Below are positions 1 through 48,618 of a DNA stretch of 48,618 bases, one piece after another. The notes below the pieces were generated by a model. The model saw only the letters and a list, made by a program, of their open reading frames with translations. It did no database searches and was not told where the DNA came from. Every line of letters starts with the position of its first letter. Position 1 is the first letter of the stretch. Origin of the DNA: Ignavibacteria bacterium CG2_30_36_16 (GTDB lineage Bacteria > Bacteroidota > Ignavibacteria > Ignavibacteriales > Ignavibacteriaceae); the NCBI GenBank assembly GCA_001873185.1, contig MNYQ01000138.1:1-48618 (forward strand), written 5' to 3'. A program made the translations under genes and the position numbers.

Positions 1-1
1 T

Positions 2-73
2 CTATAAATATTTCGCTCCTCTGGAGCGAAGATAAACAAGTTAAAAACTCCGTTAGGAGTTAAATATTTATAG
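2..73. repeat. Inverted pair of palindromic intergenic repeats (REP-like doublet)
   Basis: Hairpins TTCGCTCC-tct-GGAGCGAA (12-30) and AACTCC-gtta-GGAGTT (46-61) nested within a perfect outer inverted repeat CTATAAATATTT (2-13) / AAATATTTATAG (62-73). Confidence 0.75.
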
Positions 74-96
74 AACTGGATAACCCAAAACAAACC

Positions 97-114
97 GCAC
101 TCCATTAGGAGTGC
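97..114. repeat. Single palindromic repeat of the same family
   Basis: GCACTCC-atta-GGAGTGC, 7-bp perfect stem with the CTCC...GGAG core. Confidence 0.6.
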
Positions 115-328
115 CATATAAAAAATAGAAGCATTTAGTAACCATATTCAATTATATTTTAATGATTTACACAAATTATTAATAAAATTAAGGTGACGCA
201 TATGCGCAAAGCGGGACGCAATGACAGTGAGGTCATTCTTTTAATAAATAAAGGCAATGCCTTTTTTGGTAACTCGCAATGATATAAAAACCGCTGGATG
301 TATGATTAAATTATAAGGAGTAACGAAA

Positions 329-526
329 ATGAATAACGGAAACCAAAGGGCACAAATTAAACCGGGAGCGCATGTAAAAATAGTTTTAAAAGAAGATCAA
401 AGAACCGGCGAGCTAACCGAAGGATATGTAAAAGACATACTTACTAATTCTTCACAACATCCTCACGGAATAAAAGTAAGATTGGAAACCGGCGAGGTTG
501 GAAGAGTAAAAGAGATACTTGATTAA
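329..526 (+). CDS. YwbE family protein (DUF2196-like)
   Basis: Short ORF with 'RAQIKPGAHVKIVLKEDQRTGELTEGYVKDILTNSSQHPHGIKVRLETGEVGRV', typical of YwbE; 'aaggag' RBS upstream. Confidence 0.85.
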   Translation: MNNGNQRAQIKPGAHVKIVLKEDQRTGELTEGYVKDILTNSSQHPHGIKVRLETGEVGRVKEILD

Positions 527-616
527 TTTGTTTTTTTTTGTTCAAGGATTTGATTTCTTCTTAAAGAAACGTGATATTGCAATCAGATTTTTTGTTCTAC
601 TCATTTAAAGATTAAA

Positions 617-1366
617 ATGGAATCAGATATAAAACTTGCGGTATTAATTGATGGAGATAATATCCCCTCAGCTCACGTTAAAGAGATGATGGAAGAGATT
701 GCTAAATACGGCAACCCAACAATTAAAAGAATTTATGCCGACTGGACTAAACCTACTTTATCTAAATGGAAAAATGTCCTTCTCGAAAATGCTATTACAC
801 CAATACAGCAGTACAGTTACACCACAGGTAAAAACGCTACTGACTCGGCGATGATTATTGATGCGATGGATGTTTTGTATTCGGAAAAAGTTAACGGATT
901 TTGTCTCGTCTCAAGCGACAGCGATTTTACGCGCCTTGCTACGCGCCTCAGAGAAGCCGGTATGAAAGTAATAGGTATAGGCGAGAAAAAAACTCCCGCG
1001 CCATTTATTGCAGCGTGTGATAAATTTATTTATATAGAAATATTGCGGCAGCGCAGTGATGAAATCATTGACAACGGACCATCGGATGCAGCAAAGAGTA
1101 AATTATCTAAAAAGAGCGAGGTGGATAAAATTACTCCGAGCGTGATAAAACTAATTTCTACAACTGTTTCTGATCTGGCGGATGAAGATGGTTGGGCTTT
1201 TCTTGGAGATGTTGGAAATCTATTGCAGAAAAAACAACCGAACTTTGATTCAAGAAATTACGGATTTTTAAAACTCACTCCTTTGATCAAATCAATCGGT
1301 AGTTTTGAAATTGATGAAATTCAAAAAGGAAAATTAAAATTGATTTATGTTAGAAATAAAAAATAG
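617..1366 (+). CDS. NYN domain protein with C-terminal OST-HTH/LOTUS domain (LabA-like)
   Basis: N-term 'KLAVLIDGDNIPSAHVKEMMEEIAKYG', 'DSAMIIDAMDVLYSEKVNGFCLVSSDSDFTRLATRLREAGMKVIGIGEKKTP' (NYN/PIN-like acidic residues); C-term 'DGWAFLGDVGNLLQKKQPNFDSRNYGFLKLTPLIKSIGSFEI' (LOTUS). Confidence 0.88.
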   Translation: MESDIKLAVLIDGDNIPSAHVKEMMEEIAKYGNPTIKRIYADWTKPTLSKWKNVLLENAITPIQQYSYTTGKNATDSAMIIDAMDVLYSEKVNGFCLVSSDSDFTRLATRLREAGMKVIGIGEKKTPAPFIAACDKFIYIEILRQRSDEIIDNGPSDAAKSKLSKKSEVDKITPSVIKLISTTVSDLADEDGWAFLGDVGNLLQKKQPNFDSRNYGFLKLTPLIKSIGSFEIDEIQKGKLKLIYVRNKK

Positions 1367-1428
1367 AGATAAGACAATCTATTCTTTTAATTAAACAAAT
1401 TAACTAACCTCTTACTTTGTTGAATGAT

Positions 1429-3831
1429 TTAACGCATCAAAATCATTTTCTTCACGGAATAATAATCCCCCGCTCTGAGTGAATAAAAATATACTCCACT
1501 TGCAAGATTATATCCTCCGCCCGTTGAAGTGAATTCAATTTCATAACTGCCGGGCGCTTTTGTTTCATTTATCAGAGTTGCAACTTCATTGCCTATCGCG
1601 TCGTACACTTTCAATAAAACACTTTGTTGAGATGCACCACCATGCGTCTCATTAAAAGGAACGCTATAATAAATTTTTGTTGCTGGGTTAAAAGGATTTG
1701 GATAGTTCTGTAACAACTCAAATTTAGCCGGGATGTTTTTTTCTTCAGCAACTGTCACAAGCGGACCAAGGCAGCTCCACTTCACAGCATCAAAAACAAT
1801 CTCTTCGGCTGCAGTTGAAGATGCATCGCCCAACCGAACCATTCCGCCGCCGGCATTAAAATTATAACTGCCGAGAGAAACCCATTCGTTGTTAAAATCT
1901 TTTTGACGGATTATGACTGTGTCCTGTCCTTCATTGTGAAGTATTTTATAACGAGCATCGGAAGCGTTGGAAAAGGGAATATAAGCGGACACTTCATAAT
2001 AACCGCTTTGCGCAAGTGTTGGACGCCATATTGCATAACATGTATCTTTAATGCCCGACGAATTTGTGTATGCAAACCAAAAATGATTTTTATACCCTTG
2101 GTTTTTATCATTCCATTTGCTCATCGAAGCAGGCGCTTTAGTGTTGAGATAAAACCCATCTTCAAATTCCATATCGTCAACGATAGAGTCTTGTACTGCA
2201 TGATTATCATATCGATGTTTGATACACCATGCAACTCCGGTTAAATTTTGAAATCCATTGTTGTAGCCGGGCCAATCATATTTGACATCTTTGCCATCAT
2301 AGCTTGGATAGTTTGGAGTATTTTTATTTCCGTATGGATCATTAAAGATCAGCGTTCGTTCTGTATGAAGCCCTTGAGCAACAATTAAATGCCCGGCGGT
2401 TGTAAGCATCACACACATTGTGTAAGGATAGCCTGCTTCAACTTCGGCTTTCGCTTCCGAATAAGGCGGCGCTTCACTTTGAACGGAGTTCAATCCGTGT
2501 TTTTGGTAATAGCTCGCCATACGCGTGTGCGGAGATCCGGCGCTCCACATATATCCAAAACCACCCCAGGTTTCACTGCCGTTAGGATCACCAGAAGATG
2601 CTTGATAATAATATTCTTTGAATCTGTATTTCTCGGCAACATATCTTCCCCACTGATTAGTATGCCCCGGTGAAGGCCATGAACACCATCCTTCCCATCT
2701 CGGAAGTAATTTGTAATATGCAAGAACCATTGAAGCTGCTGTAGGCGCGCACGACCAATGCCCGTTATGCCAATCTGGTGTATCATAAACCTGATGAACG
2801 TAAGGAATATTAAGTGCAGTAATTTTTTCAATCGAATTCGATATCTTAAAATATTGAGGTTGAACTGTTGAGGTTGAATAAATTAATTTGTGAGAAGTTA
2901 ATTTTTGTTCTGATGAAAAATATTTTGCCGAAATTATTTTATTCTGATTATAAGTATGATATATAATTTGTTTATCATCCGGAGAAAATGCCGGATCCAT
3001 TTCATTAACTTCCGGCGTGTTGGTTAAGCGAACTACCTTTTCATCTTCCGCGTTGTAAATGAATAAATCGGTATTTACGAGTTTCATCTCTTTAACATAT
3101 TTTTTGTAAAAGATTACTGATGATGAATTATTAGCCCATGAAGGAGAAAAACCCTCGCCCACTATAATGTTTTTTCTTTCTTCTAAATTGTAAATAATTA
3201 TTTGTCCGCCTAATGAGGAGTATAATAAATATTTGGAGTCGGGCGACCAGACGGGGTTAAAGTATCCGAACCTATCATCGCTTACTTTTATTTTTCTTTT
3301 TGTTTGTAAATTAAGAATAAATATCTGATCGGTTTGGTCATTGAATGCTGCATATTTGCCGTCGGGCGAAATTGGAGCGATGTTTGAGTAACTGCCGAGT
3401 TCAAATTGCTTTACCAACTCTCTTTTTAAGACAATTAATTTGCTGCCTAAAGTAAATGCGATAGCGTCGTCATCAGCAAACGACGGCTGCCCGGCAAGTG
3501 ATTGTGCTTCCGCTAATCGAATAGTTTTGTTGTCAGCCAATTTATAAACAGCCGGAATTTGTTCTCCCGATTCATTTATGATTTTATATCCGATTAATGA
3601 TCCGTTTTTATTGATAGTAAAATATCTTCCGCAGTTGGGGGATGAAATTAAAGTTTGAATTTTATCATCTTTTAACAAATAAATTGATGAAGCATAATTA
3701 TCAGTAAAGACCACGCCTGACGATGTAAATGAAGGGTTTGTAAAATAACCTCTTTCTTCAATTTTATCCTGGGCGATGAGAACGGAGGAATAAATTAACA
3801 AAAACAAAAATGGAGCTGATACGAATTTCAT
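1429..3831 (-). CDS. Secreted C39-like peptidase with TolB-type propeller, golvesin-like domain and T9SS type A sorting domain
   Basis: Signal peptide; propeller motifs 'PISPDGKYAAF', 'PVWSPDSKYLLYSS', 'PAFSPDDKQIIYHT'; C39_2-like 'WSCAPTAASMVLAYY' with 'GHLIVAQG' and 'FNDPYG'; golvesin-like 'YEVSAYIP...ARYKI'; C-term 'LQNYPNPFNPATKIYYSVP...GVYFYSLRAGDYYSVKKMILMR'. Confidence 0.82.
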   Translation of the reverse strand: MKFVSAPFLFLLIYSSVLIAQDKIEERGYFTNPSFTSSGVVFTDNYASSIYLLKDDKIQTLISSPNCGRYFTINKNGSLIGYKIINESGEQIPAVYKLADNKTIRLAEAQSLAGQPSFADDDAIAFTLGSKLIVLKRELVKQFELGSYSNIAPISPDGKYAAFNDQTDQIFILNLQTKRKIKVSDDRFGYFNPVWSPDSKYLLYSSLGGQIIIYNLEERKNIIVGEGFSPSWANNSSSVIFYKKYVKEMKLVNTDLFIYNAEDEKVVRLTNTPEVNEMDPAFSPDDKQIIYHTYNQNKIISAKYFSSEQKLTSHKLIYSTSTVQPQYFKISNSIEKITALNIPYVHQVYDTPDWHNGHWSCAPTAASMVLAYYKLLPRWEGWCSWPSPGHTNQWGRYVAEKYRFKEYYYQASSGDPNGSETWGGFGYMWSAGSPHTRMASYYQKHGLNSVQSEAPPYSEAKAEVEAGYPYTMCVMLTTAGHLIVAQGLHTERTLIFNDPYGNKNTPNYPSYDGKDVKYDWPGYNNGFQNLTGVAWCIKHRYDNHAVQDSIVDDMEFEDGFYLNTKAPASMSKWNDKNQGYKNHFWFAYTNSSGIKDTCYAIWRPTLAQSGYYEVSAYIPFSNASDARYKILHNEGQDTVIIRQKDFNNEWVSLGSYNFNAGGGMVRLGDASSTAAEEIVFDAVKWSCLGPLVTVAEEKNIPAKFELLQNYPNPFNPATKIYYSVPFNETHGGASQQSVLLKVYDAIGNEVATLINETKAPGSYEIEFTSTGGGYNLASGVYFYSLRAGDYYSVKKMILMR

Positions 3832-4110
3832 AAACCGTGCAAGTTTTTTACTAAATTAATCAAGACAAATATACTTTAAATTATTCTTTTCATCACAATA
3901 AAGAATACTTCTATATAAAACTGTAATGAAATTGATATTAACGCAGGTTTCGCTCCGGGTGATTTTTTTTAATAAATGATATATTTGGATAAGATAAAAA
4001 TTAGAAGATGGTTTAAATTGGAATATTCAACTCTTTCAGTTCACAGAATTGAGAAATATTTTTTAATTGTATTTTCTACTTTGTTAATTTTAGCAAATTA
4101 ACAGTAGTTT

Positions 4111-4141
4111 AAAAAAGGAGCGCTATACTTAGCGCTCCTTT
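4111..4141 (-). terminator. Rho-independent terminator downstream of flgE
   Basis: AAAGGAGCGCT-loop-AGCGCTCCTTT; read on the minus strand the stem is followed by a T run. Confidence 0.85.
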
Positions 4142-4169
4142 AATCGAGGGGTTCTATGCTTTTTAAAAA

Positions 4170-5840
4170 TTATCTTATAAGGTTTGTTATTTCCTGCAGC
4201 AGGTTATCTGCGGTTGTTATCACCCTGGCACTTGCCTGAAAACCTCTTTGCGAAACGATCATCTTCGTAAATTCTTCCGAGAGATCTATGTTCGACTGCT
4301 CAAGCGCGCCAGCTAATACAGTAGTAGCGGAATCTTCGCCCATCGAAGTTATTCGCGGTTCGCCGCTGTTTGCATAAGCAGTAAACATATTCTCACCGCT
4401 GCTTATCAAACCGTTGAGGTTAGGGAATGTTGCAACCATTATTTGCGCGAGTGTTTTTGAACTTCCGTTTGAGAAGATACCCACTATGTTACCGTACTGA
4501 TCTATGTTAACATTTGACAATGAAGCTGAAGCCGATCCGTTCTGACTTAAAGCCGAAACAACCGATGAAGAAGCTGTTTGCGTTACTCCGTTAAATCCGC
4601 TTCCGAAATTAAGATCAACAACTACTGGATTACCGCCGCCGCTTGGGACAAATGTAAATTGCGGATTGTTCGGTGCGATGTTCGCCGGGTTAAGTGTACC
4701 ATCGGAATTGAATGTCATCGTACCCGTTGCAGTAGCAATCTGTTGGTTTACAGTGCTTGTCGCCGGAACGCTGGCTGTCCATGTCCACTGGTTATCATTT
4801 ATTTTTGTAAATTTAATTGTAACCTGATGCGCATTGCCAAGTGAGTCGAAAGATGTAACCGACCCGCTTACAACGTTAGGAACTCTGTTTCCGTCTGCAG
4901 AAGAACTTAAAGTTGAAGTGGCAGAATTTTGAGTAACTGCTGTACCGTCAAAAGTTAAATCGATGTTGCTGGCAGGGATATTTATTCTGTTATTTATTCC
5001 GTCGAATAAAGCAACAGAAGCTGCATCCATTACAAACGTACCGGAACCTGCAGGATTTTCTTCAAATTGAATTGGATTTGCAAGTGCGCCATTTCCTACT
5101 GAAATAGAATCAGCATCAAGCACATCGTAGCTGAGAGTGTATTCATCGGGATTAGCAGTTTTTGTGTAAGTTAGTTTTAAAGTATATGCATCGCCGTATT
5201 CATTATAAACTGTCGATTCAGTTTCAAACGGTCCTGCCAATGCAGAATTAATATTACCGATCTGTAAAACTTCTTCGGATCTTGTCAAAGGCGAACTCGA
5301 TTTTAAGTTGCCACCCCAGTTAATAGCTGTTGTTGCTTCTGCCGGCAGTTTCATATTAGTGTCAATAATAACATCTTCAATTGTATTTCCAGGAGGCACA
5401 ACACCATCACTGTTGGCAATTTTGCCTTGAACAATTGAACCGTTTTGCGAGCTTACTAATTTACCGTCTGCATCAAATTGGAAAGCTCCGGCGCGTGAGT
5501 AAACAAGCTCGCCGTTGTTTTTCATAACAAACATACCGGGACCCTGAAGCGCTAAATCGGTTGTGATACCGGTTCTTTCAACAGTGCCCTGATTCCAGTT
5601 TCGATCAATTGAATTTACTCGTGTACCAAGACCAACTTGAAAAGTATTTGTACCGCCGGTTGATTTGGTTGGGTTTGTACCGGCTTTGATAAACTGGTTG
5701 AATGCGTCGCTGAATGTAATTCGCGAGCCTTTGTAGCCGATAGTGTTAACGTTAGCTATGTTGTTGCCAATTACATCCATCATAGATTGATGATTTCGCA
5801 AACCGGACACACCACTAAAAAGAGAATTGAGAAGTGACAT
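4170..5840 (-). CDS. flgE: Flagellar hook protein FlgE
   Basis: N-term 'LNSLFSGVSGLRNHQSMMDVIGNNIANVNTIGYKGSRITFSDAF' and C-term 'ALEQSNIDLSEEFTKMIVSQRGFQASARVITTADNLLQEI'. Confidence 0.96.
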   Translation of the reverse strand: MSLLNSLFSGVSGLRNHQSMMDVIGNNIANVNTIGYKGSRITFSDAFNQFIKAGTNPTKSTGGTNTFQVGLGTRVNSIDRNWNQGTVERTGITTDLALQGPGMFVMKNNGELVYSRAGAFQFDADGKLVSSQNGSIVQGKIANSDGVVPPGNTIEDVIIDTNMKLPAEATTAINWGGNLKSSSPLTRSEEVLQIGNINSALAGPFETESTVYNEYGDAYTLKLTYTKTANPDEYTLSYDVLDADSISVGNGALANPIQFEENPAGSGTFVMDAASVALFDGINNRINIPASNIDLTFDGTAVTQNSATSTLSSSADGNRVPNVVSGSVTSFDSLGNAHQVTIKFTKINDNQWTWTASVPATSTVNQQIATATGTMTFNSDGTLNPANIAPNNPQFTFVPSGGGNPVVVDLNFGSGFNGVTQTASSSVVSALSQNGSASASLSNVNIDQYGNIVGIFSNGSSKTLAQIMVATFPNLNGLISSGENMFTAYANSGEPRITSMGEDSATTVLAGALEQSNIDLSEEFTKMIVSQRGFQASARVITTADNLLQEITNLIR

Positions 5841-5950
5841 AATAACCTCCTAAGGTTTTAAGTTATATTTTCAAAACCGGCTTCAGTCAGTCAGCCGATC
5901 TCAGAGCGTCCTTAAAAGGTCCCGCTCTATCGTTAATTAAAAAAAATTAT

Positions 5951-6322
5951 TTATGCAAAAACTACGCTGTCAATATTTGTAAATACGTTTTCATCACTCC
6001 CTTTGAGCGCCATTGCTGTTATAACAGTGCGGTTAGGAATGTTTATAATGAATACCGTATCGTCCATCATTACCAATGAATCTTTAGAACCTTTTAACTC
6101 TGCTTTAGCAACTGCGTTCTCAATTTTACTCATCTCATTTTTGCTAAGCTGAATGTTCCGGGTTTCTAATCTCTTAAGAGCATGACTTGAAAATTTTATC
6201 TTCTCAAGTTCCCGTTGAAAAACCGACTCAAACGCTCCGGTTGAATCAACTTTACTCCTAAAAGGATTCTGATTCTCTATTATCGGTATAAATGGAACTT
6301 TAATACCATTTACTTCAGCCAT
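5951..6322 (-). CDS. Flagellar operon protein, TIGR02530-like
   Basis: 'FSSHALKRLETRNIQLSKNEMSKIENAVAKAELKGSKDSLVMMDDTVFIINIPNRTVITA', located between flgD and flgE. Confidence 0.85.
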   Translation of the reverse strand: MAEVNGIKVPFIPIIENQNPFRSKVDSTGAFESVFQRELEKIKFSSHALKRLETRNIQLSKNEMSKIENAVAKAELKGSKDSLVMMDDTVFIINIPNRTVITAMALKGSDENVFTNIDSVVFA

Positions 6323-7005
6323 TATCTTTCGCCTCCTTGCTGCGGATTAATTACTTCCAAAATATCAGAGAGCATGTATTCAATGTTATCTACTATTAGA
6401 ACTGTTCCTGTGTCTTTAAATCTTACTCCGTTGATTGTGCCGTATAAATAACTTTCTATCGTCATTGCGGTGCCTTGAGTGTTTAAGGCTTCAACTTCGT
6501 ATCTGTAATTACCTGTAGGAACTTTGTTACCGTTATTATCGGTAAAGTCCCAGGAAAGTTTAGTCTCTCCTGCTGCCGTTGAAGCATTTTCAATGGTTTT
6601 TATTAACACACCATCTTCATTAAATATTTTAATCTTTACAGACGATGCATCGGTAGGCAGTTTGTAACCAATACGAACGGAATTTTGACCGTCAAATTTT
6701 ATTGCTGTTGTTGCAAGCTTAACATCGTTGCCAATAAGGTTTGCAGTTAAAGTATTGTTGATGGACTGCGTTAAAAGAAAGTTCGCATCAATTGCTTGCT
6801 TTGTATATTCATTTAAGTTTGATAATTGTTCAAGCGAACTAAACTGCGCAAGCTGTGCTGCAAAATCAGCGCCTTCCATCGGGCTTAGCGGATCCTGATA
6901 TTTAAGCTGTGCAAGCATCAGTTTCATAAATTCGTCTTTGCCCATAGTACTTTTTCCGCTGACTGCGGGAGTGCCTAAGCCTATATTTGATATTCCGTCT
7001 ATCAT
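6322..7005 (-). CDS. flgD: Flagellar hook assembly protein FlgD
   Basis: 'MGKDEFMKLMLAQLKYQDPLSPMEGADFAAQLAQFSSLEQLSNLN' and the FlgD Ig-like domain. Confidence 0.95.
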   Translation of the reverse strand: MIDGISNIGLGTPAVSGKSTMGKDEFMKLMLAQLKYQDPLSPMEGADFAAQLAQFSSLEQLSNLNEYTKQAIDANFLLTQSINNTLTANLIGNDVKLATTAIKFDGQNSVRIGYKLPTDASSVKIKIFNEDGVLIKTIENASTAAGETKLSWDFTDNNGNKVPTGNYRYEVEALNTQGTAMTIESYLYGTINGVRFKDTGTVLIVDNIEYMLSDILEVINPQQGGER

Positions 7006-7013
7006 AAAAACTC

Positions 7014-10000
7014 CTATGCAAGAAACTCGTAAGTGTTATAACCCATACTTCTTAATCTTTTATCAATTCCTTTTTTCTTATCTATTTTTGAATCGCCTTC
7101 TCCGGAATTAAATTTTTTCTTCTGTTCGTATGTGCGTGATGATCTTTGCTCATGTCCGGCAAGATTTATATTTACCGATGCAACAACGACACCGCTCTGA
7201 ATTAAATTTTGTTTTAGTACATCAATATTATTTTGAACAACCTGCCGTATTGATTCTGATTCTACTTCGATATTTGCGTTAACTGTGTTTTCTTTAATAT
7301 CAAGCATTACTTTTACTTCGCCGAGATGCTCGGGAGAAAGCTTAAACGTCATGCTTGTTTTCTCCCCCAGCTTAAAGAAGTTTGTTATCTCTTTAACAAC
7401 ATCAGCCGCTTTAATAAATTTCATAGTCTCATCAATATGAGAAGAGAAATTTGTTTTCACCTGTGCATTTTCTGTTTTGTTAATTTCGCTTTGCGGCGAT
7501 GCGCTTAATTTGTTCTCGCTATTGTTTAATTCATTGCCGGATGATTTTGTATTCGTCTCTAAAGAAACATGATCGTCGGGTTTTTGATCTAACATTGCCG
7601 ATTTTGTTTTTTGATTATTCTCAGGTTCAGCAAACGCGGTTTCTTTTGGCGCTGCTTCCGGTGCGCTGTTTGAATTTGTTTTTATTGCTTTAACTTTTTC
7701 GGGTTGAGCAAGAACCTCTTCTGTGTTGAAAATATTATCTTCTTTAAGATTTATTTTGGGGTCTGATGTTCGCTCTGCCATTTTTGAATTTAGCTCAACA
7801 TCATTTCCCTTGAAAGGTTTATTTTTTTGCAAATTGTCTTTTGTCGGCTTTTCATCATCTGTTATTATAAAGCTGCTAAAAGTTTTCTCAATATTTTTTA
7901 AAAACAAATTGTTTTTTTCAGATGGAAGTGATGCGGATGTTTGATGTTTCACTTCTTTCTCATGGACAGTGTTTTCTTTTATTATTGGTTTTTGAATTTC
8001 TTCATCTTCTAATTGATTTACTTTTTCGGATTCAATTTCTTTTTCGTCAATAAGAGAATTATTTGATTCTGTTTTATCCGTTTTAAATTCGGTCTTACTT
8101 AAGGCTTTGCCGCTGATCTTCGTTTCATTTATTTCTTTTCCAACAAGATTTTTGTTCGCTGCTTTTTCATCAACTGCTGCTTCTTTTAAAAATGTAGTTT
8201 CTTTTTCTGAAAAGTTCAATTTGATTTTAGCATCGGATTTTAATTCCGCCTTTTCATCAGTTGTTTTCAAAGTTTCTTTAGCATTAACCGACGGCTCTAA
8301 CTTTTCCTCATCAACAATAACTTGCTCGTTAGTTTTCAAAATGGACTTGTCGTTTCCCATAAGTTTTGATGACTTATCCGGTGTATTAATTTCCACTCCG
8401 TTGAAATGGTTGCTGTTTAAAGTTTTCCCAAATTTAACTTTTGAAATAACGTCTATTTTTTCAATGGGATGTAATTTGAACCCGGCTTGAGGGCCCACAG
8501 ATTGTTTACTCACCGCGACCTCTTGTTTAGCAGTCGAAGCCTCACTTGCCATCGCGGCAAATTTCCCCTGATTAATTGTAAGTCCGTCTTTCAGAATGTT
8601 ATTTGAATAAACAGCTTTTAAGTAATTACTCTCAAAAGGTTTTTGCTCGGTTTTAGTATAGTCAACTGATATGCGGCTTACTAACTGTGGTTTTGTAATT
8701 TCAAAAGTGTCATCGCCGCTTAAACTTTTTACATGGTTAAAAAGATTAGCTGTGTTTTTTATGCTGCCATCCGATTGAGTAAAAAGTTCAATTTTAATCC
8801 CGCGGTTTATTTTATTAAAACTTTCAACGGTTTTCTTTTCAACCTCAAATTTAAATAGCTTATTGATGGTTTTTTGGTTCTCTGTTTGAACTTCTTCGTT
8901 AGTTATTACTTTTACTTTCGGCAAGTTATAACCTTTTGGAATATTGATAACCTTAGTTTTTGAAGATTGCCTGGCAACGGTTTTTTCTTCAGGTGAAAAA
9001 TTTACTTTGGGATTTTTTTCGGAATTGAGCAAAACTTTTTTTTCTACTTTAGTGTTAATGGTCGGCTCTATTTCTTCGAGTATGTTCGTTCTGAAATTTG
9101 TTCTCTCCAATTTTTCTTTATCGGAATAAATAATATTTTCTTGAATGCCGGTTTTTAATTCCCCGTTTGTTGTTGCTCTTTCCACTCCGTGCAAATTTAT
9201 TTTTTTTGCTTCGTCTTTCACCGAAACATCCGGATGCTCAATGATAATCTTTTTCACATTGATTAAAGAAGCCTCTGCCGGTTGAGTTTTTTCAGTTGCA
9301 ATTATTTCATCAACAACTTTATTGACTTCACCATTATTTCCATTTTGAGTAACAGCTTTTTCAACATCTAATAATGTTTCTTTATCCACTTCTTGGTTCT
9401 CTTCAATCATTAAATTCGCTGCATTATTTGCACTTTGAACCTTTATTGAATCGACTTCACCGGATATATTTTGATGAGTGGTTTTTTGTTCCGGTTTCTT
9501 TACATAACCCTTTAAAAGACTATCAACTTTGAATTTTTCACTGTCTTCAAAAGTGTTGTTCAATTCAAAAGTTAGAACACTATTGTTTTCAAATTGAAGA
9601 ATTTCATTTATCGGTTCTTTTTTTGTTTTAGCTTCTTCCGCAATTTCAATTTGATTTTGTAGAATCGATTCTTGTTGTGTTGGAATTATAGAAATCTTTT
9701 CATCAGTTAGATCGTTTTCCAATGTAACCCAATTACTTTGCGATAATTTCTGTGAACTATTTACTGCTTGGAAATTAAACGTGTAGATTTTATCATCCGC
9801 CTGAACCACAAGACTAAATTTTTCTTTTTCATTTACAGCTTTTAAAGACTCCTTTAACTTTTCAATTTCATTACTAAATGATTTTTTATCGGATTCCGTT
9901 GAGATAAACTGCGACTTGGCAGTTTTAGTTAGTAGACCTAGCTGATTTAACAATGAAAATATTACATCGCCTGAAACTATTTCTGTTTCTTTAGTGGCGG

Positions 10001-10331
10001 GGCTATTTGCATCTTCAACTAATTTAATAGACTGTGAGGGATTTGTATTTTGAGCCAACGTTTCAAACAATTTTTGTAAGACTTGTTCTACTTCTTCAGA
10101 TTCAAATTGGTTTAATTCAAGCGAAGCAACGGGCAACGAATTTACACCGGTATTTTTCTCTGCTTCTCCGGAGTCATTTACTAACGAGAGTTTCAACTCA
10201 TCCGGATTTTTAAAATAAATTTTGATGATATCCGAGAACAAATAATTCGGACTCGCAAACTTATTAGTTTTTGCTGCCTCAATTGAGCCGGCTGTCGAAA
10301 ACGCATTAAAAAAAAGAGGATTAAAAACCAT
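7014..10331 (-). CDS. fliK: Flagellar hook-length control protein FliK (very long, 1105 aa)
   Basis: C-term 'SMTFKLSPEHLGEVKVMLDIKENTVNANIEVESESIRQVVQNNIDVLKQNLIQSGVVVASVNI' is a FliK C-domain; long low-complexity N-terminal region; syntenic with flgD. Confidence 0.87.
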   Translation of the reverse strand: MVFNPLFFNAFSTAGSIEAAKTNKFASPNYLFSDIIKIYFKNPDELKLSLVNDSGEAEKNTGVNSLPVASLELNQFESEEVEQVLQKLFETLAQNTNPSQSIKLVEDANSPATKETEIVSGDVIFSLLNQLGLLTKTAKSQFISTESDKKSFSNEIEKLKESLKAVNEKEKFSLVVQADDKIYTFNFQAVNSSQKLSQSNWVTLENDLTDEKISIIPTQQESILQNQIEIAEEAKTKKEPINEILQFENNSVLTFELNNTFEDSEKFKVDSLLKGYVKKPEQKTTHQNISGEVDSIKVQSANNAANLMIEENQEVDKETLLDVEKAVTQNGNNGEVNKVVDEIIATEKTQPAEASLINVKKIIIEHPDVSVKDEAKKINLHGVERATTNGELKTGIQENIIYSDKEKLERTNFRTNILEEIEPTINTKVEKKVLLNSEKNPKVNFSPEEKTVARQSSKTKVINIPKGYNLPKVKVITNEEVQTENQKTINKLFKFEVEKKTVESFNKINRGIKIELFTQSDGSIKNTANLFNHVKSLSGDDTFEITKPQLVSRISVDYTKTEQKPFESNYLKAVYSNNILKDGLTINQGKFAAMASEASTAKQEVAVSKQSVGPQAGFKLHPIEKIDVISKVKFGKTLNSNHFNGVEINTPDKSSKLMGNDKSILKTNEQVIVDEEKLEPSVNAKETLKTTDEKAELKSDAKIKLNFSEKETTFLKEAAVDEKAANKNLVGKEINETKISGKALSKTEFKTDKTESNNSLIDEKEIESEKVNQLEDEEIQKPIIKENTVHEKEVKHQTSASLPSEKNNLFLKNIEKTFSSFIITDDEKPTKDNLQKNKPFKGNDVELNSKMAERTSDPKINLKEDNIFNTEEVLAQPEKVKAIKTNSNSAPEAAPKETAFAEPENNQKTKSAMLDQKPDDHVSLETNTKSSGNELNNSENKLSASPQSEINKTENAQVKTNFSSHIDETMKFIKAADVVKEITNFFKLGEKTSMTFKLSPEHLGEVKVMLDIKENTVNANIEVESESIRQVVQNNIDVLKQNLIQSGVVVASVNINLAGHEQRSSRTYEQKKKFNSGEGDSKIDKKKGIDKRLRSMGYNTYEFLA

Positions 10332-10927
10332 TACTGTCTTACTTTTATTATTCTTTGTACAACTTCAGGATTCAATTGCGATAAAATGTCCGCCGCTTTT
10401 TTCTTCTTCATGGCGTAAATAATATCTCTTGCTACATTATCGGAATAATTCTGAATTATTTTAGCTGCACGTTTTGAGTCCATTGCTTCGTAGAGTCCTG
10501 CTGTTTTTTTTGTCCAGTCTTTATACTCTTTGGTTACAATAACTTTTTCTTTGACCGATTCTTCAGAACTTACGTTTTGGGTTGTAACAGGCTGCTGTTT
10601 TTTAACTTCTGCTTTTATTTTTTTTATGCTGTCTGCTAATGCAGTAAGATCTTCTTTTCCCTTCGGGGGATTTCTTATTTCTACCATTACTGAATCAGTT
10701 TTAGGATCTTCATTGGGAGCAGCTAATTTATTAATTATACCTTTCTCAATGAGGTTTGGCGGTGCTTTGGCTTGTTCGAGAGTTTTAGGCTTAATTTTAA
10801 TTGTCTTTGGCGCAGTGAAATCAAAAGCAAAAATATTATCGCAAGTATTATTCAAGTACATTATTGCAATTGTAGTGATTACAAATGCAGCAAGAAAAGC
10901 CGCAGTTAATATTAGTTTCCCTTTCAC
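10331..10927 (-). CDS. MotE/FlbB-like flagellar protein with MgtE-N-like domain
   Basis: N-terminal TM segment, central charged region, C-term 'LYEAMDSKRAAKIIQNYSDNVARDIIYAMKKKKAADILSQLNPEVVQRI'; between fliJ and fliK. Confidence 0.75.
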   Translation of the reverse strand: MKGKLILTAAFLAAFVITTIAIMYLNNTCDNIFAFDFTAPKTIKIKPKTLEQAKAPPNLIEKGIINKLAAPNEDPKTDSVMVEIRNPPKGKEDLTALADSIKKIKAEVKKQQPVTTQNVSSEESVKEKVIVTKEYKDWTKKTAGLYEAMDSKRAAKIIQNYSDNVARDIIYAMKKKKAADILSQLNPEVVQRIIKVRQ

Positions 10928-11361
10928 CTGTTTCCTCTTATATATTTTTGCGTAGCCATCTCGTTTATAGAATCCATTTCAATTTTATTTTCATTTAGCT
11001 GAAAAATTTCTAAATGATTTTCTTTCAGTGTGCCAAACATCTTATTCTCTTTGGATTTTTGAACCAATTCAATCATCTTTTCATCTTTCTTCAACTCAAG
11101 CTGATTTATTTTCAGTTTGATTAAAAGAAGCTGCTGCTTTAAATCTTCTTCGTATCCCTTAATAAACTTTAATTCGAAAGACGAAAGTTTTTCATGCGAT
11201 ATATCTCTCTTTGTATTGTTACCTCTTTCCACAACCTGATTATATTCCTGCCTCTGTCTTTCAATAAATGCGTCTATTTCTGCCAATTCTTTTGCCGCTT
11301 TTTTTTCAAGAGAGTCTTTTATTTTTTTTATTGATTCAAATCTGTAATTAAACTTTGACAT
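10924..11361 (-). CDS. fliJ: Flagellar export protein FliJ
   Basis: Coiled-coil 145-aa protein starting 'MSKFNYRFESIKKIKDSLEKKAAKELAEID', immediately downstream of fliI. Confidence 0.8.
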   Translation of the reverse strand: MSKFNYRFESIKKIKDSLEKKAAKELAEIDAFIERQRQEYNQVVERGNNTKRDISHEKLSSFELKFIKGYEEDLKQQLLLIKLKINQLELKKDEKMIELVQKSKENKMFGTLKENHLEIFQLNENKIEMDSINEMATQKYIRGNR

Positions 11362-11364
11362 ATT

Positions 11365-12696
11365 TTACACCAACGGTTGTTCAATTATTTCATGAAGTCT
11401 GCGCACAGTTTCTTCAAACAAAGCTTCTTCAAGTATATCCTGTTTTAAGAATTTTCTAAGCGAATTAATTTTAGAAAGTGCATGATCAATCTGCAAATTA
11501 CTTCCCCGGACATAAGCGCCAATGTTAATCAGGTCCTCCGCTTCCTTGTAGGTAACAAGAATTTCATTAAATGCCATTGCTCTCAAACGATGATCTTTGG
11601 ATACAATATCTGGCATAACGCGGCTTACGCTTTGCAGAGGATCAACCGCAGGATATTGCCCTTTATTAGCAAGCCTTCTGGAGAGAACAATATGCCCGTC
11701 AAGTATCGAACGCACGGCATCCGCTATCGGTTCATTCATATCATCGCCATCAACAAGAACAGTGTAAAAACCTGTGATTGATCCCGAACTTGTCGTACCG
11801 GCTCTTTCGAGAAGTTTTGGCAGAATTGAAAAAACAGAAGGAGTATAACCTTTAGTTGTAGGCGGTTCGCCAATTGTTAAACCAATTTCGCGCTGAGCCA
11901 TAGCAAACCGCGTCACCGAGTCCATCATTAAAACAACATCCATCCCGAGATCACGAAAATATTCGGCGATTGTTGTTCCGAGAAATGCGCCTTTCATTCT
12001 TATAAGAGGCGGCTTATCACTTGTTGCAACGACAATAACAGACTTTTTCAATCCCTCTTCGCCAAGATCTTTTTCGATAAATTCTCTAACTTCTCTGCCG
12101 CGTTCACCTATTAGAGTAATAACGTTAACATCTGCATTTGTATTACGGGCAATCATACCAAGCATAACGCTTTTGCCTATACCGCTGCCCGCAAAAATTC
12201 CGGCTCGCTGCCCTTTGCCGATAGTAAGTAAACCATCAATTGATCGCACGCCTGTTTGAAGAGGAGCTGTTATTCTTTCTCTCGTTAATGGGTTTGGCGG
12301 GTCAGCATAAATAGAGCGGATTGAGCTGGTAATAATTTCACCTTTACCATCTATCGGATTTCCGAGTCCGTCTAAAACTCTTCCTAAAAGCGCTTTTCCA
12401 ACGCCGATTGAAAACGTCCGCCCCGAAGCTATTATTTCGCACGAAGGAGAAATTTTTCTAACTTCACCAAGCGCAATCGATAATACTTTCCCTTCTTTAA
12501 AGCCGACTACTTCAGTCTTACATACTTCGTTGCCGTCGTTATCAACGATAGAACATATTTCACCGAGGGACACATTTGGTCCGCTTGATACAATCACCAG
12601 ACCGATTACATCGTTAACCCTGCCATTAACTTTTATAGTATCCGCTCGATTAATTACGCGCATATACCGCTGAAATATTTTTTCTTCGATGTTCAT
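11365..12696 (-). CDS. fliI: Flagellum-specific ATP synthase FliI
   Basis: Walker A 'GIFAGSGIGKSVMLGMIAR', 'LIGERGREVREFIEKDLGEEGLKKSVIVVATSD', 'MDSVTRFAMAQREIGLTIGEPPTTKGYTPSVF'. Confidence 0.96.
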   Translation of the reverse strand: MNIEEKIFQRYMRVINRADTIKVNGRVNDVIGLVIVSSGPNVSLGEICSIVDNDGNEVCKTEVVGFKEGKVLSIALGEVRKISPSCEIIASGRTFSIGVGKALLGRVLDGLGNPIDGKGEIITSSIRSIYADPPNPLTRERITAPLQTGVRSIDGLLTIGKGQRAGIFAGSGIGKSVMLGMIARNTNADVNVITLIGERGREVREFIEKDLGEEGLKKSVIVVATSDKPPLIRMKGAFLGTTIAEYFRDLGMDVVLMMDSVTRFAMAQREIGLTIGEPPTTKGYTPSVFSILPKLLERAGTTSSGSITGFYTVLVDGDDMNEPIADAVRSILDGHIVLSRRLANKGQYPAVDPLQSVSRVMPDIVSKDHRLRAMAFNEILVTYKEAEDLINIGAYVRGSNLQIDHALSKINSLRKFLKQDILEEALFEETVRRLHEIIEQPLV

Positions 12697-12697
12697 T

Positions 12698-13321
12698 TTA
12701 GTTTGCTTCTAACGAAAGCTCAAACTGCTTTTTAATTTCATTTATTTGTGTAGAAAGCCGTGCGTCTACATTTCCAATTTCCGACTCAATGAAACAACCG
12801 CCTTCTTCGATTCTGTCGTCCGGTTCAAATTTAATTTTCGAAAAAGTATGTTCCGAAAAAAGATTTTGACTGTCATTGTTTATTAATTGAAAATCTTCCG
12901 GGTTTAGCCTTACAATTGTATTATTTGAACCGAGCACTTTTCGTATCGATTCCATTAATATTTCATTTATATGAGACGATGACTTTACTTCCCGCTTAAC
13001 TATTTTTTCACCAATTGCTATGGATAGTTTAACAACCAGGTTTTCAAATAACGGATCATATGCCGAAAGATTTTCATTTATTTCATTAAGGATTTTTTCT
13101 GCTTCGGAATATTTTGTCATTAATTGAGCGGCATATTCTTTTTGCAGTTGAGTTACAGCTTCTTCATGCCCTGTCTTATAACCCTGCTGATATCTCTCAT
13201 CAAGCATTTCGCGCAGACGGTCTTTTTCTTGTGCAGCTTCTTGCACTTCTTCTTCAAACGAATCTTTAAGTTTGATGTTGATTTTACATGGCTTAATGCC
13301 AAGCTTAATTACATTAGACAT
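12698..13321 (-). CDS. fliH: Flagellar assembly protein FliH
   Basis: 'YQQGYKTGHEEAVTQLQKEY...KLSIAIGEKIVKREV...VRLNPEDFQLI'; start placed at MSNVIKLGIKP (ORF track start is 13348) to limit overlap with fliG. Confidence 0.85.
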   Translation of the reverse strand: MSNVIKLGIKPCKINIKLKDSFEEEVQEAAQEKDRLREMLDERYQQGYKTGHEEAVTQLQKEYAAQLMTKYSEAEKILNEINENLSAYDPLFENLVVKLSIAIGEKIVKREVKSSSHINEILMESIRKVLGSNNTIVRLNPEDFQLINNDSQNLFSEHTFSKIKFEPDDRIEEGGCFIESEIGNVDARLSTQINEIKKQFELSLEAN

Positions 13322-14369
13322 AAATTTCTTCCGCCCCGCCTCTGACATTAAGAGCTATCTCACCCTGTTCTTCAAGTCTTTTAACAACATCAATAATTTT
13401 ATTCTGTGCTTCTTCCACTTCTTTTAGTTTTACCATTCCCATGTATTGCAATTCTTCTTTAAGAAGATCCGCGGCACGCTCGGACATGTTGGCAAAGATT
13501 TTCTCTTTAAGTTTTTCGTCAACAATTTTAAGCGAAAGTCCGAGGTCTTTTCTATCGACTTCACGCAAAATTTTCTGAATATCTTTATCCTGAATGTTTA
13601 CAATGTCATCGAACAAGAACATCAATCGTTTTACTTCCATCGCAACATCCGGATCGCGCTGCGAAAGTTGATCCATTATTTCTTTACTTAGCGAAACACT
13701 TGTTTTATTAAGAATACTTGCAAGACTTTTGGTTCCGCCTATTTTACTTAATGACTGACCGAGACTAACGCCTGCCATATCATCAACCACGCGTTCAATC
13801 TGCTGAAGTGTTTGGGGAGAAATTTTTCCGAGCGTTGCAATCCTATGCACAACGTCAATGCGAAGCGAATCAGGCAGTTCGCGTATTGCCGCTGCTGTTT
13901 GTTCCGGATTTAGGTGAGAAAGAATTAAAGCAATAGTTTGCGGATGCTCTTTATTTAAGAAATTAACAAGCTGTGTAGAGTCAGCTTTTTTAAGTACATC
14001 AAACCCCTTGAGCGTTGTAAGGTTTTTAACTTTTTCAATTATCTCAACGGCTTTTTGAAATCCGAATGATTTTTCGAGAACTGCCTGAGCAAAATCAATA
14101 CCGCCTTCAAGCATATACTCGCGCGCGGTAATCATGTTGTAAAATTCTTCCAGGATTGAATCAACAGTGGTTGACGGAATATTTTTTACCTTACTGATTT
14201 CCGTTGATATCATTTCAACCTCACCCGGATCGAGATACCTGAATACGGAGGAAGCAGTTTCCACATTAAGTGCAATCATTAAAAGAGCAGCTTTTTGTGC
14301 GCCTGTTATTTCCGCCATCCTAACTTCTGTCGACGGTAAATTTCTCCGATTGTTTGGGTTAGATTTCAT
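13314..14369 (-). CDS. fliG: Flagellar motor switch protein FliG
   Basis: 'EITGAQKAALLMIALNVETASSVFRYLDPGEVEMISTEI', 'EHPQTIALILSHLNPEQTAAAIRELPDSLRIDVVHRIATLG', 'MSERAADLLKEELQYMGMVKLKEVEEAQ'; real start may be MAEITGAQ at 14318. Confidence 0.96.
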   Translation of the reverse strand: MKSNPNNRRNLPSTEVRMAEITGAQKAALLMIALNVETASSVFRYLDPGEVEMISTEISKVKNIPSTTVDSILEEFYNMITAREYMLEGGIDFAQAVLEKSFGFQKAVEIIEKVKNLTTLKGFDVLKKADSTQLVNFLNKEHPQTIALILSHLNPEQTAAAIRELPDSLRIDVVHRIATLGKISPQTLQQIERVVDDMAGVSLGQSLSKIGGTKSLASILNKTSVSLSKEIMDQLSQRDPDVAMEVKRLMFLFDDIVNIQDKDIQKILREVDRKDLGLSLKIVDEKLKEKIFANMSERAADLLKEELQYMGMVKLKEVEEAQNKIIDVVKRLEEQGEIALNVRGGAEEIYV

Positions 14370-15957
14370 CTTCGTGCAGCCATGCGTTAATTAATTTTGC
14401 AGCATCCATAGGATTTTTAGAAACGTAGTTAACTATTTTTTCCTGCTGGTTAAGTTTTAAAACCGCTTCATCTGAAATTTCATCTTCAATGTCACCTAAC
14501 GGTAATGAATGTCTTTTTTTTAGCGGCTGTATAAGCGGTTTTGGTTTTTCACTAATTCTTCCTGCCGTAACAACGGGCTCATAAGCTAATTCATTTTGCG
14601 GATTAAATGTTCCAATAATTATTCTTTCATTCTTTAACCTCTGCATTAATCCCTTTAATAAAAATATTGATGCGCCGATAGCTATTATTATCAGAATCAG
14701 ATTAACATACTGATCCATATTGTCCATCAGAGAAGGTTCTTCGACAGTTAGGTCTTCAATCGTTTTTGTTTCGAAAGAAATATTTACAAGCGAAAACTGG
14801 TCGCTTCTTTCGTTATTAATTCCAACTGCATTACGTATAATTTCTTCTAACTTTCGCATTTGCTCTGGCGGACGCGGTTCAAAAACTACTTCTGTAACTT
14901 CTCCGTTTTTTACTTCCTTTTCAACATCATTAATAACAGCCGCCACAGTAAGTTTTTTTATTGTGCCGGACCCTTCCACAACACGTTGAACAGTTTTACT
15001 GATTTCATAATTTGTAGTGCTAACTTCTGTAAGTTGCGCGGTGGAGTCAGACATAGTTACGCCGGCGTTTTCCGATTTAGTTGTCTGCTCGCTTACGGCT
15101 ACTTGTGATTCCGGATCGTAGGTTTCCATTGTCTTTTCAACTTGATCGAAATTTAAGTCTGCATTTACCTGTATAATTGCGTTGCCATACCCAACAACAT
15201 TATCCATTATATGCTGAGCCTTTTGAACAAGATATTCTTCCACTGACTGTTTTATTTCGTATTGTTTCGAACTTGAAACGGCAAGAGGATCTTCATTGTT
15301 TTCTTTTGAAAGCAATCTACCTTTAGTATCTAACAGGCTAACTTTGCTTGGCGTTAATCCTTCAACACTGCTTGAAACAAGATTAACTATGGCGTTAATA
15401 TTACTGCTACTCATAAGCTGACCGCCTTTTAATTTTAAAACTACGGAGGCTGTCGGCGGTTTTTGTTCGTCTTTAAAAACGGATTTTTCTGGGAAAACCA
15501 GATGAACTCTTACTCCCTCAACTCCGTCCTGCTGCATTATTGTACGCGAAAGTTCTCCTTCGAGCGCTCGTTTAAAATTTAACTTCTGCATAAATTCTGA
15601 CATCCCCATTGTGGATTTATCGAACAGCTCGTAACCCAAAACCCCCGAACTTGGAATTCCTTTGCCGGCAAGTGAAAGACGAACTTCATAAACTCTTTCT
15701 TTGGCTACTTTAATCGTTCTGCCGTTATCCTCAAGTTTATAAACTACTTTATCTGTGCTCAACTGTTCAACTATTTTTGAAGCGTCCTCTTCATCCAAGT
15801 TAGAATAAAGAACTGTGTAATTTGGTTCATTCAGAAATAAAATGAGTACGCCGAGTATTGCTACCGAAAGCACAGCAACGCCGCCAATCATCAGTTTTTG
15901 CTGCATTGATAATTTGTTGAAAATACTGAAAACTGCTTCGAGTGGGTTTTTATTCAT
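14359..15957 (-). CDS. fliF: Flagellar M-ring protein FliF
   Basis: 'NYTVLYSNLDEEDASKIVEQL', 'SRTIMQQDGVEGVRVHLVFPEKSVF', two TM regions and FliG-binding C-terminus. Confidence 0.95.
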   Translation of the reverse strand: MNKNPLEAVFSIFNKLSMQQKLMIGGVAVLSVAILGVLILFLNEPNYTVLYSNLDEEDASKIVEQLSTDKVVYKLEDNGRTIKVAKERVYEVRLSLAGKGIPSSGVLGYELFDKSTMGMSEFMQKLNFKRALEGELSRTIMQQDGVEGVRVHLVFPEKSVFKDEQKPPTASVVLKLKGGQLMSSSNINAIVNLVSSSVEGLTPSKVSLLDTKGRLLSKENNEDPLAVSSSKQYEIKQSVEEYLVQKAQHIMDNVVGYGNAIIQVNADLNFDQVEKTMETYDPESQVAVSEQTTKSENAGVTMSDSTAQLTEVSTTNYEISKTVQRVVEGSGTIKKLTVAAVINDVEKEVKNGEVTEVVFEPRPPEQMRKLEEIIRNAVGINNERSDQFSLVNISFETKTIEDLTVEEPSLMDNMDQYVNLILIIIAIGASIFLLKGLMQRLKNERIIIGTFNPQNELAYEPVVTAGRISEKPKPLIQPLKKRHSLPLGDIEDEISDEAVLKLNQQEKIVNYVSKNPMDAAKLINAWLHEDEI

Positions 15958-15962
15958 TGACG

Positions 15963-16253
15963 TTAGATTTGAATTCTAGTTAATTCTTTATACATGTCTA
16001 ATGCTTTATTTCTAATCTCCATTAGGAGGTCTAAACTTGTCTTTGCTTTTTCGCCGGCAATCATAAGTTCGTGAAGTTCAACATCGCCGCCGTAAACAAA
16101 CTCCTCTGTAAGTTTAACTGAATCTTTTTGTTGGGTATTTACCTGCCCGATGAAATCGGTGATGACATTTTCAAATTCTGCTCCGTTTGATTTTGACGTT
16201 TCCTTAAAAGGATTTAGTCCCTGAGCCAAACTGCCTATTTGATCTATTTGCAT
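15963..16253 (-). CDS. fliE: Flagellar hook-basal body complex protein FliE
   Basis: 'FENVITDFIGQVNTQQKDSVKLTEEFVYGGDVELHELMIAGEKAKTSLDLLMEIRNKALDMYKELTRIQI'. Confidence 0.93.
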   Translation of the reverse strand: MQIDQIGSLAQGLNPFKETSKSNGAEFENVITDFIGQVNTQQKDSVKLTEEFVYGGDVELHELMIAGEKAKTSLDLLMEIRNKALDMYKELTRIQI

Positions 16254-16255
16254 TT

Positions 16256-16498
16256 TTAACCTCTTCTATCTAATAAGGATCCAACAGCAACGCCAGCCAT
16301 TTTTCCTCTGCTATTATAAAAATGATGATCCATTATTTCCTCCTTGCTTTCGGGATATAATTTTGTAAAAAATTGTTTTTCGTCACCGGTTACTTTTTCG
16401 GGAAGGGCTGATTTAACAGGACTGCTATTTTGTGCAGGCGAAGCGCTGCCAACTTTATATGGCGTGTAATTTCCAATCATATTAGTGTTAATTTTCAT
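16256..16498 (-). CDS. Uncharacterised small protein between flgC and fliE
   Basis: ORF packed between flgC stop (16503) and fliE; likely start MKINTNMIGNYTPYKVG (ORF track start 16528 overlaps flgC). No family recognised. Confidence 0.65.
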   Translation of the reverse strand: MKINTNMIGNYTPYKVGSASPAQNSSPVKSALPEKVTGDEKQFFTKLYPESKEEIMDHHFYNSRGKMAGVAVGSLLDRRG

Positions 16499-16502
16499 TT
16501 GT

Positions 16503-17003
16503 TTAAATCTCCAGCGAATCTTTTGCAATTTGTTTTGCCGAGTTAAGCGCTGTTAGATTTGCTTCATAACTTCTTGTTGCGGCAATCATCTCAACCATTT
16601 CTGTTATGATGTTCACGTTCGACATCTGCACGTAGCCATTTTCATCAGCATCCGGATGATCCGGCATATAAATAATATCGCCCGCTTTTTTATCAACTTC
16701 TTCTTCAAAACTAATTTTTGCTTCATCGGGATTTCTGATTCCGGGTGAAGAGTTTGGGAATGCTATATGGTCATCACGGGTAACTGCCATTGGGATATTC
16801 ATTTTCTGAAGATCAATATTATTTGAAAATGAATTATTCTTTTGAGAGACGGTCATATATTTACGCTGATATGGTTTGCCGTCTTCGGTGCGTATGTTAT
16901 CGGCATTAGCAATGTTTTCAGCTATTATGTTCATCTTTCTTCTTTGAACACTCATGCCGTTTGCGCTAATATTAAACCCGCTGAACTCGCCGCCTACTTT
17001 CAT
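16503..17003 (-). CDS. flgC: Flagellar basal-body rod protein FlgC
   Basis: 'FNISANGMSVQRRKMNIIAENIANADNIRTEDGKPYQRKYMTVS' and 'NVNIITEMVEMIAATRSYEANLTALNSAKQIAKDSLEI'. Confidence 0.95.
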   Translation of the reverse strand: MKVGGEFSGFNISANGMSVQRRKMNIIAENIANADNIRTEDGKPYQRKYMTVSQKNNSFSNNIDLQKMNIPMAVTRDDHIAFPNSSPGIRNPDEAKISFEEEVDKKAGDIIYMPDHPDADENGYVQMSNVNIITEMVEMIAATRSYEANLTALNSAKQIAKDSLEI

Positions 17004-17386
17004 TGTCCGCCTCCCTTAATTACAGATTGAAGGCTTTTAAAATGAGCGCTTATTTTTCTTGAAGCAAATTTGAAATTGAGTGTGTTTTTGGCAAGCTCGC
17101 CCATCTCTTTTTCTATTTCTACATTGTTAATCCCGGATGCATTATACACTTCATTACTAAACGAGCGGGGGAATTGATTGAAACCCGGCTCAACAATTTT
17201 TATGTGTTTACTATTTGAAGATTTAATGGCGGAATTTATGTTTTGGCTAAGCACATCGGAAAAGGAAACATCTTCGCGCTTATAGTTTTCAGTTCCGACA
17301 TTAGCTATGTTTTTGCTGATCACTTTATTTTTAACCGAGCAAAAATCAATAAAGTTTTCTAACAGTTTTATGTTTGAGCCTGACAT
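17000..17386 (-). CDS. flgB: Flagellar basal-body rod protein FlgB
   Basis: 'LENFIDFCSVKNKVISKNIANVGTENYKREDVSFSDVL...NNVEIEKEMGELAKNTLNFKFASRKISAHFKSLQSVIKG'. Confidence 0.93.
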   Translation of the reverse strand: MSGSNIKLLENFIDFCSVKNKVISKNIANVGTENYKREDVSFSDVLSQNINSAIKSSNSKHIKIVEPGFNQFPRSFSNEVYNASGINNVEIEKEMGELAKNTLNFKFASRKISAHFKSLQSVIKGGGQ

Positions 17387-17416
17387 CTAATATCCTAAGA
17401 TTTTTTCAAAGGAAGT

Positions 17417-17433
17417 GGCAAAATGAATGCCAG
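17417..17433 (-). promoter_or_regulatory. Candidate sigma-54 (RpoN) -24/-12 promoter upstream of flgB
   Basis: Minus-strand CTGGCA-TTCATT-TTGCC: matches YTGGCA...TTGC with exact GG-N10-GC spacing, about 30 nt upstream of the flgB start codon (17386). Confidence 0.6.
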
Positions 17434-17507
17434 GTAATGATGGGAAAATTAATCAGCGTTTATGAATGAATTGCTTCCGCCGCTGGCTAATTTTGCACAG
17501 TTGGGAT

Positions 17508-17756
17508 TTATTGGTCAGAGTAATCGAGAACTACTGTTTTAGATTGCCCGCAAGTACAAACAAACTTGATCTCCTTAATAGCGTCCTTCTCATCTTTTTT
17601 TAAAATGATTTTAATTCCGTCCTGGCTGTCTTCTTCAATTGTTATTTTTGCTTTTCCGCTTATTTTTGCAAATTTAGATTTAACCACCGTGCCTTTATTA
17701 ATGGCGTGGTCAAAATAGAACTCATTAAAAATTGCTTCTTCAAAATCATCAGCCAT
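17508..17756 (-). CDS. Uncharacterised small protein with CxC motif, between cheB and flgB
   Basis: 82-87 aa, likely start MADDFEEAIFNEFYF; C-term 'EIKFVCTCGQSKTVVLDYSDQ'; start abuts the cheB stop (17758). Confidence 0.7.
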   Translation of the reverse strand: MADDFEEAIFNEFYFDHAINKGTVVKSKFAKISGKAKITIEEDSQDGIKIILKKDEKDAIKEIKFVCTCGQSKTVVLDYSDQ

Positions 17757-17757
17757 A

Positions 17758-18831
17758 TTACAATACCTCATTAATTATTTTTGCCACATCTTCAAGCGAA
17801 GCCGTTACATCTGCAAACCCTGCATCTACAATTGATTTAGGCATACCATAAACAACGCACGACGCCTCATCCTGCGCAACGCAATAGCCGCCTAACTGCT
17901 TTAATTGTCTTATCCCTTCAAGCCCGTCTTTTCCCATACCGGTCATAATAACACCGAGCGTATGTTTGCCATAAACTTTTACAACCGACTCCATCATCAC
18001 ATCCACAGAGGGGCGGTGAAGCGTTGTAGCAGGCTGTTCCGATATATCGATAAAAACTCCGCCATTTGAGTTTTTTTTAACCGTCATATGAAATCCGCCC
18101 GGCGCAAAATAAACCACGCCGTTGCGTACCGGTTCTTCATGTTCGGCTTCTTTCACTTCAAGTTCACTTAAAGTATCCAACCTTTGTGCCAGAGATTTAG
18201 TAAACTTTGGCGGCATGTGCTGCACAATAAAATAAGGCACTATATTTTTCTTAAGAAAACGGGGAACAACTTTTTGAAGGCTCATCGGTCCGCCGGTTGA
18301 GATACCGAGTGCAACGGCTTTGTACACATTGCGTGGAAGATGGTTTTGTGTTTTTAATTGGGCTGAAGTTCGTGCTGTGGAATTTTTGTTTGTAAGCTGC
18401 TTAAGCCTTTCGAGCCGCTCGCGCAGTGAACGCTGTTTTACAATTGCTTTTATTTTTCTAATTAAATCATCGCGAATGTGGATTATGTTTACATTAATAT
18501 AAGAAAGCTCTTTCGGAATAAAATCTACCGCTCCTAATTCCATAGCCTGAATAGTTGATTCGGCGCCTTCGCTTGTAAGCGAACTAACCATAATTACGGC
18601 GGTTGGACAGTCCTCCATAATTTTTTTCAGCGCAGTCAAACCATTCATGCGCGGCATCTCAATATCCATAGTAACGATATCAGGTCTTAGCTTTTTTACA
18701 AGATTGTACCCTTCTTCTCCATCCCGTGCTGTTGCTATAACATCAATGTTCTCATCGCTTTTTAACATTATTTCGAGCGACTTCCGCATAAAAGCCGAGT
18801 CGTCAACTATTATCGTTTTTATTTTCTGCAT
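17758..18831 (-). CDS. cheB: Protein-glutamate methylesterase CheB
   Basis: REC domain 'MQKIKTIIVDDSAFMRKSLEIML' plus methylesterase 'ALGISTGGPMSLQKVVPRF', 'YFIVQHMPPKFTKSLAQRLD', 'GVIMTGMGKDGLEGIRQLKQLGG'; start placed at MQKIKTI (ORF track 18873). Confidence 0.95.
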   Translation of the reverse strand: MQKIKTIIVDDSAFMRKSLEIMLKSDENIDVIATARDGEEGYNLVKKLRPDIVTMDIEMPRMNGLTALKKIMEDCPTAVIMVSSLTSEGAESTIQAMELGAVDFIPKELSYINVNIIHIRDDLIRKIKAIVKQRSLRERLERLKQLTNKNSTARTSAQLKTQNHLPRNVYKAVALGISTGGPMSLQKVVPRFLKKNIVPYFIVQHMPPKFTKSLAQRLDTLSELEVKEAEHEEPVRNGVVYFAPGGFHMTVKKNSNGGVFIDISEQPATTLHRPSVDVMMESVVKVYGKHTLGVIMTGMGKDGLEGIRQLKQLGGYCVAQDEASCVVYGMPKSIVDAGFADVTASLEDVAKIINEVL

Positions 18832-18835
18832 CAAT

Positions 18836-20731
18836 TTATTCTTGAATTTTGTGAAGCAGTTCGCTGATATCAAGTATCATTACAACCGTGCCGTCTCCCA
18901 TTATTGTAGAGCCCGCAATTCCCGGAACATTGCCGAGGTAATTACCGAGAGATTTAATTACAACTTCCTTTTGACCGATAAGTTCGTCAACTTTAATTCC
19001 GAAGCGTTTTTCGGCTATACCCACAACAACGACATACTGCCAAATACTCTCTTTTTTTTCTTTAGTATCATAGAGCAATTTTTCGATAGAAAGAAGTGGA
19101 AGAACCGAATCTCTGTTTCGAATAACCTCGTGATTATTTATAGTGGTTATATTATCGGCATGAACACGCAATACTTCTATTATTGAATTTAACGGCACTA
19201 CAACTTTCTCTTTGTCAATCCGGACAATCATACCCGGTATAATTGCCAGTGTTAAAGGAAGTTTGATTAATATTTTTGTTCCCTGTCCAACATTCGATTC
19301 AATTGAAATTATTCCTCGAAGTTTTGTTACGTTTGTTTTTACTACGTCCATTCCAACGCCTCTGCCGGAAACATTTGTAACAACTTCAGCCGTCGAAAAT
19401 CCCGGGAGAAAAATAAGGTTTAGAGCATCCTGTCTCGAAAGTTCGGCTGCCTTTTCTTTTGTAATCATCCCCTTACTAACTGCTTTCTGTTTTATTTTAT
19501 CGGGGTCAATCCCTTTGCCATCGTCTTCAATACAAATTAGAATATTGTTGCCTTCATGTTCGGCGCTTAATTTAATCGTTCCAGCTCTATTTTTATCCGC
19601 AGCTTCTCTTTGTTCGGGCATTTCAATTCCATGGTCAGCCGAGTTGCGTATAAGATGGACGAGAGGATCGTTTATTTCTTCAATTAGAGTTTTGTCAAGT
19701 TCTGTTTCTTCACCGCTTATTTCAATTTTGATTTCTTTCTTTGCATCTTTAGCGAGGTCGCGCACAACTCTCGGGAACCGGTTAAATACTTTCCCTATTT
19801 TTATCATTCTGGTTTTCATCACAACAAGCTGAAGCTCATTTGTCATCAGATCTATTTGTTTGGCAGCTTCCGCCAGGTCGTGAGAAAATTTTGTTCCTTC
19901 CAATTCTAACGCTACTTCGGAGTTTACCTGCTGCAGCCTGTTCCTTCCGAGTACAAGTTCCGAGACGATATTTAATAAATCGTCTAACCGTTCCACGTCA
20001 ACGCGTATGTTATTATCCCCTTTTCGCTTCGCGCCGGGCACAACTGCGGCGCCGTTTTGCGCGTCTTTATGTTCTTCTGTTTGAAAATGATTTTCTGTTT
20101 CGCTTTGAATTTCATGTTCAATTTCTAAAGGAACACTTTCGTTAATGCCAGGGCTTTCGATATTCTGAACTTGTGCTGACGCTTCAATTATCTTTACCTC
20201 TTCCGTGGATTCAACTTTTGTTTTCTTTTTTCTACCGGGAGTTTTTTTTGCTGTGGATTTTTTCTTCGCAGCCGTTTTTTCTGGCTTTGTTATTTGTACG
20301 GTTGAAGGGATTTCTAATTTTTGAATTAAGTCCGCAAGTAATTCTACAACACCTTCAACTTCAATATCTTCATTAGCGTTAACTTCAACCGAGTCTAATA
20401 TTACTTTTAAAAGATCGTATGAAGAAAGTATTCCATCCATAAGTTCACTTGATAATGCAGCTTCACCTTTACGGAGTTTATTTAAAATATCTTCACATTT
20501 GTGTGTAACGCGGGTCATTTTGTCGAGACCGAGAAAACCGGATGTTCCTTTAATAGTATGAAATCCCCGAAAAATTTGATTAAGCAATTCCATATCATCC
20601 GGGCGTTTTTCAATTTCAACGAGGTCAATATCAAGTTTTTCCAGTATCTCTTTTGTTTCGATTATAAAACTTTCAACAATCTCCTTCATTTCGGGATCGC
20701 TGAGCATATTGTATGTAGTTTCTGCTGCCAT
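18836..20731 (-). CDS. cheA: Chemotaxis histidine kinase CheA
   Basis: HPt 'FRGFHTIKGTSGFLG', 'IRVDVERLDDLLNIVSELVLGRNRL', 'LVHLIRNSADHGIEMPEQREAADKNRAGTI', 'GRGVGMDVVKTNVTKLRGIISIES', C-terminal CheW-like domain. Confidence 0.96.
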   Translation of the reverse strand: MAAETTYNMLSDPEMKEIVESFIIETKEILEKLDIDLVEIEKRPDDMELLNQIFRGFHTIKGTSGFLGLDKMTRVTHKCEDILNKLRKGEAALSSELMDGILSSYDLLKVILDSVEVNANEDIEVEGVVELLADLIQKLEIPSTVQITKPEKTAAKKKSTAKKTPGRKKKTKVESTEEVKIIEASAQVQNIESPGINESVPLEIEHEIQSETENHFQTEEHKDAQNGAAVVPGAKRKGDNNIRVDVERLDDLLNIVSELVLGRNRLQQVNSEVALELEGTKFSHDLAEAAKQIDLMTNELQLVVMKTRMIKIGKVFNRFPRVVRDLAKDAKKEIKIEISGEETELDKTLIEEINDPLVHLIRNSADHGIEMPEQREAADKNRAGTIKLSAEHEGNNILICIEDDGKGIDPDKIKQKAVSKGMITKEKAAELSRQDALNLIFLPGFSTAEVVTNVSGRGVGMDVVKTNVTKLRGIISIESNVGQGTKILIKLPLTLAIIPGMIVRIDKEKVVVPLNSIIEVLRVHADNITTINNHEVIRNRDSVLPLLSIEKLLYDTKEKKESIWQYVVVVGIAEKRFGIKVDELIGQKEVVIKSLGNYLGNVPGIAGSTIMGDGTVVMILDISELLHKIQE

Positions 20732-20733
20732 AA

Positions 20734-21492
20734 TTATGAAAACAATTTATCTATTTCGTCTTGTGTTGTTCTAAATCCGTTATTGTTTACGAGTGAATCT
20801 GCCAACTGCTGCTGGCTTACATCTTTGCCGTAACGGGCTTCAGGGTTAAAACTTGCATCGTCCGGGACGGCAATTTTCATGGTTTTTAATTCGTCGTTAT
20901 TTGTTTCCTGAAAATCTACAAGCAGTAAAGATAGTTTATTCTGCACACCGCTTATTAAATGATTAACCGCCGATAACTGCTGTGAAGTAATATCCTGAAC
21001 TTGAAGTGATAAAGTAATATTGTAAGCGTCATTTTTAATTTTTTGAAGAACGCTTAGCACACTATTAAGCTCTTCATATTCGTTATTGAGTTCTTCATAA
21101 TTAATTAGTAAAGATTTCGCTTCGGGATTATCTTTTACTGCTTCAGTTAGTTTTTGAATAATTTTCGATTTCTGTTTTTCTCTTTCGGTTAAGCCTTTCA
21201 AATCTTTTTCTATCGAATCGATATCTGAGTTTATTAAATCGACAATGTCGAGAATTTCAGTTGTTGCTAGTTCGGTAGCTTCGGTAACATCAGCGATTTG
21301 GTTAGATGCTTTCGGTATTTTAGTAGTGCTATCGGCAATAGAGCTGTTTATATTTTCGAGAAGCGGAACTGTTTCCTGCATAAAGTCAATTAAACTTTGT
21401 ATTATAGGAATCAGCTTCTGCCCGTAGCGAAAGACTGATTTAAGATCGTTAAGTTTTTCAAAAAGCTCGGTCATGTTTGCTGGTCGGTTCAT
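20734..21492 (-). CDS. cheZ: CheZ-like protein phosphatase
   Basis: Helical protein with 'ITLSLQVQDITSQQLSAVNHLISGVQNKL' (CheZ-type QDxTxQ) and acidic C-terminal peptide 'TQDEIDKLFS'; between cheY and cheA. Confidence 0.8.
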   Translation of the reverse strand: MNRPANMTELFEKLNDLKSVFRYGQKLIPIIQSLIDFMQETVPLLENINSSIADSTTKIPKASNQIADVTEATELATTEILDIVDLINSDIDSIEKDLKGLTEREKQKSKIIQKLTEAVKDNPEAKSLLINYEELNNEYEELNSVLSVLQKIKNDAYNITLSLQVQDITSQQLSAVNHLISGVQNKLSLLLVDFQETNNDELKTMKIAVPDDASFNPEARYGKDVSQQQLADSLVNNNGFRTTQDEIDKLFS

Positions 21493-21504
21493 TTCTTCAC
21501 CCTA

Positions 21505-21882
21505 TTAATTGGTTGATAATATTTGCTCTATTTTTTCCCGGAGCACTTGCGGTGTAAAAGGTTTTACAACATAATTATTTACTTTGGCTTGAAGCGCTTC
21601 TATTATATCTTCTTTAACTCCGCGCGTAGTAACCATAAGGATTGGCAGAGATGATAGTTTCTGATCCGAACGTATTGCGCGTGTTAACTCAAGCCCGGAG
21701 AGCACCGGCATATTCCAGTCCGTTATTACAAAGTTTATAGAGTCATCTGCCGCTAATTTAACAAGCGCTTCTTTACCATCGGCGGCTTCTACATAGTTGC
21801 TAAAACCAAGATTGCGCAAGCTATTAAAAACAATTCTACGCATTGTTACTGAATCATCAACAATTAAAAATTTTAATTCCAT
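21505..21882 (-). CDS. cheY: CheY response regulator
   Basis: 'MELKFLIVDDSVTMRRIVFNSLRNLGFSNYVEAADGKEAL...FVITDWNMPVLSGLELTRAIR...NNYVVKPFTPQVLREKI'. Confidence 0.92.
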   Translation of the reverse strand: MELKFLIVDDSVTMRRIVFNSLRNLGFSNYVEAADGKEALVKLAADDSINFVITDWNMPVLSGLELTRAIRSDQKLSSLPILMVTTRGVKEDIIEALQAKVNNYVVKPFTPQVLREKIEQILSTN

Positions 21883-21891
21883 TAATTAACC

Positions 21892-22257
21892 TCAATTTAA
21901 ATATTTAGACACTTCATATATTATCCGCTTCGGATCGAACGGCTTAATTAGGTAAGAATTTGCTCCGCATTCTAATCCCTTAGATATTTCATCGCTTCCT
22001 GAAAGCGAAGACAAAATGATGATAGGCGTTTCTTTATATTCATTATTATTCCGTATAGTTTTTATTAATTCAAATCCATCAAGATTGGGCATATTAAGAT
22101 CTGTTATTATCAAATCAATTTTACATGCAGGAATTTTTTCTAAAGCTTCCATACCGTCGCTTGCAGGAATAATATCAAAACCTTTAGCAGATAACGCAAA
22201 CGCGACAAATTTTCTTATCGAAGGCGAATCATCCGCAACAAGTACAACCTTTTTCAT
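21892..22257 (-). CDS. Second single-domain CheY-like response regulator
   Basis: 'KKVVLVADDSPSIRKFVAFALSAKGFDIIPASDGMEALEKI...LIITDLNMPNLDGFELIKTIR...NSYLIKPFDP'. Confidence 0.9.
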   Translation of the reverse strand: MKKVVLVADDSPSIRKFVAFALSAKGFDIIPASDGMEALEKIPACKIDLIITDLNMPNLDGFELIKTIRNNNEYKETPIIILSSLSGSDEISKGLECGANSYLIKPFDPKRIIYEVSKYLN

Positions 22258-22265
22258 ATTGTTTA

Positions 22266-23159
22266 CTACTCCTTCTTGTAACCAATCGTTTTGGGAAAAC
22301 TAATAAGCTTAAAAGCTTTGGATATTCCGTGCAACGTTTCGGAATACCCGATGAATAAATAACCGCCTTTTGATAATGAATTGTAGAGCGAATTAACTAC
22401 TTTAATTTTCGAATCAGCATTGAAATAAATCAGTACATTTGCGCAATAAATGATGTCAAAGTTCATCATCATTTTCATAGCCATAGTATCGTATAAGTTA
22501 AGCAGTCTAAAAGAAACCATATTTTTAATCTGCGGCAGTATCTCGAAACCTGCAGCATTTTGTTTGAAATATTTTTTTAAATAATAAGCGGGAGCGTTAC
22601 GAATCGAATACTCTTTATAAACGCCGTTCTTAGCCGTATCCAGCACGGCTGAACTTATATCGGTTCCCACAATTTCAAATTCAATATTGGGAAAGCGGGG
22701 TTTGATAAGATCCCAAATAACTATAGCAACAGAATATGGCTCTTCGCCGGAAGAACTTGCTGCGCTCCAAATGCGTATTTTGTTTTTACCGGATTTTTTC
22801 TTTTCAGCAATCAGCTCGGGCATAACTGTGTTTACAAGGACGTCGAGCTGTGGTTGATTTCGGAAGAAGAATGTTTCGTTAATTGTAATTGCTTCGAACA
22901 GATATTTTTTCTCGGAAGAGGAATTCGTACTGTATTTCAAATGATCGAGATAGTGATCGAATGATTCAAGCCCGAGAAAGGCAATGCGTTTTTGAAGCCT
23001 GCTTTCCAGCAAATACTTTTTATTATCCTGAAAATAAATACCGCAGTTTTCGTAAATGTATTGTCTCCAGTTTTCAAAAGAAGAGACCGACAAAGCGAGA
23101 CTTTGTTTTTGATTCAGAAAACTATTTCGGGCAACTGCAAGTGTTGATAGATTATTCAT
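22266..23159 (-). CDS. cheR: Chemotaxis methyltransferase CheR
   Basis: 'ITINETFFFRNQPQLDVLVNTVMPEL', 'IRIWSAASSSGEEPYSVAIVI', 'FDIIYCANVLIYFNADSKIKVVNSLYNSLSKGGYLFIGYSETL'. Confidence 0.95.
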   Translation of the reverse strand: MNNLSTLAVARNSFLNQKQSLALSVSSFENWRQYIYENCGIYFQDNKKYLLESRLQKRIAFLGLESFDHYLDHLKYSTNSSSEKKYLFEAITINETFFFRNQPQLDVLVNTVMPELIAEKKKSGKNKIRIWSAASSSGEEPYSVAIVIWDLIKPRFPNIEFEIVGTDISSAVLDTAKNGVYKEYSIRNAPAYYLKKYFKQNAAGFEILPQIKNMVSFRLLNLYDTMAMKMMMNFDIIYCANVLIYFNADSKIKVVNSLYNSLSKGGYLFIGYSETLHGISKAFKLISFPKTIGYKKE

Positions 23160-23168
23160 GCCTTATTA

Positions 23169-24563
23169 TCAATTTTTATTTTCATATTCAGCTGAGAATT
23201 GGGCTAAAATCATACTTGCTCTTTCACTTATCATTTCTTCCTGATCTTCAGAAAGTTTTACAAGAGCAGTCAAAGATTCTTCTCCCGGATTAGATTCGAG
23301 CAATTCTAAAAGTTTTAATTTATTCCACAAGTTGTCATCTTCAATCATTTTATCCACGAACATCAGCGCCGTAGATGGCTCTAACAAAAAAAGCAGTTCG
23401 GCTGATGTGCGCCTAATTTCTTCATCAGAATTATTCAAACAATTCACAAACGAATCAAGAAGACTGCGAAGTTCAATTTGATATATTGAAGAAGTTATCT
23501 GACCGGGATTGTCGTCGTATATTTCTTTTATTAAAGATAGAATGTGGCGAAGATTTTTAGGAACGGAATTTATTACTCCGTTCAACTTAGAGAGCAAAAA
23601 GTTACGGTTCTCAAAGAACTTCGGTTTTAATGTCTCGTCCAATTCTGCATCTTCACCATAAATATTTAAACATGCCGCAACAACATCGCCGTCATTAAAT
23701 TCTGAAACGAGCTGGGCTGCCGCTTTCTTATATTTTATTTCCGCTTCAGCTATGGTTAACAGAATAAGGTTTTTCATTCGCTCGTCATATGGAACGTCAA
23801 AACTAAATTTTTCTTTGAGGGAATAAATAGACTCGAGCAAAGGCCAAACAAGAGCACCTTCCGTTGAATTCAGTTCATTAAGAAGAAAAAAGAAAGTTTC
23901 CATATTGCCGATAAGTCCAAGGCTTTCAATCATCGCAAACTGCGTAATCACATCTTCGCTGCGGTATCTTGAAATTATAAATTCGCGTGCTTCTTCGCAG
24001 CCAATTTTACCAAAGGCTTCAACAACCATCGGTTTGTAAAGTTCGCTCTGGTTATATATCTCGATAAGATCTTCCACCGAATCTGAGTGGGCTAAATTTC
24101 CGAGCGCCTCTACACACGCAAGGATGACATTTTCATTTTCGTTTTCTTTCATCACTTGTACTATTTTAGAATAAGCGCTTGAATCGCCTATTAAACCAAG
24201 AATATCGATAAGGAATTTTTTATCATCATCGTTTCCTTTATCAATATAACCGACTAGTGACTGTACTGCGGCTGCGCCAATTTTTAGTAAAATTTCGCCG
24301 GCAAGATTTCTTACTGATATATCTTTTGAGGAAATATATTTAACAAGAATGTGCGGTATTTTTTCATTGCCGTTATAAGATAAAGATAACGATACTGCAT
24401 TTCTCACCCCTTTATCTTGATCCTCGACTAATGCGGTTAACGCCTCAACTAAATCGAGAGTCAGTGATTCGCACATTAGTGATTCAGCAGCGGCAGTTCT
24501 TATAGCTGCATCTTCCGATTTTAGCTGTAAGATTTTTTCATCGTGCATATTTTTGTTACTCAT
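23169..24563 (-). CDS. HEAT-repeat protein, first gene of the chemotaxis cluster
   Basis: Tandem HEAT-like helical repeats ('AAIRTAAAESLM', 'KGVRNAVSLSLS', 'ISVRNLAGEILLKIGAAAVQSLVGYI', 'VVEAFGKIGCEEAREFI', 'EEIRRTSAELLFLL'); ends 10 nt before cheR. Start may be MHDEKILQL at 24548. Confidence 0.85.
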   Translation of the reverse strand: MSNKNMHDEKILQLKSEDAAIRTAAAESLMCESLTLDLVEALTALVEDQDKGVRNAVSLSLSYNGNEKIPHILVKYISSKDISVRNLAGEILLKIGAAAVQSLVGYIDKGNDDDKKFLIDILGLIGDSSAYSKIVQVMKENENENVILACVEALGNLAHSDSVEDLIEIYNQSELYKPMVVEAFGKIGCEEAREFIISRYRSEDVITQFAMIESLGLIGNMETFFFLLNELNSTEGALVWPLLESIYSLKEKFSFDVPYDERMKNLILLTIAEAEIKYKKAAAQLVSEFNDGDVVAACLNIYGEDAELDETLKPKFFENRNFLLSKLNGVINSVPKNLRHILSLIKEIYDDNPGQITSSIYQIELRSLLDSFVNCLNNSDEEIRRTSAELLFLLEPSTALMFVDKMIEDDNLWNKLKLLELLESNPGEESLTALVKLSEDQEEMISERASMILAQFSAEYENKN

Positions 24564-24842
24564 TAAAACTTACCATCGATGGTTTATGAAATGCTCAGCC
24601 GGATTCTATTAAGATTATCGTAAAATCCGACTAATGGTTTAGTATTAACAAGAGTAATGCCGACTAAAAAAATGACTTTTAGAGGACGAGAGAGGATTTT
24701 TTCATATTCCGCAGTATAATATTAGCCAAATGTGTGTGAATGACGTATTAGAAGTTAAGGGCTGCCGAAAGGTTTTGAGAATAGGTAGTGTTTTCGGGTA
24801 ATGACTTAATTATTAAGGTAATAATAATTTGTCAATTTAAAC

Positions 24843-24868
24843 AAAAAACTCTCCGTGGGGAGAGTTTA
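24843..24868 (-). terminator. Rho-independent terminator of the orphan response regulator
   Basis: AAACTCTCC-gtgg-GGAGAGTTT, 9-bp stem, T run on the minus strand. Confidence 0.8.
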
Positions 24869-24892
24869 AATCTTTTAAATTATTAGGGGCAT

Positions 24893-25282
24893 TCATTTGT
24901 TGAGTGAATCGACTAATGTATTCATCAACACATGATTTTCAACTGGCTTGGTTAAAAAAACATCAACCCCGGCATCAAGAGCGTTTTCTCTATCTTTTTT
25001 AAATGCGTGCGCCGATAGACAAACAATAGGTACGTGTTCATATCCTTTTATTTTTCTCAGTTCCCTTGTTAGCTCTAAACCGTTTTTATTTCCGCGAAGA
25101 GAAATATCCATAAGAATGACATCAAACTTATTTTTTTTAAGATTATCATAAAAAGATTGCTCAGAGTCGCAAATTGAAACTTCAAATTTCCGTCGGAGAA
25201 ACATCTCTAAAAATTTTTGATTTTCATAGTCATCTTCTGTAACTAGTATTTTGGGTTTGGTCTGGCTCTCTTCACTGTACAT
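24893..25282 (-). CDS. Single-domain response regulator (orphan)
   Basis: 'KPKILVTEDDYENQKFLEMFLRRKFEVSICDSEQSF...VILMDISLRGNKNGLELTRELRK...DVFLTKPVENHVLM'. Confidence 0.9.
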   Translation of the reverse strand: MYSEESQTKPKILVTEDDYENQKFLEMFLRRKFEVSICDSEQSFYDNLKKNKFDVILMDISLRGNKNGLELTRELRKIKGYEHVPIVCLSAHAFKKDRENALDAGVDVFLTKPVENHVLMNTLVDSLNK

Positions 25283-25465
25283 TTTTCACTCCAAAATGTG
25301 CGATAACACTCGCTTGGATTTCAAAATTAATCTAACTACCCAATTATCGAAAAATAAACTGATAGTTTTATAACGAAAATAATTATTTCCGGTTAAAGTT
25401 CCACAAAATTTTAATTATATTTATTCAAAAATATTAAAGAGTCAATATAGGACGAATAAAATTTT

Positions 25466-25690
25466 ATGATCCCGGAATTTCACAGCTTTGGTAAAATATT
25501 AATTTTTACAGGAATAATAATTTTAATGGTAGGAATTCTCTTCCTCTTTGGCGACAAAATTCCTTTTTTAGGGAAATTATCGGGAGACATCGTTATAAAG
25601 AAAAAATGTTTTACGTTTTATTTTCCAGTAGTTATTTCAATTATTTTAAGTCTGATAATTAGTTTGATTTTATATTTACTAAAAAAGTAA
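25466..25690 (+). CDS. DUF2905-family small membrane protein
   Basis: 'GKILIFTGIIILMVGILFLFGDKIPFLGKLSGDIVIKKKCFTFYFPVVISIILSLIISLI'. Confidence 0.88.
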   Translation: MIPEFHSFGKILIFTGIIILMVGILFLFGDKIPFLGKLSGDIVIKKKCFTFYFPVVISIILSLIISLILYLLKK

Positions 25691-25730
25691 ATACCTATCG
25701 AAATCGGGACATAAATTTACATTAGCAAAA

Positions 25731-26282
25731 CTAAAGAAGTTTTTTAATTTCGTTTTCATAAACTGATTTAGGCATCAAACCGACATGCTGGTCAACAATT
25801 TTACCTTCCCTATCAATTACAAAAGAAGTTGGTATTGATTGTATATTTCCATACGCTTTGACTACTGCCGCATCTCCGTAAACAACAGAATAATTAATTT
25901 TAAATTCTTTTATGAACGGGATTACATCAGTTTTTGTCTCACGGTCTAAAGAAATTCCTATAACAACAAGGTCTTCTTTATATTTTTTTTGAAGATCAAT
26001 CAAATCCGGAATTCCCCTGCGGCAGGGTCCGCACCAGGTTGCCCAAAAATCGAGCAGAACAATTTTACCTTTAAAATCGGAAAGTTTTAATTCTTTACCG
26101 TCGGTCGATATTAACTTAAAATCATCAGCTTTTTCACCACCCTCAGATGTTTCGTAAGTTTCAATTTGTCCCTCTTCATTGCGATCTTCTTTTTGTTCTC
26201 CTCTTTTTTCACAACCGATACTTATTACTGCAGCAAACAGCATTAACAGTAAAGTTAATTTAACCTTCATTAATTTCTCCAT
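25731..26282 (-). CDS. TlpA/ResA-family thiol-disulfide lipoprotein
   Basis: Lipobox-like 'AAVISIGC'; 'LLDFWATWCGPCRRGIPDLIDLQKKYKEDLVVIGISLD'; cis-Pro 'SIPTSFVIDREGKIV'. Confidence 0.92.
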   Translation of the reverse strand: MEKLMKVKLTLLLMLFAAVISIGCEKRGEQKEDRNEEGQIETYETSEGGEKADDFKLISTDGKELKLSDFKGKIVLLDFWATWCGPCRRGIPDLIDLQKKYKEDLVVIGISLDRETKTDVIPFIKEFKINYSVVYGDAAVVKAYGNIQSIPTSFVIDREGKIVDQHVGLMPKSVYENEIKKLL

Positions 26283-26283
26283 A

Positions 26284-26547
26284 TTATTTATTGTTTGTTT
26301 CCATCCTTAGAGGCGCTGGAATTATTGAATCAGGCGCCGGTTCAGTGGATGCATTATATCTCGGCGGATAAGGACCCTGTTCCGGAACAAACCTTGTGTT
26401 ATTAATTATAAAAAATATAATTAAAATAATTATCGTTACTCCTGTCCAAAATGTGTTTTTATATTTTGGATCGATAAGCGGTTTCTTTTCTTGCGGTTTA
26501 GTTTTACCGAACTGTCGTTCTGTTGATTTCTGGTTTTTTTTTGCCAT
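26284..26547 (-). CDS. Hypothetical single-TM protein cotranscribed with the TlpA-like gene
   Basis: 87 aa, one TM 'FWTGVTIIILIIFFIINNT', adjacent to the TlpA gene. Confidence 0.65.
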   Translation of the reverse strand: MAKKNQKSTERQFGKTKPQEKKPLIDPKYKNTFWTGVTIIILIIFFIINNTRFVPEQGPYPPRYNASTEPAPDSIIPAPLRMETNNK

Positions 26548-26665
26548 TTTAGTTATAAAGTGTGATTAAGATTATTTTTTAAGTTGCGCTAAAATACTAA
26601 GAAATAACTACAGAACAGTTTAAAAAATTATGCCTTTTCAAATTGGTCGGAATTTAATTTTGAAA

Positions 26666-26700
26666 TTGTCTGTGACAAATAATGCGACACATTAATGTGT
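26666..26700. promoter_or_regulatory. Two adjacent palindromes (operator-like)
   Basis: TTGTC-tgt-GACAA (26666-26678) and ACACATTAATGTGT (26687-26700, perfect 14-nt palindrome) in the intergenic region upstream of the TlpA operon. Confidence 0.35.
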
Positions 26701-26808
26701 ATCTTGTTCTGCAAACATTGATTGAGAAAAGATCAAGATCTATAGAATGGTAAAAGAAAGAATAACTACGAGGTAAAAAATATTTAAAGACTTTTAATTA
26801 AAAGGTAA

Positions 26809-26916
26809 TTATTTGTTTCGTCTAATTTTATAAACTATATAAGAGCCGCCAATTACCAGCAGCAGCGAACCAAGCGTAATTACAACAGCTGTAATTAACA
26901 CAGATGATAGATCCAT
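26809..26916 (-). CDS. 35-aa single-TM small membrane protein (not in supplied ORF track)
   Basis: MDLSSVLITAVVITLGSLLLVIGGSYIVYKIRRNK; 'AGGAGGG' Shine-Dalgarno 6 nt before ATG; promoter candidate about 80 nt upstream. Confidence 0.72.
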   Translation of the reverse strand: MDLSSVLITAVVITLGSLLLVIGGSYIVYKIRRNK

Positions 26917-26994
26917 CGGTAGCCCTCCTAAGGATGAATGATTTAATTATTTAATAAGAAATGAAATGTTTCTAAGCAACACGATTTTCTGATG

Positions 26995-27025
26995 CAAATG
27001 TATGAAAATAATCTTTGATTACAAA
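26995..27025 (-). promoter_or_regulatory. Bacteroidetes-type promoter candidate (TTTG-N19-TAnnTTTG)
   Basis: Minus strand TTTG-TAATCAAAGATTATTTTCA(19 nt)-TACATTTG. Confidence 0.5.
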
Positions 27026-27204
27026 AAGTTGTACCGGATTAAATTTATAGAATCAGCAAATAGTGATATAGATCATTGTTAGATGACAACAAAGCATAAA
27101 TAAGTCACAAAATCTTGAAGTTAGAAAATAACTGATAGAAGAAATCACGCTCTAAAATTCGCCTGATCAACTAATTATTTCTGACTTTATAATCTACCCA
27201 ACTT

Positions 27205-28593
27205 CTACAAATTAAAATACATTTTGTACTCAAAAGGATGGGGCATTGTACCAATCGAATTTACTTCGTCGTGTTTTATTTTTGCCCATTGATCGAGTAA
27301 GTCCTGTGTAAATATATTACCGCGGAACAAAAATTCATTGTCCCGAGAAAGTGCATCCAAAGCTTCCGTTAAATTACGCGGTAAAAATTTTATTCTGTCA
27401 GCCAAATTGTCTTCCAAAAAGTTTTTATCGTAAGGACCAAAACCCTCCTTTACAGGGTCAATTTTATTAACAACTCCGTCAATTCCTGCAAGCAGCATCG
27501 CCACCATACACAGATATGGATTTGAAGTAGCATCAGGCGGGCGATATTCGAAACGTGTTTCATCAGGGTTAGAAACATATTTGGGAATTCTAATTGCGCT
27601 TGCTCGATTTCCCTGCCCGTAAGTTAAAGCAACCGGAGCCTCAAAACCCGGTACGAGGCGTTTGTAACTGTTTGTGCTCGGATTGGTAAATGCAGAAAGC
27701 GCCCGCGCATGTTTTAACATACCGCCAATAAAAAACCGCCCAAGCTCGTTTATGTTTCCGTAATCTCCCTTTTTATAGAAAGCGTTTTTTCCATTTTTTG
27801 TTAGATATAAATGAAGATGCATTCCATTGCCAGCCTGCTGATACATCGGCTTAGGCATGAATGTTATAAATAAATCTTTTTGACGCGCAAAATTGAAAAG
27901 AACATATTTTGTAGAAACAATATTGTCAGCAGTAGTAAGCAAATCTTCAAAATAATTTTCAATTTCCTGCTGTCCCCTTTCGCCTACTTCGTGGTGATGA
28001 TATTTAACTCTGATTTTATATTTCTGTAAAATTTTGCACGCTTCATCTCTAAAGTCATCATACACATCAAAAGGATTTGCAGCGTGGTAAGCCTTTTTAT
28101 AAAACTCTTCGGCGTGTTCAACTTTATAATATGAGGTAGCCGTGCGGGTGTCGTACTCTACATTTGAAAAAATGTAAAACTCAAATTCGGGACCCCATAA
28201 AGATTTATCGGCGCCTGTAATTTCTTTGAGAAGTTTTTCTGCTTTCTTTGCAAGATATCTTCCATCCTGCGGGAAGGGGGAATGCGTTTCATCGGTTAGA
28301 TGAATGTCTGAATAAAAACTTAATGTTGGAGCCGTTCTAAATGGATCAATAACAGCGGTGTTTAAGTCGGGGATTAAAACCATATCACTGTTTTCAACCT
28401 TCCGAAAACCGTAGCTCGAACCGTCGAAACCAACGCCTTCCTTCATCAATTTGTCGAGAATGTTTTGATAATAAGGAAGAGTTATATGATGAAGTCGTCC
28501 GCTTAAGTCAATAGCTTTTAAATCAATGAATTCAACCTTGTTGTCGTTTATTAATTTATTGCACTTCTGAAATTGTTTTGTATTCGATGGCAT
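27205..28593 (-). CDS. glnA: Glutamine synthetase (type I family)
   Basis: '[25 protein letters not shown]', '[10 protein letters not shown]', '[14 protein letters not shown]', 'NGMHLHLYL', '[37 protein letters not shown]'-type motifs, '[14 protein letters not shown]'. Confidence 0.94.
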   Translation of the reverse strand: [462 protein letters not shown]

Positions 28594-28649
28594 TTGTAAA
28601 CCGAATTTTTGTTAGTGTAAAAGATGCAAATATTTTTATTTATAGAATA

Positions 28650-28676
28650 AAAAGGGCTGCCACAAGACCGCCCCAT
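28650..28676 (-). terminator. Possible terminator downstream of enolase
   Basis: Minus-strand GGGGCGGTCTTGTGGCAGCCCTTTTTATT: GC-rich imperfect stem-loop followed by a T run. Confidence 0.5.
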
Positions 28677-28692
28677 AAAAATATTTTTTCAA

Positions 28693-30033
<1,341 letters not shown>

Positions 30034-30102
30034 TTATTTTTTGTAGTTATAAATTTAAGTAAAAAAGGGGAATTATTTACATGCAATTTCTCTTTTATTG
30101 CC

Positions 30103-30658
30103 GTCCGCTTCAGCTAACGGACAGAGAATAAAACTGAAATTTGCTTTAGCACATTCGAGGAGTATAAAGCGCAGCCCTCGAACCGGGAAGGGTAGAAACC
30201 GGGTTTTACCGGTTCAAAAATTCAAATGAGATTATTGCGGTTAGAATTTATTGAAAGAAAAATAATGACTGTAATTTGTGCCACCGTGCACCTCGTTTTA
30301 CAAAATTAATTTTTGAAAATAAATTTATTGTTTTTAAAATCCACCACATTTTAAATTTAGGGCGTTTCTCAAAAATTGAAACGCCCGCCAAAGTATTTAG
30401 CCCTGTACAGTAGGACAAGGGCGCAGTTCCCGCTTGCGGGACTTTTTCCCTTGAACCCTCGTCACCCGCCAATTAGCGGGTTCCATCATTCGGCTTTCCT
30501 GAATAAATAGACTTACAGTAAAGCCATTGAACTTTATAGAATGTGCTTTCTTGCAAAGCGAGGGCTTCCCAAGTTCCTGATCCCGACCTTTGTCGGGAGG
30601 ACTTTGCAGGTTCGCAATTCCTGCCTTACCCAATTAGAATAGTCCAAGCTTTGCTTGG
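30103..30658. repeat. Cluster of short perfect stem-loops
   Basis: Hairpins at 30103-30122 (GTCCG/CGGAC), 30197-30214 (AACCGG/CCGGTT), 30360-30386 (GGGCGTTTC/GAAACGCCC), 30400-30422 (GCCCT/AGGGC), 30428-30441 (TCCCGC/GCGGGA), 30464-30481 (ACCCGC/GCGGGT), 30581-30598 (TCCCGAC/GTCGGGA), 30644-30658 (CCAAGC/GCTTGG). Confidence 0.7.
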
Positions 30659-30661
30659 CGC

Positions 30662-33019
30662 TCACTTGATCAGAATCATTTTCTTTATTGAAGAAAATTT
30701 TTCGGTGGTTAATTTGTAGAAATAAACACCACTGGGCAGTCCGCCGCCGGAGTTTACATTAAACTTTAACTCGAAAACACCAGCAGGTTTAATTTCGTTA
30801 ACAAGTGTTTTGATTTCACTTCCTGATATATCAAATAATTTGACTGTTACATGAGTTTTTTCGGGAACAGAATATTTAATTGTTGTTTCCGGATTAAACG
30901 GATTCGGATAATTCTGTTCGAGATTGTAAGTAAGAGTTTTTGTAAGATCAACTTTTACAGCATCGTAAATTCTGTATGTGCCGTCGTAATCTATTTGCTT
31001 TAAACGATAAAACGATTCGCCGAGAAGAGGAACCTTATCTTCAAAACTATAATTGTTTATTGAAGTAGTAGTTCCGGCGCCGCTAACCGAGCCGATTGTT
31101 GACCATTGTTCTGCATTGATTGAACGTTGAACTTCGAAACCGCGGTTGTTTAATTCGGATGATGTTTGCCAGGTTATAATTACTTTATCTAATACTGCTT
31201 CAGCGTTAAAGGCTGCAAGCTCAACAGGCACTGCTGTGTAAGATGTTACTAAAAGGTTGTCAATATACCAGCCGTCTTTTTGAATTGAATTATCCGCTCT
31301 TAATAAAAATCTTAATTTCAACTGCTGTCCGTTATAATCGGAAAGGTCAATTGATTCTTTTACCCATGTTGTTTTTATGCCGTCATACAGCGGTTGACCG
31401 TTTGGTTGGAAAGAACCGGTGCCGGGATTTGTGTACATGCCTTCAAGCGGAGTCCATGTAGTTCCGTTATCTATAGAAACCTGAACCATGCCGTAGTCCC
31501 AGTCTGTTTCTATATCCCAGCGAGTATCGAAACTTAAAACTGCGCCGAGGATATTAGATAAATCGAGCATTCCGTTGTAAGTTAAAGTTGTGTTTGCACC
31601 GGCAGCATAATTACCTGATGGTGAATCGGTAGTTGAATGCGGCGGCGAAACAAATTGAGCCGTTGTAGTTCCCCATGTACTCGTAACAATCCACATGCTC
31701 ATGTTGTTCAAACTGTCCGAAAGAACATAGGTCTCGGGAGCGATAAAAAATCTATAAAATGTTGCGGGCGGCGTACTGCCGGGAGGATTAAATCCGCCGC
31801 CGCCTTTTGGCAGTGTCGCTACTATTGAACCATCGGCATCCTGCGCTGCAATGTAATATTCTATTGCGCTTCCTATTGATTGCCCCGGGATTGTGAATGT
31901 ATAACTTTGACTTTCTTTTATCGAAGGAACACCGGTTACATTAAAAAATTGAGAATAACCGCTTCCGGAATTTACACGGTAATATAAGCGCGGGGCGGCA
32001 TTGCCGGTACCGATGGTTAACCCTGTTGCAACAAAAGCGGTAAGCTGTATATCACCTGTATGATTAATTGAAGCAGCCGGTGTGTGCTGAATAGTCATGT
32101 TTAAGTTCATTGCAAAAGAAGCAAGCGTAGCAACCGAAGCTTTAACACATCTACCGAAATAAGGAATATTTATATGCGTCCAGAGATCATTTACTGTGTG
32201 ATAATAACTGTTAAAATCACTAAGATCATCTTCAATAAGAAGAATTGCGCTGTAGCCGGCGTTCCAGAAAGAAGCATGATCGCTTGCAGTAATTCCGGGA
32301 TCTTTAATTACCGTTGTTAAGCCGATACTGTACGTTTGATTCAATTCAATCATCTTATTAGAAATATCGTAAGACGTGCCGAGATTTTTAGTGTGAACGC
32401 GAACCTTGTTGTCATTGTTGCTGTCCCATGCGATCATATCAAGGTTTATTACGCCGAGGATAGAATCGCCTGCAAGAGACGCCTGATTAGCATAATAAGC
32501 GCTGCCAACCAAACCCTGTTCTTCTTCATCCCAGAGAGCATAAACAATTGTATATGGGAAAGAATAATTTTTCAAAACACGCGCTGCTTCAATAACGGCT
32601 GCTGTGCCGCTGCCATTGTCATCTGCGCCCGGCGCTATTGCGCCGCTCGGCATATCGTCAAAATGCGCGCAGATAATATATTTTTGATTTGGAAATTCTG
32701 TACCCGTTTGAACTCCGTATACATTTTTTCCCGTAGAGCTGAATGTTTGAATGAATGTTGTTAAGCCGTAACTGTTAAGCTTTTCCTGTATGTACTGCAT
32801 AGCTTTATCGTTGCCGGCAGAATTTTTATGGCGCGATTGAATTGTGTAGGGCAAACCGCCAATCGTAGTTGGAACGGCGCCAGAAAGTTCTTTTACAAAA
32901 TAAAGAGCTGAATCTACATTAACCTGGTTGATAATATTTTGAAGCACCCCCTGAGGATAAACAGAAGATGTAAAAATATAAAGAGCCAGAAAGCCGGGGA
33001 TGAAGTATCTTTTAATCAT
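30662..33019 (-). CDS. Secreted M28 family metallopeptidase with T9SS type A sorting domain
   Basis: M28 motifs 'YIICAHFDDMPSGAIAPGADDNGSGTAAVIEAARVL', 'LWDEEEQGLVGS', 'GVINLDMIAWD', 'ASDHASFWNAGYSAILL'; C-term 'LEQNYPNPFNPETTIKYSVP...LPSGVYFYKLTTEKFSSIKKMILIK'. Start set at MIKRYFIPGF signal peptide (ORF track 33091). Confidence 0.93.
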   Translation of the reverse strand: MIKRYFIPGFLALYIFTSSVYPQGVLQNIINQVNVDSALYFVKELSGAVPTTIGGLPYTIQSRHKNSAGNDKAMQYIQEKLNSYGLTTFIQTFSSTGKNVYGVQTGTEFPNQKYIICAHFDDMPSGAIAPGADDNGSGTAAVIEAARVLKNYSFPYTIVYALWDEEEQGLVGSAYYANQASLAGDSILGVINLDMIAWDSNNDNKVRVHTKNLGTSYDISNKMIELNQTYSIGLTTVIKDPGITASDHASFWNAGYSAILLIEDDLSDFNSYYHTVNDLWTHINIPYFGRCVKASVATLASFAMNLNMTIQHTPAASINHTGDIQLTAFVATGLTIGTGNAAPRLYYRVNSGSGYSQFFNVTGVPSIKESQSYTFTIPGQSIGSAIEYYIAAQDADGSIVATLPKGGGGFNPPGSTPPATFYRFFIAPETYVLSDSLNNMSMWIVTSTWGTTTAQFVSPPHSTTDSPSGNYAAGANTTLTYNGMLDLSNILGAVLSFDTRWDIETDWDYGMVQVSIDNGTTWTPLEGMYTNPGTGSFQPNGQPLYDGIKTTWVKESIDLSDYNGQQLKLRFLLRADNSIQKDGWYIDNLLVTSYTAVPVELAAFNAEAVLDKVIITWQTSSELNNRGFEVQRSINAEQWSTIGSVSGAGTTTSINNYSFEDKVPLLGESFYRLKQIDYDGTYRIYDAVKVDLTKTLTYNLEQNYPNPFNPETTIKYSVPEKTHVTVKLFDISGSEIKTLVNEIKPAGVFELKFNVNSGGGLPSGVYFYKLTTEKFSSIKKMILIK

Positions 33020-33108
33020 GTCTGCCTTAGAAGTTTTAGATAATAATAGTTTACAAAGGCAAACATAAAAATTTTTTCGCTCCCAAAACACATGACGCTA
33101 AAATAATT

Positions 33109-34542
33109 TCAACTGCCGTAATCGTGCATGGTTTTGCGCGACAAATCCGCAAGGGCGAGTTTGTAATCTATTAAAGCATTAAGACTATTTGTTTTTGCGT
33201 TTGTTAAACGTAGCTGCATCTGCGACAAATCGAAACTTGTTATAGTGCCGGCTTCAAAACGCGCCAGGCTTATCTCATAACTTTTCTTTGCAAGTTCCAC
33301 GCTTTTGCTTAAAACTTCTACACGGGCTTTAGCCGATTCTATTTTATTTACAACAGCTATTATTTCTTTTTCAATCTGCTGCTTTTGATTAATATAGTTA
33401 AGCCGAGTGAGATTTAAATTAGCTTCTGCTGATTCTACTTCGCGGCTGTTTCGTCCCCAATCAAGCACCGGCACCTGCAGGGTTAGCGCAACACTTCTGT
33501 CTTCGGAAAAATCTCTGAACACTTCTCTGAAAACATTATCATTTTTATTGATGCCGTAATTTGCCGTAATCAGCGCCGATATATTGCCGCGTGAATCTAC
33601 TTCATCAACAGTTAAAGAATTTAAATTAATATCGGCTGCTGTGTTTAACAATTCTGTACGTTTGTTTAAGGCATGTTCAACAGCTTCATCCAAATTAATT
33701 GTAACCGGACTGTATTCAAGAAGTGCGGCGACATCAAATTGTTCACTCAGATCAAGTCCTATCAATAATTTAAAATTATCTTTAAGTTCTTCAAACGTTC
33801 GCTCCGCATTCAGAAGTTTATTCTTACTTTCCGCTAGATCAATTTCAAGCTGAAGCGCTTCTACTTCTGCTACAAGCCCTGCTTTGAATTTATTTTGTGC
33901 GGTGTTATAAGACGTTTGCACCTGGTTTACTTCTTCTTTAACAATTTCTACGTTTTTCTTTGCCTGGTAGAGTTGAAAGAAAGCAGCCGTTACATTATAA
34001 ATCATTTCTTTTTCAGAACGGGTATAATTCCGCTGCGACTTCTGCATGTTTACTTCCGCACGCGTTAGGTTTGCGCTTTGCGTATTAAAAGTAAAAAGCG
34101 GTTGACGCAGACGTAAACTTATGTTGGAATAATAATCAATCGGGATATCCTGCTGAGCGCTAAATTGATCGCGCCGCCACATCGAACCGACAAGCGAAAA
34201 CGTGCCGTTTGTATAAACTATCGGCTGCGTAAACATGAGGCGGCTTTCGAAAGTAGTATAGCCGATCTCAAAAAACTGTTCTGTTCCTGTTGAAGGATTA
34301 AACTGGCTTGCAAGTGTTCGCGAATAACGGGGGACGTCAAACTCCATATCAATGGAAGTTCTTAAACCGAGTTTTGCAGCCTCAAGATTTTTTTGAGAAC
34401 TGATCAGAGAATACTCTGCAGATTTTATTCCGTAACTTTCTTTGAGTGCAATTGATACTGCTTCATCAAGCGTTAAAACTCTTTGCGCAAAAGATGAAGC
34501 GCTGAAGAGTAAAGCTATTAAAACAAATTTTATAATCTTCAT
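33109..34542 (-). CDS. TolC family outer membrane efflux protein
   Basis: Signal peptide 'MKIIKFVLIALLFSASSFA', 'LTLDEAVSIALKESYGIKSAEYSL', 'VPVLDWGRNSREVESAEANLNLTRLNY'. Confidence 0.9.
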   Translation of the reverse strand: MKIIKFVLIALLFSASSFAQRVLTLDEAVSIALKESYGIKSAEYSLISSQKNLEAAKLGLRTSIDMEFDVPRYSRTLASQFNPSTGTEQFFEIGYTTFESRLMFTQPIVYTNGTFSLVGSMWRRDQFSAQQDIPIDYYSNISLRLRQPLFTFNTQSANLTRAEVNMQKSQRNYTRSEKEMIYNVTAAFFQLYQAKKNVEIVKEEVNQVQTSYNTAQNKFKAGLVAEVEALQLEIDLAESKNKLLNAERTFEELKDNFKLLIGLDLSEQFDVAALLEYSPVTINLDEAVEHALNKRTELLNTAADINLNSLTVDEVDSRGNISALITANYGINKNDNVFREVFRDFSEDRSVALTLQVPVLDWGRNSREVESAEANLNLTRLNYINQKQQIEKEIIAVVNKIESAKARVEVLSKSVELAKKSYEISLARFEAGTITSFDLSQMQLRLTNAKTNSLNALIDYKLALADLSRKTMHDYGS

Positions 34543-34575
34543 TTTCCTATGTCCGTCATCAGGATTAAAAAACAA

Positions 34576-35874
34576 TTATTCATACCGAAGAGATTCAATC
34601 GGACTTTTATCCGCCGCTTTTTTTGCCGGATAACTTCCGAATAACAATCCCGTTGCAACAGAAACAATAAAAGCAATAACAACCGCAATGGGCGATATGA
34701 TCGTCTTCCACTCGGCATAGGTTGATATAACCGATGTTAAAATAAATCCAACTACTATTCCGAGAATACCGCCGGCTATGCTTATTGTTAAAGCTTCAAA
34801 TAAAAACTGCATTAAAATATCTTTTCGCGTTGCCCCGACAGCCCGCCGCACTCCAATTTCGCGAGTTCTTTCCATAATATTTGCAAGCATTATATTCATA
34901 ATACCGATACCGCCAACCAAAAGAGAAATGCCAGCAATAGCTCCCATCACTATGTTAAATATTCTCTGTGTTTTTTGTTTTTGTTCGAGAAGTTGTTCGG
35001 GGAGTATTATTTCATAATCTTTAACATTGTAATGCCGCCGTTCCATAATCCTGCTTATAAGATGAGCCGCTTCCTTTAGCTGATCCGAATTTTTAATTTT
35101 TACTGTAAGCTGTTCAACCGAATTACGGTCAACCACTTTTGCCTGCCCCTGCCCGCCCGCCATAAAAAAAACAACTCCCGATTGTGATTCACTCTTTTCG
35201 AACTTATCCATTTTGTACATCATTGTTGTAATGGGAAGATAAACATCGTCGTCATAATTACGCAAACCGAGCCCGGAAATACCAGCCGATGAAACTTTCT
35301 TTTCACCTGCAACGCCGATAATTGTAAACCACAAATTACCAAACTTGATTTTTTTACCAAGCGGGTCTTCAAATTTAAAGAGCTTTTCCTTTATGCCGGC
35401 GCCAATTATGCAAACGTTTGAATATGCGTCGAGATGATGTTGTTTAAAAAAAGATCCGCCGGACAGTTTTGTATTAAATGTTTCCGGGTAATTGGACGAA
35501 GTGCCGACAAGCATTGCTTCCAACAAAGTTGATTTGTATTGTACCTGTGATTTGAGTTCGCGCTGCGGGGTAATAAAATCAACTAACGGATTTAACTCTT
35601 TAATAGCATTGCCATCTTTTAAGGTTAACCCTGTAGAAAAAGATGCTTTCGATTTTCCATTATTCTTCGGCGGGTCGGCTTTTTTTATTATGATGTTGTT
35701 CGTACCCATCAATTCAATCTGCTGCAATGTTTCCTGCCGCGCTCCTTCACCAATCGACATCATTGCGATAACAGCAGCTACGCCGAATATTATACCGAGC
35801 ATTGTTAATGCAGCCCGCGTTTTATTCGATTGCAGCCCTTTAATTCCTATTTTAAACGATTCAAAATTGTTCAT
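34576..35874 (-). CDS. MacB-type ABC transporter permease
   Basis: 'IKGLQSNKTRAALTMLGIIFGVAAVIAMMSIGEGARQE', 'VGGIGIMNIMLANIMERTREIGVRRAVGATRKDIL', 'ATGLLFGSYPAKKAADKSPIESLRYE'; no ATPase domain. Confidence 0.93.
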   Translation of the reverse strand: MNNFESFKIGIKGLQSNKTRAALTMLGIIFGVAAVIAMMSIGEGARQETLQQIELMGTNNIIIKKADPPKNNGKSKASFSTGLTLKDGNAIKELNPLVDFITPQRELKSQVQYKSTLLEAMLVGTSSNYPETFNTKLSGGSFFKQHHLDAYSNVCIIGAGIKEKLFKFEDPLGKKIKFGNLWFTIIGVAGEKKVSSAGISGLGLRNYDDDVYLPITTMMYKMDKFEKSESQSGVVFFMAGGQGQAKVVDRNSVEQLTVKIKNSDQLKEAAHLISRIMERRHYNVKDYEIILPEQLLEQKQKTQRIFNIVMGAIAGISLLVGGIGIMNIMLANIMERTREIGVRRAVGATRKDILMQFLFEALTISIAGGILGIVVGFILTSVISTYAEWKTIISPIAVVIAFIVSVATGLLFGSYPAKKAADKSPIESLRYE

Positions 35875-37256
35875 TACTTCACTGATGAAGGAACAGTTAC
35901 CGAATTGCTTTCACTTTTCGACTCTTCTGTTTCACCAATTATTATTGTCGGATCGCGTAAGGCAACTTTATCTCCTTCCTTTAATCCCTTTTTTATGAGA
36001 ATATAATTTTCTCCTTTTTCGCCAACTTCAACTTCCTGCTCATCAAAATCGGAACCATTCATCAGGTAAACAATTTTTTTGCCGTCCTTTTCAAATACAG
36101 ATTCCTGGGGTACGAATAAAACACCCGGTATTTCATTTATGATGATCTGGTTGCTCGTGGTCATCCCCGGTTTTAATATTTCAGACTGCTTACTTATATC
36201 AACTTCAATTTCAAAAACTTTTATGTTTGAATTTTGATCTTTAGTTTTGCCGAGAGACGCAACATTGGAAATCACTCCTTCAAATGTCGAATCCTGGAAC
36301 GCGTCTAACTTTACGCGCACCTGCAAATTTTTAGTAACGCGGCTTACATCTACTTCGTTCACATAAGTCATGCTCTGCATCTTAGAAAGATCAGGCAATG
36401 AGATCAATGTCATTCCGGGCCATGGTGCATCGCCGATAGAAATTTTTCTGCCGGTTTGCCAGTTGGTTTCATACACAACCAATCCTTCGGTAGGAGAAGT
36501 TAAAGTTAACTGCTGAAGATCCCGCTGTGAGCGTTCTAAATCTGCCCTGCGCTGCTGAACCTCAATACCAATTTTATTTAGTTCAGATTGATTTATTATA
36601 TGTTTCGATTCAAGTTCCTGCTTGGATTTGATAAAACTTAATTCATTTCGCTGATGATTAAGTTTCGCTTCCTGCTGTTTAATTTCGGCTTCAAACTTCA
36701 TCTGCTCAAGATTAAGTTTCGAAAGCTCATAAGAGAGTTCTGCACTTTTCAAATCAGATTCAAGCCGTGTTAATGATGATTTTTGTTCTGCTACCATTCT
36801 GGCTCTGTCGGAAAGCGCAATTTCTAATTTTGCTTCTGCATCTTTTAAATTTGTTATCGCTTCAGTAGGATCGAACTGTACAATAGTATCGTTTGCTTTT
36901 ACGTATGTGCCTTCGGGAACAAGCTTAACAATTTTTAAGTTGCCTCTAATTCTTGGAGTGGTGATAGAAATAGAGTTTTTTGCTCTTATCTCTCCGCTTT
37001 CAGTTATGGAGACGAGAAATTTATCTTTTTTAACTGTGTATATCGGAATATCGCTTCTGCCTACGGAGAGAGATGTTATGGTTAAAATGACAACAAGGAC
37101 AATTACTGCAAATGCAGCAAGTAGGAACTTAGATTTCTTAAGTAAAGGCGGAAGGTTAAAAAGAGCTAACTTTTCGTCTATCTTTTCTGAGGATGTTTTT
37201 ATTTTGTCAAATAATGCGGAACGATTTAATTTTATATTACTTGTTTTTTCACTCAT
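35874..37256 (-). CDS. HlyD/MacA-like periplasmic adaptor
   Basis: N-terminal TM, 'ITESGEIRAKNSISITTPRIRGNLKIVKLVPEGTYVKANDTIVQFD', coiled coil, 'TSPTEGLVVYE', 'LKPGMTTSNQIIINEIPGVLFVPQESVF'. Confidence 0.9.
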   Translation of the reverse strand: MSEKTSNIKLNRSALFDKIKTSSEKIDEKLALFNLPPLLKKSKFLLAAFAVIVLVVILTITSLSVGRSDIPIYTVKKDKFLVSITESGEIRAKNSISITTPRIRGNLKIVKLVPEGTYVKANDTIVQFDPTEAITNLKDAEAKLEIALSDRARMVAEQKSSLTRLESDLKSAELSYELSKLNLEQMKFEAEIKQQEAKLNHQRNELSFIKSKQELESKHIINQSELNKIGIEVQQRRADLERSQRDLQQLTLTSPTEGLVVYETNWQTGRKISIGDAPWPGMTLISLPDLSKMQSMTYVNEVDVSRVTKNLQVRVKLDAFQDSTFEGVISNVASLGKTKDQNSNIKVFEIEVDISKQSEILKPGMTTSNQIIINEIPGVLFVPQESVFEKDGKKIVYLMNGSDFDEQEVEVGEKGENYILIKKGLKEGDKVALRDPTIIIGETEESKSESNSVTVPSSVK

Positions 37257-37552
37257 TTCCTATCCCCGTAAGTGGGTGGATAAATATAATATTACTTGTT
37301 AAATAATATAAAGATTGAGAGATAAAAAAAATGGACTTTTTTCGACCGGCGGTTTAATGATTTGATGAACGGCAGAAAATTTCAGCAGTAAAGCTGAATT
37401 ATTTGTATTCTCCAAATGAGTGCGCCGCACATTGTTTCCCTCCGGAAGGATAGAGTTGTAAAAAAATAGTAAAATTTCCAATATGTCTTGAAAAATCATT
37501 TTCTAAGTATTAAAATAGCAGTAGTATTTTAATAAATATCCGGGAGGAAGAA

Positions 37553-38032
37553 ATGGAAACAAAGGATAAAAATATTTTTAGTGGTGTTTTGTGGTTTGCA
37601 GCCGGCGGGGTTTTCGGAGCGATTACAGCGCTTATGTTTGCACCCCAAAGCGGCAAAGATTTTAGAAAGGGTGTTAAAAAAGATATTGACTCAACCTTAA
37701 AAAAGGCAAAACATGCCGGTGAAAAATTAATAAGGAACGCGAAGGAAACATCCGATGAAATTGTTGTAAAAGCAGACCAGATAATGTCGCTTTCAAAAAA
37801 TTACGCTTCGGGAAATTACGAAGGTCCTTTTGAAAAATTAAAAGGAGAAATAAACGGACTTAAAGCTGGCATTAATGCAGCCCTGCATCGTTACCGCAAT
37901 AGCGATCTTGCAAGAAAAAGCGCTTCCGAAATTTTCGCTCAGGATTTACGCGACCTTGAAGCAATGATGGAGTTTGACCAAATGGAAGACGAGTCACTTC
38001 CAAAACACGAAGGGATGAGCAGAAGAAACTAA
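37553..38032 (+). CDS. YtxH domain-containing protein
   Basis: 'GVLWFAAGGVFGAITALMFAPQSGKDFRKGVKKDIDSTLKKAKHAGEK'; 'gggagg' RBS. Confidence 0.8.
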   Translation: METKDKNIFSGVLWFAAGGVFGAITALMFAPQSGKDFRKGVKKDIDSTLKKAKHAGEKLIRNAKETSDEIVVKADQIMSLSKNYASGNYEGPFEKLKGEINGLKAGINAALHRYRNSDLARKSASEIFAQDLRDLEAMMEFDQMEDESLPKHEGMSRRN

Positions 38033-38054
38033 AAAGATCAATTTAAAATTAGAA

Positions 38055-38089
38055 GCCGGAATTGCTGTGGAGCGATTCCGGCATTTTTA
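38055..38089 (+). terminator. Rho-independent terminator of the YtxH gene
   Basis: GCCGGAAT-loop-ATTCCGGC followed by ATTTTTATTT. Confidence 0.8.
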
Positions 38090-38159
38090 TTTAGATTAGA
38101 ATAAAAAAGATAACAACTGTAGTTTAAATCAAAAGGATCATACAGCACAAAGTTCACAA

Positions 38160-39470
38160 CTATTTTCTTATAAGCTGTCCGCTTATCCTTAGTAAATCCG
38201 TTTCGGCAAGTTTAGCTTCATATTGCGCCTGAAGTAAACGGCTTTGAGACTCGAGCAGACGTTTTTGTGTCTCCCGAAATTCGAGCGGCGTTAATGTGCC
38301 AAGACGCAGACGCTCCAGTGCTATGTCAACATTCTCACTTACCGATTCGAGATTTTCTGTTTCAATTTCTATGAGTATAAGTGAGTTTTCATACCGTTTA
38401 TAAGCGGTCAGTATATCAGCCTTAACATTTTCTTCGGCTTGATTTAAAGCCGTTTCATTTATCTCTATGCTGATGTTGGCATTTTGAATTGCTCTCGATG
38501 TATTTAATCCATCGAATATATTCCAGCTTGCAGCAACACCATAGTTAAAGCCATTGGTTAAATTGGATTTTAAGAATCCCGCTTCTGCTTCCGACTTTGT
38601 ATAGCTGTACCCGGCAGTTAAATTTATATCAGGGAACCAATCCGAGCGCATTAGTCGCAGGTTAACATCGGCGAGCGTTTTATTTTGTCTCGCGATTAAA
38701 AGTTCACTGTTCTTTTCCATTGCCGAAATGAGCATGTCGTCGGCATTCAAATTGTTTCGGACCACAATTGTATCTTCTACATTAAACTCTTCATTAACAT
38801 CGCGACCAAGCAGCTCATTTAAATTTATTTTTGCTTGAATGAGTTTTAGTTCTTCCCGTAGGTAGTTCATCTTATCTTCATTTAAATCTACTTTTGCCTG
38901 TCTTAAATCAAATCGGGAACCGGAACCAACATCCAATTTGTTCTCAGCAATTCTTACGCGCTCTTCAGAAAGCGAAATACTTTTCTTTATCACTTCGCGC
39001 ACCTGCTGTTCGCGGACGATATCGTAATAAACAGAAATTACGGATGAAATATTTTGTTCGATTGAATTTTTAAAATTCACTTCGCCATTCTTCTTCAATT
39101 CTTTTAACCTGTCGAATTCGGCAAACATTTCAAGCCCGTCAAAGATAGTCCAGTTAAGCGAAAGCGAGGCATTTAAATTTTTAGTTACTGCACCGGTACG
39201 GTCTACCTGTCTGCCATCGATATATTCTTGAGTTGTATTAGTAACGCTTCTTGATAACGAGCCGGTAGCGTTTAATGTGGGAAGAAAACCAGCGTTGCCA
39301 ATCGTTAAATTGTTTTGGGCAATAGTTAACTCGCCGCGGGCGATGCTGATTGAATAATTGTTTTTTAACGCCGCTTCCACAGCGTCATGTATGCTAAGTT
39401 TGTGCTGTGCAAAAAGAGAGGTATAAAAAATCAAAAACGGAATTATTAATTTCATTTTATGTTTCGTCAT
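38160..39470 (-). CDS. TolC family outer membrane protein (RND operon)
   Basis: 'LSIHDAVEAALKNNYSISIARGELTIAQNNLTIGNAGFLPTLNATGSLSRS', 'LTPLEFRETQKRLLESQSRLLQAQYEAKLAETDLLRISGQL'. Confidence 0.92.
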   Translation of the reverse strand: MTKHKMKLIIPFLIFYTSLFAQHKLSIHDAVEAALKNNYSISIARGELTIAQNNLTIGNAGFLPTLNATGSLSRSVTNTTQEYIDGRQVDRTGAVTKNLNASLSLNWTIFDGLEMFAEFDRLKELKKNGEVNFKNSIEQNISSVISVYYDIVREQQVREVIKKSISLSEERVRIAENKLDVGSGSRFDLRQAKVDLNEDKMNYLREELKLIQAKINLNELLGRDVNEEFNVEDTIVVRNNLNADDMLISAMEKNSELLIARQNKTLADVNLRLMRSDWFPDINLTAGYSYTKSEAEAGFLKSNLTNGFNYGVAASWNIFDGLNTSRAIQNANISIEINETALNQAEENVKADILTAYKRYENSLILIEIETENLESVSENVDIALERLRLGTLTPLEFRETQKRLLESQSRLLQAQYEAKLAETDLLRISGQLIRK

Positions 39471-42400
39471 ATTTCAACCGTTTCGGTTTTGCTTTCTACT
39501 TGTTCTGTTACATTCGATACCGTTGCCGTTTTTCGGGAGAAGAACGAATAAATTGCCGGCACTATCATTAAGGTTAAAAAAGTAGAAAAAATTAATCCGC
39601 CAATAATTGCAATGCCCATCGAAACTCTACTTTCCGAACCGGCGCCAAGGGCAAGAGCAATGGGGAGAATGCCGAGTATAGTTGATAAGCTCGTCATCAA
39701 AATAGGGCGAAGACGGGCAACTGCAGCATCTATAATTGCTTCATTGCGTTCAAGTCCGGCTGCTTTTCTTTGGTTTGCAAACTCAACAAGTAAAATCCCG
39801 TTTTTCGTAACCAAGCCAATCAACATAATAATACCAATCTGACTAAATATGTTTGATGTTTGATTAAAATACCAAAGAGAAGCAAGCGCGCCAAGCAGAG
39901 CAAGCGGCACGGTAAAAAGAATGATAAACGGGTCGCGGAAAGACTCAAACTGCGCTGACAATACGAGATAAATCAGACCGAGAGCAAGCACAAATGCAAA
40001 CAACAAACTCGACGAACTTTCTTTAAAATCTTTGGAGGCCCCGTCTAATGATGTTGAAAATGTAGGGTCAAGAATTTTAGCGGCAATTTCTTCCATTTCG
40101 TTAATACCATCGCCGATAGTTTTCCCGGGTGCAAGCCCTGCCGATACGGTTGCAGAAACATACCTATTGAACCTATACAACTGCGGAGGCGCGCTTTCTT
40201 CTGTTGTTGTAATAACATTATCAAGCTGAATTAATTCTCCGCGATTATTTTTAACATAAAGCGAGCGAAGGTTGATCGGCTCGTCGCGGTTTTCCCGAGA
40301 AAGCTGACCAATAACCTGGTACTGTTTACCATTCATGATGTAATAACCAAAACGCTGCCCGCTAAATGCAGATTGAATGGTTTGCGCAATATCCATTGTC
40401 GAAATTCCGAGGTCGCGCGCGCGCTGTCTGTTAATGGTAATTTTGATTTCCGGTTTGTTGAATTTCAAATTGACATCAACAATAGTAAATATATTTGATC
40501 TACGCGCTTCTTCAAAAAACTTAGGAAGCACTTCGCGGAGTTTTTCAAAATTGGGAGACTGGATTACAAATTGAACTGGAAGCCCGCCTCGTCCGCTGCT
40601 TCCAATAGTTTGCTGCTGTGTAACAAATGTGCGTGCCATTGTTAAATTTGAAAGTGAAGCTGTTAAATCATTTGCTATTTGCTGCTGTGTACGTGTGCGT
40701 TTATCGGGGTCAACAAGAATAATATTTCCGAAGCCGGAATTAACCGAACCAGATGCTCCGAAACCCGGCGAAGTTACCGAAATAATAGCGTCGCTCTCGG
40801 GCACTTCTTCTTCAGTAAGACGGACAAGCTGATCCATGTAGCTGTCCATGTACTCAAATGTCGCTCCTTCGGGAGCGCTTACAATCATCTGTATACGGCT
40901 TCTATCTTCAAGCGGTGCAAGTTCGGAAGGAATAACGCTGAAGAAAATGTAAATGAAAACAATTGAAACGCCCATAGCCGCAAACGCCAGCCAGCGATGC
41001 TGCATAAATGAATTGAGCGATTTTCTATAGGTACGGTTTACTTTTTCAAAAAACGGCTCGGTTTTATTATAAAACCAATTGTGTGTTTCCCGCCTCTTCA
41101 AAATTTTTGCGCTCAACATTGGCGTTAGCGTTAGTGCAACAAAAGATGAAATAATAACCGAACCTGCTATAACGATTCCAAATTCACGGAAGAGTCTTCC
41201 TGTTAAACCGGAAAGAAAAATCACGGGAAGAAAAACAGAGGCAAGCGCTACGGTAGTGGATACAACCGCAAAAAATATTTCTGCCGAACCGCGCCGCGCC
41301 GCTTCATTCGGTTCCATCTTGTTCTCAATTTTTGTGTAGATGTTTTCGAGCACTACGATAGCGTCATCAACAACAAGACCGATTGCGAGTACAATACCAA
41401 GCAGCGTTAACACGTTTATTGAAAAATTGGCAATGTACATAATAAAAAATGCGCCAATCAAAGAGATAGGAATAGCGATAACAGGAATAACAGTTGTTCG
41501 CCAATCACGTAAAAACAAAAAGATAATTAACACAACAAGACCAAATGCCACAAATATTGTCTGCTGAACTTCGGTTATAGAATCTTTGATATATGTAGTT
41601 ACGTCAAAACCGATTCCTGTTTTTATATCCGGTGGAAGATTTTGTTCAATCTGTTTTAATCTTTTATAAAACTCATCTGTTATTGCAATGTTGTTTGCGC
41701 CTGCCTGCGCAATAAGTACAACTCCCACCATTGGAACCCCGTCGCGCTTTAATACTGTGCGTTCGTTTTCGGCGGCAAGCTCGGCGCGCCCAACATCCTT
41801 AAAACGAACTACACTCCCCACAGCTTCTTTAATAATAAGATTATTAAATTCTTCTACGTCAAGCAATCTTCCAATTGTACGGATGGACAGCTCGGTGTTG
41901 TCCCCCTCAATTAGTCCTGAGGGAAGTTCAACATTTTCGCGTGTTATGGCATTGCGTACATCAATTGGCGTAAGCTGGTAGGCGGCAAGTTTTGCAGGGT
42001 CTATCCACAAACGCATCGCATATTTTTTTTCCCCCCATATTTGAACTCCCGATACACCCGGAATTGTCTGTAATCTTTCTTTGAAAACATTGTTCGCAAT
42101 ATCTGTTAGCTCGAGCAGACTTCTTGTATCGCTTTGAACATTTAAAAAAACAATCGGACGCGCATCTGCATCGGCTTTAGAAACAATCGGATTTTCAACA
42201 TCAGATGGAAGTCTTCGTATTGCGCGGGAAACTCTATCTCGCACGTCGTTTGCCGCCGCCTCAAGATTTACATCAATTTCAAATTCAACAGTAATTGTGC
42301 TTCTTCCATCACGGCTAACAGAGGTAAGTGAACGGATACCTGCAATACCGTTAATCTCCTCTTCGAGCGGCTCTGTTATTTGAGATTCAATAACATCAGC

Positions 42401-42565
42401 GTTTGCACCAACATAGGTTGTGCCTACAGTAATAATTGGCGGATCAACAGCGGGGTATTCACGCACGCCAAGATATGTATAACCGATAATTCCAAATAGT
42501 ACAATTACAATCGACATTACAATTGCAAGTACGGGTCTTCTTATGCTTAATGATGATAAACTCAT
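39467..42565 (-). CDS. RND efflux transporter permease (AcrB/MexB superfamily)
   Basis: 'SIRRPVLAIVMSIVIVLFGIIGYTYLGVREYPAVDPPIITV', 'IGLVVDDAIVVLENIYTKIE', 'GIIMLIGLVTKNGILLVEFANQ', 'RLRPILMTSLSTILGILPIALALGAGSESRVSMGIAIIGG'. Confidence 0.97.
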   Translation of the reverse strand: MSLSSLSIRRPVLAIVMSIVIVLFGIIGYTYLGVREYPAVDPPIITVGTTYVGANADVIESQITEPLEEEINGIAGIRSLTSVSRDGRSTITVEFEIDVNLEAAANDVRDRVSRAIRRLPSDVENPIVSKADADARPIVFLNVQSDTRSLLELTDIANNVFKERLQTIPGVSGVQIWGEKKYAMRLWIDPAKLAAYQLTPIDVRNAITRENVELPSGLIEGDNTELSIRTIGRLLDVEEFNNLIIKEAVGSVVRFKDVGRAELAAENERTVLKRDGVPMVGVVLIAQAGANNIAITDEFYKRLKQIEQNLPPDIKTGIGFDVTTYIKDSITEVQQTIFVAFGLVVLIIFLFLRDWRTTVIPVIAIPISLIGAFFIMYIANFSINVLTLLGIVLAIGLVVDDAIVVLENIYTKIENKMEPNEAARRGSAEIFFAVVSTTVALASVFLPVIFLSGLTGRLFREFGIVIAGSVIISSFVALTLTPMLSAKILKRRETHNWFYNKTEPFFEKVNRTYRKSLNSFMQHRWLAFAAMGVSIVFIYIFFSVIPSELAPLEDRSRIQMIVSAPEGATFEYMDSYMDQLVRLTEEEVPESDAIISVTSPGFGASGSVNSGFGNIILVDPDKRTRTQQQIANDLTASLSNLTMARTFVTQQQTIGSSGRGGLPVQFVIQSPNFEKLREVLPKFFEEARRSNIFTIVDVNLKFNKPEIKITINRQRARDLGISTMDIAQTIQSAFSGQRFGYYIMNGKQYQVIGQLSRENRDEPINLRSLYVKNNRGELIQLDNVITTTEESAPPQLYRFNRYVSATVSAGLAPGKTIGDGINEMEEIAAKILDPTFSTSLDGASKDFKESSSSLLFAFVLALGLIYLVLSAQFESFRDPFIILFTVPLALLGALASLWYFNQTSNIFSQIGIIMLIGLVTKNGILLVEFANQRKAAGLERNEAIIDAAVARLRPILMTSLSTILGILPIALALGAGSESRVSMGIAIIGGLIFSTFLTLMIVPAIYSFFSRKTATVSNVTEQVESKTETVEI

Positions 42566-42580
42566 AAAAAATTTAATGCG

Positions 42581-43645
42581 TTATTTTATTTCCGAAAGAG
42601 TAACCAGCATTCCCGGTCTTATTTGTAATATACCGGAAGTAATTACGGTATCGCCTGCCGTCAAACCATCCACAATCTGCACATCTTTCTCTGTCCTAAT
42701 CCCTATTTGAACAGACCGGGGTGCAACTACGCCGGCGCGATATAAAAACACTTTTTGACCTTTTAGTTCGGGAATAATTGCCTGTGTAGGAACAAGTAGC
42801 GCATTATCAATTTGCTTCAGGACAAGTTCGACATCTGCAAATGCGCCCGGCACTATCTTTCCCAGCGCATTATTATAGATACCCCGTACTTTTATTGTTC
42901 TTGTTACTGCGTCAATTTTAGGTTCAACAGCAAAAACTTTACCTTTAAATTGCTCATCATTGCCAGCCGTAGTAAACAGTATTTCGTCACCATGTTTAAT
43001 CAATGATGCATATCTTTCCGGAATTGAAAAATCAATTTTAACTGTTTTGATTTCTTGCAGACTTGCAATAATCGTGCTGCTGGTTACAAAACTCCCCTCG
43101 CTAACATTTTTTAAACCTATGTGCCCACTGAAAGGGGCTTTAATTTCTGTCTTTGCAATCTGCGCTTTAAGAAGTTCAATTTCCGCTTTGATGATATTAA
43201 ATTCGTTCAAGGAAACTTCATACTCTTCCTGACTTATCGCCTCACGTTTTAGGAGCGTTTGTTGACGTAATTCTTTATCAGCTAAAAGTTTGAGCCTATA
43301 GTCGCTGCGTTTCAATTGCGCTTGTAGTTCCTCATCATTTATCTTGATGAGCAAGGCACCTTTATTAATATAGCTGCCTTCCTTGAAAAATATGCGAGTA
43401 ATTTTCCCCGCAATCTCCGGGCGAAGTTCAACTTCTTCATTAGCGATAATTGTTCCGCTAACTAAAACTTTGTTTTCCAGTTTGTTTGCTTTAACAACAA
43501 TAGCTTTTACCGGAATTGGCGCATCGGACCGCACTCCTGCAGTAAGCTTTTTTTCTCCCGAAGAAGTCAATTTGGGTAAAATTAAAATTACAACCACAAT
43601 TAATGCGGCAGCGATGAGGAGATAGGTTTTAAGTTTTTTATTCAT
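42581..43645 (-). CDS. RND periplasmic adaptor subunit
   Basis: 'VSGTIIANEEVELRPEIAGKITRIFFKEGSYINKGALLIKINDEEL', 'KAPFSGHIGLKNVSEGSFV', 'IVPGAFADVELVLKQIDNALLVPTQAII'. Confidence 0.95.
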   Translation of the reverse strand: MNKKLKTYLLIAAALIVVVILILPKLTSSGEKKLTAGVRSDAPIPVKAIVVKANKLENKVLVSGTIIANEEVELRPEIAGKITRIFFKEGSYINKGALLIKINDEELQAQLKRSDYRLKLLADKELRQQTLLKREAISQEEYEVSLNEFNIIKAEIELLKAQIAKTEIKAPFSGHIGLKNVSEGSFVTSSTIIASLQEIKTVKIDFSIPERYASLIKHGDEILFTTAGNDEQFKGKVFAVEPKIDAVTRTIKVRGIYNNALGKIVPGAFADVELVLKQIDNALLVPTQAIIPELKGQKVFLYRAGVVAPRSVQIGIRTEKDVQIVDGLTAGDTVITSGILQIRPGMLVTLSEIK

Positions 43646-43755
43646 CTTGTACTTAGATTTATTGACGAAATCGCCTTAATGACTTTACCAAAGGAAAAAA
43701 AATATAGAATTATTGAGAGTAAAAATATTTTTTAAGGATGCAGCTTTTCTTCTAA

Positions 43756-43784
43756 ATAAAAAAAGCCAGCAAAATTACTGGCTT
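43756..43784 (-). terminator. Rho-independent terminator downstream of rpmE2
   Basis: AAGCCAG-caaaatta-CTGGCTT with T run on the minus strand. Confidence 0.8.
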
Positions 43785-43812
43785 AATAAATTCGCAAATT
43801 TGCGCAATCAAT

Positions 43813-44061
43813 TTAATCTTTTTTCGCGTATTTTCTTTTGAATTTCTCAACTCTTCCTGTAGTATCAAGCAGCTTCTGCTTACCGGTAAAGAAAGGGTGC
43901 GAAGCGCTTGAAATTTCTAACTTTACCAATGGGTAAGTTTTGCCGTCTTTCCATTCGATAGAATCGCCGGTTTTAATTGTAGAACGCGTTAAAAACGCAA
44001 AATCTGCCGAAGCATCTTGAAATACTACCGGTCTATAGTCCGGGTGAATACCTTTTTTCAT
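43813..44061 (-). CDS. rpmE2: Type B 50S ribosomal protein L31
   Basis: '[29 protein letters not shown]...[38 protein letters not shown]'; no CxxC zinc motif. Confidence 0.96.
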
Positions 44062-44160
44062 CGTTAACCTTAAAAATTAAACTAATTATCTGTTTTCTAA
44101 AAAAGTAGCTTCTAAAATAGGGAAGTAGGACTTAAATTCCAATTCTAAAATAAAGAATGT

Positions 44161-44676
44161 TTAATTTCGTTCCGTTTGATTGAACATCTGTATTAATTTT
44201 TGCCTCATTTTTTCAATTTCTGCACGCTCCTCTACACTAAGATGAAGCTGCCGGAAGTTCAAGCCGCTTTTTGTAATGCCATAACTCACAATCCGAGCAT
44301 TGGTACTGCCTTTAGAATAATTACCTTCCAGCTCAATTCCAATTTTTGAAGCCGGGCTCAAACTTTCATCATCAGAAGAATTTACAATAAGATCTTCACG
44401 GATTCTGGGTTCGCTTAAAAGAGGGTTTTCGGGATCAACAGTACCGGAATTAAGAACAAACAAAACAGCAATGATTGTTAACGCAAGCGCCGCCGATGGA
44501 ATGAGTCGCGGAGTGATAAATATTTTTTTCCACCAGGGTTCGGGCGCAGCATATTTTTCTGCATTAATTCGTCTCATCAAATCCGAATCAAAATTGGGCG
44601 GCACTGTAACTTGTTTAAGTCCGTCTAATAGGCTCCTTATATCTTCATACATTTTTTCTTCTTCTTCGTAACCCAT
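44161..44676 (-). CDS. Putative anti-sigma factor-like membrane protein
   Basis: Follows the ECF sigma gene by 10 nt; cytosolic N-term 'VTVPPNFDSDLMRRINAEK', TM 'LIPSAALALTIIAVLFVLNSG'; no canonical ZAS HxxxCxxC motif. Confidence 0.6.
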   Translation of the reverse strand: MGYEEEEKMYEDIRSLLDGLKQVTVPPNFDSDLMRRINAEKYAAPEPWWKKIFITPRLIPSAALALTIIAVLFVLNSGTVDPENPLLSEPRIREDLIVNSSDDESLSPASKIGIELEGNYSKGSTNARIVSYGITKSGLNFRQLHLSVEERAEIEKMRQKLIQMFNQTERN

Positions 44677-44686
44677 CAGTAAACCT

Positions 44687-45274
44687 TTATTCGTTATATA
44701 TATCCTTCAATAATTTTTGTAATTGCGCTCTTCCGCGGTTAATTCTCGATTTTACCGTACCAACGCTGACATTAGTTATCTCGGCAATTTCTTCATACGA
44801 AAGTCCCTGGACATCTCTAAGTATTACAACGTTTCTATAAGCGCCAGAAACTTTTTTGAATGCAGCCTGAATTATTTTATCCTTTATTTTGCTGTCTGTC
44901 AAAACATCGGGTCGATATTGCTCATCGGGAATATCATAGGTCTCGTCATTTTCGCCGTATGAGTTGATAGAGAAAATATTTCTTCTTTTACGCCGCTGGT
45001 ATTCAGTGCGTGCAAGGTTACCGGCAATTGTGTAAATCCATGTTGAAAATTTTGCAATGGATTTATAAGAATCTTTATTCTTATAAACTTTAATCATGGT
45101 TTCCTGAACAACATCGCTGCTGGTTTCGTAATCGCCAAGAAATCTGTACACATAATTCATCAACGGATTTTTATACCGCTGTACCAAAATTTCAAAAGCG
45201 TGAAGAGTATCATTCTGCTGAAACTCTAATATCAACTCCTCATCGTTTAATTCGTTTAGCCTTCTGTCAGTCAA
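44687..45274 (-). CDS. ECF RNA polymerase sigma factor (SigW/RpoE-like)
   Basis: 'DTLHAFEILVQRYKNPLMNYVYRFLGDYETSSDVVQETMIKVYKN', 'FSTWIYTIAGNLARTEYQRRKRR', 'NVVILRDVQGLSYEEIAEITNVSVGTVKSRINRGRAQLQKLL'. Confidence 0.95.
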   Translation of the reverse strand: MTDRRLNELNDEELILEFQQNDTLHAFEILVQRYKNPLMNYVYRFLGDYETSSDVVQETMIKVYKNKDSYKSIAKFSTWIYTIAGNLARTEYQRRKRRNIFSINSYGENDETYDIPDEQYRPDVLTDSKIKDKIIQAAFKKVSGAYRNVVILRDVQGLSYEEIAEITNVSVGTVKSRINRGRAQLQKLLKDIYNE

Positions 45275-45438
45275 AGGATTTATACTTTCGATAAAATTAA
45301 ATGTTTCCTTTAGTGGACAATAAATTACTTAAAAAAGTTGTTAATTTGAAAATTTATGTGCAATGCGGCGATATTTTTGATTGAGTGTATAGTTTAACGG
45401 ACAATGAATTTACTTAGTAGAACCTTTTTAAATCAAAA

Positions 45439-46452
45439 TCATGAAAGAATTTCCAAAATCAAAATAGTTACAATTGTTTTTTCGTCCGCAGATGACGTTT
45501 TAATCGAAATATCAGCTTTAAGAAGAGCAGATGCTGCATTTATTATTTGATTATCCGAGTAAATTTTTCGCGCTTCCAAATAATCTTTATAATAGAATGG
45601 ATGGGTCCCTACAATCCTTGCTGCTGCCTGGTTTGGTATTTTTTTTTCGGTCAATTCATTAACCCGCACAAGTCCGGTAAAATATCGGGTTAACATATGA
45701 ACAAGGTAGGTTGCAGCAGCGCCTTTACTGATCATATTCAAAGCTATTTTTAAAGATCGGGATTTGTTCCTCTTCCCGATTGCATTTTGAAGATCGAATA
45801 TTGTAAACTCTTTTGACTGTGTTGACAAAGCCTTAATTGAATCTATTGTTATTTCATGAACATCGCCGAGGTATATGAATATTTTTTCGAGTTGGGATTC
45901 GAGTAGGTTCCGGTTTTCTCCGGAGATGTCCATTAAAAGTTGTGCATTTTCGGGAGTTAGTGTTTTCCCTTTTGCGGCAGTAAAATCAATTAACCAGTTA
46001 ACGAGTGTGTTGCCTTTTAGTTCTTTTGCCTCAAACATATAATTTTTTTCGGCAAGAGTTTTTAATGGTTCGGTTGCTGCACTGCTGACGGGACCATTAT
46101 TGACAATTGCGAGAATTGTAAAATCAGGCGGAGAGGCGGCATAAGATGCAAGAGCCTTTTTATCTTTTAGCTTGTCAAAATCTTTTAAGAGAATAAATTT
46201 TTTTCCAGAACCGAAAGGAAAGGCGGTTGCAAAATCAATTACTTCTACAACTGATTTTTCTTCTCCCTGAAATGTTTCTCTATCAAAGTCAGATCCAATC
46301 ATCGGTTTAACAGCAGCTTCAATTGTATTTACCGCATTTTCTATTCCGAACGAATCTTCTCCAAAGAAAAAATATATTGGAAGCAGCTTCCCTGCTTTGA
46401 TGTTTTTAACAGCCTCCGTAATTGGAGGCGCACTAATTTTACTTTTCGCCAT
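45439..46452 (-). CDS. holA: DNA polymerase III subunit delta
   Basis: 'GKLLPIYFFFGEDSFGIENAVNTI', 'TFQGEEKSVVEVIDFATAFPFGSGKKFILLKDFDKL', 'LLESQLEKIFIYLG'. Confidence 0.9.
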   Translation of the reverse strand: MAKSKISAPPITEAVKNIKAGKLLPIYFFFGEDSFGIENAVNTIEAAVKPMIGSDFDRETFQGEEKSVVEVIDFATAFPFGSGKKFILLKDFDKLKDKKALASYAASPPDFTILAIVNNGPVSSAATEPLKTLAEKNYMFEAKELKGNTLVNWLIDFTAAKGKTLTPENAQLLMDISGENRNLLESQLEKIFIYLGDVHEITIDSIKALSTQSKEFTIFDLQNAIGKRNKSRSLKIALNMISKGAAATYLVHMLTRYFTGLVRVNELTEKKIPNQAAARIVGTHPFYYKDYLEARKIYSDNQIINAASALLKADISIKTSSADEKTIVTILILEILS

Positions 46453-46561
46453 TTGATGATTTCAATTTTTCGTATTTAACAGCACGGGATAAAAAATAAA
46501 TCAATCCGCCCCAAACAATTCCGAGCACAAACGCTGTCGTTATTATCGTTAAAATATTCAT
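46439..46561 (-). CDS. MetS-like NSS transporter small subunit (40 aa, not in supplied ORF track)
   Basis: MNILTIITTAFVLGIVWGGLIYFLSRAVKYEKLKSSNGEK; ATG 1 nt past the NSS transporter stop; overlaps the holA start by 14 nt; MetS-like single TM with WGG. Confidence 0.82.
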   Translation of the reverse strand: MNILTIITTAFVLGIVWGGLIYFLSRAVKYEKLKSSNGEK

Positions 46562-46562
46562 A

Positions 46563-48026
46563 TCAGTCTTCCAGCGTTTTACGGACTAAAAACTTATTTA
46601 ATAAAATAAACGTCACTAATATAATACCCCACTGGAATAAACATGTACCTGCATTTTCTGCATGAAATGGATTCCACCATTCCGGATCCCATGCGGCAGA
46701 TGAAATGAGCCACCAGGAAATTAGAACACCCACTTGAAGCGGTATTAAATATTTGATTACGACATTGTACCACTTGCCGATTTTTACATCACTGCCCATT
46801 CCGTTAATAACTTCGCGCCTAAATTTATCAACGCCATAGCGGATGATTGAAAAAGCAATAAATGCACCGCTTAAAATTAAACCTACGCCCCAAACCCAAT
46901 CCTGATTAGCAAAAAAAACAGGACTGAGAGCCGATGGAATTCCGAGTAAAAATCCCGTAACAGCGACAATAGTAATTGCTCTTCTTCTTTTCAATCCGAA
47001 ATCTATTAAAGTGCGGGTTGAAAGTTCAACCATCGACATTAATGAGGTTGTCGCTGCAAAAAACAAAGCAAGAAAAAATATAGAAGCAAAAAAAGCATTT
47101 ACTAAAAATGACGAGGAAATTTTTGCGAACAAACCGGGAAGGTAGATAAATGTTAATCCTGTATTTGCCGGACCGGATTGAGATATTTGCGTCATTGCAT
47201 CAACAGAACTGAGAGAAAAAACAGTTAAGAAAATTGTAATACCTGCAATTATGGAAACCGAATTGTTTCCGAAACCAATTAATGCAGCATTTAATGCGAT
47301 GTCTTCTTTCTGCCGCATGTAAATTGCATAAGTTAAAATCAATCCCCAGCCGGCGCCGGTATCCCATGCGTTTTGTGTAAGTGCATTAAGCCAAACTTTA
47401 TAATCCATCAGTATGTTGATGTCCGGGGTAAAGAAAAATTTTATTCCTTCAATTGCATTTGGTAAAGTAACAGCACGAATGAGAAGAACAATTAAAATCA
47501 ACAGCAAGGAAGGGACTAAGAACTTAGTAACGCTTTCAATCCCTTTTGAAATCCCGCGGTAAATTACAAAAGCAACAACAGCCATTGAAATTAAATGATA
47601 GATAATCGGCTGTGAGCTTGATGAGAATTTCTCCCAATAGGAAAGGTAATCTGTAGTGTTGAATAAATCGCCTGACACGGCGGCGATGAAATAACGGAGC
47701 GTCCAACCAGTTACAACAGAATAATAAAACATTATTGCGGTTGATACAAATGCGATGAAAGCGCCCATCCAGCCGAAGCGTTTGCCCGCGGTTTTTGCTA
47801 TTGCGCCAAGAGGCGCGAGGCGCGAGGATTTTCCGATCGCAAACTCAGCAATAATTAAAGGCACTGACCAGATCAATAAAAAAACGACCCACGGAATTAG
47901 AAATGAACCGCCGCCGTTTTGTGCAACAATGCGGGGGAAGCGCCAGATATTACCCGTACCAATCGCTATTCCGATGGTTGCAAGAATAAGCGCCCAGCGG
48001 GAAGAAAAAAATTCTTGTTGTTTCAT
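46563..48026 (-). CDS. Neurotransmitter:sodium symporter (NSS/SNF) family transporter
   Basis: 'WALILATIGIAIGTGNIWRFPRIVAQNGGGSFLIPWVVFLLIWSVPLIIAEFAIGK', 'WLNALTQNAWDTGAGWGLILTYAIYM'. Confidence 0.95.
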   Translation of the reverse strand: MKQQEFFSSRWALILATIGIAIGTGNIWRFPRIVAQNGGGSFLIPWVVFLLIWSVPLIIAEFAIGKSSRLAPLGAIAKTAGKRFGWMGAFIAFVSTAIMFYYSVVTGWTLRYFIAAVSGDLFNTTDYLSYWEKFSSSSQPIIYHLISMAVVAFVIYRGISKGIESVTKFLVPSLLLILIVLLIRAVTLPNAIEGIKFFFTPDINILMDYKVWLNALTQNAWDTGAGWGLILTYAIYMRQKEDIALNAALIGFGNNSVSIIAGITIFLTVFSLSSVDAMTQISQSGPANTGLTFIYLPGLFAKISSSFLVNAFFASIFFLALFFAATTSLMSMVELSTRTLIDFGLKRRRAITIVAVTGFLLGIPSALSPVFFANQDWVWGVGLILSGAFIAFSIIRYGVDKFRREVINGMGSDVKIGKWYNVVIKYLIPLQVGVLISWWLISSAAWDPEWWNPFHAENAGTCLFQWGIILVTFILLNKFLVRKTLED

Positions 48027-48126
48027 CTACTCGTATTATTTTAAAATGGTTTACTGGTGAAAAAGGCGAAGCGAATTTAGAGATTAGTTTTGAAAAATAA
48101 AAGAAACATTGCCGGGAATTTGGAAT

Positions 48127-48342
48127 TCTACAAACAGTCCGGTCCTACGGAACTGCACAATGTCTTTTCAAAACACCAACAATATCTTTTCGTTTTTAGC
48201 TCCGTAGGAGCTTGCTGTTTATAGAAAGAATAACAAAGTAAATATTTTAGCTCCGTAGGAGCGGGCTGTTGTGTTATCTTTCTACAATTTTAATTTCTTT
48301 TTCATAAATCGTTTAACAGGTCGCTCCGATGGAGCTATGTTG
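48127..48342. repeat. Four copies of a palindromic intergenic repeat (GCTCCGTAGGAGC core with CTGTTTATAG-type tail)
   Basis: Copies at 48127-48155 (-), 48197-48228 (+), 48249-48280 (+), 48306-48342 (-); core CTCCGTAGGAG and tail CTGTTTATAGAAA or variants. Confidence 0.75.
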
Positions 48343-48469
48343 TGATATATGATTTTTCTCTCCTGACTTCTGCCACTTTTAAAAAATCAAAAAAAAGTTG
48401 AGAAAATAGAGCAAATAGGGGATATTTCTCGTAATTTGTCACACGAATCTTCCAAATAGATGACAAAAA

Positions 48470-48618
48470 ATGCTGAAAGTACGAAAAGCCCCAACATCAA
48501 ACGGCGCTACCGAAGTTCAAGTTGTTTTTTATAAAAATAGAGAACCAAGAGTCGTAAAACATATTGGCAGCGGCAGATCCAAAGAAGAGATCAAATCTTT
48601 ATATAAGCAAGGGCACGC
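48470..48618 (+). CDS. IS1634-like transposase, 5' part only (truncated by window end)
   Basis: MLKVRKAPTSNGATEVQVVFYKNREPRVVKHIGSGRSKEEIKSLYKQGHA...: N-terminal pattern of IS1634-family transposases (K-x-HIGS); continues past the window. Confidence 0.65.
   Translation, partial: MLKVRKAPTSNGATEVQVVFYKNREPRVVKHIGSGRSKEEIKSLYKQGH

Follow-up and report, generated by a model that had tools for sequence, protein, structure and literature searches.

HEAT-repeat proteins have been described in two chemotaxis systems. In Myxococcus xanthus, the HEAT protein Cpc7 binds CheY7 of the Che7 system (Darnell 2014, cited in PMC11514114 and PMC9040617), which governs development and sporulation. In Halobacterium salinarum, OE2401F, a HEAT_PBS protein encoded in the che region beside the gene of the DUF439 protein CheF, belongs to an archaeal flagellum system, is essential for taxis and switching, acts with CheF and interacts with CheD and OE2402F (PMC2666748). 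A different helical repeat, TPR, is found fused to CheR in chemosensory clusters (PMC3447774). With OE2401F and Cpc7 as precedents, a HEAT protein in chemotaxis is not unprecedented, and the first-pass annotation of the DNA analysed here, which put such proteins outside the classical chemotaxis set, overlooked both (PMC2666748; for Cpc7, as described in PMC11514114 and PMC9040617).

The window, i.e. the whole stretch of 48,618 nucleotides analysed (contig MNYQ01000138.1 of Ignavibacteria bacterium CG2_30_36_16), carries on its minus strand the gene order HEAT-cheR-cheY2-cheY-cheZ-cheA-cheB, then an ORF for a small CxC protein and, beyond it, flgB, flgC, a 90-aa ORF, fliE and fliF. The features are as follows.

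24846..24867, minus strand: terminator-like hairpin between an upstream response-regulator gene and HEAT (9-pair stem and T run)
24713..24740, minus strand: sigma70-like promoter match upstream of HEAT (10/12; weak evidence)
23169..24563, minus strand: HEAT-repeat solenoid protein, putative operon head gene, ATG start, 464 aa (Pfam, AlphaFold2, orthologs)
22266..23159, minus strand: cheR, MCP methyltransferase, 297 aa (Pfam CheR 1.8e-56, CheR_N 1e-16)
21892..22257, minus strand: cheY2, single-domain response regulator, proposed HEAT partner (Pfam Response_reg 2.9e-28)
21505..21882, minus strand: cheY, canonical motor-type CheY, kept in HEAT-less loci (NCBIfam CheY equivalog 6.8e-42, under the curated cut-off)
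20734..21492, minus strand: cheZ-type phosphatase (Pfam CheZ 2.2e-8, over the cut-off)
18836..20731, minus strand: cheA with Hpt, dimerisation, HATPase and CheW domains (Pfam)
17758..18873, minus strand: cheB methylesterase (NCBIfam PRK00742 1.9e-128)
17508..17771, minus strand: CxC small protein, conserved neighbour outside the HEAT-cheY2 pair (no Pfam or NCBIfam match)

From cheR through cheB to the CxC ORF the genes share one strand and are either overlapping or separated by 12 nt at most; the cheB ORF as listed overlaps cheA, its likely start being 18837 or nearby. The first-pass annotation was right about the close spacing of HEAT and cheR, which is 9 nt from stop to ATG and not the 10 nt it gave, and its list of cheR, cheY, cheZ, cheA and cheB holds except that there are two cheY genes where it named one. 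The hairpin and the promoter-like match ahead of HEAT are consistent with its being the head gene; the match (24740-24713) is among the best on the minus strand, as a consensus match only, and promoter-like matches in this upstream region are no more numerous than in shuffled sequence. From spacing and conservation we infer that HEAT is cotranscribed with the che genes. Past the hairpin lies a further single-domain response regulator (24893-25282, minus strand). Only the genus-mate G001 shows the same neighbour with close identity, and this regulator is therefore probably not part of the HEAT module.

The reading of 23169-24563 as a 464-aa HEAT-repeat protein was confirmed in coordinates, length and domain match (Pfam HEAT_2 E=1.1e-25, HEAT E=9e-10, with HEAT_PBS also over its cut-off), and the Pfam search gave no other convincing domain. 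An AlphaFold2 model from a 56-sequence alignment is an unbroken, all-helical solenoid of 29 helices with a mean pLDDT of 95.4. Among solved structures it comes closest to HEAT/ARM solenoids, for instance alphaRep and the PP2A scaffold PR65 (TMq no higher than 0.62); PR65 and the designed alphaRep proteins share the fold and no functional link, and the search yielded generic HEAT/alphaRep matches only. Assignment to the PBS lyase-like NblB family (NCBIfam NF045915) was discarded at 44 bits against a curated cut-off of 300. Pfam found no CheW-like domain that would make it a CheW- or CheV-type coupling protein. Conservation is highest at residues 84-204.

By description, the locus resembles CheY7-Cpc7 in pairing a HEAT protein with a response regulator of the single-domain type from its own system, here through cheR-cheY2 directly downstream of HEAT, and the helix counts are close (27 reported for Cpc7, 29 predicted here). 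It differs from Che7 in that the pair is class-wide and sits in the main operon, where flagellar genes are usually present too. With OE2401F it shares the presence of a HEAT-repeat protein gene in a chemotaxis region; unlike OE2401F, it belongs to a bacterial system, HEAT tracks cheY2 and HEAT persists without flagella. No Pfam match to a CheF-like (DUF439) gene was found among the che neighbours in the window, which are CheR, two CheYs, CheZ, CheA and CheB. As in the CheR-TPR fusions, a helical-repeat module is associated with CheR, but here the HEAT protein is separate and CheR persists without it.

To establish how far the linkage extends, we surveyed gene neighbourhoods in related genomes. 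HEAT orthologs were found in 26 of 41 relatives and in 153 of 393 genomes of the class. The order HEAT-cheR-cheY2-cheY is identical in 25/25 other genomes of the order and, wherever the contig is long enough, the run continues with cheZ-cheA-cheB-CxC. A further 33 loci, of which two belong to the order and 31 to the class or phylum, include 29 with HEAT-cheR-cheY2, reaching other families of the phylum; L191, whose cheY2 is called as a long ORF, is counted among them. The linkage is decidedly not confined to one strain; such confinement was part of what the first-pass annotation had named as fatal to its idea. The remaining four are L178, L177, L179 and L183. L178 (G075) was rejected as an exception, since the contig end beside HEAT carries cheR, and cheY2 sits on the contig with the remainder of cheR. 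L177 and L179 hold a HEAT paralog in a flagellar cluster, and in L183 HEAT is detached, the che operon sitting on another contig (L215). HEAT remains beside che in L035 and L038, where the flagellar genes face away. Named matches come from Ignavibacteriaceae, Melioribacteraceae, Stygiobacter and related MAGs, the nearest relative of the window among those listed being Ignavibacteriaceae bacterium MAG_30 (75% identity). The titles of the best 80 matches of a contig scan, whose patterns were biased to the order, are Ignavibacteria, Bacteroidetes/Chlorobi or unplaced MAGs. Together, these data support the view that HEAT truly belongs to the chemotaxis operon and that the linkage is ancient.

Two side observations concern cheZ and cheR. 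Two tandem cheZ-like ORFs lie between cheY and cheA in L170, L173 and L192. The genome G000 encodes on contig C203 (L057 4968-7913, minus strand), away from its che operon, a second methyltransferase, a large CheR-domain protein some 980 aa long.

The 393 class genomes were also searched separately for HEAT and for cheY2 orthologs: 148 have both, five HEAT only, one cheY2 only and 239 neither, so that the two occur together in 148 of the 154 genomes having either. The Fisher p of 2e-101 carries no correction for phylogeny and, the genomes sharing a phylogeny, is not to be read as independent evidence. The six exceptions are mostly contig ends or the paralog: the contig starts within the HEAT C-terminus in G661, ends just past cheR in G666 and ends beside HEAT in G598, while G089 and G276 have only the HEAT paralog, in a flagellar/hybrid-kinase cluster and without cheY2. 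Their genus-mate G499 has this paralog plus a che-linked HEAT with cheY2. Only G683 (93% complete), in which HEAT is present and cheY2 was not detected, is left unexplained. As an observation apart, the paralog of this genus (g55; L177 9121-10500, L179, L221 9386-10807) shares its flagellar cluster with genes for a hybrid kinase and an HDOD-like protein, and outlasts loss of the che operon.

Some che loci of the same CheR kind lack HEAT. Four of them (L203, L206, L207 and L208) read cheR-cheY-cheZ-cheA and a fifth (L205) cheR-cheY; the HEAT-less genomes G196, G386, G176 and G229 retain cheZ-cheA besides cheR-cheY. None of the HEAT-less che loci has cheY2, and no ortholog was found elsewhere in those genomes (best score 92 bits or less, against at least 119 bits in HEAT-bearing che genomes). 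The gene separating HEAT from cheY2, cheR, is nevertheless retained, so the joint loss cannot be put down to one deletion. In G061, HEAT has moved away and cheY2 remains in the che operon. HEAT switches between presence and absence at least five times on a tree of CheR, and cheY2 matches it in all rows, although well-supported branches give only two independent contrasts, with which a sign test cannot reach significance. Across the class, then, HEAT is apparently obligate with one of the two CheYs.

This pattern bears on the proposal of the first-pass annotation that HEAT is a general organiser of signalling complexes. In such a role it would tether CheR, CheA and other Che proteins in the array, CheY2 being merely one client, which would fit its near-universal position beside cheR, the usual scaffolding role of HEAT solenoids (the fold resembles that of the PP2A scaffold PR65 at TMq up to 0.62) and the helical-repeat precedent of the CheR-TPR fusions (PMC3447774). 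Yet CheR, CheA, CheZ, CheB and CheY survive without HEAT and CheY2 does not; the loci that keep cheR-cheY-cheZ-cheA and lack cheY2 instead mean that HEAT is not the obligatory partner of CheR, contrary to a role as general organiser or CheR scaffold. The proposal also drew on the lack of CheW and receptor genes. We likewise found no receptor or free CheW gene within the window, but contig C183 of the same genome encodes an MCP and a separate CheW, so nothing can be read from their not being in the window, there is no array gap for HEAT to fill and its candidacy as a replacement for either was rejected. We consider a general array scaffold rather unlikely. HEAT was also considered as a substitute for the CheA P2 domain, which Pfam did not detect in the window cheA; since P2 is missing from CheAs with and without HEAT alike, there is no contrast to support this.

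FliG is present in all 26 HEAT genomes of the order; among the FliG-bearing genomes there, G014 alone is without HEAT, and it is missing CheR as well. In the phylum sample, six genomes that are 99-100% complete (G108, G264, G284, G298, G306 and G363) keep HEAT and the che operon, and FliG and FlhA are absent; their loci hold HEAT-cheR-cheY2-cheY-cheA-cheB, or the part of it that each locus covers. HEAT thus belongs to the che pathway and not to the flagellum, and its candidacy as a flagellum-bound part is weakened accordingly. In family f32 and other genomes of the phylum we also noted FliG_C-domain proteins of about 600-650 aa, some of them where no canonical FliG match exists.

If HEAT served as an adaptor linking CheY to the flagellar switch, it would parallel OE2401F, a HEAT protein that is needed for flagellar switching and contacts CheD and OE2402F, acting with CheF in haloarchaea (PMC2666748), and FliG in 26/26 HEAT genomes of the order would be expected. 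The six genomes without FliG or FlhA show that HEAT is not confined to genomes with a motor, and G014 is flagellated without it. Bacterial CheY, moreover, binds the flagellar motor directly. We regard such an adaptor as improbable.

The first-pass annotation had further grouped HEAT, the CxC protein and the flgC-fliE protein as one system. The 90-aa ORF in the flgC-fliE interval (16256-16528, minus strand) recurs at this place in almost every flagellar cluster of the order, at 29-54% identity, and is present beyond the order too; the CxC gene (17508-17771, minus strand) follows cheB here and adjoins flgB in G014. G014, without HEAT or cheR, keeps both genes beside flagellar ones, and HEAT-che exists without flagella. 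With CxC staying by flgB where che and HEAT are absent, the three-protein grouping is unsupported, and the CxC protein seems to be tied more closely to the flagellar genes than to HEAT.

What, then, might HEAT do with CheY2? CheY2 retains the acidic pair and the phospho-Asp, Thr/Ser and Lys positions, D10, D53 and K105 being invariant. Its most conserved stretch is beta5-alpha5 (0.81), and its beta4-alpha4 region is less conserved than that of CheY (0.66 vs 0.80), as would be expected if CheY2 had a partner other than FliM. Residue couplings of HEAT, computed by mean-field DCA on 84 paired operons (Neff about 74), do not single out CheY2, the top z values being 10.8 for CheY2, 10.7 for CheZ, 9.1 for both CheR and CheB and 8.9 for CheY.

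Two CheYs behind one CheA are the usual phosphate-sink arrangement in alphaproteobacterial systems. HEAT could accordingly sequester or stabilise CheY2~P and set the lifetime of CheY-P while driving no output itself; in keeping with this, CheY2 has all phosphoacceptor residues. Most of these operons, however, encode CheZ as well, and a sink has no need for a large conserved partner; we give this tuning role little credence.

Our preferred reading, which we hold to be fairly probable, is that HEAT is the dedicated partner, and most likely the effector, of the CheY2 encoded in the same operon. The analysis shows the two genes to be linked and to occur together, a solenoid fold to be predicted for HEAT and the phosphorylation residues of CheY2 to be intact; the joint loss with cheY2, the conservation pattern of CheY2 and the CheY7-Cpc7 precedent suggest that CheY2 works through HEAT, and by analogy with that Myxococcus pair CheY2 would bind the HEAT solenoid. 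In the standard pathway, receptors and CheW drive CheA. CheA would then phosphorylate CheY, bound for the flagellar switch, and also CheY2; CheY2~P may use its conserved beta5-alpha5 face to dock on the N-terminal half of HEAT (approximately residues 50-230), which is conserved as well, and the complex could carry or tune a second output of the same CheA for which flagella are not required. Retention of the whole module in flagella-less genomes favours a second output. The broader scheme, in which one CheA has two outputs throughout the class, acting on the flagellar switch through CheY and on a different, flagellum-independent process through an obligate CheY2-HEAT pair, is put forward tentatively as a possibility that we would not yet favour.

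Although HEAT in chemotaxis is itself known, a class-wide, operon-encoded HEAT protein paired with one of two CheYs appears to be new: no description of a HEAT-CheY pair in Ignavibacteria or Bacteroidota was found in the open-access literature searched. Extra CheYs are common in bacteria and their targets obscure, and here gene content points to one candidate target. HEAT is kept or lost with one CheY over about 150 species, and CheR, CheY, CheZ and CheA, which do not follow, serve as internal controls. The pair is testable, since relatives named Melioribacter and Stygiobacter carry HEAT-cheY2. If the two-output scheme is true, the HEAT solenoid would be a new class of dedicated chemotaxis effector, one that several lineages have kept after losing their flagella. 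The coupling of a CheY to a HEAT protein, so far described in Myxococcus, may be a more general solution.
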